Source: Amycolatopsis nigrescens CSC17Ta-90 (GTDB lineage: Bacteria > Actinomycetota > Actinomycetes > Mycobacteriales > Pseudonocardiaceae). Taken from it: DNA of 64,000 nt. The position numbers were made by a program, and so were the translations under genes. The DNA is taken from assembly GCF_000384315.1 (NCBI RefSeq), contig NZ_ARVW01000001.1, positions 1,497,746 through 1,561,745 on the forward strand, in the 5' to 3' direction. This document shows, in pieces, positions 1 through 64,000 of the stretch. Each line of letters starts with the position of its first letter. Position 1 is the first letter of the stretch. The notes under the pieces are model-generated. The model was not told the origin of the DNA. It worked only from the letters and a program-made list of their open reading frames with translations, and did no database searches.

Positions 1-321
1 GCGGACGCCACCACATCCGCGAAGGCCGATGTCGGAAATTTGGCCGCGCACCTCGAACCCGCTCCCGACGGCGGGCTACTGCTGTCCAACCGAGGCCCCG
101 ACTGCGTGACCGCTTTCGCCTTCGACGGCACGGCACCGCGACCGGTCGCGGACCATCCGAGTGGCGCCGGACCCCGGCATTTCACCGTGCTGGGCGACCG
201 GTGTTACGTGGCCGCGCAGGGCGACAACGAGGTCGTGTCGTTCGAACTGACCCGGCCCGGGGCACTCATCCGCTATCCGGTGGGTTCGCCGACCTGCGTG
301 GCCGCCGCCCCGGCCTACTGA
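1..321 (+). CDS. Lactonase-family beta-propeller protein, C-terminal fragment
   Basis: The frame is open from base 1 and ends at a TGA, so only the last 106 residues are present and the gene begins outside the window. The segment shows propeller-blade spacing typical of the 7-bladed 6-phosphogluconolactonase (Pgl)-like lactonase family: HLEPAPDGGLLLSNRG, then HPSGAGPRHFTV, then CYVAAQGDNEVVSFEL. These proteins hydrolyse sugar lactones or act as unassigned propellers, usually in the cytoplasm. The stop codon overlaps by 7 bp the end of the convergent ROK regulator, which fits a sugar-related neighbourhood. Family assignment rests on blade pattern only. Confidence 0.68.
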   Translation, partial: ADATTSAKADVGNLAAHLEPAPDGGLLLSNRGPDCVTAFAFDGTAPRPVADHPSGAGPRHFTVLGDRCYVAAQGDNEVVSFELTRPGALIRYPVGSPTCVAAAPAY

Positions 322-1514
322 GCGAGCCAGCGCCAGGGATCCTCCACCAGACCGCGCACCACCGCGCCCGCCGCGGCCCGCGCGACCGCATCCGGCGGCA
401 GTTTGGAGATGCTCAATAATCCGACACGACCGGATCCGGGCAGCGACTCCGCCACCATGTCCAGGAAATCCGGCCCGAAGTCGGCGAACCGGCCACCGAG
501 CACGACCGCGGCCGGATCCAGGGCTGCCACCAGTGACCCGAGCGCGGCGCCCAGCCCCCGCCCGGCTCGGCGGGCGGCGGCCACCGCACGCTTCTCACCG
601 GAACGGACCAGTGCGGGCAGCGGCCCGGTGCCGCCGACCAGCCGGGTCCGCACCATCGGCTCGAGGCCGGCCGCCCGCAGCATCGCCTCCTGCCCGGCGA
701 CCGTGTCCAGGCAACCGGCCGCTCCGCAGGCACACCGATCACCCCCGGGCTCGATCGGGACATGCCCGAGTTCACCCGCTTCGCCGTTCGCTCCCCTGTG
801 GACGGCCCCGTTGAGCACAATCCCCGCACCGACACCGAGCTCCCCGCCGACATAGAGAAGGTTCGCGGCCTCCGCACTCCCCCGTGCCCGCGCCTCGGCT
901 GCCGCCACCAGGTTCAGGTCGTTGCCCAGGTCCACCGGGATTCCGCCGGCTCCCATGGCCGCGAGCCGGTCACGCACCAGCACCGTCATCGCCACGTCGG
1001 TCCAGTCGAACACCGACGACCGGATCACTTGCTGCCCCCGGACCGTGGCCGGCAGGCCCGCCATCACCCCGGCGACCGGATTGCCCGTACTGCTCGCGTC
1101 GTCGAGCAGACGCCGCAACACCGGCTGAGCCGCCCGCGCGGCCTCATCCGGCCCGGAGCCGCGGTTGTCGCACCGATGGACCATCCGCCCACGAACACGA
1201 CCGGTGAGATCCATCAGGCAGCCGGCGACATGGTCCATCTCGATCTGCACACCGAGCCCGAGCGGACCGAGCGAATCCGGCACCAGCAGGTTCGACGGAC
1301 GCCCCGCGCCGGAAGCCCTGGCGATACCGATATCGCGCAGCAGCCCGGCCTCGAGCAGCTCACCGACCAGCTGGGTAACGGTCGACTTGGTCAGCCCGCT
1401 GTCCGCCGCGAGCCGCGCCCGGGACACCGGTGCCGAACGCGCGGCCAGCCGCATCACCAGCGCCAGGTTGTGCCGGTGCTGCTGCGCCTGACCGACCGGC
1501 CGATCCACGTCCAT
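315..1514 (-). CDS. ROK family transcriptional regulator
   Basis: About 399 residues. The N-terminal 70 residues hold a MarR-like winged helix (SRARLAADSGLTKSTVTQLVGEL), followed by a ROK sugar-kinase-like domain. The family zinc motif CACGAAGC lies near residue 262-270, just after GELGHVPIEPGG. Such proteins repress sugar uptake genes and respond to sugars or sugar phosphates. ATG at 1514 is preferred over GTG at 1520: a TAGAGT -10 box (1521-1526, minus strand) ends 6 nt before that ATG and no ribosome site is visible, which fits a leaderless mRNA. The gene is divergent from the sugar ABC ATPase, which it may control; that link is inference. Confidence 0.88.
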   Translation of the reverse strand: MDVDRPVGQAQQHRHNLALVMRLAARSAPVSRARLAADSGLTKSTVTQLVGELLEAGLLRDIGIARASGAGRPSNLLVPDSLGPLGLGVQIEMDHVAGCLMDLTGRVRGRMVHRCDNRGSGPDEAARAAQPVLRRLLDDASSTGNPVAGVMAGLPATVRGQQVIRSSVFDWTDVAMTVLVRDRLAAMGAGGIPVDLGNDLNLVAAAEARARGSAEAANLLYVGGELGVGAGIVLNGAVHRGANGEAGELGHVPIEPGGDRCACGAAGCLDTVAGQEAMLRAAGLEPMVRTRLVGGTGPLPALVRSGEKRAVAAARRAGRGLGAALGSLVAALDPAAVVLGGRFADFGPDFLDMVAESLPGSGRVGLLSISKLPPDAVARAAAGAVVRGLVEDPWRWLAQ

Positions 1515-1631
1515 CAGCACACTCTACGTGAATTAGTTCGTCCACTGGACAATCAAACCCTGTCCCTGCTGATCAACCGGCCGCTAGAAAGAGCCCGGTC
1601 TGGAACGTGCTGAGAGAGGAACACCGAAATC

Positions 1632-2732
1632 ATGGCAGAGGTCTCCTTCCGCGACGCCGCCCGAGTGTTTCCCGGCAACCCCCCGGTTCGCGCCGTGGAC
1701 GGGCTCAGCCTGGACATTCCCGACGGCGAGTTCCTGGTCCTGGTCGGCCCGTCCGGTTCCGGCAAGTCCACCGCGCTGCGCATGCTGGCCGGCCTGGAGG
1801 ACGTGGACGAAGGCTCGATCTCCATCGGTGGCAAGGACGTCACCGACGTGTCGCCGAAGAACCGCGACATCGCCATGGTGTTCCAGTCCTACGCGCTGTA
1901 CCCGCACATGACCGTCGCCGAAAACATGGGCTTCGCTTTGAAGATCCAACGGGTCAGCAAGTCCGAGATCCAGAGCAAGGTGGCCGAGGCCGCCCGGCTG
2001 CTCGACCTCACCCAGTACCTCGACCGCAAGCCGAAGGCGCTCTCCGGCGGTCAGCGCCAGCGTGTCGCCATGGGCCGCGCGATCGTCCGCGAACCCGCGG
2101 TGTTCCTGATGGACGAGCCACTGTCCAACCTGGACGCCAAGCTGCGGGTGGAGACCCGCGCCAACATCACCTCGTTGCAGGCCAGGCTCGGCACCACCAC
2201 GGTCTACGTCACGCACGACCAGATCGAGGCGATGACCATGGGCCACCGGGTGGCGGTGCTCAAGGACGGCGTGCTCCAGCAGGTCGACACCCCGCGCCGG
2301 CTCTACGACGCCCCGGGCAACCTGTTCGTGGCAGGGTTCATCGGTTCCCCCGCGATGAACCTCACGACCGTGCCACTGACCGCCGAGGGCGGAAAACTCG
2401 ACGGACTCACCGTGCCGCTGCGTCGAAACCTCCTCACCGCGGCTTCCGACGCCGGGCTGAAAGAGGTCACTCTCGGCCTTCGACCGGAGTCGCTGCGAGC
2501 CGCCGGTGCGGACGAACCGGCGATGGAAATGCAGGTGGAGCTGGTGGAGGTGCTCGGCTCGGACGCCTACGTATACGGCAAGGTGGACGTGGGCGGCGCC
2601 CACGAGCGGTTCATCGTACGCACCGAGTCGCACGGCACGCCTGCCTTCGGTGAGTCCATCCGGATCACCCTCCGCGACCCGGACCAGGTGCACGCGTTCA
2701 ACCCTGAGGGCGGCGAGCGCCTCACGGCCTGA
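1632..2732 (+). CDS. ugpC: Sugar ABC transporter ATPase (UgpC/MalK/MsiK type)
   Basis: 366 residues, the usual size of a CUT1 importer ATPase. It shows Walker A GPSGSGKST (39-47), a Q-loop with VFQSYALYPHMT (83-94), the signature LSGGQRQRVAMGRA (137-150), Walker B FLMDEP (158-163), an H-loop VTHDQ, and a C-terminal MalK-like regulatory domain from about residue 240. It should energise cytoplasmic-membrane import of oligosaccharides. No binding protein or permease lies beside it. In Streptomyces the homologue MsiK is an unlinked shared ATPase serving several sugar importers, and the same role is inferred here. Flanked by ROK and FadR-type regulators. Confidence 0.93.
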   Translation: MAEVSFRDAARVFPGNPPVRAVDGLSLDIPDGEFLVLVGPSGSGKSTALRMLAGLEDVDEGSISIGGKDVTDVSPKNRDIAMVFQSYALYPHMTVAENMGFALKIQRVSKSEIQSKVAEAARLLDLTQYLDRKPKALSGGQRQRVAMGRAIVREPAVFLMDEPLSNLDAKLRVETRANITSLQARLGTTTVYVTHDQIEAMTMGHRVAVLKDGVLQQVDTPRRLYDAPGNLFVAGFIGSPAMNLTTVPLTAEGGKLDGLTVPLRRNLLTAASDAGLKEVTLGLRPESLRAAGADEPAMEMQVELVEVLGSDAYVYGKVDVGGAHERFIVRTESHGTPAFGESIRITLRDPDQVHAFNPEGGERLTA

Positions 2733-2790
2733 CGCAGCCACCTGGATATATATTCATAAATTACTATCCGGGCCGCCGGACGCACTACCC
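2733..2790 (+). promoter_or_regulatory. AT-rich promoter/operator region before the GntR gene
   Basis: A sharply AT-rich stretch (2749-2772) interrupts GC-rich surroundings directly after the ABC ATPase. GGATA and TATCC flank it as an interrupted inverted repeat. This probably holds the promoter of the downstream FadR-type regulator and its own operator. The exact -35 and -10 boxes cannot be placed with confidence. Confidence 0.35.
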
Positions 2791-2837
2791 TGAGTCGCCA
2801 GCCCCGTCGGCGACTCCAGAAACGCGAGGCCCGAACC

Positions 2838-3560
2838 TTGAGCCAGACCAGGCCGCGAGGCGTGCACGGCCAAACCGTCGAAGAGCTGGCGAACCGCATT
2901 CTTTCCGACGAGCTCCCCGAGGGCTCGATTCTCGACCTGCCAGCACTTTGTGAAGAACTCGACGTCAGCCTGACCGCCCTGCGCGAAGCGCTGAAGGTGC
3001 TCACCGCCAAGGGCATGATCGACGCACGGCAGAAACGCGGCACCTTCGTGCAGCCCCGCACCGCGTGGAACAAGCTCGATGCCGACGTGATGCGTTGGCA
3101 GGCCACCGGCCCCACCGATCCGGACTTGCTCGACGAACTGACCGAAGTACGAACGGTGGTCGAGCCGGCGGCCGCACGGATCGCCGCGGAACGCGCCACA
3201 GCAACCGATCTCGCCGCTCTCGGCAAAGCGCTGCGGCGGATGGCCGATGCCGGCCGTGACACCGCCGAAATGGTCAACGCCGACCTCGAGTTCCACCGGC
3301 TGCTGCTGGCCGCCACGCACAACGACTTCCTGGTGCGGATCGAACGGGTGATCGCAATCGGCCTGGCCGCACGGGATCAGCTCGTCCACACCGCGGACCC
3401 ATCGGACGATCCGACACCCAGCCATCAGGAGGTGTACGACGCAATCGCCGCCCGCGACCCGAACGAGGCGGAAAGCGCGATGCGCCGGCTCGTGCACAAA
3501 TCGGAGATGGACCTGGGCAAGCTCAAGCGAACGCGGAAGCGACCCCGCAGATCGTCCTGA
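2838..3560 (+). CDS. FadR/GntR family transcriptional regulator (FCD domain)
   Basis: 240 residues. The N-terminal GntR winged helix spans about 10-75 (VEELANRILSDELPEGSILDLPALCEELDVS, then KRGTFVQPR). The all-helical FCD ligand domain spans about 90-225, with its metal-ligand pattern visible as DLEFHRLLLAATHN and SHQEVYDAIAARD. FCD regulators respond to sugar acids, organic acids or acyl-CoA. The start is TTG at 2838, supported by GAGG about 8 nt upstream; no better in-frame start covers the whole HTH. It sits 105 bp after the ABC ATPase on the same strand. The C-terminus is unusually basic (KRTRKRPRRSS). Confidence 0.88.
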   Translation: MSQTRPRGVHGQTVEELANRILSDELPEGSILDLPALCEELDVSLTALREALKVLTAKGMIDARQKRGTFVQPRTAWNKLDADVMRWQATGPTDPDLLDELTEVRTVVEPAAARIAAERATATDLAALGKALRRMADAGRDTAEMVNADLEFHRLLLAATHNDFLVRIERVIAIGLAARDQLVHTADPSDDPTPSHQEVYDAIAARDPNEAESAMRRLVHKSEMDLGKLKRTRKRPRRSS

Positions 3561-3588
3561 CCTGGTTCGAAAACGGCGCGCTCTTCGG

Positions 3589-5136
3589 TCACACCTGGTC
3601 TCGCATCGCGCGCACCAGTTCGGCCGCGACACGAGACGCCGGCGCGTGCAGGAACCGCTCGACGTCGGCCTGTTCAACACACCGACCGTTTTCCAGCACC
3701 ACCACACGGTCAACCACGGGGAGCAACGCGGCCAGATCGTGGCTGATCATCACCAACGCGCTTCCGGTCTCAACTGCGGCGGCCACCAGGACGGTCAACA
3801 GCGCCGCCTGGTTCACCGTGTCCAGGGCCGAAGTCACCTCGTCACACACAAGCAACCGTGGTCTCGCCATCAACCCGCGCGCAAGCGCACATCGTTGAAG
3901 TTGTCCCCCGGACAACTCACCGGGCTTGCGGGTGACCGTGTCTGCGTCCAGACCGAGCTCGGCCAGAAGGTCCAGTGCCTCAGCCCTCGCCTCGGCTTTC
4001 GGCAGGCCACGCAAACGGCACCCGGTGGCGGCGACCTGACCGAGCACTTCGTGAAACTCGTCAAAGGAAGCCCGACTGTCCTGGTGCACGTATTGCACCG
4101 CCCGCAACTGTTCGCGCGAACGCTTGGCGAGCGCCGCCGGCAAGGGCTGTCCGTCAAGCTCGAGCGTGCCTGCGCCGGCCACGGTAAGCCCCGCCAGCGC
4201 CCGGCCGAACGTGGTCTTGCCGGCACCGGACGCCCCGACCAACGCGGTCCTGCTTCCGCCCGGAAAACGGACGCTGACCTCGTCGATCAACCTGATCCTG
4301 CCCGCACGTACGCTCAGCCCTCTGGTCACCAAAGTGTCGCGATCAGCCGCCACAGCACCCGACGAAGCACCTTCTGGCAACTGGGGCTCGGCCGCCACCA
4401 ACGCCTGCGTACGAACGTGCCGCGGTGCACCAAGGACCTCGGCTACCGGCCCCTGTTCTACCATCCGGCCCTTGTCGAGCACCGCACAATCCGCGGCCAG
4501 CGCTCGGACCAGCGGCAAGTCGTGGGTCAGGAGCAGCAATGCGGTACCACTCGCCACCAGCACCCGAAGCCGATCGATCAGGGCCGCCGAACCGATCGGA
4601 TCCAGCCCTGTCGTCGGCTCGTCGAGCACCAACAGTCGCGGTTGGGTGACCAGCGTGGTTGCCAGAGCCATACGCTGTTGCTGACCGCCGGAAAGCTGGT
4701 GCGGATAGCGCCGCCAGTGCCGCGGGTCGGACAGTCCGGCGGTACGTAACGCGACAGCAGCCGCTTCCGCTCGCCCCGCACGGCCGACATGACGCAGCCC
4801 GGCCAGCTCAGTGAGGACACGCCCGCAACGGCGTACTGGATCGAGCACCGCGGCAGGATGCTGCGGCAGGTGCCCGACGACCCCGGCCCGGATCTCCCGT
4901 CGCCGCGCATCCGTGACCCCGAGCAGGTCGTGCCCGTCGAGCCGTACAGCGCCGGTCAGCCGCACACCGGGCTTGGGCTGGCCGAGCGCGGCCAGCCCGA
5001 GGGTCGTCTTCCCACTGCCGGAACTGCCGACGACCGCGAACACCGATCCTGCCGACAACGCGCAGGAGATGCCGTCAAGCAGCACCTGCTCGCCCACCTT
5101 CGCGGACAGCCCTTCGATCTCCAGCAAGGGCATCAT
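3589..5136 (-). CDS. Fused double ATPase of a peptide/nickel-type ABC importer
   Basis: About 515 residues comprising two complete ABC ATPase halves, equivalent to DppD plus DppF or NikD plus NikE in one chain. Half one has Walker [10 protein letters not shown], signature [12 protein letters not shown] and Walker [13 protein letters not shown]. Half two has [23 protein letters not shown] and [12 protein letters not shown]. It would drive import through the two upstream permeases. ATG at 5136 overlaps the permease stop as ATGA, so translation is coupled. The longer open frame upstream lies inside the permease gene and is not used. It is the last gene of the riboswitch-led operon. Substrate is inferred only from that control: cobalt, nickel or a corrinoid-related compound. 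Confidence 0.92.
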
Positions 5137-5927
5137 CGGCGCTCCCGGGAACGACCGAGCAGCCTGTCTGCGGCAAGGTTCGTGCCCACGCACAGCGCCA
5201 TCAGCAACGCGGCGGGCACGAGCACCACAACAGGTTGGGAGAACAGCACCGAACCGTTGCGTTCGATCACCACCGCCCAGTCCGCCGACGACGACGGCAG
5301 CCCGAGGCCGAGAAAGTTCGCCGATGCGAGCAGGTACAGCACAAGGCCGAGCCTGCTCCCGAAGTCCGTCACCACCGGCCCGAGAACCGAACGCGCCACA
5401 TAACCGACCTGGATCCGCCACCAGGGCTGCCCCTGCATGCGCAACGCTTCGACCGCGATGCGGCAGCCCGGCACAAGTGCGGCCGAGCGCACGATCCTGG
5501 TGATCGCGGGTACTTGGAGCACCGCGGTCGCCACTATCAGCGTGCCGGCACCACGCCAGCCGGTGGCCGCCAGCATCATCAGCACCAACAAGGAAGGAAA
5601 GGCGAGCAGCACGTCCAGCAGGCGCATTACTCCTTCATCCACGATCCGCAGTCGATGGCCCGCCGCCAGCAACCCGAGCGGGACACCGAGCAGGTACGCC
5701 AGGAGGAGCGCAGCGACGGTCATCCCGACGACCGACAATCCACCGCCGAGCACCAAGGCGAGCGCGTCCCTGCCGAGCACATCGGTTCCTAACGGGTACC
5801 GCTCGTCCGGCTGCTGCAACGGCCCGGCCACCGAATCCGTCGTTCTCGCGAAAACGGGACCGAACAAGGCAACCACCAATGGCACGACCAGCAACGCCCA
5901 GCCTGGCAACGCTCGTATCTTCTTCAT
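5133..5927 (-). CDS. ABC importer permease, DppC/NikC type
   Basis: About 264 residues with an N-terminal membrane helix ([17 protein letters not shown]), then the family segment [20 protein letters not shown]. This precedes a BPD_transp_1 domain of five predicted helices, and the EAA-like loop is seen in [24 protein letters not shown]. It forms half of the membrane channel with the upstream DppB-type permease. The start [10 protein letters not shown] at 5927 overlaps the previous stop as ATGA, and the end overlaps the ATPase start as ATGA. The upstream 18 residues of open frame would lie inside the neighbour and are rejected. Confidence 0.9.
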
Positions 5928-6874
5928 CTCGAGACCAGCTGCCCGCGAGGCGTCAGCCGGTACGAGATGAGGTCGGCGCACAAATTCACCGTGACCACCA
6001 CCGCGGCGAACACCAAGGCGTAACCCTGGACTGCCGGAATGTCGCGATTCTGCACCGCTTCCACGAACCCGGTTCCCAGACCACTGATCGCGAACAGTGA
6101 CTCGACGATCACCGCGCCGCCGAGTAGCCCTTCGACGCTGCGCGCCAGCTGCTGAACGATCGGCGCCAGCGCGTTCGGCAACACGTGCCGCAATACCACC
6201 ATGCGCTCCCCCAGCCCGAGTAGCCGCAGGTGGCTGGCCGGCTCACCAACCGTGTGCTCCGCAACCCCGATCCGAATCTGCCTGGCCAGATCGCACAGCT
6301 GCCTGCTGACCAGCACAATGACCGGTAACACCAAGACAGCCGGCCGGCCCAGCAGCGCAAGCCCGGACGCACCGGCAGCGGTGGCCGGAAGCAGTCCGAA
6401 GTAGACGGACAAACCAGCAAGCAGCAGGAGCCCGAGCACGAACTCCGGCATGGAGTGCAGCAGGATCGTGACAACGTTGAGCGCCCGATCCGTACGCGAT
6501 CCTTCACGTAGCCCGCTCGCCAAGCCGAGAGAGAACGCCAGCGGCAGAAGCACAAGCAAGGTGACCCCTGCGAGCAGGGCCGTCGACGCGAACCTGCGTC
6601 CGATCTCATCGGTCACGGGCAGACCGGTCACCAACGAGTTTCCCAGGTCACCCGAGAACAGCTTGCCGGACCAGCCCAGAAACCGATCGACCAGTGGCTG
6701 GTCGAGACCGAGCTGATGCCGGACCACTTCGATCTGCTCGGGTGTCGCCTGCTCACCGAGGACGACCACCGCGGCATCACCGGGAAGCAGTGCGGTAAGC
6801 CCGAACGCGGCCACCAGAACTGCGACGCCCTGTACCGCCGCAACGGCAGCTCGGATCAGTACGAAACGCAACAC
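5924..6874 (-). CDS. ABC importer permease, DppB/NikB type
   Basis: About 316 residues. It opens with a membrane helix (FVLIRAAVAAVQGVAVLVAAFGLTALLPGD), continues with the typical DppB region (EVVRHQLGLDQPLVDRFLGW, then GDLGNSLV), and has the permease domain with an EAA loop (LGLGERMVVLRHVLPNALAPIVQQ). GTG at 6874 is chosen because it follows the binding-protein stop by one base and starts at the first helix. The 45 extra residues upstream overlap the binding-protein gene and look non-native. Second gene of the riboswitch-led importer operon. Confidence 0.9.
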   Translation of the reverse strand: MLRFVLIRAAVAAVQGVAVLVAAFGLTALLPGDAAVVVLGEQATPEQIEVVRHQLGLDQPLVDRFLGWSGKLFSGDLGNSLVTGLPVTDEIGRRFASTALLAGVTLLVLLPLAFSLGLASGLREGSRTDRALNVVTILLHSMPEFVLGLLLLAGLSVYFGLLPATAAGASGLALLGRPAVLVLPVIVLVSRQLCDLARQIRIGVAEHTVGEPASHLRLLGLGERMVVLRHVLPNALAPIVQQLARSVEGLLGGAVIVESLFAISGLGTGFVEAVQNRDIPAVQGYALVFAAVVVTVNLCADLISYRLTPRGQLVSR

Positions 6875-6875
6875 T

Positions 6876-8399
6876 TCAGCGGAGCCGCGTCCGGTCGAAA
6901 CGAGCCCAGTCGAAGGAGTTCGGTGGTGCCGCTCGCAACCCTTCCACTCTGCCCGAAATTGCGACATTCCAGTTGCTGAAACCCCACACGAGCATGCCGC
7001 CGGTGTCATGCACGATCCGCTGCGCCTGCCCGAGCAACTGCAACCGTTGCTGCTCGTCGCGAGTGGCCGCGACCTGATCCATCAACCCATCGAACTCCGC
7101 CGAAGCGAAACCGTTGATGTTGGTGGACACGCCGCTGCGGAAGCGCTGGTTGAGAAAAGTGGGCAGTGGCAGGGTCGCGGTGCGGGTGTGCGCGGCGACG
7201 CCCTTTGTCGTGATCTCGTTGAAGTACGTACTGGCCGCACGCGTGTTCGGAGTGACCGTGAAACCGATTTCCTTGAGCTGCTGAGCGATCAGTGTCGCCG
7301 CCGACTCGAAGGCGGGATCAAGCCCACTGGTCTCCAGCGCGAAGGTGACCCCTTCCGCACCAGCGTCTCTGACCAGCGCGCGAGCACGGTCGACATCCCT
7401 CGGCCGTTGGGCGATGTCCGCCGGGTAACCATGCAGGCCAAGGCCGAACAAGTCGTTGCCGACCTCTCCCCGCCCTGACAATGCGACCCCGACCAACGCT
7501 TCCCGGTCCACGCCGGACAGGAAGGCCTGCACCAGTCTCGGGTCGGCGAACGGCGGTTGACTCAGCCTCAACACTACCGCCTGCATGGTGGTCCGTTCAG
7601 CGGACAGCACTGACACCCGGCTGTCCGTGGACAACCTGGCCGCCGAGTTGGCCGCGACGTCGTGTGCGTAGTCGACCTGCCCGGAGAGGAGGGCATTGAC
7701 CCGTGCCGGCTCCTCGTTGATCGGCACGAACTCCAGCTCGCTCAAGCTCGGCGCACCGGCCCAGTGGCCGTCGAAGCGCCGGAAGACGGCCGGCCCTCCC
7801 GGATTGAAGGAGACGAACTGGAATGGGCCGGACCCCACGGGATTACTGAAATCCGTGGTCCCGGCCGGCACGATCTCGGTCATCGGAGCACCCCACCCAC
7901 TGGGAAACTCGAAATCCGGCGCGGTCAGGACCAGCTCCAGCTCGGTCGGGGAAACCGACCTGCTGGCCGCGAAGTCCACCTTCACAAAGTATTGACGTGA
8001 AGGCGACGCCGTCGCCGGGTCGGCGACGCGGCGCAAGCTGTACAGCACGTCCTCGGCAGTCACCGGTCGACCATCGTGAAAGGTCGCTTGCCGTAATCGA
8101 ATCCGCCACCGAAGTCCCGCCACGTCGCTCTCCCACGACTCCGCCAACCGCGGACTGACCGACATGTCGTCCTGGTAGGCCACGAGCGTGTCGAACAGCG
8201 CTTTGGCTCTTGCCTGGTTCACGAACAGCGAACCGGTATGCGGGTCCAAGGTCTCCTTCGACCCGCCCGCTCCGAACGCCACTCGCAGCCGTCCTCCAGT
8301 ACCTGACTGCCCGCTGGCCCCGCACGCGGCCAGCGGCGCCAGAACAGCGAGACCGGCCGCACCGGCCAGCAGCCGACGTCTGGTCATCTCGGTGGTCAT
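6876..8399 (-). CDS. Extracellular solute-binding lipoprotein, family 5 (peptide/nickel type)
   Basis: About 507 residues. The N-terminus MTTEMTRRRLLAGAAG carries a twin-arginine-like signal and a lipobox LAAC, so it should be a lipid-anchored receptor outside the membrane. The SBP_bac_5 body is clear: KETLDPHTG, LAESWESD, RLRQATFHDGRPVTAEDVLYSLRR and VGSGPFQF. ATG at 8399 is used because the signal begins there; the longer frame runs into the leader hairpin. A weak AGG site lies 9-11 nt upstream. First gene of the importer operon, 100 nt downstream of a cobalamin riboswitch. This points to cobalt, nickel, a metal chelate or a corrinoid precursor rather than ordinary peptides; that substrate is inference. 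Confidence 0.92.
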   Translation of the reverse strand: MTTEMTRRRLLAGAAGLAVLAPLAACGASGQSGTGGRLRVAFGAGGSKETLDPHTGSLFVNQARAKALFDTLVAYQDDMSVSPRLAESWESDVAGLRWRIRLRQATFHDGRPVTAEDVLYSLRRVADPATASPSRQYFVKVDFAASRSVSPTELELVLTAPDFEFPSGWGAPMTEIVPAGTTDFSNPVGSGPFQFVSFNPGGPAVFRRFDGHWAGAPSLSELEFVPINEEPARVNALLSGQVDYAHDVAANSAARLSTDSRVSVLSAERTTMQAVVLRLSQPPFADPRLVQAFLSGVDREALVGVALSGRGEVGNDLFGLGLHGYPADIAQRPRDVDRARALVRDAGAEGVTFALETSGLDPAFESAATLIAQQLKEIGFTVTPNTRAASTYFNEITTKGVAAHTRTATLPLPTFLNQRFRSGVSTNINGFASAEFDGLMDQVAATRDEQQRLQLLGQAQRIVHDTGGMLVWGFSNWNVAISGRVEGLRAAPPNSFDWARFDRTRLR

Positions 8400-8410
8400 T
8401 GATCGAGCCT

Positions 8411-8438
8411 TCCCGGGACATCGGGCGATGTCCCGGGA
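8411..8438 (-). promoter_or_regulatory. Perfect 13-bp hairpin, probable riboswitch expression platform
   Basis: TCCCGGGACATCG (8411-8423) and its exact complement CGATGTCCCGGGA (8426-8438) are separated by two bases, giving a very stable stem. It lies between the cobalamin aptamer and the importer start codon, with 11 nt left to the ATG on the minus strand. It has no U-tract, as is common for actinobacterial terminators. It could stop transcription or occlude the ribosome site. Confidence 0.7.
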
Positions 8439-8498
8439 CGTCCGCAGGCGCACACCGGGACCCCGCCCTGTGAACCACGACAGTGAGGGGTGATGCTC

Positions 8499-8665
8499 GT
8501 TCCGAAGCAGGCATTCCGGCTCACGGCGTCAGAACGCCGTCCACGGTTGCGGGTCAGCGCCGGGATTCGACCGGCTTCCCCTGCCAAGGAGCGTATGAAG
8601 TTGTCCGCACCCGGGAGACGATCTCGGGTGTGCCGACACTAACCCACGACGGTCGCTCCTGGAAC
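8499..8665 (-). promoter_or_regulatory. Cobalamin (B12) riboswitch aptamer
   Basis: Read on the minus strand, the element has a closing P1 stem GTTCC (8661-8665) with GGAAC (8499-8503). An early hairpin follows, with arms ACCCGAGA and TCTCCCGGGT. The conserved core contains GGGGAAGCCGGTCGAATCC, then CGCTGACCCGCAACCGT. A short stem-loop GGCGTTCTGACGCC comes next, and the B12-box-like segment GAGCCGGAATGCCTGC closes the element. These match the order and key bases of the AdoCbl/cobalamin riboswitch consensus. Bound cobalamin normally shuts off expression, so the downstream importer should be induced when B12 is scarce. Confidence 0.88.
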
Positions 8666-8759
8666 CTGGCTGCTCGATCCCAGCGTTGCACCCGGTCCGC
8701 CTGCGATCACGCAAGGTGGTGGCCGTCCGACCTGCAACCGGACACTCACGAGATCTAGG

Positions 8760-8787
8760 AATCTAGCCACCCCGACCACGAGTTCAA
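8760..8787 (-). promoter_or_regulatory. Sigma-70-type promoter of the riboswitch-led importer operon
   Basis: On the minus strand TTGAAC (8782-8787) and TAGATT (8760-8765) are separated by 16 bp. Transcription would start near 8753, giving a leader of about 350 nt that contains the whole cobalamin aptamer and the hairpin before the binding-protein gene. Confidence 0.55.
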
Positions 8788-8917
8788 CACCTCAATCACC
8801 CTTTCAGGGCATCGCTATTCCGAAGCAATGGGCATTTTTCTACAGAAATCGCTAGTAACGGTACATCTCGTACGGCGAATTTTCAGAAGCACTCAATCTC
8901 CGCAGTAAATTGAACTC

Positions 8918-10165
8918 ATGGAAATGATCGACTACCTCAGAAGGAACCCGTGGCCGGCAACCGAGTTCTTCGCGGTTTCAGGCCCTGAGATCGAGACGCT
9001 GCCCGACAACAGCACCGTGGAGGTGATCGCTACAGCCCAGAAGTTCACCTGTCAGGCTCAAGCGATCCTGCTTCGCGGAGTGGCGCATCTGCACGACCTT
9101 CGCCCCGGCGATCGATCGGTCGCCGACGAACTCGCGCCGGAGCTCGGTGTCTCACGTCAGACCGCACAGACGCTCATCGCACTTTCGGTCGCTCTGCGAG
9201 ACCGGCTGCCAAACGTGTTGCAGGAGATGGAAAAGGGCACCGTGGACCTGCTGAAGGCCAGAAAGGTCTTCGAGGTGACAGCACCCTTGACCGATACCCA
9301 AGCTCGTGCTGTGGACTTGAAACTAGCCGGGCGCCTGGCCGGCAAGGACCCGGCAACGATCCGCCGGCTAGCTCGCATCGCTGTTCAGCACATCGACCCG
9401 GACGGCTACGCGAAGCGCGCCCAGATGCGACGGAAGGAGCGCAAGGTCGAACTCACCCACGGAGACGGCGCCATGGCCACCCTCTCCGGCTACCTGGGCG
9501 TCGACAGGGCCGGCGCCGCGTACCAACGCATAGACACCCTCGCCCGTGCTCTACGCGTGAAAGGCGAAACTCGCACTCTCGAACAACTTCGGGCCGACGT
9601 GTACGGCGACCTGCTGCTCGGCACGTCCACCGGCGGCGGACTGGCCGCACAGATCTTCGTCCATGTTCCCCTGGACACCGCGCTCGAGATCCGGGACGGA
9701 GTCTGCGAACTCGTCGGTCATGGTCCCATCCCTGCTCGCATTGCAAGAGAGATTATGCGCAACCCCAAGAGCGTATGGCACAAGGTAATAACCGACCCCG
9801 TGACAGGTACCGTCCGCAACATCGGCGGCGCCGAGTACCGAACATCCGATACTCCTGATGGTCTGATGTGGATGCGAGACAACGAATGCCGCATGCACGG
9901 CTGCCATCGGCCCGTCAAGAAGGACAAGAACGATCACGATACCCCGCGAGCCACCGACGGCAGAGCCGCAGCCTCAATCATGGACTGCTTCTGCGAGCAT
10001 CACCGCTACCTCCGCGACCAGCCTGGCTGGAGCTTCACGCTCAACCCCGACACGGGGGAGTTCACCATCACCACACCCGCTGGGCGAACGTATACCTCAT
10101 ACCCGGAACCTACTATCGCCCCGCCCAAAGACGATATGGATGGCACCACACCGGAGGAGTCCTGA
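8918..10165 (+). CDS. DUF222 / HNH endonuclease signature protein (13E12-repeat-like)
   Basis: 415 residues. An N-terminal DUF222 region (RDRLPNVLQEMEKGTVDLLKARKVFE, TIRRLARIAVQHIDPDGYAKRA) is followed by the C-terminal zinc/HNH-like segment. There CRMHGCHRPVKK, then NDHDTPRATDG, then CEHHRYLRDQPGW lie near residues 327-370. The histidine and cysteine pattern fits an HNH nuclease fold, but the usual DHV...GG...NL order is altered. This family is multi-copy in actinobacteria, and its function is not established. A TAAATT box (8906-8911) ends 6 nt before the ATG, so a leaderless transcript is likely. Codon use is less GC-biased than its neighbours, compatible with mobility. Confidence 0.85.
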   Translation: MEMIDYLRRNPWPATEFFAVSGPEIETLPDNSTVEVIATAQKFTCQAQAILLRGVAHLHDLRPGDRSVADELAPELGVSRQTAQTLIALSVALRDRLPNVLQEMEKGTVDLLKARKVFEVTAPLTDTQARAVDLKLAGRLAGKDPATIRRLARIAVQHIDPDGYAKRAQMRRKERKVELTHGDGAMATLSGYLGVDRAGAAYQRIDTLARALRVKGETRTLEQLRADVYGDLLLGTSTGGGLAAQIFVHVPLDTALEIRDGVCELVGHGPIPARIAREIMRNPKSVWHKVITDPVTGTVRNIGGAEYRTSDTPDGLMWMRDNECRMHGCHRPVKKDKNDHDTPRATDGRAAASIMDCFCEHHRYLRDQPGWSFTLNPDTGEFTITTPAGRTYTSYPEPTIAPPKDDMDGTTPEES

Positions 10166-10190
10166 CCAGGCCCGCAGATAACATACGCGG

Positions 10191-10694
10191 ATGTCACCCG
10201 AACCATACAGGCGCCGCTCGGCGCGAGTGCTACTGATCGATGGCACTGACCGCGTTCTGCTCTTCCGCAGTTACGTGCAGCCGGACGAGCCTGATCTGGG
10301 TGACTTCTGGCTCACGCCGGGTGGCGGAGTCAACGATGGCGAGACCCTGAACGAGGCTGCCGCACGTGAACTGCACGAAGAGACCGGGCTCGTCGTGCTG
10401 CCCGAAGCGCTCGGGCCGGTCGTCGCCGAGACCTCTGGGCACGCGGACTTCGACTGGGCCACAGGGATCTTCCAAGACAGTTTCTTCCTGCACCGCGTCG
10501 ACCGACATGACGTGGACACCAGTGGCTTCGAAGCACTCGAACGCAGCCAGATCGTGGCGCATCGGTGGTGGCCCTTGACCGACGTGGCAACCACAACAGA
10601 AACCATCTATCCGCTCGGTCTCGCGTCACTACTACGGGATCTCGTGGCCGGGCGGGTTCCGGCAGAACCGGTCCAACTGCCCTGGCATCACTGA
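10191..10694 (+). CDS. NUDIX hydrolase
   Basis: 167 residues. The Nudix box is complete: GGVNDGETLNEAAARELHEE followed by TGL, matching G-x5-E-x7-REUxEExGU, at about residues 45-67. The fold starts with RRSARVLLIDGTDRVLLFRSY and ends with the WWPLTDV segment typical of the family. It should hydrolyse a nucleoside diphosphate linked to another moiety; the substrate cannot be read from sequence. It begins 25 bp after the HNH protein on the same strand, so the two may share a transcript. Confidence 0.92.
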   Translation: MSPEPYRRRSARVLLIDGTDRVLLFRSYVQPDEPDLGDFWLTPGGGVNDGETLNEAAARELHEETGLVVLPEALGPVVAETSGHADFDWATGIFQDSFFLHRVDRHDVDTSGFEALERSQIVAHRWWPLTDVATTTETIYPLGLASLLRDLVAGRVPAEPVQLPWHH

Positions 10695-10743
10695 CGACCC
10701 TTCCGGTCGCCAACGTGAGCGTCACAAGCACGCGATAAATCGG

Positions 10744-10771
10744 TTGACGCACGTCCGCCACTTGCTAACGT
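10744..10771 (+). promoter_or_regulatory. Promoter of the RNHCP gene pair
   Basis: TTGACG (10744-10749), a 16-bp spacer and TAACGT (10766-10771) form a near-consensus housekeeping promoter. A start near 10778 would give a leader of about 210 nt before the first RNHCP gene, long enough to hold regulatory structure and the short ORF at 10822. Confidence 0.6.
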
Positions 10772-10821
10772 ACCCATGTCATCGTTTGGGAACCCGCGTC
10801 GAGCACTAGAGAGGTTGATGT

Positions 10822-10878
10822 ATGCCCCGGTCAGCGCTGAGCGCGCTTCGTAACGCCGTGGGCATTTCCAACCGCTGA
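10822..10878 (+). CDS. Putative 18-residue leader ORF before the RNHCP genes
   Basis: ATG to TGA encodes MPRSALSALRNAVGISNR, 18 residues, preceded by GAGG 7 nt upstream. It lies in the long leader between the TTGACG/TAACGT promoter and the first zinc-ribbon gene. The peptide is basic and has no domain. It may be a translated leader that tunes the downstream genes. Short open frames in a 100-bp leader can arise by chance. Confidence 0.3.
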   Translation: MPRSALSALRNAVGISNR

Positions 10879-10989
10879 GCCGACCCCTTTGGCCGCCGGG
10901 TGCCCCGGCATATCTCCTTGCACGGAGTACGAGTCGTGCTCGGCGCTTCACTCCTGCCGTGTTCATCACTTATGCAAGGAGTACCGCTC

Positions 10990-11364
10990 GTGTCGAACCA
11001 CAACGCCGACACCAGTTCCCAATTCAGGACCGAGATCTTTGATTGCATACGCTGCGGGCTCGCGGTGACCAGGCATGCGCCAGGCGGCGACCTCCGGAAC
11101 CACTGCCCGAGTTGTCTGCATTCACGGCACACGATCGACCGGACCAGTGACTTTCGGCCGACCGAGTGCCTGGCACGGATGACGCCCATCTCCATCGCCG
11201 TACTGCGCACTGGCGACTGGCGGATCATCCATCGCTGCACTCGCTGCGATGAACTGACATCGAACCCCATCGCCGGGGACGACAACCAGCTCATCCTGGT
11301 GCGGATGGCCGTTCGGCCGCTGGCACAGCCACCCTTCCCACTTGAGACTTTCGGAGATATCTGA
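10990..11364 (+). CDS. RNHCP domain protein 1 (zinc ribbon)
   Basis: 124 residues. It shows the whole RNHCP signature: CIRCGLAVTRHAPGGDLRNHCPSCLHS, then ECLARM, then HRCTRCDELTSNPIAGDDN. Four CxxC-type pairs can bind zinc. The family is actinobacterial and of unknown role, related in layout to ribosome-associated zinc-ribbon proteins. GTG at 10990 has GGAG 8 nt upstream. Another in-frame GTG at 10936 has an almost identical upstream site (GGAGTACgagTCGTG versus GGAGTACcgcTCGTG). This makes a duplicated translation-start module, and the longer form would add 18 residues. The second RNHCP gene follows after one base. Confidence 0.85.
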   Translation: MSNHNADTSSQFRTEIFDCIRCGLAVTRHAPGGDLRNHCPSCLHSRHTIDRTSDFRPTECLARMTPISIAVLRTGDWRIIHRCTRCDELTSNPIAGDDNQLILVRMAVRPLAQPPFPLETFGDI

Positions 11365-11365
11365 C

Positions 11366-11776
11366 ATGACTCGACGAAAACCGGATAGCAGACGCCCGCA
11401 GCGGCCAAAGGATGTACACCGCGGGCGCCCACGCGAAGGTGCGAACTCCTTCCGTTGCGCAGGTTGCCGGCTCGACGTTCCGATGAACGCACCGGGAACC
11501 ACACATCGGAACCACTGCCCTCAGTGTCTGACCAGTCTGCATGTCGATCTACGGATACCAGGCGATCGGAAGGCAGGGTGTCGCGGGAGGATGGCGGCGT
11601 TCTGCCTTTCCACAAGGAAGGACGGTGAATGGTTGATCATTCATCAGTGCCTGCGATGCGAAGCACTCAGCGCCAACAGAGTCGCCGGCGACGATAACTC
11701 GCTCGCCCTGCTGCGCATGGCGATGCGCCCGCTGGCCGACAACAGGGTTCCGATCAAGGCGTTACTGACGATCTGA
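11366..11776 (+). CDS. RNHCP domain protein 2 (zinc ribbon)
   Basis: 136 residues, a paralogue of the preceding gene. CAGCRLDVPMNAPGTTHRNHCPQCLTS, then HVDLRIPGDRKAGCRGRM, then HQCLRCEALSANRVAGDDN contains all cysteine pairs and the RNHCP string. It has a more basic N-terminal tail (MTRRKPDSRRPQRPKDVHRGR) than its twin, which suggests RNA or ribosome contact. ATG at 11366 is one base after the first stop, with CGGAG upstream, so both are translated from one mRNA. A strong terminator follows the pair. Confidence 0.88.
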   Translation: MTRRKPDSRRPQRPKDVHRGRPREGANSFRCAGCRLDVPMNAPGTTHRNHCPQCLTSLHVDLRIPGDRKAGCRGRMAAFCLSTRKDGEWLIIHQCLRCEALSANRVAGDDNSLALLRMAMRPLADNRVPIKALLTI

Positions 11777-11782
11777 ACCGGT

Positions 11783-11817
11783 GGGTGCCGGTAGGTCTCG
11801 CCGATCTACCGGCACCC
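11783..11817 (+). terminator. Intrinsic-type terminator after the RNHCP pair
   Basis: GGGTGCCGGTAG (11783-11794) pairs perfectly with CTACCGGCACCC (11806-11817) around an 11-nt loop, just 6 bp after the stop codon. Only a short TTC follows, so it is a high-GC stem without a long U-tract. Confidence 0.72.
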
Positions 11818-11935
11818 TTCAGCGCTGCCCGCAGTCAGTCACCTGACCGACCGTCCAAGCCGGACTTGTCGTTTTCCACGCCGCTGGAGCGGCGGGTCCC
11901 GATTCAGAGTCACCGGCACTGATAGCTTGTGATGG

Positions 11936-12847
11936 ATGTCCGCCAGCACCGAGATGACGCCGTTGGTCCCGCCGAAGAGTTTCCGGCGCGCGTTCCAGGA
12001 CCTGCTCAGTGCCCTGCGAGCGCGCGAGCTCTGGGCACATCTGGCATGGCAGGACATCAAGCAGCGCTACCGGCGTTCGACGATCGGCCCGCTCTGGATC
12101 ACCATCGGCATGGCGGTCACCGCGCTCGCGCTCGGTGTGGTCAACTCCGCACTCTTCGGCACGTCGATCTCGACCCTGCTGCCGAGCATCACCACCGGAC
12201 TCATCCTCTGGAACTTCATCAACGGCTGCATCGTGGAAGGCTCCGAAACGTTCATCGCGAACGAAGGGCTGATCAAGCAGTTGCCCGCGCCGGTGACCGT
12301 CTACGCGTTCCGCACGGTGTGGCGGCAGGTTCTCTACTTCGCGCACAACATGGGCGTCTACGTCCTGGTGTTGGTGGTCTTCTTCGGCAGCATCAGCCAC
12401 CCGTACCACGTGGTCGACCGACCGGGCACGGTCCTGCATCCCGGGCTCGGCTGGGGAATGCTGATGGCCTTGCCTGCCCTGCTGGTGATCATGTTGAACG
12501 GCACCTGGGTGGTGCTGCTGTTCGGGGTGATCGCCACCAGGTTCCGCGACGTCCCTCCGGTCATCCAGAGCTTCATCACGATGCTCTTCTACGCCACGCC
12601 GATCATGTGGTCGATGGACCAGGTGCTGGCCGCGAACCAGGACAACGCCGGTCCGGGCTCGGTGGGTGTCGATGTGCTGAAGCTCAACCCGATCTACCAC
12701 TTCGTCGAGATCATCAGGGCACCGCTGGTAGGGCAGGCCCAGAGCTGGACGCACTGGGTAGTCGCCGGCGGAGTCACCGTGGTCGGCTGGGCGCTCGCGC
12801 TCATCGTGCTGCGCAACTACCGCGCGCGCGTCGCCTACTGGGTCTGA
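11936..12847 (+). CDS. ABC-2 type permease of a polysaccharide/galactan exporter (Wzm-like)
   Basis: 303 residues with about six membrane helices. A cytoplasmic N-terminus carries the hallmark LWAHLAWQDIKQRYRRSTIGPLW (about 31-53), typical of O-antigen and arabinogalactan-precursor export permeases such as RfbA/Wzm. It should form the channel that flips lipid-linked glycan across the inner membrane. The ATPase partner (Wzt), normally adjacent, is not in the window. ATG at 11936 gives the expected N-terminus. The next gene begins 31 bp downstream on the same strand but looks unrelated. Confidence 0.88.
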   Translation: MSASTEMTPLVPPKSFRRAFQDLLSALRARELWAHLAWQDIKQRYRRSTIGPLWITIGMAVTALALGVVNSALFGTSISTLLPSITTGLILWNFINGCIVEGSETFIANEGLIKQLPAPVTVYAFRTVWRQVLYFAHNMGVYVLVLVVFFGSISHPYHVVDRPGTVLHPGLGWGMLMALPALLVIMLNGTWVVLLFGVIATRFRDVPPVIQSFITMLFYATPIMWSMDQVLAANQDNAGPGSVGVDVLKLNPIYHFVEIIRAPLVGQAQSWTHWVVAGGVTVVGWALALIVLRNYRARVAYWV

Positions 12848-12878
12848 GCGTCACCACTCCGTCCGGCAGGATGGCGTA

Positions 12879-15059
12879 GTGACGACGGAGAACGGCCTTC
12901 CAGGGCAGACAACGACGGAACGGGCTTTCGACCCACCAGCGGGGTTCGCGGACGAGATCGTGAGCACCGTGGTCAGGGCGATGCCGTTGATCATGGCCGC
13001 GGTGCCGGCCACACCGGCTGCCGAACTGGGCCGGTCCGGAGCGAACCTGCGCGACCGGCCATGGGGCCAGGACTCCGGTTCACTGGTGTTCAACGGGCTG
13101 CAGGAGCTCCGGCCGGTACTCACGGAACGTTTACTCGGGGCTCTCGAACTGACCGTGGACAATCTGTCCCCAACGTCGACGGCAGGCTTCGCGGAGCAAC
13201 TCGCCGCCCCAGGATCGTCCCTTGTGACGACGATCGGCATGGACTCCGAAGGCGACACCACACGCGCAGTGAAGCTGCTGGACGCGCTGCGCCCCGGCGT
13301 CACCGGCATGATCTACGCACTCACCGCTGAACTGGCCGGATACGAAAAGGTCGCCGGGCTGCTGACTGTGACGGACTCGGCCGACGAGGCGGGGGTCGCC
13401 GCCCGGCATGGCACGGCGCATCTCGCGCTTGCGGTGGCTACTGCCGCCATCGTGCTGCGCACCCTGGACATGCCCGTGATCGGCACGGCTGACACGGTGG
13501 TCGGCGTGGCGCTTGGGGTCACCGCGCTACGACTGCGCGAAACGGCCATGCCCACCGCATATGCGGGCGCACTGCTGGAGAAGCGCCGTGTGGAGTATCT
13601 GCTTCCGCGGGCCGCGAGCGGCTCGGTGCTGGTGCACGATCACCGGTTCGCGCTGGCCGAAGGCGCCGCCTTTCCCGAGGACCCGGACTTCAGCCGGAAC
13701 GGGCTGGTCGATGTGACCGGCGGCGGACTGGTGATCCGGACCGGCATCGAGGAGGGCTGGGTATCGGTGACCCTGCGTGTGCTCGAGGAACCGCCCGCGG
13801 AAGTCGACGCGGAATGGTGGGACGAGGTGGTCGAGGCCAGCTGGACGGCACTCACCGGGTCCGCATCGGTATTCGGTCCCCGGCAGCCGGCACAGCGGAA
13901 CCTGCGGGACGAAACACCACCGTGGCCTGGCGACTACCGGGTACGTGTGCACGCCAATGGCCGCGACACCGACGACGAGCGAGAGAGCTACGAATTGGTG
14001 CTCTGGAGTGCGCCTCGGTCAGCAGAACTCGTGTATGAGACCACCGACCGACTTGGTCACCGGCTTCGCGGGGAACCCGAACCGCCGGTCATCAGCAGTC
14101 CCGAGGACGGGTATCGGTGGGTGAACGACAGCGCGCTGCAGGTCGCCGCCACGGTCACCGTCGCCACCGGCATCACGTCGGAGGAGGTCCTGCACGCGTT
14201 CGGAGCCGATCCCGCCGAACCGGCAGCACTGACCGAGCTGCGCGAGGCCATGGGCATCGACCCGTGGGTTGCCGTGCTGGAGGTCGACGGCGCGGTCGTG
14301 GCCATCGAGGAGAACGGTTATCAGGGTTCGTACGGACCGGTCCTGCGACCGTTGTCGCAAGCAGGGCGGGCGGCCAGCATGTACTGGAACGTCAACGCGG
14401 TGACCCGGCTGTCCATGGCCAGGAACGGCGAAGTTCTGATGTCCTGCGAACCCGGCACCCAGGATCCACCGGACGATCCCGAGGTCACCGCGGCGCTCGA
14501 AGGGCTGGACCTGGACGACTTCCACAACCGCATAGGCAAGGGGCTGGTCGCGGTGGAGCGGTTCACCGGTCATGAGCTTCGCCCCGGGGATCTCGACCGG
14601 ATCAAAGCTGCCTGCCTGGCATACCGGATCCTTCCGCGGTTGTCCGAGCTGTACCGGGAGGAGCGGCTTCCGGACGGTTCCCGGCGCTCGCCCGGCAGCG
14701 GGCCGCTTGGCGCGGACACCGACGAGCTGGCGTTCCTGCCGGACGAGAGCCTGCGGGATCTGGCGTGGTGGGCCGCCAACGAGGCGGTGGTCCATGCCGG
14801 GCTCAACGAGGACTCCGACGTACGGGTCAGTCTGTCGAACCGCGAGCTGAGCGCGAACGCCGAGATCCGTGCCAGGACCACAGGGCTGGAAGGCCGCGGT
14901 GCGCACCATTGGATGTGGGAAGCTGTGCACCGGGCGACCAATCCCGATCCGCTCGGGGCGGCGATCGGCGCGCTGGATGCAGCCAGGTACGCCGCCGCGG
15001 GTGCCGCCGCCGAACTGCTCGACCGCGCCCATCGGCGCATCGCGGAAGCAAGTAGCTGA
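12879..15059 (+). CDS. 726-residue multidomain protein with a DUF6461-like segment, function unknown
   Basis: Not recognised as a whole. About 1-245 is mostly helical and includes hydrophobic runs (LALAVATAAIVLRTLDMPVIG, then VVGVALGVTALRL, about 186-222). About 250-405 resembles an actinobacterial beta-rich domain: LVHDHRFALAE, then WVSVTLRV, then DYRVRVHANGRDTDDE. About 411-525 resembles DUF6461: GYRWVNDSALQVAATVTVATG, then AVVAIEENGYQG and RAASMYWNVNAVTRLS. The C-terminal 200 residues are alpha-helical with no visible motif. There is no signal peptide. The start is GTG at 12879 with AGGATGG upstream. It follows the export permease by 31 bp. The composite make-up suggests a scaffold or effector-type protein; no function is claimed. 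Confidence 0.75.
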   Translation: MTTENGLPGQTTTERAFDPPAGFADEIVSTVVRAMPLIMAAVPATPAAELGRSGANLRDRPWGQDSGSLVFNGLQELRPVLTERLLGALELTVDNLSPTSTAGFAEQLAAPGSSLVTTIGMDSEGDTTRAVKLLDALRPGVTGMIYALTAELAGYEKVAGLLTVTDSADEAGVAARHGTAHLALAVATAAIVLRTLDMPVIGTADTVVGVALGVTALRLRETAMPTAYAGALLEKRRVEYLLPRAASGSVLVHDHRFALAEGAAFPEDPDFSRNGLVDVTGGGLVIRTGIEEGWVSVTLRVLEEPPAEVDAEWWDEVVEASWTALTGSASVFGPRQPAQRNLRDETPPWPGDYRVRVHANGRDTDDERESYELVLWSAPRSAELVYETTDRLGHRLRGEPEPPVISSPEDGYRWVNDSALQVAATVTVATGITSEEVLHAFGADPAEPAALTELREAMGIDPWVAVLEVDGAVVAIEENGYQGSYGPVLRPLSQAGRAASMYWNVNAVTRLSMARNGEVLMSCEPGTQDPPDDPEVTAALEGLDLDDFHNRIGKGLVAVERFTGHELRPGDLDRIKAACLAYRILPRLSELYREERLPDGSRRSPGSGPLGADTDELAFLPDESLRDLAWWAANEAVVHAGLNEDSDVRVSLSNRELSANAEIRARTTGLEGRGAHHWMWEAVHRATNPDPLGAAIGALDAARYAAAGAAAELLDRAHRRIAEASS

Positions 15060-15135
15060 ACAGCAGGGGCGCTGCCGCGGATGGCACCCACCGTCAAGAT
15101 CAACGCGGTGCGCCACGGGATGGCTCAGGCGCGTA

Positions 15136-15456
15136 TCAGGGTTCCTCGATCTCGACGAACAGGGACAGCAGCCGGAAGCTGAATCCCTTGCCGTGGGTGT
15201 CCAGCGCGAGCGAGGTGGTCACACCGCCGTCGAGGGCCTGGCGGCAGCGGAACTGCAGCGCACACAACCTGGGCAGCACGAACCGCACTACCTCACCGCA
15301 CACCTGGCCGGCCAGGTGTGCGCGTACCCGTGCAGCGGTCACCTCGCGTTCAAGCTGCGGGAAGATCCGGTCGTCGTAGGGGAAAAGCGACAGGATCGAG
15401 ATGTCACCTTTGTCCCCGGCCCGGCAGTGCGCGATTTCGTGCAGCATCACCCGCAT
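15136..15456 (-). CDS. AtuA-like ferredoxin-fold protein
   Basis: 106 residues. MLHEIAHCRAGDKGDISILSLFPYDD is the characteristic opening of the small AtuA-like domain (HxRsGDKGd) that accompanies AtuA/DUF1446 proteins, either fused or as the next gene. Its start shares one base with the stop of the AtuA gene (TGATG), so the two are translationally coupled and probably form a complex. The family is associated with acyclic terpene or acyl-CoA utilisation, but no catalytic role of this subunit is established. Last gene of the CitMHS operon. Confidence 0.85.
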   Translation of the reverse strand: MRVMLHEIAHCRAGDKGDISILSLFPYDDRIFPQLEREVTAARVRAHLAGQVCGEVVRFVLPRLCALQFRCRQALDGGVTTSLALDTHGKGFSFRLLSLFVEIEEP

Positions 15457-16781
15457 CAGGCACCTCCGAACAGGGTCACCGCTGGCTCGACCTGATCCCG
15501 CCCGATCAGCGTGGACACGATGCCGATCACCTCGGCGGTCGTCACTCGCACCCCACCGCCACCTGCGGGTCCGTTGGTGTACAAGGCTTCGACCTCGTGG
15601 CCGACCACTTCGGCGAGGTCAGGTGCGGACGCCAGCCCGGCCACCCGCAACCGGCATTCACCCGGATCATCCCCACCGTCCTGTTCATGCACTGTGGACA
15701 GTGGACCGATCAGGTCGACCCGGATCCGCACCTTCGCACCCTCCAGCCGCGTACGCACGATCTCCCCGGCCAGTTCTGCCCGCTTTCGCGCCTGTGGCCC
15801 CACATAGGAGATCTCGGCCTCGGCACGGTAGCCGGCCCGGTAGCCGACGCTGACCTTCAGCTGCTCCGGCCGCGGGCGACCCACCGCGCCCCGGACCGCG
15901 ACCCGGTCGGGCCCGATCTCGTCCACCAGCACCTCGCGCAGGTCCAGGGTCACGTCCGGGGTCAGGTAGCCGGTCGGGTCGGTGACCTCGTACAGCAACT
16001 GCTCGCGGACCGTCGCCTTGGACACCAGGCCACCGGTACCGACCAGTTTCGAGAACTCGGCCGAGCCGTCCGGATCGACGTCGGCGAACGGGAAGCCCAG
16101 ACTCGCCAGGCCGGGAACGTCCTTGCGTCCCGGATCGGCGAAGTAGCCGCCGGTGAGCTGCCCGGCGCATTCCAGCAGATGTCCGGTCAGCGTGCCGGCC
16201 GCCATCTGTCCGGGGTCGGCCAGGTCCCAGCCGTGCCGGTGCGCCAGCGGGGCGACGAACAGCGAAGGGTCGGCGACTCGCCCGGTCAGCACGACATCCG
16301 CGCCCGCCTCCAGCGCCGGCATGATCGCTTCGGCACCGAGATAGGCGTTGGCCGACACCGGTTCGCCGTACGCGGCGATCGGACGGCCGTCCTCGAGCGC
16401 GAGCGCGTCCGGCTCGAGCTTGGCCAGCACGTCGTCACCGGTCACCACGGCCACCTTCCGCGCCAGGCCGAGCCGGTGCAGCAGCCGCTCGGTCGCACGG
16501 CCGGCGGCGAGCGGGTTGGCCGCGCCCATGTTGCTCAGCACCCGTACGCCGTGTGCGGCGGTGAGCGGCAGCAGCCGTTCGAACCTGGCGACCAACCTGG
16601 GGTCGTAGCCATCATCCGGGTCGGCCAGCTTGCGCTGCTGGCCGAGGGCGATGGTGCGCTCGGCCAGGCATTCCAGCACCAGGTCGTCGAGCCCGGCCGC
16701 GCTGGCGAGCGCCTCGGCCGGCTCGAAGCGGTCGCCGGAGAAACCCGCGCCGCTGCCGATCCGTACCCGGCGTCCGGTCAT
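15456..16781 (-). CDS. AtuA family protein (DUF1446, acyclic terpene utilisation)
   Basis: 441 residues, full length for the family. It begins RVRIGSGAGFSGDRFEPAEAL, has the GYDPRLVARFERLLPL and GVRVLSNMGAANP segments, and the GADVVLTGRVADPS block. AtuA is part of the citronellol/geraniol catabolism cluster in Pseudomonas. Elsewhere the family occurs beside tricarboxylate or acyl-CoA genes, and the exact reaction is unknown. It lies 15 bp downstream of the citrate-type transporter and one base into the AtuA-like gene. This suggests that a compound imported by CitMHS is processed by the AtuA pair. Confidence 0.87.
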   Translation of the reverse strand: MTGRRVRIGSGAGFSGDRFEPAEALASAAGLDDLVLECLAERTIALGQQRKLADPDDGYDPRLVARFERLLPLTAAHGVRVLSNMGAANPLAAGRATERLLHRLGLARKVAVVTGDDVLAKLEPDALALEDGRPIAAYGEPVSANAYLGAEAIMPALEAGADVVLTGRVADPSLFVAPLAHRHGWDLADPGQMAAGTLTGHLLECAGQLTGGYFADPGRKDVPGLASLGFPFADVDPDGSAEFSKLVGTGGLVSKATVREQLLYEVTDPTGYLTPDVTLDLREVLVDEIGPDRVAVRGAVGRPRPEQLKVSVGYRAGYRAEAEISYVGPQARKRAELAGEIVRTRLEGAKVRIRVDLIGPLSTVHEQDGGDDPGECRLRVAGLASAPDLAEVVGHEVEALYTNGPAGGGGVRVTTAEVIGIVSTLIGRDQVEPAVTLFGGA

Positions 16782-16796
16782 CTCCCCTGCCTTTCC

Positions 16797-18083
16797 CTAT
16801 AGCGAAATGGCGCCGGTGGCCAGCGCCACGACGGTCATCACCAGCGTGGTACCGAAGGCCCATTTGAAGATGAACCGCTGGTGCGCGCCGAAATCCACAC
16901 CGGTCATGCCGACCAGGATGAACGTGGACGCGGTCAGCGGGCTCAACGGGAACCCGGTGGTCATCTGCCCGAGCAGCGCGGCCCTGGCAACCTCGGCCGG
17001 GCCACCGCCGAGCGCCGAGCCGGTCTCCGCGAGTACTGGCAGCACACCGAAGTAGTACGCGTCAGGAGTGAAAACCAGGCTCAGCGGCATGCCGGTGACC
17101 GCGGTGAGCACCGGCAGTGCGCCGCCGGCCCAGCCCGGTATCACGCCGACCAGTGCACGGGCCATCGCGTCGATCATGCCGGTGCCGGACAGGATCCCGG
17201 TGAACACTCCGGCAGCGAAGATCATCGTGGTGACCAGCACGACGTTGTGCCCGTGCTGCTCGAACAGCCGTTGCTGGTCAGTCCATTTCGGACGGTTGAT
17301 CAACAGGGCCAGCACGAAGGCGACCAGGAACAGGATCTCGAGTTTCGCCAGCTGTGCGAGCAGGGCCGCGACCAGTCCCAGGGTGAGGATCACGTTGGCG
17401 GAGAACCTGATCCGAGCCGCGGTTCCCCGCTCCACCGTTTCCCCGGCAACCGGCTCGTCGAGGGTGATCACACCGAGCCGTTTGCGCTCGGCGCGGCCAA
17501 TCAGATAAGCGGCGAGCAGCACCCACAGGGCGCCGGCGATCATCGCCGGCAGCAACGGCAGGAAGAGGGTGCCGCTGTCCAGCTGCAGCGCGGCCATCGC
17601 CCGCGCGGTCGGCCCGCCCCACGGCACCATGTTCATCAGGCCCGCGCCGAGGCAGACCACCCCGGCCAGCACCAGCGGCCGCATGCCGATGCGCCGGTAG
17701 AGCGGCAGCAGCGCGGACACTGTGATCAGAAAGGTGGATGCCCCGTCGCCGTCCAGCGCGACCAGCAGGGTGAGCACCGCGGTGCCGACGGTGATCTTGA
17801 GCGGGTCGCCCTTGGCCCACCGCAGGATCCGGCGCACCGCCGGGTCGAACAGCCCGGCGTCGATCATCAGGCAGAAGTACAGCACCGCGAAGGTGATCAT
17901 GATCGCGACCGGGGCGACCGTGGTGACGCCCTTTCCGATCAGCTCGCCGATCCGCGGCCCGGCACCGACGGCGAGCGCGGCGAGAATCGGGATCACGGTG
18001 AGCGCGAGCAGCACCGAAACCCTGCGCGAAAGTACCGCCGCGAGAAACACCGCGATGGTCAGGAAACCCGCCAGGGCAAGCAT
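16797..18083 (-). CDS. CitMHS family citrate/divalent-metal:H+ symporter
   Basis: 428 residues with 11-12 predicted membrane helices. Family segments are visible: GPRIGELIGKGVTTVAPVAIMITFAVLYF, then LDGDGASTFLITVSALLPLYRRIGM and GAGLMNMVPWGGPTARA. CitM/CitH proteins import citrate complexed with Mg2+ or Ca2+, or related tricarboxylates. First gene of a three-gene minus-strand operon with AtuA and its partner. It is divergent from a LysR regulator across 99 bp, the usual arrangement for substrate-induced uptake. Substrate beyond the family level is inference. Confidence 0.9.
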   Translation of the reverse strand: MLALAGFLTIAVFLAAVLSRRVSVLLALTVIPILAALAVGAGPRIGELIGKGVTTVAPVAIMITFAVLYFCLMIDAGLFDPAVRRILRWAKGDPLKITVGTAVLTLLVALDGDGASTFLITVSALLPLYRRIGMRPLVLAGVVCLGAGLMNMVPWGGPTARAMAALQLDSGTLFLPLLPAMIAGALWVLLAAYLIGRAERKRLGVITLDEPVAGETVERGTAARIRFSANVILTLGLVAALLAQLAKLEILFLVAFVLALLINRPKWTDQQRLFEQHGHNVVLVTTMIFAAGVFTGILSGTGMIDAMARALVGVIPGWAGGALPVLTAVTGMPLSLVFTPDAYYFGVLPVLAETGSALGGGPAEVARAALLGQMTTGFPLSPLTASTFILVGMTGVDFGAHQRFIFKWAFGTTLVMTVVALATGAISL

Positions 18084-18164
18084 TGCGGACCTCCGTCTGC
18101 GCCGAAGTCACCGTTGACGGGTTGAACTGTGATCCACGCCCATATCGAGGTCAAGCAATGATTT

Positions 18165-18187
18165 CGCATAGACTGATGCGCTATGCG
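18165..18187 (+). promoter_or_regulatory. LysR autoregulatory dyad and leaderless promoter
   Basis: CGCATAG (18165-18171) and CTATGCG (18181-18187) form a perfect 7-bp inverted repeat spaced by 9 bp. It straddles the LysR start codon. Within it TAGACT (18169-18174) is a good -10 box ending 8 nt before ATG 18183, which fits a leaderless mRNA. Protein bound here would block the regulator's own transcription. Confidence 0.5.
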
Positions 18188-19112
18188 CATGGATCTCACG
18201 ATTCAGCAGCTCCGCGTGGTGGTCGAAGTCGCCGACGCCGGCGGGTTCACCACCGCGGCGAAGCGGCTGCACCTCGCGCAGTCCTCGCTCAGCCGGACGG
18301 TCGGCGAGGTGGAACGACGTCTCGCGGTGACCTTGTTCGAACGCACCACGCGCCGAATGGAACTCACCCCGGAGGGAGCCGAGTTCGTCCGGATCGCGAG
18401 CCGGATCGTGGCTTCCTTCGACGCCGGCATGAACCACTTCACCGGGTTCCTCGCCGGCACTCGTGGCCGGGTACGGGTGGCCACCCTGCCTTCGCTCGCC
18501 GCGATCCTGCTGCCGCCGGTGGTCGCCGGCTACCGGCGTGACCATCCCGGCGTGGAACTGTCCATCGAGGACGCGCTCTCGGACGAGGTACTGGCCAAGG
18601 TGCGCGGCGGCGAGGTGGACTTGGCCGTCACCGTGACCACCGAGACCCCGGGAGACCTGGACGTGCGGCCGCTGGCCGCCGACCGGTTCTGCTGCATCTT
18701 CCCCGAGGGACACCGTTTTTCCGACATGGACACCCTGAGCTGGACCGAGCTGCGGGCCGAGTCGTTCATCGCCTTCGACCCGGCGAGCAGCATCCGCCGC
18801 CTGGTCGACCGGGCATTCGACGACGCGCGCCTCACGCCGGGCCGGGTGACCGAGGCGCGAAATATCGCGGCGGTCGCCGGCCTCGCCGCCGCCGGCCTCG
18901 GTGTCTCCGCGGTGCCCGGCCTGGTGCTACCGCTGATCGCGTTCGCCGGGCTGCGGGATCGGCCGCTGGAAAGTCCTCCGGTGGAACGCACGATCGCCCT
19001 GGTGCGGGATCCCAGACGCCCGGCGGCGCCCGCTGTCCGGGCGTTCATCGACGCACTGCTCGATGCGCGGACATCGGGCCTCACACTCCCGGCGCAGGCC
19101 CGCTGGACCTGA
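18183..19112 (+). CDS. LysR family transcriptional regulator
   Basis: 309 residues. The N-terminal winged helix (DLTIQQLRVVVEVADAGGFTTAAKRL, then AQSSLSRTVGEVERRLAVTLFERTTR) is followed by the substrate-binding domain (about 92-295), with RVATLPSLAAILLPPVVAGYRRDHPGVELSIEDA. It should activate or repress the divergent CitMHS-AtuA operon in response to a carboxylate ligand. ATG at 18183 lies 8 nt after a -10 box, so translation is probably leaderless; ATG at 18189 is the alternative. Three bases separate the two starts' first residues, MRMDLT. Confidence 0.93.
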   Translation: MRMDLTIQQLRVVVEVADAGGFTTAAKRLHLAQSSLSRTVGEVERRLAVTLFERTTRRMELTPEGAEFVRIASRIVASFDAGMNHFTGFLAGTRGRVRVATLPSLAAILLPPVVAGYRRDHPGVELSIEDALSDEVLAKVRGGEVDLAVTVTTETPGDLDVRPLAADRFCCIFPEGHRFSDMDTLSWTELRAESFIAFDPASSIRRLVDRAFDDARLTPGRVTEARNIAAVAGLAAAGLGVSAVPGLVLPLIAFAGLRDRPLESPPVERTIALVRDPRRPAAPAVRAFIDALLDARTSGLTLPAQARWT

Positions 19113-19143
19113 TCAGCCTGGTTTCACCCATAGACAAGCCTGT

Positions 19144-19163
19144 CCATACTGTATACGGTATGG
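19144..19163 (+). promoter_or_regulatory. Near-perfect 20-bp palindrome upstream of the SgcJ-like lipoprotein gene
   Basis: CCATACTGTATACGGTATGG differs from its own complement at one pair of positions only and is centred on GTATAC. It lies about 55 bp before the chosen start of the lipoprotein gene. The TGTATAC core is like operators of FCD-type GntR regulators, but no such gene is adjacent. Confidence 0.45.
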
Positions 19164-19216
19164 CATTCCAGAGCTCGGCGCTGACAGAATCCGACTCGAC
19201 AAAGCAGGTGCCTCAG

Positions 19217-19705
19217 GTGCACAACAGCCGTCCCCTCCTCACCAGTTCCCTGGCGATCGCCGCTCTCCTCGTCGCCGCGTGCGGCACGCCGTCGACCCAA
19301 CCGGGTGCCGCGCCCAAGCCGGCACCGCCGACGAAAGAGGAGATCGCCGGCCTGTTCAGCGCCTGGCACAGGTCGCTGGTCACCTACGATCCGCAGGTGG
19401 TGGCCGACCACTACGCCCCGGACGCGGTGCTGCTGCCCACCCTCTCCGACCAGGTGCGCTCCACCCGCGAAGAGATCGTCGATTATTTCGACCACTTCAT
19501 GGAAGGCCACCCGACCGGCGAAATCCTGCGTTCACTCGTTTCCGTGCTGGACGAGGACACCGCCGTGGACACCGGCGTCTACCGGTTCAACCTCGACCGA
19601 AACGGGGCGAAGGAGTCGATGGACGCGCGGTACACGTTCGTCTACGAACGCCGCGGCGGGAAATGGCTGATCGTGACCCACCATTCCTCGGCGATGCCCG
19701 TCTGA
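19217..19705 (+). CDS. Secreted lipoprotein with SnoaL/SgcJ-like NTF2 domain
   Basis: About 162 residues. A signal peptide with lipobox (LAIAALLVAACG) anchors it outside the membrane. From about residue 45 an NTF2-like fold of the SgcJ/EcaC or CaMKII-association type is seen: EEIAGLFSAWHRSLVTYDPQVVADHYAPDAVLLPT, then RFNLDRNG, then RYTFVYERRGGKWLIVTHHSS. Such domains bind small ligands, and no catalytic residue can be fixed. GTG at 19217 has AGCAGG 8 nt upstream and gives a normal signal length; the longer ATG start at 19160 would put a polar tail before the signal. Its product may be sensed or bound extracellularly. Confidence 0.8.
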   Translation: MHNSRPLLTSSLAIAALLVAACGTPSTQPGAAPKPAPPTKEEIAGLFSAWHRSLVTYDPQVVADHYAPDAVLLPTLSDQVRSTREEIVDYFDHFMEGHPTGEILRSLVSVLDEDTAVDTGVYRFNLDRNGAKESMDARYTFVYERRGGKWLIVTHHSSAMPV

Positions 19706-19716
19706 CCAAGCCGCAC

Positions 19717-20652
19717 TCAGCTCGGCGGCGGCGTGAGCCGTCGGACTGTGCCGTCGAAGCCGGTGGTGTAGAGACTGGCCGGGTCCCAACCCGGCCCCGC
19801 ACCGAACCGCACGGACGAGCCGAGGAAGACCTCGTGCGAGATCGCGCAGCTCGAGCCGCTGACGGGATCCACCCGATACGCGATGCCGTGCTCACCGACC
19901 GTGTAGATCATCCCGTCCGGCCCGATGGTCAGGTCGTCCAGCGCATTGAACGGCCACGGCGCGTCGATCCGCAGGCCACCGGGGCTCTCGTCTTCCGGAT
20001 GCGCAATATCGATCTTCGCGATCTGCCGGTCCGGGTTGAGCGTGCTGACCGCGTACAGGGTGGCGCCGTCCTGACTGACGACCAGGCCGTTGGGGCCGGG
20101 GACATTCCGGGGGTAGGGCACCGGCGCGGCCGGCGCCTCCTTCGGCACCCTGGTGAGTCCGGCCTTCGGGCCGATCAGCGTGCTGATCACGGCGTCACCG
20201 TTGGGCAGCAACGTCATCCCGTCCGGCATGGTGAGGTTGCGGGCCCAGGTGGCACGCTCACCGGTGTTCAGGTCCACCGTGTCGATCGTGCCGTCGGTGA
20301 GGCCGAGTGTCCCGGAAAGGGTGTTGTGCCCGGTGTTGTAGTAGACCTTGCCGTCCCGGACCTGGATGGCACCTGGGCCGTTGACATTGTCCACCAGTGT
20401 GCCGATCTCGCCGTCCGGCGTGACCCTCTTGATGGAGCCGAACCCGGAGAACAGGGTCGCCGACACCAGCAACCCGCCTCGTCCGTCGAAGGCCAGATTC
20501 TCCAGTGGCAGCCCGAATCCGGTGGCCACCTCGCTTTGTTTCCATTGAGGACAGTCCGCGGCGGCTCCGGCGGCGGCCGCGGTTCCCGGTGTGGTCACCG
20601 CGGTGCCCGCCAGCAGGAGCGCGGCGGCCAGGCCGCCAAGTGATTTCCGCAT
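19717..20652 (-). CDS. Secreted SMP-30/gluconolactonase-like beta-propeller
   Basis: About 311 residues. A Sec signal (MRKSLGGLAAALLLAGTAVT, cleavage near TAAAAG) precedes repeated blades: GLPLENLAFDGRGGLLVSATL, then MPDGMTLLPNGDAVIST, then VPGPNGLVVSQDGATLYAVS and LDDLTIGPDGMIYTVG. SMP-30-like proteins hydrolyse lactones or act as metal-dependent propellers. The ATG at 20652 has a GAGGAG site that overlaps the lipase stop, so it is co-translated with the lipase 10 bp upstream. Both are exported, suggesting joint breakdown of an ester or lactone outside the cell. Confidence 0.85.
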   Translation of the reverse strand: MRKSLGGLAAALLLAGTAVTTPGTAAAAGAAADCPQWKQSEVATGFGLPLENLAFDGRGGLLVSATLFSGFGSIKRVTPDGEIGTLVDNVNGPGAIQVRDGKVYYNTGHNTLSGTLGLTDGTIDTVDLNTGERATWARNLTMPDGMTLLPNGDAVISTLIGPKAGLTRVPKEAPAAPVPYPRNVPGPNGLVVSQDGATLYAVSTLNPDRQIAKIDIAHPEDESPGGLRIDAPWPFNALDDLTIGPDGMIYTVGEHGIAYRVDPVSGSSCAISHEVFLGSSVRFGAGPGWDPASLYTTGFDGTVRRLTPPPS

Positions 20653-20662
20653 GATCGTCTCC

Positions 20663-21862
20663 TCAGCCCTGTGTTCCGCAGTTGCCGCCGGTCGGCAGGC
20701 CGAGGAAGCGGCCGTACAACCAGGTGAGCGCACCGGGAATGCTGCCGAGCGCGTAGCCGACGTGGCCGGGGAAGGCGGACAGGTGATACTCGACATCGGT
20801 GCCTCCGGCGCACCACTGCCTGGCGACGTCCTGGTTGTATTCGGGACGGATGAGCTCGTCCAGCGACGACTGCTGAACCAGCACCGGAGCGGTCGGGGCC
20901 GAACCGCCGAGCCGGTTGTCGGCCAGCACCCGGCCGGCCAGCGGATCGGTGAAGACGTCGCTGGTGGTGTAGTCGTTGAGCTTCTTGAACGGGTTCATCG
21001 CCACCAGTTCGAGCTGGCAACGCTCACCGATCTGCACCGCGAGCTGCCTGCCCTTGTCGTTGAACAGCGGATCGAGCTCCGGGTACTCGCGGCTCACCCC
21101 GACGGCACCGGCAAGCGTGAAACCGGAGAACGGCCCGCCGTCGAGGCCCTTCAGGGTTTGGGCGAGGTCACCGGGGAACGCGCCGGCCGCCCAGCCTTTG
21201 ACGTTCAGTTCGGGCGCGTACTGCCCCTGAAGCTCTGCCGCCCACGCGGTCGCCTGGCCGCCACCGGAATATCCCCACGCACCGACCGGGCCGTTCTGGT
21301 CCAGACCCGCCTCAGGCAGGTTGTGCGCGGCGCGGATGCCGTCCAGTACGGCGTGGCCGGCCATCCTTCCCGCCGCCCAGGCCATCCGAGGACCTTGGTA
21401 GTCGGTGATCACCGAGACCCAGCCGTTGGACAGCGCCGTCCAGATGCCGGTGACCTCCTTCTCCAGGCCGACGCGCATCCCGAACGACGGGTTGCACTGC
21501 GTGCCCAGGCTGTCCGTGGCGATCTGGAAGGAGAGCAGCGGGCGCCGGCGGTCCGGCGGCAGCGGCGGCACGAAGACCGTGCTCACCGTGGCCACCGGCT
21601 GGTCCTTCGAGTCGGTCGTGCGCACCAGGACCTGATAGACCTTGGCCGGCACCGGGATCAGATAGGTACTCGCGTTCACTTCGCGCTGCCGCAGGATCGT
21701 GCCCGGCGCGGTGGACTCGAACCCGGCCGGCGGCTGGTAGAACGGGTCGTCCTTCGGGAACGGAATCGGCTCGGCCGCCGCCGTGCCCGCCGTGCCGGTG
21801 AGCAGCGCGGCCAGTACGGCGATCAGCACCAGCAGGGGCGGCCAGCGACGTTGCTTGCCCAT
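20663..21862 (-). CDS. Secretory lipase (LIP family alpha/beta hydrolase)
   Basis: 399 residues with a Sec signal (LLVLIAVLAALLTGTAGTAAA, cleaved near 30). The mature part matches secretory lipases: FYQPPAGFESTAPGTILRQRE, then the nucleophile elbow GYSGGGQATAW with Ser199. Later it has the acid region QQSSLDELIRP and the histidine in FPGHVGYALG. It should hydrolyse acylglycerols or other esters extracellularly. Minus-strand partner of the SMP-30-like gene and divergent from a TetR regulator. Two tandem dyads lie directly before its ATG, so TetR repression is likely. Confidence 0.92.
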   Translation of the reverse strand: MGKQRRWPPLLVLIAVLAALLTGTAGTAAAEPIPFPKDDPFYQPPAGFESTAPGTILRQREVNASTYLIPVPAKVYQVLVRTTDSKDQPVATVSTVFVPPLPPDRRRPLLSFQIATDSLGTQCNPSFGMRVGLEKEVTGIWTALSNGWVSVITDYQGPRMAWAAGRMAGHAVLDGIRAAHNLPEAGLDQNGPVGAWGYSGGGQATAWAAELQGQYAPELNVKGWAAGAFPGDLAQTLKGLDGGPFSGFTLAGAVGVSREYPELDPLFNDKGRQLAVQIGERCQLELVAMNPFKKLNDYTTSDVFTDPLAGRVLADNRLGGSAPTAPVLVQQSSLDELIRPEYNQDVARQWCAGGTDVEYHLSAFPGHVGYALGSIPGALTWLYGRFLGLPTGGNCGTQG

Positions 21863-21891
21863 TGTTCCTCCACGAAAACTGACAGGCGGTA

Positions 21892-21937
21892 AAGTGATAC
21901 TGACGTATTACTTTTAAGTGATACGGAAGTATTAAAC
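21892..21937. promoter_or_regulatory. Two tandem TetR operators in the lipase/tetR divergent region
   Basis: Site 1 is AAGTGATAC (21892-21900)-N4-GTATTACTT (21905-21913). Site 2 is AAGTGATAC (21916-21924)-N4-GTATTAAAC (21929-21937). The repeated left arm and 24-bp centre spacing indicate two dimers on nearly one face of the helix. They cover the space between the divergent lipase and tetR starts. Confidence 0.75.
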
Positions 21938-21956
21938 AGCCGACTGGAGTGTGTCA

Positions 21957-22598
21957 ATGGTCACCGCGCGTGGCGAGAAGCAAGAGCGAAGCCGGGAGCG
22001 ACGCGAGGCCCTACTGCGCGCCGCCATCGAGCTGATCATCGAGGGTGGCATCAAGGCGGTCACCCACCGGGCGGTCTCGGCACGCGCCGGACTGCCCGCC
22101 CCGACGGCCGGCTACTACTTCAAAACCAGCCAGGACCTGATCGAGCAGACCTTGCGCTTCCACGTGCACGAACGCGCGGAAACACTCACCCGACTGCTCC
22201 GCACCGCGGTGTCCGGCGCGCGCTCGACGATCGAGATCGGGGAACGGATCGCGCGGGCGCTGGTCTCCGGCGAATCCGGGGTGAGCGTGGCCCAGTACGA
22301 GGTCTACCTCGAAGCATCCCGGAACCCGCTGCTGCGCGACGCGGTCGCGGAATCGATGCAGACCTTCCAGGATGTCGCCGTGCCCGTACTCGCCGCACTC
22401 GGCGTGCGGCACCCCGAGCAGGCGGCGAAGGCCTTCGTCGCGGTCACCGACGGGTTCGCCCTGCACCGGCTCACCAGCCCCCTTCCCGCCGAGGAGGACA
22501 ACGAACTCATGCTCCGCACCATCGGCGGCCTTTTCCTCGCCTACACCCTGGACCGAGCCGAACTGGAGCGGCGGGTCGAAGATCAACCGTTCGAATAG
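21957..22598 (+). CDS. TetR family regulator of the divergent lipase operon
   Basis: 213 residues. The HTH spans about 10-55: RSRERREALLRAAIELIIEGGIKAVTHRAVSARAGLP, then YYFKTSQDLIEQTLRF. The rest is a helical ligand domain. ATG at 21957 has GGAG 7 nt upstream; GTG at 21951 is too near that site. It is divergent from the secretory lipase and SMP-30-like pair, with two matching dyads between, so it likely represses both itself and the operon. The ligand is probably a lipase product, as inference. Confidence 0.92.
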   Translation: MVTARGEKQERSRERREALLRAAIELIIEGGIKAVTHRAVSARAGLPAPTAGYYFKTSQDLIEQTLRFHVHERAETLTRLLRTAVSGARSTIEIGERIARALVSGESGVSVAQYEVYLEASRNPLLRDAVAESMQTFQDVAVPVLAALGVRHPEQAAKAFVAVTDGFALHRLTSPLPAEEDNELMLRTIGGLFLAYTLDRAELERRVEDQPFE

Positions 22599-22822
22599 GT
22601 CCACAATAGACATTTTCCATCCGCAAAAATTGCGCCACCACAAGACATTGGACTGGCCGAAATTCCGGACAATAATGGCGACTAATTTCTGAATACGAAC
22701 AGACTTCCGTAGTGTTGCCGCTACTGAAGTTCACGGTTATTCTGGAGCACTGCTCCGGCCCCTGGCAGATTAGCCGGCCCGTTTCGCCAGGGCCGTCCGT
22801 CGAAACCCAAGGGTGGAGCGTC

Positions 22823-23467
22823 ATGCCGCTGCCGGCCACCGGCCCGCCGTCGGACAAGCCGCCCACAATGCTTTCTTCGGCGAACCGGCACTTGCTGGCT
22901 TCGGCAGTGGCCGGCGAGCGCGCCGGCATCGAAGGGCTGCTGGAAGTGCTGCGCCCGCTGGTGCTGCGGTACTGCCGGGCCAGGCTCGGTACGGGGCCCC
23001 GGCGGGTCGAAGACGCGGAAGACTGCGCGCAGGAGGTACTTCTCGGCGTGCTGCGCGCGCTGCCGGGTTACCGGCACGGCACGGACCGTTTCCTGGGATT
23101 CGTCTACGGAATCGCGGCGCACAAGGTGGTCGACTCCTATCGGCGGCACGCCCGTGATGCCAGCGTGCCGGTCGCGGAGTTCCCCGACTCCGGATGGGGC
23201 CTGTCCGACACCTCGCGGGGTGTCGAGGAAGTCGAACGGCGTCAGGACATCGAGCACCTGCTCGGCCGGTTGGCGCCGCAGTACCGCGAAATACTGATCC
23301 TCCGCGTGATACTCGGCCTGCCTGCCAGGGACACGGCGGCCGCACTGGGCATGCCCAGTGCCGGTGCGGTGCGCATCGCCCAACACCGCGCGCTGACCGC
23401 GCTGCGGCAGCTCATCGTCGCGAGGTCCGCGGCGGCCGACCAGCGTGCCGAACCGGGGCGCATGTAG
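22823..23467 (+). CDS. ECF sigma factor, SigD/ShbA-like
   Basis: About 214 residues. Region 2 (LLEVLRPLVLRYCRARLG, then DAEDCAQEVLLGVLRALPGYRHGTDRFLGFVYGIAAHKVVD) and region 4 (LAPQYREILILRVILGLPARDTAAALGMPSAGAVRIAQHRALTALRQ) closely resemble actinobacterial SigD and Streptomyces ShbA, which direct stress or hrdB transcription. No anti-sigma factor gene follows; SigD normally has RsdA. ATG at 22823 has GGTGGAG just upstream, with a short 4-nt gap. ATG at 22868 is the alternative and would remove a proline-rich tail. Confidence 0.9.
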   Translation: MPLPATGPPSDKPPTMLSSANRHLLASAVAGERAGIEGLLEVLRPLVLRYCRARLGTGPRRVEDAEDCAQEVLLGVLRALPGYRHGTDRFLGFVYGIAAHKVVDSYRRHARDASVPVAEFPDSGWGLSDTSRGVEEVERRQDIEHLLGRLAPQYREILILRVILGLPARDTAAALGMPSAGAVRIAQHRALTALRQLIVARSAAADQRAEPGRM

Positions 23468-23570
23468 AGCGGCTCGTTTCTCGCCCCGCACCGATTAGTT
23501 CCGGCGGTCGTCGCGGTCTAACTCACGAGCGCCCGGAGAGGGGCCGCTTCACCGAGTCAGGAGGACGCCC

Positions 23571-24359
23571 ATGAATCTCCCCCGAATAGTGCGCCGTGAC
23601 GAGTGGCTCGCCGCCCGCAAGGAGCTGTTGGCCAAGGAGAAGGAGTTCACCCGTGCCCGCGACGAGCTGAACGCCGAGCGCCGCCGGCTGCCGATGGTCC
23701 GGGTCGACAAGCAGTACGTGTTCGAGGGCCCGGATGGCAAGGCGAGCCTGCTCGACTTGTTCGACGGCCGCCGCCAGCTGATCCTGCACCACCTGATGTG
23801 GGCCTGGGACGTCGACGCCGAAGGCAACGAGACCTCGCGCGACACCGGCTGCCCGAGTTGCTCGTCCACCGCCGACAACATCGGCCATCTCGCCCATCTC
23901 CGAGCGCGTGACACCGCACTGGTCGCGGTCTCCCGCGCGCCGCAGGCCAAGATCGGCCCGTTCAAGGCGCGGATGGGCTGGACTTTCCCCTGGTACTCCG
24001 CGCACGGCAGCGACTTCAACTACGATTTCCACGCCACCGTGGACGAGACCGTCGCCCCCGTGCTGCTGAACTACCGCGACGAAGCCGAACTCGCCCGCGC
24101 GGGTTTCCCCTGGTCGCCCGCCCGGCGCGGGGACTACCCGGGGATCAGCGTCTTCCTGCGCGACGGGGACACCGTCTTCCACACGTATTCCACTTTCGCG
24201 CGCGGTCTCGAACAGACCGGCGGCACGCATGCCTACCTGGACCTGACCGCCCTGGGCCGGCAGGAGGAGTGGGAACAGCCCGCCGGTCGCGCGACCGCGC
24301 TCGGCGCTCCGGCTGGTAGCGGCAACATCCTCTTCCACGACGAGTACCCGGCAGGCTGA
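23571..24359 (+). CDS. DUF899 family thioredoxin-fold protein
   Basis: 262 residues. The family marks are clear: RRDEWLAARKELLAKEKEFTRARDELNAERRRLPMV, then YVFEGPDGKASLLDLFDGRRQLILHHLMW. A CPSCSSTADNIGHLAHL segment and the motif GWTFPWYSAHGSDFNYDF follow. DUF899 proteins have a peroxiredoxin/thioredoxin-like fold and are predicted dithiol or disulfide enzymes. The CPSC pair sits near residue 102. A redox role is plausible but not proven. ATG at 23571 has GGAGG upstream (CAGGAGGACGCCC). Stands alone between the sigma factor and a convergent gene. Confidence 0.9.
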   Translation: MNLPRIVRRDEWLAARKELLAKEKEFTRARDELNAERRRLPMVRVDKQYVFEGPDGKASLLDLFDGRRQLILHHLMWAWDVDAEGNETSRDTGCPSCSSTADNIGHLAHLRARDTALVAVSRAPQAKIGPFKARMGWTFPWYSAHGSDFNYDFHATVDETVAPVLLNYRDEAELARAGFPWSPARRGDYPGISVFLRDGDTVFHTYSTFARGLEQTGGTHAYLDLTALGRQEEWEQPAGRATALGAPAGSGNILFHDEYPAG

Positions 24360-24383
24360 GACAGGCTGACGCGACTCGGGTTG

Positions 24384-25877
24384 TCACCGGGGTCGCCGGA
24401 ACTCGGCGCGCCACCGGTGCGGGTCGGCGATCTCCTCCACGCGCACCGGAGTGAGACCGCCGGTGGCGAAGGACTCGATCTCGCGGCGGGTAAGGGGCCA
24501 CGGCGGGCCCTGCACAGCGGGGTCTTCGCGGACGGCTTCGATGGCCAGCAGGGTGCCGCCGGGACCGACCAGGTTCGCCACGGCGGCGGTGGCCTTGTCC
24601 CGGACCGAGTCCGGTAGCGCCTGCACGGTGAAAATCTCGACCACCAGGTCGAAGGCGGCCTGCCAGCCGGCGGGCGGCTCGAACAGATCCGCCCGCAGAT
24701 ACTCCACCGGGGATTCGGGAAAGCGTGCACGGACGAGCCGGACGGCGGTGTCGGAAATATCGAACGCCACGGTTTCGAACCCGAGCCCGGCCACGAACTC
24801 GGCGTCGGCGCCGAAACCGCAGCCGACGACCAGCGCGGAACGGCCTTCGCCACGCAGGCCGTGGGCCCATTCGGTGAGCAGCGGGTGGGGAGCCCGTCGA
24901 TCCCATGGCATCGTCGTCTCGCCGGCGACCCCCGCCTGGTAGAGCCGTTCGAACCAGCCGGTCGGGCTGCCGGTGGCCAGCGACTGGGCGGCAAGGCGAT
25001 CCGCCTGCCGCTCCCAGCCGCCGGACGTGTGCCGCAGGATGGCCGGGACGACCACGTCCCATACCTGCCGTGGTGGCATCTGGTGCCCGACGCCGGCCAG
25101 CGCGACCAGGTCACTGCCGGGGATTTCACGGGCCAGTGCTTCGGCGTGGCCGAAGGGGAACAGCGGGTCTTCGGTGCCGTGCAAGACCAGCGTCGGCGCG
25201 GTCACGTCGCCGAGCCGGTGCCGGATCGGGTCGCCGCCTTCGATGATCCAGTGGTTGGTCATGCTGGCCGCGATGTCCGTGGTCCGGTCGAAAATCCGGC
25301 CGGCCAGCTCGCGCTCCCGCTCCTGGTCCACTGGGCACGAGCCGGCGAACGGGCGGTATCCGGCCACCATGTGGTCGGTCATCGCGGCCCGGTCGGACCA
25401 GTCCGGGTCCGGCGCGGGTTCGGCGAACAACGCCTGGATCCGCTCGCTCATCGGCGGTAGATCCGGGTTGGCGGGGCCGCCGGGACCACCGGGGCTGGTG
25501 GAGATCAGCGTCAGCGAAGAGACCCTGTCGGGAAATTCGACACCGAGCCGCTGACCGATGCCACCGCCCATCGAGATGCCGACGACATGCGCCTCGGCCA
25601 GCCCGAAAGCGTCGAGCAGCCCGACCGCGTCCGCGGTCAGGTCGAGCTGGCTGTACGGCGGCGCCCCGGCGGGATAGGAGGTGGACCGTCCGGTGTCGCG
25701 GCTGTCGTACCGGAGGACGAACCGCAGTCCTGCCGCGAGCCGCTCGCAGAACTCGTCCTCCCACCAGTCCATCGAACTGGTCGCGCCACCGATCAGCAGG
25801 ATCGCGGGCTCGGCCGGGTCACCGAAGGTCTCAACGCAGAGATCCACGCCGTTGACGTGGACGAGTTTTTCGACCAT
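24384..25877 (-). CDS. Alpha/beta hydrolase fused to a SAM-dependent methyltransferase
   Basis: About 497 residues in two domains. Residues 1-285 are an alpha/beta hydrolase: VNGVDLCVETFGDP, nucleophile GISMGG (Ser102), LVLHGTEDPLFP with the acid, and VGHQMP with the histidine. After a helical link (ADRLAAQSLATGSPTGW), residues 300-497 form a class I methyltransferase of the TPMT/tellurite-resistance type. It has MPWDRRAPHPLLTEW, the SAM motif LVVGCGFGAD (349-358), VAFDIS and RADLFEP. Either domain alone is common, while the fusion is unusual. It could release and then methylate the same small molecule. ATG at 25877 has GGGAGG upstream; the 16 residues before it lack a site. Confidence 0.9.
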   Translation of the reverse strand: MVEKLVHVNGVDLCVETFGDPAEPAILLIGGATSSMDWWEDEFCERLAAGLRFVLRYDSRDTGRSTSYPAGAPPYSQLDLTADAVGLLDAFGLAEAHVVGISMGGGIGQRLGVEFPDRVSSLTLISTSPGGPGGPANPDLPPMSERIQALFAEPAPDPDWSDRAAMTDHMVAGYRPFAGSCPVDQERERELAGRIFDRTTDIAASMTNHWIIEGGDPIRHRLGDVTAPTLVLHGTEDPLFPFGHAEALAREIPGSDLVALAGVGHQMPPRQVWDVVVPAILRHTSGGWERQADRLAAQSLATGSPTGWFERLYQAGVAGETTMPWDRRAPHPLLTEWAHGLRGEGRSALVVGCGFGADAEFVAGLGFETVAFDISDTAVRLVRARFPESPVEYLRADLFEPPAGWQAAFDLVVEIFTVQALPDSVRDKATAAVANLVGPGGTLLAIEAVREDPAVQGPPWPLTRREIESFATGGLTPVRVEEIADPHRWRAEFRRPR

Positions 25878-26039
25878 GGGGGCCTCCCGCTCGTGAACTG
25901 ACTTCGAGAACCGTAGCCGGTGCACGCCGTTGGGCCGACCCGCTGGAGTCCCTCATATCCGATCGAGTCGTTCACACATGGCGGACACGGTTATGGCGTA
26001 CCTACCGTCTTCGCATGCGGCGTCTGCTGGTGGTTCTGA

Positions 26040-26077
26040 GATGGGGGCATGCGAGGCTTTCTGCGCATGCCCCCATC
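26040..26077 (+). promoter_or_regulatory. Perfect 14-bp inverted repeat in the lipase-like gene leader
   Basis: GATGGGGGCATGCG (26040-26053) and CGCATGCCCCCATC (26064-26077) enclose a 10-nt loop AGGCTTTCTG. The stem ends 6 nt before the GTG chosen as start of the secreted hydrolase. It may be an attenuator, a site masking ribosome entry, or an operator. No U-tract follows. Confidence 0.6.
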
Positions 26078-26083
26078 GATCGG

Positions 26084-27172
26084 GTGCGGGTGTCCCGCAA
26101 GATTCTGACGGTCCTTCTGCTCGGTCCTTTGGTCGCCGCGCCGGCTTCGGCCACACCGTCGCGCATGGAGCTGCCCGCCGAACTGGCGGCCACGGGCGCT
26201 GCCGGGTACCGGATCCGGTACCCCTCGACCACGACGTCGAACTTTCCGACCACGGTCACCGGGTTCGTGCTGGTGCCGCCCGGCACGCCGCCGCGGGGTG
26301 GTGGCTGGCCGGTGATTTCATGGGCGCACGGGACGACCGGCGTCGGTGACCGCTGCGCTCCATCACGCGATCCTGAGCTCGGTGGATACGGCTACCCCGG
26401 CTATCTGGCGAAGTTCGTGCGGGCCGGATACGCCGTCACCGCCACCGACTACGAAGGGCTGGGCAGCCCGGGCGTGCATCCGTACCTGATCGCGGAAAGC
26501 GCCGGACGCTCGGTGGTCGACGCGGTCCACGCCGCGCGTCGGCTGGCGCCCCGCCTCTCCGCGAGCTGGTTCGCGGTGGGACATTCGCAAGGCGGGCACG
26601 CGGCACTCGCGGCCGCTGAACGCGCGAGCCACGGGCTGGATTTCCGAGGCGCGGTCGCGCTCGCCCCGGTCACCGACAACCGCGCCTATGCGGATGGGGA
26701 CGTGAAACCGGTCGACCACGCGTATTTCCTGGCATTGCTGACCGGACTCGACACTCAGCACCCGCCACTGCGCTACAGCGACTATCTCGGCCCGCGGGCA
26801 CTGCGGGAGCTGCCACGACTGCACACCACGTGCCTGGACGAGTTGACCGACCGGATGATCGGCCTCGCACTGCCCGGCGGCGAGTTCACCCCGCGCACAC
26901 CTGGCGCCGCCGGCCGTCTTCGCGACCGGCTGGCCGGCAACGCCGTCCCCCGCCACCGCTCGGCACCGGTGCTCATCACCCAAGGCGACGCCGACACCCT
27001 GGTGCCGCCCGAGCAGACCGAACGGGCGGCCGCACAGGCTCGCGCTTTCGGCACCGACGCGACCCTGCTGCGCTACCCGGGCGCCGGGCACTACGACATA
27101 ACCGAAACCTCCGCACCCGACGTGCTCCGCTGGATCGATGAGCGGCTGCGCGAGGCGAGGTTCAGGGGGTGA
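26084..27172 (+). CDS. Secreted lipase/esterase-like alpha/beta hydrolase
   Basis: About 362 residues from the GTG at 26084, with a Sec signal (RKILTVLLLGPLVAAPASA, cleavage near residue 23). The body has GWPVISWAHGTTG, TDYEGLG, the nucleophile GHSQGGHAAL, the acid in LITQGDADTLVPPEQT and histidine in GAGHYDITE. This is the layout of actinobacterial secretory lipases. An ATG at 26015 preceded by TACCGT is possible, but it would place a charged tail and a 14-bp hairpin inside the coding region. Convergent with the amidohydrolase; the two ends overlap by 11 bp. Confidence 0.86.
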   Translation: MRVSRKILTVLLLGPLVAAPASATPSRMELPAELAATGAAGYRIRYPSTTTSNFPTTVTGFVLVPPGTPPRGGGWPVISWAHGTTGVGDRCAPSRDPELGGYGYPGYLAKFVRAGYAVTATDYEGLGSPGVHPYLIAESAGRSVVDAVHAARRLAPRLSASWFAVGHSQGGHAALAAAERASHGLDFRGAVALAPVTDNRAYADGDVKPVDHAYFLALLTGLDTQHPPLRYSDYLGPRALRELPRLHTTCLDELTDRMIGLALPGGEFTPRTPGAAGRLRDRLAGNAVPRHRSAPVLITQGDADTLVPPEQTERAAAQARAFGTDATLLRYPGAGHYDITETSAPDVLRWIDERLREARFRG

Positions 27173-28376
27173 CAACCCGCCCGGACTGGACGACGTGGCG
27201 GAATCGCGACGGCTCGGCCAGCACCCCGATGTCGGTCAGCGGGTCGCCTTCGACGACGAGCAGGTCGGCGTGCGCACCGGGAGCCAGGGTGCCGATCTCG
27301 CCGGTCATGCCGACCAGGTCCGCCGCGGTCGACGTGGCCGCCCTGATCACGTCGATCGGCTGCTGCACCTCGGCCCGCAGCCGGAACTCGTGGTTCTGGT
27401 GCCGGTGCATACCGCCGAGCAGGTCACTGCCGTAGACCAGTTTCACTCCGCCGCGCGCGGCCCGTTCCAGTGCGGCCAGGCCGGCCCCGAGCACCTCGTC
27501 CACCTTGCGCCAGCTCCGCTCTGGCAGGCCGTGCTCGCGGCCCTCCTGCTTGAGCGCCCAATAGGTGACCAGGGTGGGCACCAGGAACGCGTCATGTTCG
27601 GCGAACAGCTCCACGCTGCGGTCGTCGAGCAGGTTGCCGTGTTCGATGGACCGCACGCCCAGCTCCAACGCCCGGTTGATGGCGCGGGCGGTGTAGGCGT
27701 GCGCGAGCACGTAGCGATTGGCCGCGGCCGCCTCCTCGACCACCGCGCGCAGTTCCTCGGCGGAGTACTGCACGGAGTCGATGCGGTCGGTCGGTGAGGC
27801 GACACCACCGGAGGCCATCACCTTGATGTGGTGCGCCCCCTTGCGAAGCTCGTCCCTGGCCGCGGCCCGTACCGCGTCCACGCCGTCGGCGATCCGGCCG
27901 AGGCCGGCACAGCACGGGTGGTCGTCGTGCGAGTGGGTGCCACGACCGCGGCTGTCGCCGTGTCCGCCGGTCTGGCTCAGCGCACGCCCGCAGAACAACA
28001 GCCGCGGCCCGCGGAACAACCCTTCGGCCTGCGCGTCGGCGAGACCGAAGTCAGCACCGGAGGCGTCGCGAACCGTGGTGAAACCGCGGTTCAGCATCTC
28101 CCCCATGATCCGCGCGCTGTGCGCGGCAGCGTAGGACGGGGAAAGCGAGTTCAGCGCACCGAGGTCCGCGGTCGACGCGGTGACGTGCACATGCGCGTCG
28201 ATCAGACCCGGCAGCACGACCGCGCCGCGGAGGTCTTCGGTCCGGACGTCACCGGCGGTCAGCCCGTGTCCGGTCTCCGCGATCCGCCCGTCCGCGCAGC
28301 GAAGGTCGGCCTCGGCGTACTCCCCGCTGACCGGGTCGAGCAGCCGGGCGTTGCGCAGCAGCAAGGAACCCTTCAT
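27162..28376 (-). CDS. Amidohydrolase superfamily protein (imidazolonepropionase/prolidase-like)
   Basis: 404 residues. The metal site is complete: LIDAHVHV, a putative carboxylated lysine in HHIKVMASGG, LAHAYTA, SIEHGNLL and the aspartate in YGSDLLGG. The N- and C-terminal strands (RNARLLDP, then GAHADLLVVEGDPL) form the usual sandwich. It should hydrolyse a cyclic amide or a C-N bond such as a dipeptide. ATG at 28376 shares one base with the GAF gene stop (TGATG), so it is coupled to it. With the MFS transporter upstream it likely handles the imported compound. Confidence 0.92.
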   Translation of the reverse strand: MKGSLLLRNARLLDPVSGEYAEADLRCADGRIAETGHGLTAGDVRTEDLRGAVVLPGLIDAHVHVTASTADLGALNSLSPSYAAAHSARIMGEMLNRGFTTVRDASGADFGLADAQAEGLFRGPRLLFCGRALSQTGGHGDSRGRGTHSHDDHPCCAGLGRIADGVDAVRAAARDELRKGAHHIKVMASGGVASPTDRIDSVQYSAEELRAVVEEAAAANRYVLAHAYTARAINRALELGVRSIEHGNLLDDRSVELFAEHDAFLVPTLVTYWALKQEGREHGLPERSWRKVDEVLGAGLAALERAARGGVKLVYGSDLLGGMHRHQNHEFRLRAEVQQPIDVIRAATSTAADLVGMTGEIGTLAPGAHADLLVVEGDPLTDIGVLAEPSRFRHVVQSGRVVTP

Positions 28377-28819
28377 CACTTCTCCTCCACCAGGGCGCGC
28401 AGGGCGGGTACCGCGAGCCCAGCCAGCGGCAGCACCGCTTCGACCGACGTGTCGTCGTAGCTGCCTTCCACGTCCAACAGGTTCAGCACGCCCAGGGTCC
28501 GCTCGCCGTCGGTCACCGGCAGGTTGATCACGGCGCCGCAGCCGAGGGATTCGATCAGCTCGTAGTCGGCGAAGATTTCACGTACCGCCTCCCGGTCCGC
28601 GCCGAGATACGGCCGCTGCCCGGTGATGCACCGCTCCAACCAGCCGGCCGCGACCTCCACCGTCTTCTCGCCACCGACCGGGTACAGCCCGGGATGGCTG
28701 CTGTGCACCCGGCGCAGCGCCCGGCGCTCGGGCAACCAGGCCAGTACCGTGAACAACCGCACGCCGACCGCGCGGCGCACCTCTTCCTCGACGGTCGAGA
28801 ATTCCGACAGTCCGATCAC
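28376..28819 (-). CDS. GAF domain protein
   Basis: 147 residues forming one GAF domain: VEEEVRRAVGVRLFTVLAWLPE, then YLGADREAVREIFADYELIESLGCGAVINLPVTDGERTLGVLNLLD. GAF domains bind small ligands. Small stand-alone GAF proteins next to transporters and hydrolases may sense or bind the substrate, or act as free-methionine-sulfoxide-reductase-like enzymes, though the reductase cysteines are absent. The GTG start overlaps the MFS stop by 4 bp (GTGA), and its stop overlaps the amidohydrolase start. The much longer open frame upstream runs out of frame through the MFS gene and is artefactual. Confidence 0.87.
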   Translation of the reverse strand: MIGLSEFSTVEEEVRRAVGVRLFTVLAWLPERRALRRVHSSHPGLYPVGGEKTVEVAAGWLERCITGQRPYLGADREAVREIFADYELIESLGCGAVINLPVTDGERTLGVLNLLDVEGSYDDTSVEAVLPLAGLAVPALRALVEEK

Positions 28820-30207
28820 TTGGTCATCTCCTTGGCGGTCTGCACGGGGCGGCCGTGCTCGGTCAGGTCTTCCAGGGAACGTCCGGCGGTGGACAGGCCG
28901 AACACGATCACGCAGATCACCCCGGCCGCCAGCACGGCGGTGGTCAGTCCGAACACCCCGGCGAAGCCGAGGCTGGCCGCGGACAGGCCGATGATGGTCG
29001 GCGCCAGGATGCTGCCCACCCGGCCGAAAGCGCTGGAGAGCCCGGTGCCGGTGGCCCTGATCCAGGTCGGGAACACCTCGGGGGTGTAGGAGTAGACGCC
29101 CGCGTAAGTGCCGTTCAGGAAAAACGACAGCACCGCCCCGGCCAGCGTGATCGACCATCCGCTGTCCATCTGGCTCAGCCAGAACGCGCTGATCGCGGAC
29201 CCGGCCAGATACAGCGCGATGGTGTGCTTGCGGTCCAGTTTTTCGGACAGCCAGGCCGCGGAGAAGTAACCGGGGACCTGGGCCAGGTAGATGATGATCG
29301 AGAACTCGAAGCTCTTCGTCACCGTGATCCCGCGGTCCACCAGGAGGGTCGGGATCCACGAGAAGAAGCCGTAGTACGAGAACGTGATGACGAACCAGAC
29401 CAGCCAGATCACCGAGGTCCGCTTGGCCATTGCCGGGCTCCACAGGAACTTCAGCGCGCTCAGCAGGTTGACCTTGGGCGTCTGCACGGCCGGCTGCGCG
29501 GTCGCTTCGGGCACCGGTGGCAACGGGCGTCCGGTAGCCGCCTCGACCTTGCGTTCCAGTGCGACGACCACGGCTTCGGCCTCTTCGCGACGTCCCTTCG
29601 CAAGCAGGAAGCGTGGCGACTCCGGCAGCGAGCGCCGCCACCACAGCAGCATCACGATCGGCACCGCGGTGATCAGCTGCGCCACCCGCCAACCTTCCGC
29701 TCCGGCCGGTACGACGAACCGGCCGATCAGCGCCGCGGCCACGAAACCGAAGGAAAAGAATCCGGCCAGCGCGCCGACGAACCAGCCCCGCCGTTTCGCC
29801 GGCACGAACTCGGACAGGAACGGCGCGATGATTGCGCTTTCCGCCCCGGCTCCGGCGCCGGCAAGCACGCGGGCACCGAGGAAGACCCCGTAGTTCGGGG
29901 AGAAAGCCGCGATGACCGAAAACACCGCGTAGAAGGCGAGCGCGTACATCATCACCTGCTTGCGGCCGATCCGGTCGCCGAGCAGGCCCGCCGCAACCGC
30001 GCCGAACAGAAACCCGAACGGGGTCGCCGAGCCGATCAGGCCGAGCTGGCCGTTGTCCAGTCCCCAGACGGCCTTCACGCTGGGCAGCAGGAAGGCCACC
30101 ACGGCCGAGTCCATGCCGTCGAACGTGTAGCCAAGCCCGCCGATCAGCAGCAGCCCGTAGTGGGGACGGCTCAGCGGGAGCCGGTCCAGTCTCGCCAGCA
30201 ACGCCAT
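28816..30207 (-). CDS. MFS transporter, metabolite:H+ symporter type
   Basis: 463 residues, 12 predicted helices. The N-half has YTFDGMDSAVVAFLLPSVKAVWGL and the inter-helix motif GDRIGRKQVMMYAL. A central charged loop (RKVEAATGRPLPPVPEA) precedes the C-half with YTPEVFPTWIRATGTGLSSAFGRVGSI. It resembles the organic acid/nicotinate/aromatic acid symporters (NiaP- and sugar-porter-like). ATG at 30207 has GGAGG 7 nt upstream. First gene of a coupled MFS-GAF-amidohydrolase operon, divergent from an RpiR regulator. It likely imports the amide-containing substrate used downstream. Confidence 0.9.
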   Translation of the reverse strand: MALLARLDRLPLSRPHYGLLLIGGLGYTFDGMDSAVVAFLLPSVKAVWGLDNGQLGLIGSATPFGFLFGAVAAGLLGDRIGRKQVMMYALAFYAVFSVIAAFSPNYGVFLGARVLAGAGAGAESAIIAPFLSEFVPAKRRGWFVGALAGFFSFGFVAAALIGRFVVPAGAEGWRVAQLITAVPIVMLLWWRRSLPESPRFLLAKGRREEAEAVVVALERKVEAATGRPLPPVPEATAQPAVQTPKVNLLSALKFLWSPAMAKRTSVIWLVWFVITFSYYGFFSWIPTLLVDRGITVTKSFEFSIIIYLAQVPGYFSAAWLSEKLDRKHTIALYLAGSAISAFWLSQMDSGWSITLAGAVLSFFLNGTYAGVYSYTPEVFPTWIRATGTGLSSAFGRVGSILAPTIIGLSAASLGFAGVFGLTTAVLAAGVICVIVFGLSTAGRSLEDLTEHGRPVQTAKEMTK

Positions 30208-30269
30208 GGCAGCACCTCCGGGGTGTCCTGCGATGAAAGAGTTGAGGCAACTTAGCCTGCGTTTCACAC

Positions 30270-30293
30270 TAGATGCAATAGACTTTGCATCTA
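30270..30293. promoter_or_regulatory. RpiR operator between the MFS operon and its regulator
   Basis: TAGATGCAA (30270-30278) and TTGCATCTA (30285-30293) form a perfect 9-bp inverted repeat around TAGACT, itself a good -10 box on the plus strand. A bound dimer would cover the core promoter of the regulator and lie about 63 bp from the MFS start. Confidence 0.7.
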
Positions 30294-30351
30294 TGCTCAC
30301 GCATCGCGACAGTGCGTTACCGTGACCGAAATTCTGCAGGAGGGCGGGCGC

Positions 30352-31236
30352 GTGACAGCGGGCAGCGCGGACGATGGTTACGAGGACTGGCTGCGGGACC
30401 GGACCCCCGCCCGCGGCCTCCGGCCGAAAGCCGCCGCGGTGCTCAACGTGCTGCTGTCCCAGCCGCGGCGGGCGTCGTTCGGTTCGGCCACCGAGCTCGC
30501 CCAGCTCGCGGGGGTCAACACCGCCACCGTGACCAGGACCGCGCAGGCACTCGGTTTCGCCGGCTGGCCCGCCTTGCAACAGGAGTTGCGGGCGCGGTAC
30601 CTGTCCTCGCTGAGCGCACCGCAGGTCGCGGCCGAACACCACGAGGCCGGCTCGCCCGGCTCGGCATCACTGCGTCGCGACCTCGACAGCCTGGCCCTGC
30701 TCAACCGACGCTTCGACGACAGCGTGATCCGGACAGTCGCGGAGGCGGTCGCCGCTGGCCGCCGGACGGTGGTGGTGGCCGACGGCAGCTACGCGTCGAT
30801 CGGGATCGCGTTCTCGCACAACGCCAGGCTGGCCGGTTACGACGTGCAGTCGGTGACCACCGGATCCGCCGAGCTGGCGAACGCGGTGGCCAAGCTCGGC
30901 GCACAGGACGTGCTGATCGCGATCAGTTTCTGGCGGCTCTACGAGAGCACCGTGGTGGCCGCGGACGAGGCGCGCAGCCGGGGCGCCAGGGTCTTCGCGA
31001 TCACCGACGCGGCCAGCCCCGCGCTGACCGCCGCGGCCGAGGAGGTGCTGATCGTGCCCGCCGAGGGAGTCGCCTTCTTCCCCTCGCTCACCACGGGAAT
31101 GGCGCTCGTCCAGGCCGTGGTCACCCAGCTCGCCGCCGTCGAACCGGAGCGCACCAGCGCGTCGATCGAAGGCGCCGAGATGATGTGGAGCCGGTTCCGG
31201 CTGATGCACCGCCGCCCCACGTCCTCCGGTTCCTGA
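30352..31236 (+). CDS. MurR/RpiR family transcriptional regulator
   Basis: About 294 residues. An N-terminal HTH_6 domain (KAAAVLNVLLSQPRRASFGSATELAQLAGVNTATVTRTAQALGFAGWPALQQEL) is followed by a SIS domain (about 125-270) with RTVVVADGSYASIGIAFSHNARLAGYDV and VLIAISFWRLYEST. SIS domains usually bind phosphosugars, but here the ligand may differ. GTG at 30352 has AGGAGGG 7 nt upstream, better than GTG 30322. Divergent from the MFS-GAF-amidohydrolase operon, with a matching dyad in between, so it is the likely regulator. Confidence 0.9.
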   Translation: MTAGSADDGYEDWLRDRTPARGLRPKAAAVLNVLLSQPRRASFGSATELAQLAGVNTATVTRTAQALGFAGWPALQQELRARYLSSLSAPQVAAEHHEAGSPGSASLRRDLDSLALLNRRFDDSVIRTVAEAVAAGRRTVVVADGSYASIGIAFSHNARLAGYDVQSVTTGSAELANAVAKLGAQDVLIAISFWRLYESTVVAADEARSRGARVFAITDAASPALTAAAEEVLIVPAEGVAFFPSLTTGMALVQAVVTQLAAVEPERTSASIEGAEMMWSRFRLMHRRPTSSGS

Positions 31237-31248
31237 TCGCATCAAGGG

Positions 31249-31280
31249 TATTGACCGGTCAATAAGGCTATTGCTAGCGT
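31249..31280 (+). promoter_or_regulatory. Promoter with overlapping GntR operator, leaderless start
   Basis: TTGACC (31251-31256), an 18-bp spacer and TAGCGT (31275-31280) make a clear promoter, 6 nt before ATG 31287, so the mRNA should be leaderless. TATTGACCGGTCAATA (31249-31264) is a perfect 16-bp palindrome sitting on the -35 box, where a GntR dimer would block polymerase. Confidence 0.78.
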
Positions 31281-31286
31281 AATTCG

Positions 31287-32000
31287 ATGGCACCACCCCT
31301 CTACCTGAGAATCCGCGCCGAACTCGAGGAACGGATCCGGTCGGGGGACCTGCCGCCCGGCACGCGGTTACCCACCGAGGCCGAGCTGCGGGAGCAGCAC
31401 GGAGTCAGCCGCGCTACCGCGCAGCGGGTCCTGCACGAACTGGCCCAGGCCGGGCTGGTGGTACGGCATCGACGGCGCGGCACCTTCGTCGCCGACGGTG
31501 TGCGGCAGGAAAACCTGCTGCGTTTCGTCAACCCGCAACTGACCGGTCCGGAGATTCCGGGCAGGCACGCGGTGCATTCCGCGGCCGTGATACCGGCTTC
31601 CGACGCCGAGGTGGAACTGCCCGGCCTCGGCGCCGACCAGCCGGTGACCCAGCTCGTCCGGCTGAAGTTCGATGTCGACGAGAACCCGATCGCCGTGGAG
31701 TTCACCGCGGTTCCGTTCGCGCTCGCCCCGCGCCTGCTTGACGAGGACCTGGTGAACCTGACGATGATGCCCTATTTCGCCAGACAGGGCGTACCGGTCG
31801 CCAAATCGAGAATGTATCTGGACCCCGTGCTGCTGGAAAAGCGGCATGCCGACCTGCTGGCCATCGCTCCGGGACAGCCGGTGCTCCGGCAACGCCGACT
31901 CACCTGGCTCACCAACGGCGAAATAGCCGAATCGGGCGCGTATTTCCTGCGCCCCGGAATGATGGACTTCTACATAGAACATTCCGTGCTCGCAGAATAG
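31287..32000 (+). CDS. GntR family regulator, HutC/FarR type (UTRA domain)
   Basis: 237 residues. The winged helix LYLRIRAELEERIRSGDLPPGTRLPTEAELREQHGVSRATAQRVL is followed by the UTRA ligand domain (about 80-235) with TQLVRLKFDVDENPIAVEFTAVPF and RQRRLTWLTNGEIAESGAYFLRPG. It should repress its own operon until an amine or amino-acid-like substrate binds. Translation is probably leaderless from ATG 31287. It is first in a plus-strand operon with an FAD amine oxidase (8 bp away), a sodium symporter and a second FAD oxidase. Confidence 0.93.
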   Translation: MAPPLYLRIRAELEERIRSGDLPPGTRLPTEAELREQHGVSRATAQRVLHELAQAGLVVRHRRRGTFVADGVRQENLLRFVNPQLTGPEIPGRHAVHSAAVIPASDAEVELPGLGADQPVTQLVRLKFDVDENPIAVEFTAVPFALAPRLLDEDLVNLTMMPYFARQGVPVAKSRMYLDPVLLEKRHADLLAIAPGQPVLRQRRLTWLTNGEIAESGAYFLRPGMMDFYIEHSVLAE

Positions 32001-32008
32001 GAATTCCC

Positions 32009-33145
32009 ATGGCCGCTTCCGCTCCCCGAGTTGCCGTCATCGGCGGCGGCGTGATCGGCGCGATGAGCGCCTGGCAGCTGGCCGGGCGTGGCGCGCGGGT
32101 GACCGTGTTCGACCGGTACGGCCGGGGTCACGACCGCGGCGCTTCGGCCGGTGAATCGCGCATCTTCCGGACCATCTACAAGGAAGGCGGCGGGTACGTC
32201 CCGCTGCTGCGCCGCGCCGGCGAGCTCTGGCGCGAGCTGGAGGCCACCTCCGGCCGCGAGCTGCTCACCTTGTGCGGGGGCCTGACCATCGGCCTGCCGG
32301 AGCATCCGGACCTGCTCTCCGTGCGGCGCTGCGCGCGGGAACACGAACTCCCCCACCGGATCCTCGACTCCACGCAGGCGGGCGGCACTTTCCCCCAGCA
32401 CCGGATGGACCGGGCCGAGATCGCCGTTTTCGACCCCAACGCGGGGGTGTTGCGCCCGGAACCCGCGGTGCAGGCGGCGCTCGACGCGGCCGAGTCGCTC
32501 GGCGCGGAAATCCGCTCCTACCAGCCGGTGGACGAGCTCGCGGAGACCGCGACGGGCTGGCGGATCACCGTGGACGGCCACCGGTTCGACACCGACCACG
32601 TGCTGCTCTGTCCCGGGCCCTGGGCGCGGACCCTCTTGCCGCGCAAGGAGATCAGCGTGCAGGCCCGGCTCATCACGGCCTGCTGGTTCGCCGCCCGCGA
32701 CGTCGCCGGGCACCGCCCCGACCGGCTGCCCATCGCGGTGCGCCGGCACGCCGAGGCCGGGTTCTCCTGCTTCCCGGTGCTGGACGGGGTCGCGGTCAAG
32801 ATCGTTCCGCACCACCTCGGCTGGCCCGATCTGGACGACCCCGGCGACCTCCCCCGCGGCGCGGAGCCCGCCTTCGCGAAGGCGGCATCGGCCGCGGTCG
32901 AACGCCTGCTGCCGGGACTGGTGCCGCATCCGGTGCGGATCGGCACCTACGCCGAGGGCTTCACCCCGGACGAGCACGCGATCGTGGGCCCGTTGCCGGG
33001 CAGCGCGAACGCGACCGTCCTCACCGGATTCTCCGGGCACGGTTTCAAACTGGCCCCCGTGCTCGGCGAAATCGCCGGCGACCTGGTGTTCCACGGCAAG
33101 TCCGGCTACGACATCGGCCACCTGGACCCGTCCCGGTTCGCCTGA
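32009..33145 (+). CDS. SolA-like FAD-dependent amine oxidase (sarcosine/N-methyltryptophan oxidase family)
   Basis: 378 residues, the usual length of monomeric sarcosine oxidase. It has the dinucleotide motif VIGGGVIGAMSAWQLA (about 10-25), GASAGESRIFR, WELYxE-like segments, and the C-terminal GFSGHGFKLAPVLGE. In MSOX a cysteine two residues before the tyrosine of CMYT binds FAD covalently; here the matching position is Gly312 in GTYAEGFTPDEH. FAD is therefore probably held non-covalently. The enzyme should oxidise an N-methyl or secondary amine with release of hydrogen peroxide. It starts 8 bp after the GntR gene in the same operon. Confidence 0.88.
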   Translation: MAASAPRVAVIGGGVIGAMSAWQLAGRGARVTVFDRYGRGHDRGASAGESRIFRTIYKEGGGYVPLLRRAGELWRELEATSGRELLTLCGGLTIGLPEHPDLLSVRRCAREHELPHRILDSTQAGGTFPQHRMDRAEIAVFDPNAGVLRPEPAVQAALDAAESLGAEIRSYQPVDELAETATGWRITVDGHRFDTDHVLLCPGPWARTLLPRKEISVQARLITACWFAARDVAGHRPDRLPIAVRRHAEAGFSCFPVLDGVAVKIVPHHLGWPDLDDPGDLPRGAEPAFAKAASAAVERLLPGLVPHPVRIGTYAEGFTPDEHAIVGPLPGSANATVLTGFSGHGFKLAPVLGEIAGDLVFHGKSGYDIGHLDPSRFA

Positions 33146-33248
33146 AAAGCGGCCGCGCCGGAAAGACAACCTGCCCGCCAATCCCAGCGCACGCTTTCAC
33201 CCCGGTGAATGCGTGCGATGGTCCCCGCTGCGCATCGGAGGGTCCGTC

Positions 33249-34694
33249 ATGCCCAAGAACTCGACCGGACAGATCATCGCGATCATCGTGGTCAGCCTGG
33301 TCATCATCGGAATAGGCGCCCTGCTGTCGATGTACTTCGGCCGCCGCGCCAAGAGCTCCGCGGACTGGCTCGCCGCCCCGGAGTCGCTGCCGCTGGCCGT
33401 TGTGGTGATCACCCAGTTCGCCACCGCCGTCGGCGGCGGGGTGCTCATCGCGCACGTCGGCATCGCCTACTCGGCGGGCTGGTCGGTGTTCGTCTACGAA
33501 GGCTGTGTGCTGGTGGGCTTCCTCGGCCTCGCCCTGATCGCCCGCTGGCTGCGGGAGCAGAAGTTCACCACGGTGCCGGACATCCTCACCCGGCTGTTCG
33601 GCGCGAACAAGACGGTCACCGCGGTGGCCGGATTGGCCGCGCTGATCGTGCCGTTCGGCTGGCTGGCCACCCAGTTCGTGGCGTTCGCGAAGCTGTTCGG
33701 CCAGCTCACCGGCATCCCGGCGGCGGTGCTGGTGATCGCGATCATGGCGGGCTCACTGATCTTCGTGCTGCCCGGCGGGCTGACCTCGGTGGCCTGGACC
33801 GACTTCGTGTTCGGCATCTTCAAGATCGTGATGTCGCTGGTCATCGCCGGCTACGCGATCTACCTGGCTGGCGGCTGGGGCGGGATCACCTCCCGCGTCC
33901 CGGAACGGTTGTGGAGCACCGGCGGGCTGACCGCGGTCGGTGGCGAGCAGATCTGGCTGTGGGTGGCCGCGATCGTGCCGGGCACCCTGACCAACCAGCT
34001 GTACTACCAGCGCGTGTTCGCCACCAAGAAGGTCGGCGACGCCCGCCGCGGCCTGGTGCTGTCCGGGGCCACCATCCTGATCTCGGGCGTCTACGCGGGC
34101 TGCATCGGCCTCGCCGTGCGGGCGATGAAACCGGACCTGGCCGGGCCGGAGCAGGCGGCGGGCTGGCTGATCACCCAGTTGCCGACGGCGCTGCTGATCC
34201 TGTTCGGCGCGTTCCTGGTGGCCACCATCATCTCCACCACCGGCGCGGCGCTGCAGTCCGTGGTCGCGAACATGACCCGTGACCTCTACCAGAACGTGTT
34301 CGGCGGGCGACGCGGCGACCGGGCGACGGTTTCGCTTTCGCGGCTGTTCACCGTGGGGGTGGCCATCCTCGCCGCGGTGCTGGCCATCGCGTTCCCCAGC
34401 GCGCTGGGCTGGCTGGTGGCCAGCTACGCCTACTCCGCCGCCGCGCTCGCCGCGCCGATCTTCCTCGGCTTCGTGCTGCGCAAGCGATTCGCCCTGCGTC
34501 CGGTGGCGGCGTTGAGCAGCATGGTGGCGGGGATCGGCGGCTGCGCGGTGGCCCAACTCGCCGGCACCACGGTGCCCTACGCCGTCTACGGCATCGGGAT
34601 ATCGGCCGTGGTGCTGCTCGTCTTCGGCGTCACCAGCGGCGCCGCGACGTCTTCGACCGCACCGGAACCGTCCGACAGCAAGGAGAAAGTGTGA
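33249..34694 (+). CDS. Sodium:solute symporter (SSS family)
   Basis: About 481 residues, 13 predicted helices. It shows IIAIIVVSLVIIGIGALLSMYFG, then the SSS core SLPLAVVVITQFATAVGGGVLIAH and ALLILFGAFLVATIISTTGAALQSVVANMTRDLYQ with the conserved sodium-site helix 8. It should import amino acids, amines, or organic acids with Na+. ATG at 33249 has GGAGGG 8 nt upstream; the frame before it lacks a helix. It lies 103 bp after the SolA-like gene, and its stop overlaps the next oxidase by 4 bp (GTGA). Likely uptake system for the oxidases' substrate. Confidence 0.92.
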   Translation: MPKNSTGQIIAIIVVSLVIIGIGALLSMYFGRRAKSSADWLAAPESLPLAVVVITQFATAVGGGVLIAHVGIAYSAGWSVFVYEGCVLVGFLGLALIARWLREQKFTTVPDILTRLFGANKTVTAVAGLAALIVPFGWLATQFVAFAKLFGQLTGIPAAVLVIAIMAGSLIFVLPGGLTSVAWTDFVFGIFKIVMSLVIAGYAIYLAGGWGGITSRVPERLWSTGGLTAVGGEQIWLWVAAIVPGTLTNQLYYQRVFATKKVGDARRGLVLSGATILISGVYAGCIGLAVRAMKPDLAGPEQAAGWLITQLPTALLILFGAFLVATIISTTGAALQSVVANMTRDLYQNVFGGRRGDRATVSLSRLFTVGVAILAAVLAIAFPSALGWLVASYAYSAAALAAPIFLGFVLRKRFALRPVAALSSMVAGIGGCAVAQLAGTTVPYAVYGIGISAVVLLVFGVTSGAATSSTAPEPSDSKEKV

Positions 34695-35854
34695 ACATCG
34701 CAGTAGTCGGGCTCGGCGAGCTCGGCGCGAGCGTGGCCAGGTCGCTGGCGACCGCCGGTGCCAGGGTGACCGTGTTCGAGCGTGCCACGCCCGCGGCTGG
34801 CACCACCGGCACCTCGTTCGCCTGGGTGAACTCGCATCAGAAGAACCCGTTGAGCTACCACGAGCTCAACGTGGCCGGCATCGCCGAGCACTACGCGCTG
34901 CTGGACGACGCCCCCGCGCGGCAGTGCTTCTTCCCCAGCGGGAACCTGGAATGGGCCGCCGACGAAGCGGGTACGAAGCGGCTGCGCGAAGCCACCGACA
35001 TGCTGCGCGACCGCGGCTATCCGGTCAGGTGGATCACCGCGGACCGGGCCCGCCTGCTGGTGCCGGACCTTCGGGTGCCCGGCGACGTGGAGATCGCCTA
35101 CTACCCGCAGGAAGGTTACGTGCTGCCGGTGCCGCTGCTGGCCCGGCTCTGGGGCGAAGCACGCGACCACGGCGCGGAACTGCGCTGCCCTGTCGAAATT
35201 CTCGACATCGAAGAACGCCCCGGTTCGGTCCGGCTCGGACTGTCCACCGGCGACACCGCGGACTTCGACCGGGTGGTGCTCGCCACCGGCCGCTGGACCG
35301 AGCGGACCGCGGCCATGGCCGGCCTGGCGATACCGGTCGCCGATCCCGACGCGCCGGGCTCGGCCACGGTCGGATTTCTCGGCTACACCACCCCGGTGCC
35401 GGCCAGGGTGCCGGCGGTGCTCACCACACCGCGGCTCAACGTCCGGCCCGACGGCGGCGGACGGCTGGTCATCCAAGGTCTCGACCTCGACGCCGGCGCC
35501 GACCCCGCCATCGAGCCGCCTGCCGACGGCCCGGTGGCGGGCGAACTGTGCTCGCGGCTGACCGATCTGGTCGACGGGGCCGCAGGTGCGCGCCTGACGT
35601 CGCTGCGGGTCGGCCAACGCGCGATGCCCGCCGACGGGCTCACCGTGGCCGGCTCGGCCGGCGACCGCGTGTACGCGCTCTGCACGCACAGCGGCATCAC
35701 CCTCGGGCCGCTGCTCGGCAGGCTGGCCACGCGGGAAATCCTCACCGGCGAGCCGAGCCCCCTGCTCGACGACTTCCGGCCAGGGCGGTTCGCCGGCGTC
35801 GCCAAGACCGACCTTCGCCCGCTCACCCCGGCCCGGTTCGCCGGGCAGCAATAG
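34691..35854 (+). CDS. FAD-dependent oxidoreductase, D-amino-acid-oxidase family
   Basis: 387 residues. It opens MNIAVVGLGELGASVARSLATAGARVTVFERA with a Rossmann fold (VGLGELGA rather than GxGxxG). It has the segment GTTGTSFAWVNSHQKNP common to DadA-like oxidases, and RVVLATGRWT, and ends with YALCTHSGITLGPLLGRL. It should oxidise an amino acid or amine with FAD. GTG 34691 overlaps the symporter stop (GTGA) with AAGGAGA upstream, so the pair is coupled. It is last in the GntR operon and probably works in sequence with the SolA-like enzyme. A strong stem follows. Confidence 0.88.
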   Translation: MNIAVVGLGELGASVARSLATAGARVTVFERATPAAGTTGTSFAWVNSHQKNPLSYHELNVAGIAEHYALLDDAPARQCFFPSGNLEWAADEAGTKRLREATDMLRDRGYPVRWITADRARLLVPDLRVPGDVEIAYYPQEGYVLPVPLLARLWGEARDHGAELRCPVEILDIEERPGSVRLGLSTGDTADFDRVVLATGRWTERTAAMAGLAIPVADPDAPGSATVGFLGYTTPVPARVPAVLTTPRLNVRPDGGGRLVIQGLDLDAGADPAIEPPADGPVAGELCSRLTDLVDGAAGARLTSLRVGQRAMPADGLTVAGSAGDRVYALCTHSGITLGPLLGRLATREILTGEPSPLLDDFRPGRFAGVAKTDLRPLTPARFAGQQ

Positions 35855-35867
35855 CGCCGGACATGGA

Positions 35868-35903
35868 TTCAGGGCGCACCGAACAGCTTCGGTGCGCCCT
35901 GAA
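35868..35903. terminator. Bidirectional terminator, 16-bp perfect stem
   Basis: TTCAGGGCGCACCGAA (35868-35883) pairs exactly with TTCGGTGCGCCCTGAA (35888-35903) around CAGC. It lies between two convergent genes, 13 bp after the oxidase stop and 20 bp from the end of the secreted protein gene. Confidence 0.85.
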
Positions 35904-35923
35904 CGGTTGCTCTGGTGCTGGGA

Positions 35924-36526
35924 TCAGCTGATCTCGGTGGTACCGAGCACGGTGTCCTGGTCCGGCGGGTCGAGGGCCAGGTTCACGTCGAACTCGCCGA
36001 GGTCGCTGTCGGTCACCACGTGGGAGACCGCTTCCGGGTCGACACTGGTGGTGGCGGTGCCCGCCGGGGTACCGGCGGGGACGGTGAACTCGACGGTGCC
36101 GCTCGCGGAGAAGGTCAGCGCGCCCTCCGGCGGCACCGGCGTCTCCGGGATGGGCAGTTCGACCGGCAGCGGAACGGTGTCACCGCTGGCCAGCTTGATC
36201 GTCACCGACGACTTGATGTTGCCGGAGATCTTGGTGGCGCCCACCAGCCGCAGGCCGTCACCGGCGGCCACGCCGGCGTCGACGTCGAGGGTGAACGGAA
36301 CCGACAGGGCCTGCCCTCCGGTGGCGGTGGCCGGGATCTCGGCCTTCACCACAGCGGTCACCGACTGCTCACCGATGATCGGGAAGGCGCCCTTGAAAGT
36401 CAGGGACTTCTCCGCCGCGTTCGCCATACCGCCGCCGAAAAGGCCGACCAGAATGGCTACGATGGAGGCGACAATTCCAGCTCTGGCCGACTGGCGGCGA
36501 ACTGTTTTCAACTTGGTTTCTGCCAC
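35924..36526 (-). CDS. Secreted DUF6801-like protein
   Basis: About 200 residues. A Sec signal (IVASIVAILVGLFGGGMANA, cleaved near 39) precedes an all-beta body without cysteines: KSLTFKGAFPIIGEQSVTAVVKAEIPAT, then GALTFSASGTVEFTVPAGTPAG. This layout matches secreted DUF6801 proteins (LTYxCPFPLIG family), although the usual cysteine is replaced by Gly/Ala here. Function unknown; probably a cell-surface or matrix protein. GTG at 36526 has AAAGGA 7 nt upstream and is preferred to ATG 36544, which lacks a site. Confidence 0.75.
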   Translation of the reverse strand: MAETKLKTVRRQSARAGIVASIVAILVGLFGGGMANAAEKSLTFKGAFPIIGEQSVTAVVKAEIPATATGGQALSVPFTLDVDAGVAAGDGLRLVGATKISGNIKSSVTIKLASGDTVPLPVELPIPETPVPPEGALTFSASGTVEFTVPAGTPAGTATTSVDPEAVSHVVTDSDLGEFDVNLALDPPDQDTVLGTTEIS

Positions 36527-36799
36527 GCCCAGTCCTTTCTTCATTGAATGAACAAGAACAGACAACAAATCAGCGTCCGGAGCCAACCGATAAGCAGGCT
36601 AGGCCGAAAGTCACACACCACGCAAGCCGGCCAGAAATTCTCCTGACGGCCGATTATTTCTTGTCATTCGAGTGCGGAAGCACCTTGCCTTCGATATAAC
36701 GTGACGTATTACTGCGCGGCCCCGTCACCCGTTTGCCGAGGTAGGCTCTGCCGAGGCGGCGGGCGGCACCGGGCCCGCGAGGCAGGGAGGGAACGCGAT
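36527..36799. other. Promoter-bearing intergenic region
   Basis: About 270 bp between the secreted protein and the next small ORF. It is AT-richer than the neighbours (for example 36640-36710), includes candidate -10 boxes (TAGGCT near 36742), and no longer open frame with a ribosome site. It presumably holds promoters for both directions. Confidence 0.4.
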
Positions 36800-36877
36800 A
36801 TGACAGTCGACGTGGGTCTGGCCGCGGCACACCGCGGCCGGGTGACAGATGTGGCGTTGCCGACTAATTCACCATGA
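36800..36877 (+). CDS. 25-residue ORF with strong ribosome site, possible gene remnant
   Basis: ATG 36800 to TGA 36877 encodes MTVDVGLAAAHRGRVTDVALPTNSP. GGGAGG lies 9 nt upstream, an excellent site. The sequence RVTDVALPTNSP resembles the first strand of the ubiquitin-like N-terminal domain of type VII secretion EccD proteins, so it may be the truncated start of such a gene or a free peptide. It lies 95 bp before the acyltransferase. Weakly supported. Confidence 0.3.
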   Translation: MTVDVGLAAAHRGRVTDVALPTNSP

Positions 36878-36971
36878 GGTGTCCGAAAATCCGACCACCG
36901 GATGATAGGTGTCTGGGGTGGGTGTGAGGGGATTGTCCCGCGGTGGACGGGCGGGGCCGGGGTATGCGGAT

Positions 36972-38042
36972 GTGAACGTGGGCTTCGGCTGGCTTCGGCT
37001 GGCCGGTGCCGCGCTGGTGATCCTCGATCACAGTGCGGCGCTGACCCGGAACACGCACGAGGGCGACGAGGGCAATGCCTTCCCGCTGGGCCGCCTGGTG
37101 CTGCTGGCGATCTTCGCGATGAGCGGCTACCAGATCAGCGGCAGCTGGGATCGTGACCCGTGCTGGTGGCGGTTCGCCGCCCGCCGGTTGCTGCGCCTGC
37201 TGCCACCACTGCTGGTCCTGCTGCTGATCACGGTGCTCGTCCTCGGCCCGCTGCTGACCACCTGGTCACTGGGCGACTACCTGACCAGCCGGGATACCTG
37301 GCAGTACCTGGTCGGCACCTTCGTGCTCTTCCTGCTGCAGCACGTGCTGCCCGGGGTGTTCGAGGACAATCCGTACCCGGCGGCGGTCAACGGGTCGCTG
37401 TGGACCCTGCCGATGGAGGTCGTCGGCTACCTGATCGTGCTGACTATCGGCCTGCTGGTCGCGCTCGGCGTGGCGCGTCTGGTGGTGCTGCTGCCGCTGC
37501 TGGCCGGGCTGATGGTGCTCGACGGGGCTTTCGTGTTGAAGACGCTGGCACCGGTGGCCTGGATGTCCGTGGTGGTCGGGTCACTGGTCGCGTACATGGT
37601 GGCCTACGTGCTGGGCATGGTGCTGTACGCGTTGCGGGACCGGCTGCCGTTCAGCCCGCTGGCCGCGGCGGCGCTGCTGATCCTCTGGCTGGCGCTGTAC
37701 TGGACCCCGGCGCGGTACTTCATGATGCCGGCGGTCGCCGCCTACGGCGCCATCGCGATGGCGCGGAACTGGCCGGCGAAGTGGGTCGTGGGCAGACGGT
37801 GGATGGCGGGCAGTTACGGCATGTACCTCTGGGGGTTCCTGGTCCAGCAGTTGATCGTCGCGGCCGGGGTGCGCGACCCGTGGCTGCTGACCGCCTGTGC
37901 GGTACCGGTGGCCTACCTCTGCGGGGTGCTCTCCTGGGTGCTGGTCGAGGAGCCGACCCAGCGCTGGCGCCGCCACCTGCGCCCACCTCGGCCACCCGCC
38001 CGGCAGGACGCCCGGCAGGACACAGTGGCGGTCTCGGCCTGA
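36972..38042 (+). CDS. Acyltransferase family 3 (OafA-like) membrane protein
   Basis: About 356 residues, 10 predicted helices. It starts with FGWLRLAGAALVILDHSAALTRN, the canonical R-x10-H of acyltransferase-3. It also has NGSLWTLPMEVVGYL, the family SLWTLPxE motif, and GSYGMYLWGFLVQQLIV near the C-terminus. Such enzymes move acyl groups across the membrane onto sugars or lipids. GTG at 36972 is chosen because the first helix begins 5 residues later. GTG 36909 would add a 21-residue glycine- and arginine-rich tail; neither has a clear ribosome site. Stands alone before the kinase. Confidence 0.9.
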   Translation: MNVGFGWLRLAGAALVILDHSAALTRNTHEGDEGNAFPLGRLVLLAIFAMSGYQISGSWDRDPCWWRFAARRLLRLLPPLLVLLLITVLVLGPLLTTWSLGDYLTSRDTWQYLVGTFVLFLLQHVLPGVFEDNPYPAAVNGSLWTLPMEVVGYLIVLTIGLLVALGVARLVVLLPLLAGLMVLDGAFVLKTLAPVAWMSVVVGSLVAYMVAYVLGMVLYALRDRLPFSPLAAAALLILWLALYWTPARYFMMPAVAAYGAIAMARNWPAKWVVGRRWMAGSYGMYLWGFLVQQLIVAAGVRDPWLLTACAVPVAYLCGVLSWVLVEEPTQRWRRHLRPPRPPARQDARQDTVAVSA

Positions 38043-38177
38043 GCCCCGCGTACCGGCAGTCCGGCCACCGAGCTGCCTCCGTTCAGGTTCCCCGGACCGG
38101 GTGAGCCGGTGCGCCGAATGCAGTACGGTTTACTCTCCCTGGTCGCCTCCGATTCCGGCTGTGGTGAGGAGAAAGTC

Positions 38178-39992
38178 GTGCGGGCTGGTCAGCTGATCGC
38201 GGACCGCTACCGCCTGCGGGAGCCGGTGGGCTCGGGCGGTATGGGCGAGGTCTGGCGGGCCTACGACGAGGAGCTTCACCGGGTGGTCGCGGTGAAGTAC
38301 GCCCGTGGCGATGCTCCGGAGCCGGAGGACCGCGGCATGCGGCGCGAAGCCAGGATCGCCGCCGGCCTGCAGCATCCGCATGTGATCACCGTGCACGACG
38401 TGGTGGTCGAGGCGGGCGCCCGCTGGCTGGTGATGGAGTACCTCCCCTCGCGGAGCCTGGCCGAGACCCTCGACGAGCGCGGCCACCTACCCGTGCCCGA
38501 AGCGGCCGGTATCGGCGTGCAGATCGCCGACGCGCTGGAGGCCGTGCACGCGCGCGGGGTGGTGCACCGCGACGTCAAACCGGGCAACATCCTGGTCACC
38601 GAGGACGGCCTGGCCAAACTGGCCGACTTCGGCATCTCGCGGGCGGTGTGGGGCGAGCTCACGCTGACCGAAGGCGGGGCTGCCGCCGGCACCCCGGCCT
38701 ACCTGTCGCCGGAGGTAGCCGACGGCGGTGAGCCGCATCCGGCTTCGGACATGTTCTCGCTCGGCGCCAGCCTGTATGCGGCGGTGGAAGGCGGCTCCCC
38801 GTTCGGGGACTCCGAGAACCCGCTGGCGATCCTGCGCAAGGCGGCCGCCGGCGAAATCGCGCCGATGCGCCGGTCCGGCGCGCTGACCCCGGTGCTCACC
38901 GCACTGCTCAGACGCGACCCGGCGAAGCGGCCGGACGCCGCCGAGACCCGCCGTCTGCTGGAACAGATCGTGCGCGACGGCGGCACCGGGCCGATTCCCG
39001 GTCCGGTCGGAAAACCCGACAGGCGTGCACGCGGCCGATGTCGCGCCGTCTTCGCCGCGGCCGGGCTCGTTGCGACGGCGCTCGCGCTGCTGTGGGTCGT
39101 GCTGCCAACGGACTCGCCGACCGACCAGCCGGGGCCGTCCGCCTCTGCCGATCTGCCGAAACCGGTCGCCGCGGTCGGCGACACGCACACCGCCGACCCC
39201 TGCGCGCTGCTCGACCAGGCCGCGCTGGCGCCGTTCGGCGAGCTCGAGCTGGAGACCGACTACGGCAACTTCGACCGCTGCGACCTGGTGGTGACGTCCG
39301 GCGAGAAGTCCGAGGTCGACGTAGAGATGCAGTTCGAGCCGGTCACCGCACCGATCCCGGGCGAGTCCCGGCCGCTGGAGGTCCGGCGGGAGGCGGAAAG
39401 CGACGGCGAATGCGAGCGGACCGTGCTGCTCGGCGACCAGAACAGGGTGGTGGTGACCGCCCAGCAGAACAAGGACGGCCCGGCCGACCTCTGCAGAATG
39501 GCCGACGCCGCCACCGATGGCGCGCTCGCCGTGCTCGGCCGGGGCACCGTCCCGCGCCGGACCGTGCCGATCGACCCTCGTTCGCTGGCCAACGCGAACG
39601 CGTGCGGATTACTCGACAACACCGCGCTGGCGAAGATCCCCGGGGTCGACGCCAACCATCCGGACATCGGGTTCGGCGGCTGGGACTGCGGCTGGAGCAG
39701 CACCACCAGCGACGTCTCGGTCAAGCTGCGGTTCGACCGGCATCAGCCGCTGACCGCATCGGACGGCCGTCCGATGCGGCTCGCCGGGCGGGACGCGTTC
39801 ATCGAGCCGGAGGGCGACGGCGACGACACCTGTGTCGCCAGGATCGTCCACCGGCCCTACACCGACGACGACGGCAAACGTGCGGTCGAGCTGGCGTTCC
39901 TGGTGGTCAGCGGTCCGCAGCCGAGCGAATGGCGGTGCACGCTGGCCACCGACCTGGCCAAGGCCGCGGCGGGCGCGCTTCCGCCCCTCTGA
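38178..39992 (+). CDS. Transmembrane Ser/Thr protein kinase with duplicated Cys-rich ectodomain
   Basis: 604 residues. The kinase (about 10-275) has GSGGMGEVW (18-26), catalytic Lys40, HRDVKPGN (130-137), DFG (150-152) and GTPAYLSPE, so it is complete and PknB-like. A single helix follows at about 289-310 (AVFAAAGLVATALALLWVVLP). The outside part (about 345-604) is two repeats of a DUF3558-like module, each with four cysteines: DPCALLD/DRCDLV/GECER/DLCRM and NACGLLD/WDCGW/DTCVA/WRCTL. It should sense an extracellular signal and phosphorylate cytoplasmic targets. GTG 38178 has GAGGAGA 5 nt upstream. An FHA protein follows. Confidence 0.93.
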   Translation: MRAGQLIADRYRLREPVGSGGMGEVWRAYDEELHRVVAVKYARGDAPEPEDRGMRREARIAAGLQHPHVITVHDVVVEAGARWLVMEYLPSRSLAETLDERGHLPVPEAAGIGVQIADALEAVHARGVVHRDVKPGNILVTEDGLAKLADFGISRAVWGELTLTEGGAAAGTPAYLSPEVADGGEPHPASDMFSLGASLYAAVEGGSPFGDSENPLAILRKAAAGEIAPMRRSGALTPVLTALLRRDPAKRPDAAETRRLLEQIVRDGGTGPIPGPVGKPDRRARGRCRAVFAAAGLVATALALLWVVLPTDSPTDQPGPSASADLPKPVAAVGDTHTADPCALLDQAALAPFGELELETDYGNFDRCDLVVTSGEKSEVDVEMQFEPVTAPIPGESRPLEVRREAESDGECERTVLLGDQNRVVVTAQQNKDGPADLCRMADAATDGALAVLGRGTVPRRTVPIDPRSLANANACGLLDNTALAKIPGVDANHPDIGFGGWDCGWSSTTSDVSVKLRFDRHQPLTASDGRPMRLAGRDAFIEPEGDGDDTCVARIVHRPYTDDDGKRAVELAFLVVSGPQPSEWRCTLATDLAKAAAGALPPL

Positions 39993-40072
39993 ACCCGGGA
40001 GGGGTCCCGGGCACCTTGGCGCACAATCGGCTTGGGGCACGCGGTGCCAGGACGATTCAGAGGGAGGCCGGT

Positions 40073-40864
40073 GTGGACGACAGAACGTCGGTACGAGATG
40101 ACCGGACGCTCGAAGCGTCCCATCAGAGTCTTGCGCACGGCGTGCCCCCCTCGACCGCGAGCCGGCTCTTCGCGCTCGCGATGACGGGCGGCATCGACAT
40201 CAAGGCGAGCGAGGGACGCACCATCCTCTTCGGCCGCAACCGGCCGGAAGTGCACGTCTGCGTCGGCGAGGACGACCGCCGGGTCAGCCGGCAGCACGGC
40301 GCGGTGACCCACCAGTCGGGGCAGTGGTGGCTGCGCAACACGGGACGGCTGCCGATCCGGCTGCCGGAGTCGCGCTGGCTGTTCGGCACCGAGGAACCGG
40401 TGCCGCTGTTGGAGGGCTACACCCCGCTGTTCGTCCGCGGCTCCAGCGGCCGCGAGCACCTGCTCGAGCTGTATGTGACCGGTGCCGGCGGGGTGCGGCC
40501 CAGCTCCCGGCACCGCGACGTCACCCAGCCTCCGCGGACCTGGCGGCTGACCCCGGACGAGCGGCTGGTGCTCACCGTGCTCGGCCAGCGCTACCTGCTG
40601 CACGAGGCAAGGCCTCAGCCGCTGACCTGGCGGCAGGCCGCCACGCAGCTGGCCGAGCTGCGGCCGGAGACCGGCTGGACGCCGAAGCGGGTGGAGCACC
40701 TGGTCGTCTCCATTCGCACCAGGATGTCCCGCGACGGGGTCTCCGGACTCACCCGTGACGAGGTGGGCGAGCCGGTCGGCAACGCGCTCAACGACAACCT
40801 GATCAAGGAACTGCTGCTGTCCACCACGCTGGTGCCGCCGGATCTCGGCCTGCTCGACGGCTGA
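40073..40864 (+). CDS. FHA domain protein with C-terminal helical/winged-helix-like region
   Basis: 263 residues. The FHA domain (about 40-130) has the phosphothreonine-reading residues FGRNRP, VSRQHGAV and WWLRNTGRLPI. A C-terminal part (about 155-263, TWRLTPDERLVLTVLGQRYLLHEA, then TWRQAATQLAEL, then VEHLVVSIRTRMSRDG) looks like a winged helix. It should bind a phosphorylated partner, most simply a substrate of the kinase 80 bp upstream. If the second part binds DNA, the pair would connect kinase signalling to transcription; that step is inference. GTG 40073 has GGGAGG 5-6 nt upstream. Confidence 0.87.
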   Translation: MDDRTSVRDDRTLEASHQSLAHGVPPSTASRLFALAMTGGIDIKASEGRTILFGRNRPEVHVCVGEDDRRVSRQHGAVTHQSGQWWLRNTGRLPIRLPESRWLFGTEEPVPLLEGYTPLFVRGSSGREHLLELYVTGAGGVRPSSRHRDVTQPPRTWRLTPDERLVLTVLGQRYLLHEARPQPLTWRQAATQLAELRPETGWTPKRVEHLVVSIRTRMSRDGVSGLTRDEVGEPVGNALNDNLIKELLLSTTLVPPDLGLLDG

Positions 40865-40893
40865 AGTCATATCATTACTCCATCTGGCGTTAC

Positions 40894-40921
40894 CATCAGG
40901 TAGAAAACGGCCTGATGTTTT
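40894..40921 (+). terminator. Rho-independent terminator after the FHA gene
   Basis: CATCAGG (40894-40900) and CCTGATG (40911-40917) pair around a 10-nt loop and are followed directly by TTTT (40918-40921). This is a classic intrinsic terminator, 30 bp after the FHA stop. Confidence 0.78.
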
Positions 40922-41003
40922 AGCCTTGACGCCGCGCCCCAGCCCCCGGTGCCCCTCAATTGATCCAGCACCCAGTGCACCGAGGTGTGGCGACGGGAAA
41001 AGC

Positions 41004-41330
41004 ATGCTCGACGACGCCAAGTACGTACGCAATGAGGCACCCGCACCACAACGAGTGGTCGCGGTATTTCATGGCGAATGGCGCGTGACCTACCGCGCGG
41101 TCCATCCCGAGACCGGCCGGCCGGAGGTACGCCACGGCATTGTCGACGGCGCCGGGGAGACCGACCCGGCCACCGGCACCGTCTGGCTGCCACTCGTGGC
41201 CGTCCACCCGGCAAGGGAAAGGCGCAGCTGGGTCCGTTATGACGACATCGTCGAAATCGCGCCACGGCAACAGGAACGCCGGGGCACGGACTCGAGGGCT
41301 GCTGATTGTCGGTCCCGCCCCGTATCGTGA
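41004..41330 (+). CDS. Small conserved-looking protein of unknown function
   Basis: 108 residues, not recognised. MLDDAKYVRNEAPAPQRVVAVFHGEWRVTYRAVHPETGRPEV leads to a short beta-rich domain, and the tail is charged (APRQQERRGTDSRAADC). There is no signal peptide or membrane segment. ATG 41004 follows GGGAAA. It ends 5 bp before the DUF2277 gene on the same strand, so they may be co-transcribed. No function is proposed. Confidence 0.55.
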   Translation: MLDDAKYVRNEAPAPQRVVAVFHGEWRVTYRAVHPETGRPEVRHGIVDGAGETDPATGTVWLPLVAVHPARERRSWVRYDDIVEIAPRQQERRGTDSRAADCRSRPVS

Positions 41331-41335
41331 ACGGC

Positions 41336-41605
41336 ATGTGCCGAAACATCACGGCCCTTCGTGGCCTGGAGCCCGCGGCGACGGCGGAGGAGATCGAGGC
41401 CGCCGCCCGTCAGTACGTCCGGAAGGTCACCGGGGTGCAGACCCTGTCCGACGCGACCCGCGAACCGTTCGAGGCGGCGGTCGCGGAGATCGCCGAGGTC
41501 ACCACCCGGCTGCTCGGCGAGCTGCCGGCCCGCCGCAAGCCACCGGCCACCGTGCCGCCGCTGCGGCGCCCCGAGGTCCGCGCCCGGATCGCCGCGAAGT
41601 CCTGA
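41336..41605 (+). CDS. DUF2277 family protein
   Basis: 89 residues beginning MCRNITALRGLEPAATAEEIEAAARQYVRKVTGV, the hallmark opening of DUF2277. The family is short, widespread in actinobacteria and of unknown function. This copy is full length. ATG 41336 is the conserved family start, and the 10 residues of open frame before it are not used. It follows the unknown protein closely. Confidence 0.9.
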   Translation: MCRNITALRGLEPAATAEEIEAAARQYVRKVTGVQTLSDATREPFEAAVAEIAEVTTRLLGELPARRKPPATVPPLRRPEVRARIAAKS

Positions 41606-41665
41606 CCCCGCGCGGCCGGGTGCCCGGACGTGGTCCAGGCACCCGGTCCACTGTGGACAAGCGGC

Positions 41666-42277
41666 TCAGCCGCAGTGCGCGGAGCGTTCCTCCTGCGTCA
41701 TCGGCGCGGTCTTCTTGGTGATGGTGCCAGACGCGTCGGCCTTCGGGCCGACCGCTTCAAAGTCCTGGTACCAGATGTAATGGTCGTAGAACCGGTCCGG
41801 GAAGTGCATCTCGTACTGGCCCTTGGTCCGGTACATCTCGGTGGACCGCTCCACCCAGCCCTTCTCGCCAGGGCGGACATCGACGTTCTCGTCCTGGCCG
41901 AACGTGCTCGAGGTCTCCCAGGTGTGCTCGTACGACGTCTGGATGGACACCTTGAAGACTTCCGAAAAGCCGTACTCCGCGGTCAGCGAAACCCCGAAAC
42001 TGTTGGACTCACCGGTGGTCTCCGACCATTTGATGGTGGACCGCTGAAGGTCACCGGTGCAGTTGTAGCTGGTGTCGCCGACCTGGTGGACGTCGCCGAG
42101 AAAGAGCTCCGGCGGCCCGGCCGGGTGGAACACGCAGCTGTCGGTGCCCTGGTCGCACTTGTCCAGCAACTCGCGCCCGGTCGGGCCGTCCGCGGCCTGC
42201 GCGGAAGGCGCCGCGAGGCTGAGCACGGAAGCGCAGAGGACCGCCGATCCGACGGCACCGAGAACTCGCTTGGACAT
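41666..42277 (-). CDS. Secreted protein, possible aerolysin/ETX-MTX2-like beta-pore former
   Basis: 203 residues. A Sec signal (VLGAVGSAVLCASVLSLAAPSAQA, cleaved near 28) and four cysteines at 41, 48, 73 and 202, likely disulfides. Residues 78-135 are Ser/Thr-rich with alternating polar and apolar positions (STIKWSETTGESNSFGVSLTAEYGF, then VSIQTSYEHTWETSSTFGQ). Such a pattern is typical of the insertion hairpin in aerolysin- and ETX/MTX2-type pore proteins. ATG 42277 has GGAGGAGGA upstream. It follows the crystallin-like gene by 52 bp on the same strand. Pore formation is inference; it could instead be another secreted beta-sandwich. Confidence 0.68.
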   Translation of the reverse strand: MSKRVLGAVGSAVLCASVLSLAAPSAQAADGPTGRELLDKCDQGTDSCVFHPAGPPELFLGDVHQVGDTSYNCTGDLQRSTIKWSETTGESNSFGVSLTAEYGFSEVFKVSIQTSYEHTWETSSTFGQDENVDVRPGEKGWVERSTEMYRTKGQYEMHFPDRFYDHYIWYQDFEAVGPKADASGTITKKTAPMTQEERSAHCG

Positions 42278-42329
42278 GATTCCTCCTCCGATCAAAACTC
42301 AAGCAACCCAGGGAAGCCCTGGGCGGGAC

Positions 42330-42818
42330 TCAGCTGAAGCCGATGGACTGGGTGCGGTCGTCGAGCATTTCGCCGACCCACGCGGCGTTCTCCTTGAACG
42401 GACCGTCGCGTTCGCCGCCGAGGTTCGGTTCCGGGTACAGCCAGAGCCAGCAGTTGCCCCAGGCTTGGGCCGAGGAGATCCGGTTCTTCCAGCCGTCCTC
42501 GAGATCGTGCTGCCAGTTGACCTTGCCGTCCTTCACGCACGGCTTCGGTCCCCAGATGGTGAGCGAGTCGCCGCCGTAATCGCGATTGTCGAAAAAAGTG
42601 CCTTGGATGACGTCACCGGCGGCGGTGAACCGCCCATGGGAGGCGTACGTGACGGCCTCGGTGAAGGTGGCGAAACAAGCCTGTTCCCCGGAGGCCGAGT
42701 TCAGCGCGCAATGCTCAGCTCCGGCCGTCTCCGCGCCGGCAGGCTGGGCAGTGGTCATGGCCGCGGTCAGCGTCAGGGCGAGCAATCCGCTGGTGGCCGC
42801 GAATCTTTTCATCTTCAC
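42330..42818 (-). CDS. Secreted beta/gamma-crystallin-like protein
   Basis: About 162 residues. A Sec signal (GLLALTLTAAMTTAQPAGA) precedes CALNSASGEQACFATFTEAVTYAS and two Greek-key-like repeats: GTFFDNRDYGGDSLTIWG and CWLWLYPEPNLGGERDG. This is the beta/gamma-crystallin or peptidase-inhibitor I36 layout, often calcium-binding or lectin-like, secreted by actinomycetes. GTG 42818 has GGAG 9 nt upstream; ATG 42812 is the alternative. First in a two-gene unit with the possible pore protein. Confidence 0.78.
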   Translation of the reverse strand: MKMKRFAATSGLLALTLTAAMTTAQPAGAETAGAEHCALNSASGEQACFATFTEAVTYASHGRFTAAGDVIQGTFFDNRDYGGDSLTIWGPKPCVKDGKVNWQHDLEDGWKNRISSAQAWGNCWLWLYPEPNLGGERDGPFKENAAWVGEMLDDRTQSIGFS

Positions 42819-43134
42819 TGTGCTCAACTCCAGCAACTGGGCTAATTCCGTTATCTTCCAACGGCCTGGGACGCTAACTCGCTGGGAAAGTAACAACAAC
42901 CCGGCTTTGTCAGAAAATGCTCGTATGAGCAAAATTACTAGTGCTTTTACTGGGATTTTCCGGAGAAAGAGCCGCACCACTCGCCCGGTCGGCCTAACGC
43001 GATCGAAGTTGGCTGCTCAAACGAGCGGTTGATCAACGTGGCGTTCTGCCCATGAAGCTGTGAGCACGGTCACCGGGGTGCACTGTCACGACCGGACCCG
43101 GTCGCCGGTTCAAATATCAGGAAGGGAGAACGAC
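42819..43134. other. AT-rich intergenic region with short hairpins
   Basis: Divergent spacer of about 315 bp between the crystallin-like gene and the NDH-2-like gene. It is clearly AT-rich at 42880-42970. It has a short dyad TGCTC-GTA-TGAGCA and AGTGC-TTTT-ACT, and no credible gene with a ribosome site. It should hold the crystallin promoter and its operator. Confidence 0.4.
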
Positions 43135-44241
43135 ATGACACCTCACATCGTGGTCCTCGGCGCCGGCTACTCGGGCACGCTCGCGGCGAACCTGGCGGCC
43201 AAGCGGCTGAAGACGAAGGTGACACTGGTCAACGCGAGCGATCGGTTCGTCGAGCGGGTGCGGCTGCACCAGCTGGCGTCGGGACAGCAGCTGCCGGATC
43301 GCCCGATCGAAGCCATGCTCAAGGGCGTGCGGCTGATCGTCGACCGGGCGACCGGGATCGACCCCGAGCAGCGGCTGATCCAGCTGGCCGGCAGTGCGGA
43401 GCCGATCGCCTACGACACGCTGATCTACGCGCCGGGCAGCCGGGCCGATCTGGAGTCCACGCCCGGCGTGGCCGAGCACGCGTACACCGTGGCCGGCGCC
43501 GAGCAGTCGGCGCGACTGCGGGAACGGTTGCGGGAGAGCTCCGTCGTGGCCGTGGTCGGCGGCGGGCTCACCGGTATCGAGGCGGCCACCGAACTGGCCG
43601 AGTCCCATCCCGGGCTCAAGGTCCGGCTGGTGACCAGCGGGGAGCTGGGCGCCACCCTTTCCCAGCGCGGACGGCGGCACCTGCGGCGCACCTTCGGCCG
43701 TCTCGGCATCGAGATCCGCGAGCAGGCCAAGGTCACCGAGGTCCGCGCGGACGGGGTGCTGCTGAACGGCGGCGAGCATTTCGCCGCCGACACCGTCGTC
43801 TGGACCACCGGGTTCACCGTCCCGGACCTGGCCCGCGAAGCCGGGTTCGCGGTGGACGAGCACGGCCGGATGATCGTGGACGAGACACTGCGCTCGGTGT
43901 CCCATCCGGACGTCTACGGGGTCGGGGACGCGGCCGCCGCGCGCAAATCGGATGGTCAGGAGCTGCGGATGGCCTGTGCGACCGGATTGCCGTCCGCGCA
44001 GCAGGCCGTCGGCGCGATCGTCGCCAGGCTGGCTGGGCGGGAACCGAAGCCGTTGCACTTCCGGTACTTCAACCAGTGCATCAGCCTCGGCCGGCGCGAC
44101 GCGCTCATCCAGTTCGTCCGTGCCGACGACAGTCCCGTCGAAGCGGTACTCACCGGGCGGATGGCGGCACTGTACAAAGAGGCCGTCGTGCGCGGCGCCT
44201 TCAAGGTCCAGAGCTACCCCTCCGTTCCCACCATGGTGTAG
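43135..44241 (+). CDS. NDH-2-like FAD/NAD(P)-dependent oxidoreductase
   Basis: 368 residues. The FAD motif VVLGAGYSGTLAANLAAKRL (about 7-26) and NAD motif VAVVGGGLTGIEAATELAE (about 140) lie around a linking region. VDETLRSVSHPDVYGVGDAAA is the family C-terminal flavin motif, which favours a disulfide-free NDH-2/AIF-like enzyme. It should pass electrons from NAD(P)H to a quinone or other acceptor. ATG 43135 has AAGGGAGA 4-5 nt upstream. Single gene, no partner seen. Confidence 0.9.
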   Translation: MTPHIVVLGAGYSGTLAANLAAKRLKTKVTLVNASDRFVERVRLHQLASGQQLPDRPIEAMLKGVRLIVDRATGIDPEQRLIQLAGSAEPIAYDTLIYAPGSRADLESTPGVAEHAYTVAGAEQSARLRERLRESSVVAVVGGGLTGIEAATELAESHPGLKVRLVTSGELGATLSQRGRRHLRRTFGRLGIEIREQAKVTEVRADGVLLNGGEHFAADTVVWTTGFTVPDLAREAGFAVDEHGRMIVDETLRSVSHPDVYGVGDAAAARKSDGQELRMACATGLPSAQQAVGAIVARLAGREPKPLHFRYFNQCISLGRRDALIQFVRADDSPVEAVLTGRMAALYKEAVVRGAFKVQSYPSVPTMV

Positions 44242-44352
44242 CCGTCGGATTTTCCGACCACCGGCACGACCAGGCGAATCGCGGACAGGCACGGGCTTTC
44301 ATGCCAGGCTGAAGGTCTCAGCGCAGACCCTCAGCCAGACAGGGAGAGAACC

Positions 44353-44760
44353 GTGAACTGGACCCTCGAAGTCGTGATCGTGCCGGTGTCCGACGTGGAC
44401 CGCGCCAAGGCGTTCTACGCCGACCAGGTCGGTTTCACCGTGGACCACGACGTCGACATGGGCGACGGGAAGCGGGCCGTCCAGCTGACCCCGCCGGGGT
44501 CGGGCTGCTCGATCGTGATCGGGAAGGATGTCGTGCCGGGCATGCAGCCCGGTGCGATCAAGGGCCTGCAGCTCGTGGTGCCGGACGTGCGCGCGGCACA
44601 CGCCGAGCTCGCCGGGCGCGGGGTGGAAGTCAGCGACGTGCAGGTCATCGGCGAAAACCCGCGCCCGCAGGCGAACGAACTCGACAACGTGGGGTTCGTC
44701 TTCTTCAGCGACCCGGACGGCAACTCCTGGGGCGTGCAGCAGATCTCGTCCCGCGGCTGA
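44353..44760 (+). CDS. VOC family protein (glyoxalase-like)
   Basis: 135 residues forming one VOC module: VVIVPVSDVDRAKAFYADQVGFTVDHD, then KGLQLVVPDVRAAHAELAGRGVEVSD, then FVFFSDPDGNSWGVQQI. Such proteins are metal-dependent dioxygenases, glyoxalases or resistance proteins, and the reaction cannot be chosen. GTG 44353 has AGGGAGAG upstream. Convergent with the nitroreductase-hemerythrin fusion. Confidence 0.93.
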   Translation: MNWTLEVVIVPVSDVDRAKAFYADQVGFTVDHDVDMGDGKRAVQLTPPGSGCSIVIGKDVVPGMQPGAIKGLQLVVPDVRAAHAELAGRGVEVSDVQVIGENPRPQANELDNVGFVFFSDPDGNSWGVQQISSRG

Positions 44761-44780
44761 ACGGGAAGCCTTCGCCGACC

Positions 44781-45725
44781 TCACTCACCTGACGCGTCCA
44801 GCACGGGAACCAGTTGCGCTTCTTCATAAGCGAAATGGTCTTCCAGGCCGGCGGTCAGCAGCGCCAGCTCATCGCGAAGTTCGGCGATCTCGGTGGCACC
44901 GGCGGCGGTGGCGGCGTTCTCCGCGAGCGTGCGAAGACGGGCCAGTGCCTCCGTCACCACCCGGTGCTCCTGGCGGAGTTTGTCCACCGCCGGAGTGAGC
45001 CGGGGAAACCGCGACTCGAACGCGGTGAACGCGCCGTCCTCGCGAATGTGGTGCAGCTGCAGGTTGTCGCAGAAAGTGAGGCAGTGGCCGAACATCTCCT
45101 GGCGCAGCGCGGCCAGTGCGGGCTCCGTGCCTGGCGAGCGCGGACGGCCGGAAAGCAGGTTCTCGATCTCCGTGCGGAGCGCGCCGAGTTCACGCCGGAG
45201 GTCGTTGTGGTGACGGGCCAGCTGTTCGCCGATCGCCCTGCTTCGCGCCGGATCCGCGGCGAGGTCCAGCGGATACAGCGCCACCACAGGGATTCTTCGG
45301 GCCGTGCCGGCCTGATACGCGTGAAACGCGGGGTCGAGCTCCGCCTGCAGCCCGTAGAACTTGTCGCGCTCCTCGCCTTCGAGCGGCACCGCGCGGGTCG
45401 CATAGGTCCGGACCGTGCCGCCTTCCCCGATCTCCAGCGTGACTTGCGGGTTGGCCAGCAGGTTGTGGTACCACCCTGGGTTGTTCGCCTGGCCGGCGTT
45501 GGACGCGAAGACCAGGATGCGGTCGCCGTCGCGCAGCTGGACGGCGGGATTGGTCCGTGGCCGCCCGGTTTTCGCGCCGGCCGTGGTGAGCAGCGCCAGC
45601 GGGACACCGGCGAACATGCCGCCGACCACCCCACCGTTGGCGCGGAACTCGCGCACGACGCCCTGGTTGAAGTTTTCCGCAGTTGGCAGTTGCTCTTGGT
45701 TCAAGGGAGACTCCTGATCCTGCAT
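44781..45725 (-). CDS. F420-type nitroreductase (DDN family) fused to a hemerythrin domain
   Basis: 314 residues. Residues 20-145 are a DDN/AclJ-type split beta-barrel: TTAGAKTGRPRTNPAVQLRDGDRILVFASN, then GWYHNLLANPQVTLEIG, the usual F420H2-binding pattern. Residues 165-312 form a helical hemerythrin-like bundle with iron-type ligands in LARHHNDLRREL, LQLHHIREDGAF, QEHRVVTEAL and LEDHFAYEEAQLVPVL. The fusion suggests F420H2-linked handling of an oxygen- or nitric-oxide-sensitive substrate. ATG 45725 lies 5 bp from a perfect palindrome shared with the divergent MarR gene. Confidence 0.92.
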   Translation of the reverse strand: MQDQESPLNQEQLPTAENFNQGVVREFRANGGVVGGMFAGVPLALLTTAGAKTGRPRTNPAVQLRDGDRILVFASNAGQANNPGWYHNLLANPQVTLEIGEGGTVRTYATRAVPLEGEERDKFYGLQAELDPAFHAYQAGTARRIPVVALYPLDLAADPARSRAIGEQLARHHNDLRRELGALRTEIENLLSGRPRSPGTEPALAALRQEMFGHCLTFCDNLQLHHIREDGAFTAFESRFPRLTPAVDKLRQEHRVVTEALARLRTLAENAATAAGATEIAELRDELALLTAGLEDHFAYEEAQLVPVLDASGE

Positions 45726-45730
45726 CGAGG

Positions 45731-45760
45731 CAAAGTAGCTTTGCTAGCAAAGCTACTTTG
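45731..45760. promoter_or_regulatory. Perfect 30-bp palindrome, MarR operator
   Basis: Arms CAAAGTAGCTTTGCT (45731-45745) and AGCAAAGCTACTTTG (45746-45760) are exact complements with no spacer. It fills the gap between the divergent starts of the nitroreductase-hemerythrin fusion and the MarR gene. A bound dimer or pair of dimers should repress both. Confidence 0.88.
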
Positions 45761-45788
45761 AGATAGAAGCTAGATGGGAGTGCTGCGC

Positions 45789-46280
45789 GTGTCAACTGAC
45801 GGCCGGGAGCCGGCCGGGTCCGGCCTTGGCGTGGACGACGCGATCCGGGCCCTGCTGCTGCTCATGCCGCGCATGGTCGGGCGGGTGAAGCGGATCCGGA
45901 TCCCGGACCAGCTCCAGTCGCTCTCGCTGGCCCCGCGGCATCTGTCGCTGCTGTCCTACCTGCTCTTCGACGGTCCGATGACGGTGAACGAACTGGCCGC
46001 CCGACTGGAGGTCGCACCGGCCACGGTGAGCCTGATGGTCGGCGAACTGAGCCGTAAGGGGATTCTCGAGCGGCAGGAGGACGAGGCCGACCGGCGGCGG
46101 CGGATCGTGAGCATCTCGGCCGAGCACCGGCCCGCCATCGACGAATGGCTGGCGCGGGGCGCGGTCGCCTGGGGCAACGCGCTCGGGCCGCTGACCCCGG
46201 AACAACGACAGATGTTCGTCGACACGCTGCGCGCCTACGAAAACGGCATCATCGACGAACAAGACGGCCCAACGGCCTAG
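45789..46280 (+). CDS. MarR family transcriptional regulator
   Basis: 163 residues. The winged helix is LQSLSLAPRHLSLLSYLLFDGPMTVNELAARLEVAPATVSLMVGELSRKGILERQEDEADRRRRIVSIS, including the DRR wing. GTG 45789 has GGGAG 8 nt upstream. ATG 45774 is possible but lacks a site and lies very near the operator. It is divergent from the nitroreductase-hemerythrin fusion across a perfect 30-bp palindrome, so it should repress that gene and itself. Its stop overlaps the convergent next gene by 4 bp. Confidence 0.9.
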   Translation: MSTDGREPAGSGLGVDDAIRALLLLMPRMVGRVKRIRIPDQLQSLSLAPRHLSLLSYLLFDGPMTVNELAARLEVAPATVSLMVGELSRKGILERQEDEADRRRRIVSISAEHRPAIDEWLARGAVAWGNALGPLTPEQRQMFVDTLRAYENGIIDEQDGPTA

Positions 46281-46795
46281 GCGTCGCGCGGTTCCTCCGT
46301 CAGGCGGATCGTGGCGAGGTCTTCGAACAGCGGACGGCCGGGCGCCGAGCGGTCGGCGACCAGCAGCACGGTGTCCGCCACCCATTCGCCGGCCACCGGT
46401 TCGCCCGCGAGCGAGGCCGGAACCCGGCCCCTGGCCAGCACGACGTCGGCCTGGAACGGCTGCGGGTGCGTGACCGGCACCAGCCCCGCCGTCGCCTCGA
46501 ACACCGCCGCGGCCAGCTCCTCCAAGCCGGTCACCGGCGCACCGAGCCACTGACCGCCGAGACGGCGGGTCGCCGGGCCCAGCCCGCAGGTCACCGGTGC
46601 CGCACCGGCGAGCTCGGCCGCCAACGCATCGGCCAGCGGGGCGAACAGCCGCTCCGGGACGTGCCCCAGCGGGCGCAACTTCACCAGCCATTGCGCCGGA
46701 TCCGCCCAACTCACCCCGGGCGTCGGGGTGCGGGGCAGTTCGCCGAGAACGCGGACGATCCCGGCCGGGGGCCGGACCGCCACCGACAACCGCAT
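46277..46795 (-). CDS. 2H phosphoesterase-like protein with both catalytic motifs degenerate
   Basis: 172 residues with the layout of the 2'-5' RNA ligase (LigT) family: MRLSVAVRPPAGIVRVLGEL, then WLVKLRPLGHVPE, then PFQADVVLARG. In active enzymes the two HxT/S motifs occur as HLTLRFLG and PHLTLAR. Here they read LVKLRPLG and DVVLAR, so both histidines are lost. It may bind a nucleotide or RNA without cleaving it, or be a diverged protein. Last in a TetR-AraC-thioesterase run on this strand, 39 bp after the thioesterase. Confidence 0.65.
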   Translation of the reverse strand: MRLSVAVRPPAGIVRVLGELPRTPTPGVSWADPAQWLVKLRPLGHVPERLFAPLADALAAELAGAAPVTCGLGPATRRLGGQWLGAPVTGLEELAAAVFEATAGLVPVTHPQPFQADVVLARGRVPASLAGEPVAGEWVADTVLLVADRSAPGRPLFEDLATIRLTEEPRDA

Positions 46796-46834
46796 GCGCT
46801 CATCCTCGCCCGGCCGTACCGGGCAGGCCAGCCT

Positions 46835-47269
46835 TCAGGACAGGCCGAGCAGTTCCGGCCGGCTCGCCAGCGCACGCCAGTACCGGCCGGGGTCGGGCAC
46901 GAGCCGCCGCCTGGTCAGGTCGAGCAGCCCGGACACGCTTTCCACCTCGGCGACCAACGTGCCGTCCGGCGACCGAAGCTCCTGCACGACCTGGGAGGTT
47001 TTGCCGCTGCCCCAGCGAAAAGTGCTCAGCACCTCCACCTCGCCGCCGGCCAGCAGCTCGCGGTGGTACCGGATGGTGGTCTCCAGGTTGACCGGCCCGA
47101 TGTCCTGCTCGGCCAGCCGCGCCGGTTCGACACCCGCGGCCCACAGACATTCCCAGCGGGCGTGATCCGCGTAGGTGAGATAGGCCGGGCCGCGCACATG
47201 CCCGTTGATGTCGAGGTCGTCGCTGCGCACCGCGATCCTGGTGCGGAAGGAATGGGTATCGGTGCTCAC
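46835..47269 (-). CDS. Hotdog-fold acyl-CoA thioesterase
   Basis: 144 residues, one 4HBT-type hotdog domain: AVRSDDLDINGHVRGPAYLTYADHARWECL contains the DxNGHV...Y motif with the catalytic aspartate. VNLETTIRYHREL and VEVLSTFRWGSGKTSQVVQEL follow. It should hydrolyse acyl-CoA in the cytoplasm. The start is GTG 47269. Lies 42 bp after the AraC gene and 39 bp before the 2H-like gene on the same strand. Confidence 0.9.
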   Translation of the reverse strand: MSTDTHSFRTRIAVRSDDLDINGHVRGPAYLTYADHARWECLWAAGVEPARLAEQDIGPVNLETTIRYHRELLAGGEVEVLSTFRWGSGKTSQVVQELRSPDGTLVAEVESVSGLLDLTRRRLVPDPGRYWRALASRPELLGLS

Positions 47270-47311
47270 CGGCGCTCCCTGGTTCGGTCGAATGGCCGGT
47301 CCGATCCTCGC

Positions 47312-48151
47312 TCAGCCGTCAGGAGCGGTCTGGAACTTTTCGGCCAGCCCGTCGTGCCGCCGCCAGGCCCGGACCAGTCCGCCGGGAGACGAGCCGGAGA
47401 ATCGGCGGCACTCACGGCCGAGATGGGACTGGTCGGCATAACCGAGTTCGGCGGCCACCACGGCCAGTGCCGTCCGGCCGTCCGCGAGCGGCCGCAACCG
47501 GCCAAGAAACCGGTGAAAGCGCAGGAGCTGGTGCAGCCGTTTCGGGCCGCAGCCCACCTCGTGCCGCAGGTGACGCCGCAGACTGCGTTCGCTGACGCCG
47601 AGTGTGTCGGCGAATCCGACCATCCGGACCGCGGACCCCTTCAGCGCGCCGAGTCCTCGCACCGCGCGGAGCGCCGAACGATCGGGCACGAAACCGGCGC
47701 GCAGCCGCAGCGCGACCAGTTCTTCGAGCACCGCACGCGCCGACGCCGGAGTCGGGCACGAAACGAGCACGTCCTCCGCCCGCCGAGCCAGCTGACCCCA
47801 AAGCTCGCGAAGCGGGGTCGTCCCGGACGACAGCTCGGACATCGGCCGCCCCAGCAGCGAGCCCGCCGCCCCGCAGCGCAGCCGCAGGCCCACCGTGCCG
47901 GCCGACGCGGGCAACCACATCCGCAGCGGTTCCCCCGCCGTGCTCACCACGCCGAGGTCACGGCCGTTCCAGACCAGATCGACGCATCCGTCGGGCAGCA
48001 CCCGCAGCGACCGGGCCCAGCCCGCGCGGCCGTGCCAGCCGCAGGCCACCGCCGCGGCCGTCGCCGGATCCGGCGGGAACTCCCGGTAGACCGACCAGCG
48101 CGGGCCATCGCCGTGCACCGCGGCCGCCCATGAACGCAGCGGAACACCCAT
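47312..48151 (-). CDS. AraC family transcriptional regulator
   Basis: 279 residues. The N-terminal part (SVYREFPPDPATAAAVACGWHG, then RVLPDGCVDLVWNG) is the DUF6597-like cupin domain that often precedes this HTH. The C-terminal AraC double helix-turn-helix is SAVRMVGFADTLGVSERSLRRHLRHEVGCGPKRLHQLLRFHRFL and ALAVVAAELGYADQSHLGRECRRFSG. The role is probably control of the adjacent genes. ATG 48151 follows the TetR stop by 7 bp, so they form one minus-strand run. Confidence 0.9.
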   Translation of the reverse strand: MGVPLRSWAAAVHGDGPRWSVYREFPPDPATAAAVACGWHGRAGWARSLRVLPDGCVDLVWNGRDLGVVSTAGEPLRMWLPASAGTVGLRLRCGAAGSLLGRPMSELSSGTTPLRELWGQLARRAEDVLVSCPTPASARAVLEELVALRLRAGFVPDRSALRAVRGLGALKGSAVRMVGFADTLGVSERSLRRHLRHEVGCGPKRLHQLLRFHRFLGRLRPLADGRTALAVVAAELGYADQSHLGRECRRFSGSSPGGLVRAWRRHDGLAEKFQTAPDG

Positions 48152-48158
48152 TCGCCCA

Positions 48159-48749
48159 TTATCTCCCGGTGGGAGCGGCCGGCCGCGGGCGAACGCCGTC
48201 GAGGGCCAGGTCGACCAGCCGGCGCCAGTCGCCGCTGCCGGCCCGGATGGCCGTGGAGACGCAGCCGACGAGCATGTACACATCGGACACGGTGAGGTCG
48301 TCTCGCAGGGTGCCCGCCGTCCGCCCCTGTTCGATCAGTACGCCGACCGCCTCCTCGAGTTGCTCCCGTGAGCGGCCCTTCGGCGCGCTGCCCGGCGCTC
48401 CCCGGATGGCTTCGATGGACGCGGACAGGCCGCGGTCGTCGTCGAGCACCTTGCCGACGTACCGCAGGTACCTTTCGACCCCGTCGCCCCGGCCGACGCT
48501 GTCCCGGCAGACGGTCCACGCGTAGTCCAGGATCTGCTCGAACCGGTGCTCGGCGGTGGCCTCGACGAGGTCCTGCCTGGTCGGGAAGTGCCGGTAGACG
48601 GTACCGACACCGACGCCTGCCGCGCGGGCGACCTCGGGCAGCTGCACCTCGTCACCGCGTTCGGCGAACAGCACGCGGGCCGCCTCCAGCACCTTCGCCC
48701 GGTTGCGCTCGGCGTCCGCCCGCGGCTTGCGGCTCGCTGGGCCGGCCAC
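48159..48749 (-). CDS. TetR family transcriptional regulator
   Basis: 196 residues. The HTH is AERNRAKVLEAARVLFAERGDEVQLPEVARAAGVGVGTVYRHFPTRQDLVEATA, typical of TetR_N, and the rest matches the SbtR-like C-terminal domain. GTG 48749 has AAGGTGG upstream; a longer ATG 48830 form is possible. It is divergent from a cupin gene, and a 29-bp near-palindrome lies before the cupin, so it is the likely repressor. An AraC gene follows after 7 bp. Confidence 0.9.
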   Translation of the reverse strand: MAGPASRKPRADAERNRAKVLEAARVLFAERGDEVQLPEVARAAGVGVGTVYRHFPTRQDLVEATAEHRFEQILDYAWTVCRDSVGRGDGVERYLRYVGKVLDDDRGLSASIEAIRGAPGSAPKGRSREQLEEAVGVLIEQGRTAGTLRDDLTVSDVYMLVGCVSTAIRAGSGDWRRLVDLALDGVRPRPAAPTGR

Positions 48750-48848
48750 GGCACCACCTTCCCCTACCTGGAAATCGACTCCGTTTCTCCGATCAGCATA
48801 CGAGCCGCTGACCGCCTCCTTGACAGGCACGAGCCCCGCGGATCATGA

Positions 48849-48877
48849 TTAAACGAAACGGAGTCCGTTCCGTTTAA
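48849..48877. promoter_or_regulatory. 29-bp near-perfect palindrome, TetR operator
   Basis: TTAAACGAAACGGA (48849-48862) and its mirror TCCGTTCCGTTTAA (48864-48877) differ at one pair of positions around a central G. It lies 15 bp before the cupin start, across its likely promoter, and 100 bp from the divergent tetR start. Confidence 0.78.
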
Positions 48878-48892
48878 CTCAAGGAGTAGCTC

Positions 48893-49353
48893 ATGTCGGA
48901 AAATCGGTTCCTGCTGCTGGCCGCTGGTGAGGCGCGGCCCGGCCGTATCCGCGTCCCACCCGCGTTCTCGATCAAGGCGACCAGTCAGGACACCGAGGAC
49001 AGGTTCTCGCTACTGGAGGTGACCCTGGCCCGCGAGATCCCCCGGCACGTGCACCACCGGGCCGACGAGGCCATCTACGTGCTCGACGGCGAGCTCGGCA
49101 TCGAGTTCGCCGGCCGCGAGTACACCGCGACCGCCGGCATGTTCACCCTGCTCCCCCGTGGCGTTCCGCACGCGCTTCGGCCGCTGTCCGAAAAACCGCC
49201 AAGGGTGCTGCAGCTGTCGGTGCCCGGCGGCTGGGAGCACTACGTCGAAGACCTGATCGAAGCCGGCCCGGCGGTCACCACCGGCGGCAGGTTCGATCCG
49301 GTCAAGATCAACCGGATCGCCGCCCGCTACGACATCACCTACGAGGAACCCGC

Positions 49354-49357
<4 letters not shown>
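48893..49357 (+). CDS. Cupin domain protein
   Basis: 154 residues, single double-stranded beta-helix domain: RFSLLEVTLAREIPRHVHHRADEAIYVLDGELGIEFAG carries the metal-type HxH...E motif, then FTLLPRGVPHALRPLS carries the second histidine. Many such proteins are small quercetinase-like or epimerase-type dioxygenases. ATG 48893 has AAGGAG 7-8 nt upstream. It is likely the main target of the divergent TetR regulator. Convergent overlap of 4 bp with the UvrA-like gene. Confidence 0.92.
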
Positions 49358-51660
<2,303 letters not shown>

Positions 51661-51671
51661 ACCTGATATCC

Positions 51672-51716
51672 TTACATTGTAAAGTGATGACTCGGTGAGA
51701 TTACTGTACACCGTAA
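51672..51716. promoter_or_regulatory. TetR operators between uvrA-like and tetR
   Basis: TTACATTGTAA (51672-51682) is a perfect dyad, and TTACTGTACACCGTAA (51701-51716) has matching ends. The flanks GATATCCTTAC and GTAAGGAGTATC mirror each other. They fill the 66-bp gap between the divergent starts and overlap both ribosome sites. Confidence 0.6.
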
Positions 51717-51726
51717 GGAGTATCAA

Positions 51727-52521
51727 GTGGTGGTCTTTGCCGGACAAGGCGACGCCCGCCGCTCGATGGCCCTGTTGTGGCGCGGCGAGGGAACTGAGGA
51801 AGTCTCGCGGCCCGGTCCCGGCCCCAAGCCGGGGCTGAGCGTGGACCAGATCGTGGACGCCGGGATCGCGGTGGCGGACGCGGACGGCATGGCCGGGCTG
51901 TCCATGCGCGCGGTCGGCGAACGGCTCGGGCGCACCGCGATGGCGCTCTACACCTACGTGCCGAACAAGAGCGAGCTGGTCGACCTGATGTACGACCGGG
52001 CGCTGGCCGAGCTGCCCACCGGCTATCGGCAGCGGGCAGACTGGCGGCCCACCCTCGCCGCCTGGGCCGAGGACACCCTGGAGTTCTACCTCCGGCACCC
52101 GTGGGTGCTGCAACTCTCGCAGGCGCGGCCGGTGCTGGGGCCGAACGAGTTCGTCGTGCTGGACACGGTGCTGCGCATCCTGTTCCGCACCGGCCTGCCG
52201 TCTCCGGTGGTGCGCGGCATGGTCGGCACGCTGTTCCACTTCGTGCGCGGGGCCGCCCAGTCGATCGCGGAAGCGCGGCAGGCCGCGGCGGAGACCGGGC
52301 TCTCCGACGAAGAGTGGTGGTTCACCCGGTCCCCGCTGCTGGAAGAGGTCGCCCCCGACTTCACCGAGCGGTACCCCATGGTGGCCCGCCTCAACGACAC
52401 TCCCCCGCCCCCGCCGGACGACAAGGACACGCCCTACCTGGAGAACGCGGCCCGGTCGACCTTCCAGATCGGGCTCACCACGCTGCTGGACGGCATCGAG
52501 GCCGCCAGGGCCAGGAGCTGA
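51727..52521 (+). CDS. TetR family regulator, TetR_C_1 type (tetracycline-repressor-like)
   Basis: 264 residues. An unusual N-terminal tail of about 35 residues (ALLWRGEGTEEVSRPGPGPKPGLSVDQ) precedes the HTH (VDAGIAVADADGMAGLSMRAVGERLGRTAMALYTYVPNKSELVDLMYD). A drug-binding C-terminal domain of the TetR_C_1 type is shown by RPTLAAWAEDTLEFYLRHPWVLQL. It likely represses the UvrA-like gene until a DNA-damaging or intercalating compound binds. GTG 51727 has AAGGAG 7 nt upstream. A poly-proline run (PPPPPDDKD) sits near 228. Confidence 0.92.
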   Translation: MVVFAGQGDARRSMALLWRGEGTEEVSRPGPGPKPGLSVDQIVDAGIAVADADGMAGLSMRAVGERLGRTAMALYTYVPNKSELVDLMYDRALAELPTGYRQRADWRPTLAAWAEDTLEFYLRHPWVLQLSQARPVLGPNEFVVLDTVLRILFRTGLPSPVVRGMVGTLFHFVRGAAQSIAEARQAAAETGLSDEEWWFTRSPLLEEVAPDFTERYPMVARLNDTPPPPPDDKDTPYLENAARSTFQIGLTTLLDGIEAARARS

Positions 52522-52525
52522 GGTC

Positions 52526-53695
52526 TCAGGTCGAGCACATCGCGGCCAGCCCCAGCCTGGTGCCCGCTTCGCCGAGCCGGTCCGCCATCGCGGTGTCCAA
52601 AGTGGAGTCGAGCGTGTAGGTGAAGGCGACCTGGCGGCTGCCGTCCGCGGAACTGAACGCGTAGGTGGTGTACCCGAGCCCGCCACCGGTATGCCCGTAG
52701 GCCACGCCGCCGGGCACCGAAGTGCAGCTGGACGGAGTGGGCATGCCGAGCAGCCCGAGCCCGTACATCCCCGCCCAGTTCGTGCTGAACTTCTTGGCTT
52801 CGGCCAGCAACGGGGGCGGCAGCAGGGTGCCGTCGAGCATCGCCCGGTAGAACTTGTTGACGTCGCCAGGAGTGGAGATCACCGCGGCGGCCGACCAGAA
52901 CTGGGTCGGTGACAGGTCGCTGGTGTCCAGCAGGGGTTCGGCCGGGTCGCCGGTGGCGTAGTTGCCCCTGGGGTGGGCGCCGCGGATGTGCGGGCTCCAG
53001 CGGGGCAGGTACGAGGCCCGCATGCCCACCGGCCGGAAGATCCGGTGCTCCAGCTCGCTCTCCACGGAGTGCCCGGTCAGCTTTTCGATCAGCATGCCGA
53101 TCAGCACGTAGTTCGCGTTGGAGTAGCTGAATCCCTTGCCCGGCTTGAACAGCAGCGGCCGGGCGGCGACCATGCCGACGATCTGTTCCGGGGTGAACTC
53201 GCGGTACCGGTTGTTCCGGACGTCCTCGGCCGAGCCCTTGTCGATCGACGGGTAGATGTCCTCCCGGATGTAGTCGGTGAGGCCGCTGGTGTGACCGAGC
53301 AGCTGGCGGATGGTGATGGTCTCTTCGTAGGGCAGCAGGCCGGGCAGGTAGCGCTCGATCGGGTCGTCCAGGCCCAGCCTGCCCTCCCCGGTCAGCTGGA
53401 GGGTCACGGTGGACACCATGCTCTTGGTGAGGCTGGCGATCCGGACGCGGTCGGTCGGCCTCGCCGGGTCGGCCCGTCCCGGCTCGCGGTTTCCCCGCGC
53501 GGCCGACCAGACCTCCTTGCCCGCCCTGGCTTCGGCGAGTACCGCCGGGGCGCCGGCCGCCTTCAGCTCGTCCAGCATGCGGTTCAGCAGGGCGGGGTCG
53601 AGTGCGGACGGCGACGGCGCCGCGACGGCAGCGGGAGCGGTCAGGGACAGCAGGCCGGCGACGACCGCGACCGGAAGCAACTTCGTTCTGTGCAT
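52526..53695 (-). CDS. Secreted serine hydrolase, class C beta-lactamase/DD-peptidase fold
   Basis: About 389 residues. A Sec signal (LLPVAVVAGLLSLTAPAAVAA) precedes a complete penicillin-recognising domain: SxxK in RIASLTKSMVSTV, YxN in YSNANYVLIGMLIEKLTG and HTG in GHTGGGLGYTTYAFS. The family includes D-Ala-D-Ala carboxypeptidases and esterases, so resistance cannot be inferred. ATG 53695 starts at the signal; a start 10 residues earlier with GGAGG is too close to its site. Convergent with TetR (4-bp gap) and 68 bp after an exported amidohydrolase on this strand. Confidence 0.9.
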   Translation of the reverse strand: MHRTKLLPVAVVAGLLSLTAPAAVAAPSPSALDPALLNRMLDELKAAGAPAVLAEARAGKEVWSAARGNREPGRADPARPTDRVRIASLTKSMVSTVTLQLTGEGRLGLDDPIERYLPGLLPYEETITIRQLLGHTSGLTDYIREDIYPSIDKGSAEDVRNNRYREFTPEQIVGMVAARPLLFKPGKGFSYSNANYVLIGMLIEKLTGHSVESELEHRIFRPVGMRASYLPRWSPHIRGAHPRGNYATGDPAEPLLDTSDLSPTQFWSAAAVISTPGDVNKFYRAMLDGTLLPPPLLAEAKKFSTNWAGMYGLGLLGMPTPSSCTSVPGGVAYGHTGGGLGYTTYAFSSADGSRQVAFTYTLDSTLDTAMADRLGEAGTRLGLAAMCST

Positions 53696-53763
53696 GACAG
53701 AACCGTAGGAAATACCGCCGCCCATGACCTCCGGCTAAAGGCGACCGCCCACCCCCACGAAAG

Positions 53764-55245
53764 TCAACCTTCCCCGGCGGCCTGTTCGATCGCGGCGAAG
53801 ATCCGCCGCCGCTCCGGCGGACCGAGGTAGCGACCGCCCGCGACCACCGCGTGGATCCGGCGGCTGTTGCGGATATCGGCCAGCGGGTCGGCGTCGAGCA
53901 CCACCAGATCGGCGCGCCCGCCGGCGGTGACCGTGCCCGCCCCCGGCTCCTGCCAGGCGCAGCGCGCGGCGTCCATGGTCGCCGCCTGCAACGCGCGCAG
54001 CGGGGAGAGCCCGGCGCGCACCAGCAGTTCCAGCTCGTCGTGCAGGGCGATGCCGGGGAACACGAAGGCGTAGCCGCTGTCCGTGCCGGTGCCGAGATTC
54101 GCGCCGGCCGCGGCGAGGTCTCCGACCAGTTCGAGCTTGGCCTCGAAGTACGCCCGCTCCTGTGCGGCTCGTTCCGGCGACCACGGCGGCCAGGCCCGCG
54201 CGATCGCCAGCCACTGCTCGCGGACCGGCCGGGGCAGGTAACGCTCCATCAGCTCCCGCAGCCGCGGGTCGTCGGGCAACTGCGCGGGCGGGCGGGAGAA
54301 GGTGCTCTCGACGGCGAGCGTGGGCACGTGCCAGGTGCCGCGGGCGAGCATCCGCCCGGCGAGCTCGCGCGCGCATCGCGGGCTGTAGGTGGCAACCGCC
54401 TCGCGTTCCAGGAACGGCACCCGCGCGCCCCACCAGCCCGGGTCCGCCGGATCCCCCGACATGGCCGCGATCTGCCGGTACAGCTCCGGCATCCGGGAGG
54501 ACGTGGCCAGGTGCAGGCCATACATATGCTCGATGGAGTGCTGCCCGCGGTCGGCCACCTCCTGCACCGAGAACAGGGAAGGGTTGTGGCCGGCGAAAGG
54601 TATCCCCTGCCGCTTCGCCTCTTCCGCGACGGCCAGGTACCCCTCGCGCTCGAAGAACGAATAGACCTTGACGAAATCCGCCCGCTCCAGCCTCGCCTGG
54701 CGCACCGCCGCCCGTGCTTCGGCCGGGGTGGTGACCCGCGTGCTGCCCGGCACCCGCGAGTTCGGGCCGTCGATGATGTTGCTCGCGATCACCATCCGCG
54801 GCCCGTCGAGTGCACCGCTCTCGATCCGGCTCCGTACCTCGTGGGTGGCCGGAAACCCTTGCATCTCCCGGATTCCGGTGACCCCGTGCACCAGATGCAT
54901 CGGTGGGAAGGTGCGTTCGAGCGTGCTCTCGTGCGCGTGCAGGTCCCACAGCCCGGGGATGACGAACCTGCCGGTCAGGTCCAGCACGCGCACCCCGGCC
55001 ATCGCCGGTGTCTCCGGCGGCCGTCCCACCGCGAGGATCCGGTCACCGGAGAGCACCACGGTGGTGTCCGGCCGCGGTGGTGCGCCCGTCCCGTCGATCA
55101 CCGTCGCGTGCGTCAGCACGGTGACCCCGGTGAGCCCGGCCGCGGCCGTCCGACCACCGGAAAGCACCGTCGCCCCGAACACGCCACTCCCGAACACGCC
55201 ACTGCCGAGCCACGCCAGGAAGGCACGCCGGTCGAATTCGCCCAT
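53764..55245 (-). CDS. Tat-exported amidohydrolase
   Basis: About 493 residues. A twin-arginine signal (DRRAFLAWLG followed by FGSGVFGATVLSGGRTAAAG) exports it folded. The amidohydrolase body has GLWDLHAHEST, a lysine in DFVKVYSFFE, PFAGHNPSL, SIEHMYGL and GTDSGYAF, giving a binuclear metal site. It resembles imidazolonepropionase-like or prolidase-like enzymes. ATG 55245 has GGAGC 5-6 nt upstream. It starts 112 bp from the divergent His-rich membrane protein gene. Confidence 0.9.
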   Translation of the reverse strand: MGEFDRRAFLAWLGSGVFGSGVFGATVLSGGRTAAAGLTGVTVLTHATVIDGTGAPPRPDTTVVLSGDRILAVGRPPETPAMAGVRVLDLTGRFVIPGLWDLHAHESTLERTFPPMHLVHGVTGIREMQGFPATHEVRSRIESGALDGPRMVIASNIIDGPNSRVPGSTRVTTPAEARAAVRQARLERADFVKVYSFFEREGYLAVAEEAKRQGIPFAGHNPSLFSVQEVADRGQHSIEHMYGLHLATSSRMPELYRQIAAMSGDPADPGWWGARVPFLEREAVATYSPRCARELAGRMLARGTWHVPTLAVESTFSRPPAQLPDDPRLRELMERYLPRPVREQWLAIARAWPPWSPERAAQERAYFEAKLELVGDLAAAGANLGTGTDSGYAFVFPGIALHDELELLVRAGLSPLRALQAATMDAARCAWQEPGAGTVTAGGRADLVVLDADPLADIRNSRRIHAVVAGGRYLGPPERRRIFAAIEQAAGEG

Positions 55246-55357
55246 CGCTCCAGAATGGCCATTCGCGTCAGTGCGCACCAGCATCACCGGCGCCGCCAGG
55301 GTGAAACTCGCCACCCGCCTCGTAACCGGGCCCCGCCGTCGGTATGTTGGGGTAACT

Positions 55358-55789
55358 GTGAGAGGTCAACCGCGGGCGCAGCGTGTGCGCGTGCTCGGCC
55401 ATCTCCTCGGCGCCTGCGGCCTGCTGGCCGTCTTCCTGTTGCTGCACGCACTGCCCTGCGGCGACGCGCACGCCCACGCCGCATCGCCCGATTCCACGGT
55501 GTCTGATTCTCCGGTGTCCCACCAGGTTCCCCCCGACAGCGGCCATCCCTTCGACCATCACTGCGAAGACGGCGGTCTGCCGCACGAGTCGGCCCATCCG
55601 CAGTGCATGACGCCCCCGCGCACGGCGGACGGAGACGGTGCCGCGTTTGCCGCGTTGCTCCTGCTGCTGAGCGTCATCGGGCCGGCCGGTGGGCTGGCCA
55701 GGTACCGGCCTCCCGTGCGCCGGCGCACGACCGGGCCACCACGGCGTGGCCGGGACGTGCTGTGCGAGCTCTGCGTTCTGCGGCGGTGA
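55358..55789 (+). CDS. His-rich small membrane protein (DUF6153-like)
   Basis: 143 residues. An N-terminal helix (VLGHLLGACGLLAVFLLLHALP), a His/Asp-rich outer segment (HAHAASPDSTVSDSPVSHQVPP, then HPFDHHCEDGGLPHESAHPQC), a second helix (GAAFAALLLLLSVIGPAGGLA) and a basic tail ending CELCVLRR. The layout fits DUF6153 and suggests metal binding outside the membrane. GTG 55358 lies 9 nt after TATGTT, so it may be leaderless. It is 74 bp before a cysteine-synthase homologue. The Cys codons at its end raise the option of attenuation, which is speculative. Confidence 0.65.
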   Translation: MRGQPRAQRVRVLGHLLGACGLLAVFLLLHALPCGDAHAHAASPDSTVSDSPVSHQVPPDSGHPFDHHCEDGGLPHESAHPQCMTPPRTADGDGAAFAALLLLLSVIGPAGGLARYRPPVRRRTTGPPRRGRDVLCELCVLRR

Positions 55790-55863
55790 TCGGCCCCGCG
55801 GCCGCGGTCTGACCGTGGCCGTCCGGCCCGAGCCTTTCACCACTCACAGAACGGAAATCACCG

Positions 55864-56973
55864 ATGCTTTCGCATGAACTCAACCCTGCCCGGGTGGTGC
55901 CGTCGCCGCGGGCCACCGCGGGGCACACCGCCGGCTCGGTCGGCAACACCCCGGTCGTCTGGGTCGACACGCCCTTCACCGCCGACGGCAAGGGATTCTG
56001 GGCCAAACTGGAGGGGCACAACCCTGGCGGGATGAAGGACCGCCCGGCGCTGCACATGGTCGCCCGCGCCAAAGAACGCGGCGAACTCCGCCGGGGCGGG
56101 CTGATCGTGGAGTCGACCAGCGGCACGCTCGGGCTCGGCCTGGCACTGGCCGGCATCGTGCACGGGCATCCGGTCGCGCTGGTCGGCGACCCCGGCATGG
56201 AGCCGATCGTGCACCGGCTCCTGCTCGCCTACGGGACCAGCGTGCACCTCGTGGACCGGCCGCATCCCACCGGCGGCTGGCAGGAGGCGCGGCGGCAGCG
56301 GGTCGCCGAACTGCTCGACGGCAACCCCGGTTCCTTCTGCCCCGACCAGTACCACAACCCGGACAACGTGGCCGCCTACGAACCCTTGGCCGCCGAGCTG
56401 GTCGCGCAGCTGGGCAGGGTGGACGTGCTGGTCTGCACGGTCGGCACCGGCGGGCACTCCGCCGGGGTGTCCCGTGCGCTGCGCCGGTTCTTCCCGGACC
56501 TGCGGCTGGTCGGCGTGGACACCACCGGCTCGACGATCTTCGGTCAACCGGCCCGCAGCAGGCTGATGCGCGGCCTCGGCTCCAGCATCTATCCGCGCAA
56601 CGTGGACTACGCCGCCTTCGACGAGGTGCACTGGGTCAGCGCCGCCGAGTCGGTGCACACCTGCCGGACACTGGCCGCGGCCCAGTACGCCTCGGGCGGC
56701 TGGAGCGTGGGCGCGGTCGCGCTGGTGTCCGGCTGGCTGGCCCGCACCCTGCCCGCCGGCACCAGGATCGCGGCGATCTTCCCGGACGGGCCGCAGCGGT
56801 ATTTCGACACCGTCTACAACGACCAGTACTGCGCCGAGCACGGACTGCTCGACGCGGCGCCCGCGGCCGAACCGGACGTCGTCGGGCATCCGGCCGAGCG
56901 CGAGGTGCACCGGTGGACCAGGTGCGCGAACGTGGTCGTCCCGGACGGCGCCCTCGCCGGGGGTGGCCGATGA
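55864..56973 (+). CDS. PLP-dependent cysteine-synthase-family protein with altered motifs
   Basis: 369 residues with the fold-type-II pattern: [25 protein letters not shown] holds the PLP lysine, [15 protein letters not shown] the substrate loop, [15 protein letters not shown] the phosphate loop. In true O-acetylserine sulfhydrylase these read NPGGSVKDR and TSGNTG, so one residue is lost before the lysine and Asn is replaced by Thr. A different amine or acceptor is therefore likely. The gene overlaps the MFS transporter by 4 bp (ATGA). This conserved actinobacterial pair probably makes and exports one metabolite. The ATG at 55864 is the family start. Confidence 0.88.
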
Positions 56974-58232
56974 GCGTGCTGAGCCAGTTCCGGTCCTTCG
57001 ACCGGCCGGTGCGGCTGCTGGCGGTCAACCAGTTCACCATCAACCTCGGCTTCTACATGCTGATGCCCTATCTGGCCGCGCACCTGTCGCTGGGGCTCGG
57101 CCTGGCGGGCTGGCTGGTCGGGCTGATCCTCGGCGTGCGCAACTTCTCCCAGCAGGGCATGTTCCTGCTCGGCGGGGCGCTGGCCGACCGGTTCGGCTAC
57201 AAACCGCTGATCGTGGCGGGCTGCGCGTTGCGCACCGCCGGGTTCGCCATGCTCGGCCTTGTCGACTCGGTGCCGTCGCTGGTGATCGCCTCGGCCGCCA
57301 CCGGTTTCGCCGGCGCGTTGTTCAACCCCGCGGTCCGCGCCTACGTGGCACGGGACGCTGGTGAGCGCCGGGTGGAGGCGTTCGCGCTGTTCAACGTGTT
57401 CTACCAGTCGGGCATCCTGCTCGGGCCGCTGATCGGGCTGGCACTGACCGGGATCGCCTTCCGGCTGACCTGCCTGGTGGCGGCCGTGGTGTTCGCCGTG
57501 CTGACCGTGCTGCAGCTCCGCTCGCTGCCTTCGAGGGCCGCTAGCACACCAGCCGGTCAGTCCCTTGTAGACGGATGGCGGGTGGCGCTGGGCAACCGGC
57601 GTTTCCTGGCCTTCTCGGGCACCATGATCGGCTCGTACGTGCTGTCGTTCCAGGTGTACCTGGCGCTGCCGCTGGAAACCCGGCGGCTGGCACCGTCGGC
57701 CGCCGTGGGCACGGTCGCGGTCGGGGTGCTGTTCGCGGTGTCCGGGCTGATCGCGATCGCCGGCCAGCTCAAGGTCACCGCGTGGTGCCGGGCAAGGTGG
57801 AGCCACGGCCGCTGCCTCACCACCGGGCTCGCACTGATGGGGCTGGCGCTGGCGGTACCGGCGCTGACCGCGTCCATGCCGACCGCGGGGCCGCTCGGCT
57901 TTCTCCCGCTGCTGCTGTCGGTCGCCCTGCTCACCCTGGGCACGGTGGTGGTCTTCCCGTTCGAAATGGACACCATCGTCTCGCTCGCCGGCGACCGGCT
58001 GGTGGCCACGCACTACGGGTTGTACAACACGATCTGCGGGATCGGGATCGCGGCGGGCAACCTGCTCACCGGCGCCGCACTCGACCTCGCCCGTGCCGCC
58101 GGGGTGCCGTGGGCGCCCTGGCTGGTGCTGGCACTGATCGGCGCGGCGTGCGCGTCCGGGGTGCACCTGCTCGGCCGCTCCGGACGGCTCGAGCCCCGCC
58201 CGGCACCGGCCGCCGCAACCGGTCGTCGATAA
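56970..58232 (+). CDS. MFS transporter coupled to the cysteine-synthase homologue
   Basis: 420 residues, 12 predicted helices. [21 protein letters not shown] (helix 1), [18 protein letters not shown] (loop 2-3 motif), and [30 protein letters not shown] (helix 11). It looks like an exporter (YdeG/MdtH-like). ATG 56970 overlaps the preceding stop, so the two are made together. Product of the PLP enzyme is the natural cargo; that is inference. Confidence 0.9.
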
Positions 58233-58244
58233 ATCCGACAAGGG

Positions 58245-58291
58245 CCCAACGTGACGTTTGGCTCGTTCTACTGGCCGAACGTCACGTTGGG
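58245..58291. terminator. Bidirectional terminator / REP-like stem
   Basis: CCCAACGTGACGTTTGG (58245-58261) and CCGAACGTCACGTTGGG (58275-58291) form a 17-bp stem with one G-T pair and a 13-nt loop. It lies between two convergent genes. The AACGTGACGTT core looks like an intergenic repeat and could recur elsewhere in the genome. Confidence 0.75.
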
Positions 58292-58298
58292 TTCGTAC

Positions 58299-59192
58299 CT
58301 AGAAGCTGCCCAGGACGGTGCCCGCCATCTCCAGGGCGTGGTCGACGTCCCTGGCCAGGAACATCAGGTCGACCAGGACGTGCCGCACATCCGCCTCGTC
58401 CTCCGCGCGCCGGATGGCCGTGATGATGTCCTCAACGGTCGCCGTCGCCTTCGGGTAGACGCGCAGGATGAGGTCAAGCTCGGCCGGGTCCCGGCCCTCC
58501 TCCTCGGCCATCCGCCGGATCTGGTTCATCGGCGCGGTGATGGCCGCGTCCGGGTCGATCTCCCCCGGGAACTGGACCACCGGCAGCCAGCCGTCGGCCC
58601 GCCGGGCTACCCGCCGCATGGCCGCGGGCGAGAAACCGGCGAGGTAGATCGGCGGCCGCGGGCGCTGGACCGGCTTGAGCTCGGCGTGCGTGGCGGGCAC
58701 GGTCCAGTACTTACCGTGGAACTCGGCCGGGCTGACCGTCCAGAGCTGCTCGAGCGCGTCGAGACCTTCGTCGAGGCGGCGGCCGCGCTCCTTCATCGGG
58801 ATACCGGCGGCCTGGAACTCCTCCGGCGACCAGCCGCTGCCGAAACCGGCCACCAGCCGTCCGCCGCTGATCGCGTCGATGGTGGTGAGGGAACGCGCGA
58901 GCATGGCCGGCGGGTACCACGGCGCGTTGAGCACATTGCTGCCCAGCAGCGGGGTTTCGGTCACCGTGGCCGCGATGGTGAGCGCCGCGAAGGGGTCGAT
59001 GATCGAGTTGAACTCCTCGGGAATGGTGTCGCCGCCGCCATAGCCGACGGTGGGCTCGACCGGTGCCAGCAGCCGGTCGGCGACCCACAGGCTGGCCGCC
59101 CCCAATGCTTCCGCCTCGCGGGCGAACCGGGCGACACCCGTTGGCTGCCTGGCCAGGTTGCCCAGCTGCGGAAGGCTGAATCCGATGCGCAT
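58299..59192 (-). CDS. LLM class F420-dependent oxidoreductase
   Basis: 297 residues, luciferase-like barrel: MRIGFSLPQLGNLARQPTGVARFAREAEALGAASLWVADRLLAP, then ALTIAATVTETPLLGSNVLNAPWYPPAMLARSLTTID. The family uses coenzyme F420 or FMN to reduce or oxidise a small substrate. ATG 59192 has GGGGGAG 8-9 nt upstream. An HxlR regulator begins on the same strand 96 bp upstream. The promoter space has two ACTTCG direct repeats, as expected for HxlR binding. Confidence 0.9.
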   Translation of the reverse strand: MRIGFSLPQLGNLARQPTGVARFAREAEALGAASLWVADRLLAPVEPTVGYGGGDTIPEEFNSIIDPFAALTIAATVTETPLLGSNVLNAPWYPPAMLARSLTTIDAISGGRLVAGFGSGWSPEEFQAAGIPMKERGRRLDEGLDALEQLWTVSPAEFHGKYWTVPATHAELKPVQRPRPPIYLAGFSPAAMRRVARRADGWLPVVQFPGEIDPDAAITAPMNQIRRMAEEEGRDPAELDLILRVYPKATATVEDIITAIRRAEDEADVRHVLVDLMFLARDVDHALEMAGTVLGSF

Positions 59193-59288
59193 ATGGCGAT
59201 CTCCCCCGTCAAAGGTTATTTGATTCACGAAGTCTCTTCTAAAAACGAAGTACCTGGACGCTAACAGGTTGAGCCCTCAACAACAAGC

Positions 59289-59627
59289 TCAGTCGGACAG
59301 GTTCTCCGCCGCCCAGGTGCTGAGCTCGCGCAACGCGGGCAGCAGCGCCGAGCCGGCCGGGGTCAGCGCGTACAGCACCGCGACCGGCGGCCCCTCGTCG
59401 ACCGTGCGCCGCACCAGCCCGGCCTTGCACAGTTCACTGAGCCGTTCCGACAGCACCGAGTCGCTGATCCCGGCCACCGCGCGCTTCAGCTCGGAGTAGC
59501 CGGCCGGCCCGGAGAGCAAGGTCGCCAGCAGCACGCCGTTCCAACGCTTGCCGAGAAAGCTGAACGCCCTGGTCAACGCCGCGCCACAGGCCCGCGGTTC
59601 GTGCTCCCCGGCAGCGTCCTTCGGCAT
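59289..59627 (-). CDS. HxlR family transcriptional regulator
   Basis: About 112 residues. HxlR winged helix: FLGKRWNGVLLATLLSGPAGYSELKRAVAGISDSVLSERLSELCKAGLVRRTVDEGPPVAVLYALTPAG. A cysteine (RACGAALTRAF, near residue 14) precedes the helix, the usual redox-sensing position in this family. Start ATG 59627; GTG 59636 is possible. It may regulate the LLM oxidoreductase and itself in response to electrophiles. Confidence 0.9.
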   Translation of the reverse strand: MPKDAAGEHEPRACGAALTRAFSFLGKRWNGVLLATLLSGPAGYSELKRAVAGISDSVLSERLSELCKAGLVRRTVDEGPPVAVLYALTPAGSALLPALRELSTWAAENLSD

Positions 59628-59655
59628 ACCCGACACCCTAACCCGGAGCCAACGG

Positions 59656-59707
59656 TTGACATGCAGCCGTTTGGCTGCCTAATCTACAGGCAGCCAAACG
59701 GCTGCAT
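59656..59707 (+). promoter_or_regulatory. Promoter with 20-bp perfect inverted repeat for the ArsR-SRPBCC gene
   Basis: TTGACA (59656-59661), an 18-bp spacer and TAATCT (59680-59685) make a consensus promoter. ATGCAGCCGTTTGGCTGCCT (59661-59680) and its exact complement (59688-59707) flank a 7-bp loop and cover the spacer and -10. Each arm is itself a CAGCC-N4-GGCTG dyad, giving two operators. Confidence 0.85.
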
Positions 59708-59725
59708 ATCGGTGAAGGGATTCGC

Positions 59726-60553
59726 GTGGATGAGGTGTTCAAGGCGCTGGCCGATGTCAGCCGCCGCCGGTTGCTGGACAGCCTGAACGCCCGCAACGGG
59801 CAGAGCCTGCGGGAGCTGTGCGCCGGGCTGGACATGGCCCGGCAGTCGGTGAGCAAGCACCTGGCCGTGCTGGAGGCCGCCAACCTGGTGACCACCGTGC
59901 GGCACGGCCGGGAGAAGTTGCACCACCTCAACGCCGAACCGATCAACGCCATCGCCGAGCGCTGGATCAACCAGTACGACCGAGCACGAGTGCACGCACT
60001 CGCCGACCTGAAAAAGGCATTGGAGTCCGTCCCGATGAGTAACACCGACAACACCGCAGGGCCCGAGTTCGTCTACACCACCTACATCAACACCACCCCG
60101 AAGCAGCTCTGGCAGGCACTCACCGAACCCGCCTTCACCAGGCGCTACTGGGGAACCGAGTTCGAGTCGGACTGGCAGGTCGGCTCGCCGTTGCTGTGGC
60201 AGGAGGGCGACCAGAGCCCGCAGGACCTCGGCCAGGTCGTGCTGGAATCCGACCCGTACCGCCGGCTTTCCTACAGCTGGCACAACTACCAACCCATGCA
60301 CGCGAAGCACTTCGGCTGGAGTGAAGCGGAGCTGGCTGAGCTGGTGAAGGAGAAGCTGAGCAAGGTGACCTTCGACATCGAAGAGCACGGCTCGGTCGTC
60401 CGGCTCACCGTCACCCACGACGGTTTCGAGGCGGAGACCAAGATGTACCAGGCGGTCAGCGGCAAGCTCGAAGGCAGTGGCGGCTGGCCGGAGCTGCTCG
60501 CCGGGCTGAAGACCTTGCTGGAGACCGGCGACCCGTTGCCCGAGCCCAGCTGA
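59726..60553 (+). CDS. ArsR-type HTH fused to an SRPBCC (AHSA1) domain
   Basis: 275 residues. The ArsR HTH (about 3-90) is FKALADVSRRRLLDSLNARNGQSLRELCAGLDMARQSVSKHLAVLEAANLVTTVRHGREKLHHL. The AHSA1/START-like domain (about 112-265) is VYTTYINTTPKQLWQALTEPAFTRRYWGTEFESDW, then VVRLTVTHDGFE. The second domain should bind a hydrophobic ligand that releases the first from DNA. GTG 59726 has GAAGGGA 5-6 nt upstream. Clear self-repression through the adjacent 20-bp inverted repeat. Confidence 0.92.
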   Translation: MDEVFKALADVSRRRLLDSLNARNGQSLRELCAGLDMARQSVSKHLAVLEAANLVTTVRHGREKLHHLNAEPINAIAERWINQYDRARVHALADLKKALESVPMSNTDNTAGPEFVYTTYINTTPKQLWQALTEPAFTRRYWGTEFESDWQVGSPLLWQEGDQSPQDLGQVVLESDPYRRLSYSWHNYQPMHAKHFGWSEAELAELVKEKLSKVTFDIEEHGSVVRLTVTHDGFEAETKMYQAVSGKLEGSGGWPELLAGLKTLLETGDPLPEPS

Positions 60554-60610
60554 AGGTAGGTGTCGCAAACCTGCCAGACATCGGCGATGCGAGCTGCTGG
60601 ACTTGCCGCC

Positions 60611-61450
60611 ATGACGAGCACCCACCACGACCGTGCCCTGCGTTTCCGTGCCCTGCACCGGAAAGGCGACCCGCTGGTGTTGCCCAACGCCTGGGACGTG
60701 GCCGGCGCCCGCATCGCCGAGGCCGCCGGCGCGTCGGCGATCGCGACCACCAGCGCCGGAGTCGCCTGGAGCCTGGGCGCCCGCGACGGCGGCGGGCTCG
60801 GTCGTGACCGCGCGCTGGAGGTGGTGGCCGGGATCTGCGCCGCGACGGGCATCCCGGTCACCGCCGACCTCGAAAGCGGCTACGCCGCGAGCCCCGGCGA
60901 AGTCGGCGACACCACCACGCGGGTGCTGGAATGCGGGGTCGTGGGCGTCAACCTGGAGGACGCCGATCGGTCCGGGGCCGCGCCGCTGCGCCCGGCCGGA
61001 GAGCAGGGCGAACGGTTCTCAGCCGCCCGCCAAGCCGCCGACCGGGCCGGGATTCCGCTGTATATCAACGCGAGGATCGACACCTACCTGGTCGCCGGTG
61101 GCGCCGGGGACCAGGCCGCCCTGCTGGCGGACACCATCGACCGAGCAGCCGGCTACCTCGAAGCCGGCGCCGACGGGATCTTCGTGCCCGGCGTCGTCGA
61201 TCCTCCGACGGTGTCCGCATTGGCCGAAGCCGTGGCCGCGCCGCTGAACATCATGGCGGGCCCCGGTGCGCCTTCGGTCGCGGAACTCGCCGCGCTCGGC
61301 GTCGCCAGGATCAGCATCGGCTCGGCGATCGCGCAGGCCGCCTACGCCCTCTTCCGGCGCGCCACCAAGGAACTGCTCGATGACGGCAGCTACCGGACGC
61401 TGGCCGAACCGCTCGACTACGGCGAGCTGAACGCGCTGTTCCGCGGCTGA
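60611..61450 (+). CDS. Isocitrate lyase / PEP mutase family protein
   Basis: 279 residues. TIM-barrel of the oxaloacetate decarboxylase/PEP mutase subfamily: GDPLVLPNAWDVAGARIAEAAGASAIATTSAG, then VTADLESGYA, GVVGVNLEDAD, INARIDTYL and FVPGVVDPPTVSALAEAV. Metal ligands of the DxExG and NLED type are present, but the isocitrate-lyase KKCGH motif is absent, so cleavage of isocitrate is unlikely. Start ATG 60611; no clear ribosome site. Follows the ArsR-SRPBCC gene by 57 bp. Confidence 0.88.
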   Translation: MTSTHHDRALRFRALHRKGDPLVLPNAWDVAGARIAEAAGASAIATTSAGVAWSLGARDGGGLGRDRALEVVAGICAATGIPVTADLESGYAASPGEVGDTTTRVLECGVVGVNLEDADRSGAAPLRPAGEQGERFSAARQAADRAGIPLYINARIDTYLVAGGAGDQAALLADTIDRAAGYLEAGADGIFVPGVVDPPTVSALAEAVAAPLNIMAGPGAPSVAELAALGVARISIGSAIAQAAYALFRRATKELLDDGSYRTLAEPLDYGELNALFRG

Positions 61451-61462
61451 CCGGCCGGCCGG

Positions 61463-62665
61463 TCAGCGGGTCAGCACCGCCACCGGCAGCGCATAGCCGC
61501 GGATGCGCTGCGGGTGGTCGCCGACCGGGATCCTGGCCACTTCCCGCGCGTCGTCGAAGGACACCACCGACACGTCGTCGCTGTCCGCGTTGGCCAGGAA
61601 GCAGTAGCGGCCGGCCAGGTCGGCGGACGCCCAGTACGGCTTCTTCCCGGTCGGCACGATGCGGTCGGTGGTCAGCGCCGGCATCGACAGGATGGCCGCG
61701 TAGTCGGAGATCGTGCCCGCGTCGCAGAGTTTCGTACCCGCGGCGTTGACAGCGAGGCCGTGATGCGCGGAGTCCAGCGGGTAGTCCTCGCGCTTCAGCT
61801 GCTGCGCCTTTTCGCTGAGCGGCAGGTGCACCGAACGCGTGATGCGCCCCTCGGCGAGGTCGTACTCGACCAGGCCGTTGAAGAAGGACAGCTGCGTGTA
61901 CAACTTGGTCTCGTCGGGCAGCACGACGAACGGCCGGATCCCGGCGCCGAGGTCGAGCGACCGGCGCACGGTCTTCGACGCGGCGTCGATGATGGTCAGC
62001 CTGCGCTTGCCCTTGAGCAGGTCGAGCGCCGGATCGTCCGGGGCGATCACGTTGCCGATACTGCCGTTGTAGATCGTCCGCCCGTCCCGCGAGTAGCGGT
62101 TCTCGTGCGGGAAGTCGGCCGTCGGCGTGGAGCCGGTGACCGCGCCGGTGGCGGTGTCCAGATAGTTCACCACGTTCGCGGTGGTCGCCGAGACGGTCAG
62201 CGTCCGGCCGTCCGGGGCCAGCGCCATGTGGTCGGACCGGTAACCCGACACGCGCTGGAACCACTGCTGGGCGCCGGTCGCGATGTCGAAGGCGGAAACG
62301 TCGCCGAGGCTGGGCCGCGAGACGTAGAGGGTCCGGCCGTCCGGGGAGACCGCAATGTCGTCGACGAGCTGGTCGTGTCCCTCGCCCGCGGTGTTGCGCA
62401 CGGTCAGGTAGGCGATGTACTGATCCGGGGTCATCCCGGCGATCCGGTCCCGCAGGTCGGGCACCACGTTGACGCGCTGGTACCGGCCGAACCCGGCGGC
62501 GTCGACGAGGTCGACCGTGCCGTCCCAGTTGTTGCCGACCAGCATCACGTCCGTGCGCTGCTCCGCCGTCGCGGCGCCGGCACTCGCGCTGACCAGTGCC
62601 GCCGCCAGCACCGCCGCCAGGATCGTCGTCATCGCGCGGCGGAGCCGCACACCCTTGGTCCGCAT
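61463..62665 (-). CDS. Secreted YVTN/YncE-type beta-propeller protein
   Basis: 400 residues with a Sec signal (MTTILAAVLAAALVSASAGAATA). Repeated blades: GNNWDGTVDLVDAAG, IAVSPDGRTLYVSRPSLGDVSAFD, MALAPDGRTLTVSATTANVVNYLD, FVVLPDETKLYTQ, and LAGRYCFLANADSDDVSVVSF. Such seven-bladed proteins are often binding scaffolds or dehydrogenase partners. ATG 62665 has AAGGAG upstream, which lies within a 29-bp hairpin, so it may be regulated at translation. Convergent with the PEP-mutase-like gene, 12 bp apart. Confidence 0.87.
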   Translation of the reverse strand: MRTKGVRLRRAMTTILAAVLAAALVSASAGAATAEQRTDVMLVGNNWDGTVDLVDAAGFGRYQRVNVVPDLRDRIAGMTPDQYIAYLTVRNTAGEGHDQLVDDIAVSPDGRTLYVSRPSLGDVSAFDIATGAQQWFQRVSGYRSDHMALAPDGRTLTVSATTANVVNYLDTATGAVTGSTPTADFPHENRYSRDGRTIYNGSIGNVIAPDDPALDLLKGKRRLTIIDAASKTVRRSLDLGAGIRPFVVLPDETKLYTQLSFFNGLVEYDLAEGRITRSVHLPLSEKAQQLKREDYPLDSAHHGLAVNAAGTKLCDAGTISDYAAILSMPALTTDRIVPTGKKPYWASADLAGRYCFLANADSDDVSVVSFDDAREVARIPVGDHPQRIRGYALPVAVLTR

Positions 62666-62674
62666 CCCTTGTCT

Positions 62675-62703
62675 CCTTTGACGCCAACGCAGTGCGTCAA
62701 AGG
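62675..62703 (-). promoter_or_regulatory. Inverted repeat covering the ribosome site of the propeller gene
   Basis: CCTTTGACGC (62675-62684) and GCGTCAAAGG (62694-62703) are exact complements with a 9-bp spacer. On the minus-strand mRNA the second arm (GCGTCAAAGG) overlaps the AAAGGAG ribosome site, so the stem could mask it. It may equally be a repressor operator. Confidence 0.65.
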
Positions 62704-62831
62704 TGTCGCGTGGGTGAGCACGCGGTCAACGAACTTCGGGTCCGGTGAGCACCCGGTTCATCACACAGTGACAAGCGGGCCGTTGGCGAGGGTAGATTGT
62801 CCGGAATCGACGACCACGGACTGGGGAATCG

Positions 62832-64000
62832 ATGGGGCGAGCCGAGCGGGCCACGGTGCGAGCGGAGCTGACCCCGAACCTGTCCGAGGCCGGTCGGCAA
62901 CTGGTCGCCACGGTGGTCGAGACCATCCCCGCCTACCGGTCGCTCGATCCGGCGCAGCTGGCCGAAGTCAGCGCGATCGCCGCCTGGACCTTCGGCCTGG
63001 TACTGGACTCCTGGGTGCAGGATACTCCGCTGGAGCCGCGGGACCTGCACCGTTTCCGGGGCATCGGCGCGGCAAGGGCGGCCGACGGCAGGCCGCTCGC
63101 GGCCGTGCTGCGCGCCTACCGGGTGGCCACCGGCACGGCCACCGAGTTGATCATGGAACACGGCCGGGACCGGCTGGAGATCGAAGATGTACTGGACCTG
63201 ACCCGGCTGTGGACCGTGGTGCTGGACGAACTGTCCGAAGCGTTGTTCACCAGCTACACCGCCACCAGCGCACGGCTCAGCGGCGACCGCGACCGGGCCG
63301 TGCAGGCGCTGTTCGACGACCTGGTCGCCGGCCGCCGCACCTCGCACGGCGCGCTCGCCGACCGGTGCCACCAGCTCGGCGTCACCCTGCCGACCAGCCC
63401 GGCCCTGCTGCTGGCGCAGCCGCTGGACCCGGCATCGGCGGCGACCGCGGCCGATGCCGGCTCGCTGTTCGCCGGGCTGGCCGGCCCGGTGCTGGTCACC
63501 ACCCGCGGTCGCCGGGCCGTGCTGCTGACACCGCCGCCGTCTCGTGCCGCGCTCGCGGCAGCGCTGGACGGGCGCGGCTGGTGCGGCTGCCTGAACGAAA
63601 ACAGCCAGATCGACGAGCTGCCGGCCGCCCACCGGCTGGCCGCGGACGCGCTGGACGCCGCGCCGCCGCACGCCTACCGGGTGAACAGGCTGCTCACCGA
63701 CGGCGACGCGCATACCCTCGCACTGCTCAACGCCCGGCCAACCGCGCACCCGCCGTCGGTCGTGCGCGCCGTGCTCGGCAGCCTCACCGAGCCGCGGCAC
63801 GAGCACCTGATCGACGGCCTCGGCGCTTTCCTCGCCACCGGCTCGGCCACCGAGGCTGCCCGGTCGCTGCACCTGCATCCGCAGACCCTGCGCTACCGGC
63901 TGCGCCGGGTCCGCGAACTGACCGGCCGCGACCCGCGCGACCCGTGGGACCGGCTGGTCCTCGACATCGCCCGCCACCTCGCGGTCATCCCCACCGGCTG
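62832..64000 (+). CDS. PucR/CdaR-type transcriptional regulator, 3' end cut by the window
   Basis: The frame is open from ATG 62832 to the last base, 389 codons, with TG of a probable TGA at the edge. N-terminal helical RsbRD-like part (RAELTPNLSEAGRQLVATVVETIPAYRSLDPAQLAEVSAI). A middle diverged GGDEF-like segment follows (LLLAQPLDPASAATAADAG). The C-terminal PucR HTH_30 is FLATGSATEAARSLHLHPQTLRYRLRRVRELTGRDPRDP. Such proteins control purine, amino-acid or sugar-acid use. GGGGAA lies 5 nt before the ATG. Divergent from the propeller gene across about 165 bp. Confidence 0.87.
   Translation, partial: MGRAERATVRAELTPNLSEAGRQLVATVVETIPAYRSLDPAQLAEVSAIAAWTFGLVLDSWVQDTPLEPRDLHRFRGIGAARAADGRPLAAVLRAYRVATGTATELIMEHGRDRLEIEDVLDLTRLWTVVLDELSEALFTSYTATSARLSGDRDRAVQALFDDLVAGRRTSHGALADRCHQLGVTLPTSPALLLAQPLDPASAATAADAGSLFAGLAGPVLVTTRGRRAVLLTPPPSRAALAAALDGRGWCGCLNENSQIDELPAAHRLAADALDAAPPHAYRVNRLLTDGDAHTLALLNARPTAHPPSVVRAVLGSLTEPRHEHLIDGLGAFLATGSATEAARSLHLHPQTLRYRLRRVRELTGRDPRDPWDRLVLDIARHLAVIPTG

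Follow-up and report, generated by a model that had tools for sequence, protein, structure and literature searches.

The window, as we call the whole 64-kb stretch of DNA analysed, carries on its minus strand a cobalamin riboswitch followed by an operon for an ABC importer, with these features:

8490..8629, minus strand: cobalamin riboswitch aptamer RF00174, a short form lacking the long insert seen in Streptomyces copies (covariance match and alignment)
8455..8464, minus strand: putative anti-sequestor strand GGGGUCCCGG, which can pair with the 5' arm (8430-8436) of the ribosome-binding-site hairpin
8411..8438, minus strand: putative sequestor hairpin made of a 13-base inverted repeat (2-base spacer), the 3' arm of which runs into the ribosome-binding site
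8408..8414, minus strand: Shine-Dalgarno-like motif GGGAAGG, at 8 nt from the ATG (the similarly placed motif of the relatives is GGAGG)
6876..8399, minus strand: family-5 solute-binding lipoprotein SBP_bac_5, 507 aa, with its ATG at 8399 (domain search)
5924..6871, minus strand: permease 1, NikB/Opp2B-like (domain search; the open frame extends to 7009)
5133..5981, minus strand: permease 2, NikC/Opp2C-like (domain search)
3589..5136, minus strand: fused double ATP-binding protein, NikD+NikE-like, 515 aa, with two ABC_tran stretches

The operon spans 8399-3589 and reads leftward through the binding protein, the two permeases and the fused ATPase; the start of permease 1 was set near 6871 because the family matches begin at residue 47 or later. 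With SBP_bac_5, two BPD_transp_1 permeases and one protein bearing two ABC_tran domains, it has the complete set of a family-5 (peptide/nickel/opine-type, Opp/Nik) ABC importer, as the original prediction had proposed. Elsewhere in the window we observed a 726-residue open frame whose sole Pfam match is DUF6461 (12879-15059), an open frame that combines an alpha/beta hydrolase with a methyltransferase domain (24384-25925), an open frame in which a DUF3558 match comes after a serine/threonine kinase domain (38109-39992), and a 1110-residue open frame of apparently UvrA-like outline, in which ABC_tran is accompanied by a DnaJ-type zinc motif below threshold (49354-52686).

The riboswitch is the sole Rfam match at the gathering score within the 64 kb. 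RF00174 matches 8629..8490 on the minus strand over model positions 1-189 with 32.6 bits, barely above the gathering score of 31.5 (E 1.6e-4), so that the covariance-model search suggested earlier as a check was passed narrowly. The element had been placed at 8499-8665 with no strand given; the site was right and its borders were off by about 10-35 bases. Like other RF00174 members, it reaches the gathering score across the full model and precedes a transport operon. A leader covariance model, built from 20 leaders of the window and the fetched loci, scored the site (8639-8464) at 86.0 bits (E 4e-23), the window being one of the training leaders. Because scores of this model on its training loci are not independent, we checked eight related loci with Rfam, and all eight gave RF00174 above gathering at the orthologous place: 39.5, 39.2 and 47.9 bits for the short forms in L044, L047 and L051, and 85-101 bits for the long forms in L064, L130, L132, L145 and L146, which in L132, L145 and L146 stand before a DUF364-like gene. 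The short form is shared by the window, Amycolatopsis, Actinokineospora and Sciscionella, whereas most of the aligned Streptomyces and Saccharopolyspora copies have the long insert. These independent matches confirm the riboswitch, and we consider both its presence and its linkage to the importer near certain.

Between the aptamer and the start codon, two alternative helices could compete for the same bases. In 10 short-form leaders (the window and nine relatives) the 7 pairs counted in the sequestor hairpin are kept in 70 of 70 cells, and in the same leaders the 6 pairs of the anti-sequestor helix are kept in 60 of 60, versus 19-63% paired in slid versions of the two helices. Two Sciscionella rows have a C to U change in the 5' arm of the hairpin and G to A changes in both alternative partners; this single event in two rows is the pattern to be expected of competing helices. 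One pair is doubly changed, a count not above chance, since 199 and 177 of 500 shuffles for the two helices reach it. The folding energy of the full leader is unremarkable against shuffles (z -0.05), and the last 105 bases fold slightly better than shuffles (z -1.0). A simple scan found nothing terminator-like in the leader region, and the promoter predicted upstream was not recovered by a sigma-70 scan of 8380-8930. Mutually exclusive helices around the ribosome-binding site would fit translational OFF switching, in which an AdoCbl-type riboswitch represses the importer at the level of translation. When B12 is plentiful the aptamer would be folded, the hairpin would form and the importer would not be made; when B12 is low the anti-sequestor would pair with the 5' arm of the hairpin and free the ribosome-binding site. 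Here the helix of the B12-bound state is assigned by analogy with the usual OFF logic of this riboswitch class.

What the importer carries cannot be read from model names, because each of the four proteins falls short of the NCBIfam cut-offs for the named importers listed. The permeases and the ATPase are nearest to Nik/Opp models. The binding protein scores 128 and 74 bits with two NikA models whose cut-offs are 600 and 393, and the residues taken to form the nickel pocket of NikA are not kept in the 16 sequences compared, the alignment being uncertain at that place; on both counts the system departs from the NikABCDE nickel importers. It also departs from BtuFCD, since the window importer lacks the pair of a Peripla_BP_2 binding protein and a FecCD permease. 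By sequence, the closest PDB match of the binding protein is the opine-binding AgaA, and the nearest solved folds to its AF2 model (pLDDT 86) are YliB and then AgaA with agropinic acid. This predicted kinship would fit an amino-acid-like chelate as cargo.

To follow the riboswitch-importer pair across relatives, a binding-protein alignment scan of the GTDB species genomes was used, which gave 239 relatives; the best 80 of 239, corresponding to 77 named loci, were analysed, and gene content was assigned by tblastn with seven reference proteins, of which the one for permease B was out of frame and contained stop codons, so that no weight attaches to whether this permease was matched. Some fetched loci are shortened by contig ends (L063, L070, L074, L081, L088, L096, L099 and others). 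The window clade was defined as a branch of 47 rows in a quick, midpoint-rooted tree (SH-aLRT 94) containing the window, L121, L128, L130 and 43 named loci; a 44th clade locus, L098, had a match in two pieces and was therefore not placed on the tree. With the leader model, a riboswitch stands before the importer operon on the same strand in 43 of the 44 clade loci, versus 0 of 33 outside the clade, among these best 80 of 239 relatives. The clade locus for which the leader model found no riboswitch is L072 (Streptomyces oceani), and outside the clade L087 and L093 each contain a match at another position of the locus, with no binding-protein gene behind it. The link between riboswitch and importer, as predicted, is therefore real and conserved across the clade loci. 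As separate observations, in genome G074 (L135:2871-7853) one riboswitch match (48.6 bits) precedes ribonucleotide reductase genes and a second (46.5 bits) precedes a family-5 binding protein that the tree places outside the riboswitch clade. Pseudonocardia-type loci (L086, L087, L093, L094, L096 and L136) carry two or three binding-protein genes per 12-19 kb, with no riboswitch match directly before these copies.

Within the clade, one branch (Saccharopolyspora, Actinopolyspora, Prauserella and Saccharomonospora) has more than an importer under the riboswitch. In nine of the 43 loci (L053, L056-L059, L061, L069, L084 and L107, with L129 as a tenth) the order is riboswitch, DUF364-like gene, SbnA-like PLP enzyme (PALP), MFS exporter and importer, and in the nine the riboswitch lies about 3.5-4 kb upstream of the binding-protein gene, the gap being filled by three same-strand genes. 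Pfam searches of L132-L134 gave PALP in all three and MFS in the one tested; DUF364 (PF04016) was matched marginally in L132 and L134 (23.6 and 23.0 bits against a cut-off of 23), with no Pfam match to it in L133. The DUF364-like protein is well conserved among 30 sequences, and the AlphaFold model of the L132 protein (pLDDT 90) has as its nearest solved structures the DUF364 proteins 3l5o and 3npg, of unknown function, followed by weaker enolase-type and PLP-enzyme matches. Gathering score and predicted fold together place it in DUF364, the score by a narrow margin. The best NCBIfam model for the PALP protein is SbnA, at 268.4 bits, which misses the 349.95 cut-off of the SbnA equivalog TIGR03945; models of cysteine synthase and cystathionine beta-synthase match it as well, and its first PDB match is a cysteine synthase (3.8e-46), ahead of SbnA (3.8e-42). 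In L132 the stretch from riboswitch to importer holds three genes, none of them a nicotianamine-synthase-like gene or an opine dehydrogenase.

Six further rows of this branch, L052, L054, L055 (genome G046), L060, L128 (G079) and L130 (G101), have the importer directly behind the riboswitch and no DUF364 gene beside it. In these six genomes DUF364, PALP and MFS lie together at a separate site (L145-L147 and L151-L153), with a riboswitch directly before the DUF364 gene, whose product is 64-68% identical to that of L132. Five of the split genomes are Saccharopolyspora, and G101 shares its genus code with G046 and G079, the last two being near-identical here. The fused ATPase was not found near the permeases, in about 6-8 kb downstream, in the Saccharopolyspora-type loci L055, L060, L127, L128 and L130. 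Counting nine contiguous and six split cases, all 15 rows of the branch have riboswitch-controlled DUF364, PALP and MFS genes. The strongest indication of a common function of these genes and the importer is that one genome can have two unlinked units, each under a B12 riboswitch. The Saccharopolyspora/Actinopolyspora branch would have a metallophore gene set in the wide sense under one regulon if, as presumed, the first two genes make a chelator; in the genome of the window such a set is not under the importer's riboswitch.

The window belongs to an importer-only branch of 32 rows, together with Amycolatopsis, Actinokineospora, Sciscionella, Streptomyces and Actinomadura. Whole-genome searches for the DUF364-like protein (E 1e-15), which also took in three genomes of the full-unit branch, found it in 14 of 31 importer-only genomes, at 41-57% identity, and not in the other 17. 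For the nine of these 14 matches that were fetched (L154-L162), no riboswitch was found within about 1.5 kb of flank. The host has a single match (43%), at C1:3.87 Mb. This lies in a second metallophore-like cluster (L141:9215-17869) composed of a family-5 importer, a methyltransferase, an SbnA-like PALP, DUF364 and MFS; no riboswitch match was found there, and a Zur-like palindrome stands about 50 bases before the open frame of its binding protein (chance expectation 0.01).

Clusters of the same kind form a paralogous set of 21 named loci among the best 80 of 239 relatives, with binding proteins 44-48% identical and on a separate tree branch. In 19 of the 21 the importer is preceded by DUF364, PALP and MFS; in L099, which is shortened by a contig end, and in L111 only MFS was found. 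L100 also has ATP-grasp, enolase-superfamily and methyltransferase genes. The leader model matched no riboswitch in any of the 21. A 15-base Fur/Zur-like palindrome, searched with a pattern that we presume to be that of Zur, precedes the cluster with at most 3 mismatches in 10 of the 21 loci (chance expectation 0.00 in L108; in L111 the box stands before the MFS gene) and with 4 mismatches in L100, L105 and L118. It was not found in the remaining eight; the L103 locus may end before the cluster start. At up to 3 mismatches the box occurs elsewhere among the named loci in L058 and L114, away from cluster starts, and none was found upstream of the riboswitch operons. The host genome has two Zur-like sites within 2 mismatches, against 0 for the control, and one of them is that before the paralogous importer. 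The other (L148:5635, C1:6355634) precedes a 279-residue open frame that has no Pfam match and neighbours PNPOx-like and indigoidine-synthase-A-like genes, with no known zinc gene beside it. We use the label Zur tentatively, because the pattern is a presumed one and the second host site has no known zinc gene nearby. In the paralogous set these genes accompany the importer, which makes it probable that the full unit is ancestral and the importer-only state derived.

In the 9.11-Mb genome of the host (one contig) RF00174 occurs at six sites, five of them above gathering, before metE, cobN, a FecCD-ABC-Peripla_BP_2 importer, a Peripla_BP_2-FecCD importer, the window importer and, at the sub-threshold site (28.3 bits), a stretch containing ChlI/ChlD-like, CobO and CobB genes. 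The host encodes CobN and the predicted cobalt transporter CbtA, with no match to CbiM or NicO in its genome; because CbtA and two riboswitch-controlled Btu-type importers are present, the window importer is not its only route. The riboswitch importer is present in 16 of 120 genomes of the family, and CobN in all 16 carriers. Nine CobN-positive genomes are without CbtA, CbiM and NicO (NicO being counted only at E below 1e-20), and five of these nine carry the riboswitch importer. All three transporters are lacking in 5/16 carriers versus 4/93 CobN-positive non-carriers (Fisher p 0.003), a profile that is supportive only, because three of the five transporter-less carriers are of one genus. Taken singly, the transporters have no clear relation to the importer (CbtA p 0.14, CbiM p 0.06, NicO p 0.79).

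The original prediction had listed cobalt, nickel, a metallophore complex and a corrinoid fragment as candidate substrates. The metallophore complex is now favoured, because in relatives the riboswitch controls the SbnA-like, DUF364-like and MFS genes, whether joined to the importer or unlinked from it. A first rival reading is unlikely in our view: that the importer takes free cobalt or nickel, or cobalt complexed with a common amino acid, as NikABCDE takes Ni-histidine, while DUF364, PALP and MFS serve something else under the same riboswitch. The relevant passage of PMC2667541 describes NikABCDE members behind B12 riboswitches in two Firmicutes, C. tetani and D. hafniense, and these resemble the window system in being family-5 importers so controlled, set apart there from nickel-specific NikA proteins. 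The Nik/Opp-like permeases and ATPase and the transporter profile of the family genomes agree with such a cargo. The window system differs from the importers described in PMC2667541 in that it scores far below the NikA cut-offs, lacks the NikA pocket residues in an uncertainly aligned region, has a fused ATPase and, in one branch of relatives, is joined to presumed chelator genes. A free-metal cargo would also not explain why PALP, DUF364 and MFS are under the riboswitch both where they are joined to the importer and where they are split from it.

Quite unlikely, as we see it, is a metallophore for zinc, nickel or iron, which the B12 riboswitch would tie to a state in which B12-independent enzymes need that metal. 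MetE, whose gene is in the host riboswitch regulon, is a zinc enzyme, and the paralogous clusters carry the Fur/Zur-like box. The chelator [S,S]-EDDS of Amycolatopsis japonicum is under Zur (PMC9252823 and PMC6103462); it is alike in being an actinomycete chelator under a metal regulator, and differs in being controlled by Zur and not by B12. Against another metal, no Zur-like box within 3 mismatches was found upstream of the riboswitch operons, the riboswitches of the host other than that of the importer act on metE, on B12 synthesis and on uptake of the Btu type, and it is a lack of cobalt that brings B12 down.

It is also quite unlikely, we think, that B12 or a corrinoid fragment is imported, even with the same riboswitch class before two Btu-type importers in the host: the host already possesses those two systems, the window binding protein is SBP_bac_5 and not Peripla_BP_2, and corrinoid uptake would not require its unit to include an SbnA-like enzyme and an exporter. 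CobN in all 16 carriers points to cobalt demand, with which salvage would still be compatible. Least probable of all is peptide or amino-acid salvage under B12 shortage with the SbnA/cystathionine-synthase-like enzyme feeding sulfur amino-acid supply, because, much as SBP_bac_5 importers often import peptides and the PALP protein matches cysteine synthase (its best PDB match) and cystathionine beta-synthase, SbnA ranks first among its NCBIfam models, neither an MFS exporter nor a DUF364-like protein would be in place, and the same gene set recurs behind a metal-regulator-like box.

The preferred reading, a metallophore complex as cargo, has parallels in known systems. In the staphylopine and pseudopaline (cnt) systems, biosynthesis genes, an MFS exporter and a family-5 importer form one unit. 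The contiguous loci share with cnt the joining of synthesis, MFS export and family-5 import genes, and differ in that the genes are DUF364-like, SbnA-like and MFS, with no nicotianamine-synthase-like gene or opine dehydrogenase among them, and in their control by a B12 riboswitch. SbnA itself acts in siderophore biosynthesis; here the PALP protein stays below the SbnA cut-off, and its neighbour is DUF364-like instead of SbnB. CbiMNQO, CbtAB, NiCoT and CbtJKL resemble the window importer in supplying cobalt for B12, partly under B12 riboswitches, and belong to other protein families. Metallophores are known for several metals other than cobalt. A lanthanide metallophore is one such case (PMC11317620). 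In Streptomyces coelicolor, the regulon passage of PMC4991794 lists B12 synthesis, a cobalt-type ATPase, a FecCD-type importer and nrdABS behind B12 riboswitches. The main text of the cobalt-supply review PMC7689651 does not contain the terms chelator, opine or nicotianamine, nor does that of the B12 regulon survey PMC3766115 contain oligopeptide, dipeptide or nickel. The open-licence literature searched holds no description of a cobalt metallophore or cobaltophore, which is not proof of novelty, and among the matches listed there none mentions DUF364. A B12-switched, cobalt-scavenging system of making, export and import, as proposed for the relatives, is new to us as far as the searched literature goes.

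Taken together, these results suggest, somewhat more strongly than an even chance, that an AdoCbl-switched importer takes up the cobalt chelate of a metallophore whose synthesis and export are co-controlled in relatives. The cargo would be the metal-chelate of a small amino-acid-derived metallophore, most likely with cobalt (a 'cobaltophore'), and in one branch of relatives the same riboswitch would govern the presumed synthesis genes, for the SbnA-like PLP enzyme and the DUF364-like protein, and the MFS exporter. That the riboswitch and importer form the import arm of a B12-switched actinobacterial metallophore system is likely; the metal is probably cobalt, since the make, export and re-import anatomy of a metallophore is tied here to B12 shortage. 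With only the importer half under its riboswitch, the host would take chelates from neighbours or from its own riboswitch-free paralogous cluster, and piracy of this kind is a reasonable guess for the window's host. The riboswitch, the operon, their conserved linkage, the common riboswitch control of the synthesis and export genes in relatives and the conserved alternative pairing are observed, whereas the chelator, the metal, the ligand and direction of switching and the scavenging role are inferred. A wider history, which we hold to be about as probable as its opposite, is that an actinobacterial cobaltophore, with SbnA-like and DUF364-like synthesis, MFS export and family-5 re-import, arose beside a Fur/Zur-type paralogue and gained a B12 riboswitch, and that some lineages, the window's included, became importer-only pirates.

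If true, this would be a small-molecule system switched by B12 and the cobalt counterpart of other metallophores, in organisms for which, as B12 makers, cobalt is a necessity. It would also give a testable role to DUF364-like proteins and to a large group of unnamed 'peptide/nickel' importers, and the importer-only genomes would add cobalt piracy to the interactions of soil microbes.
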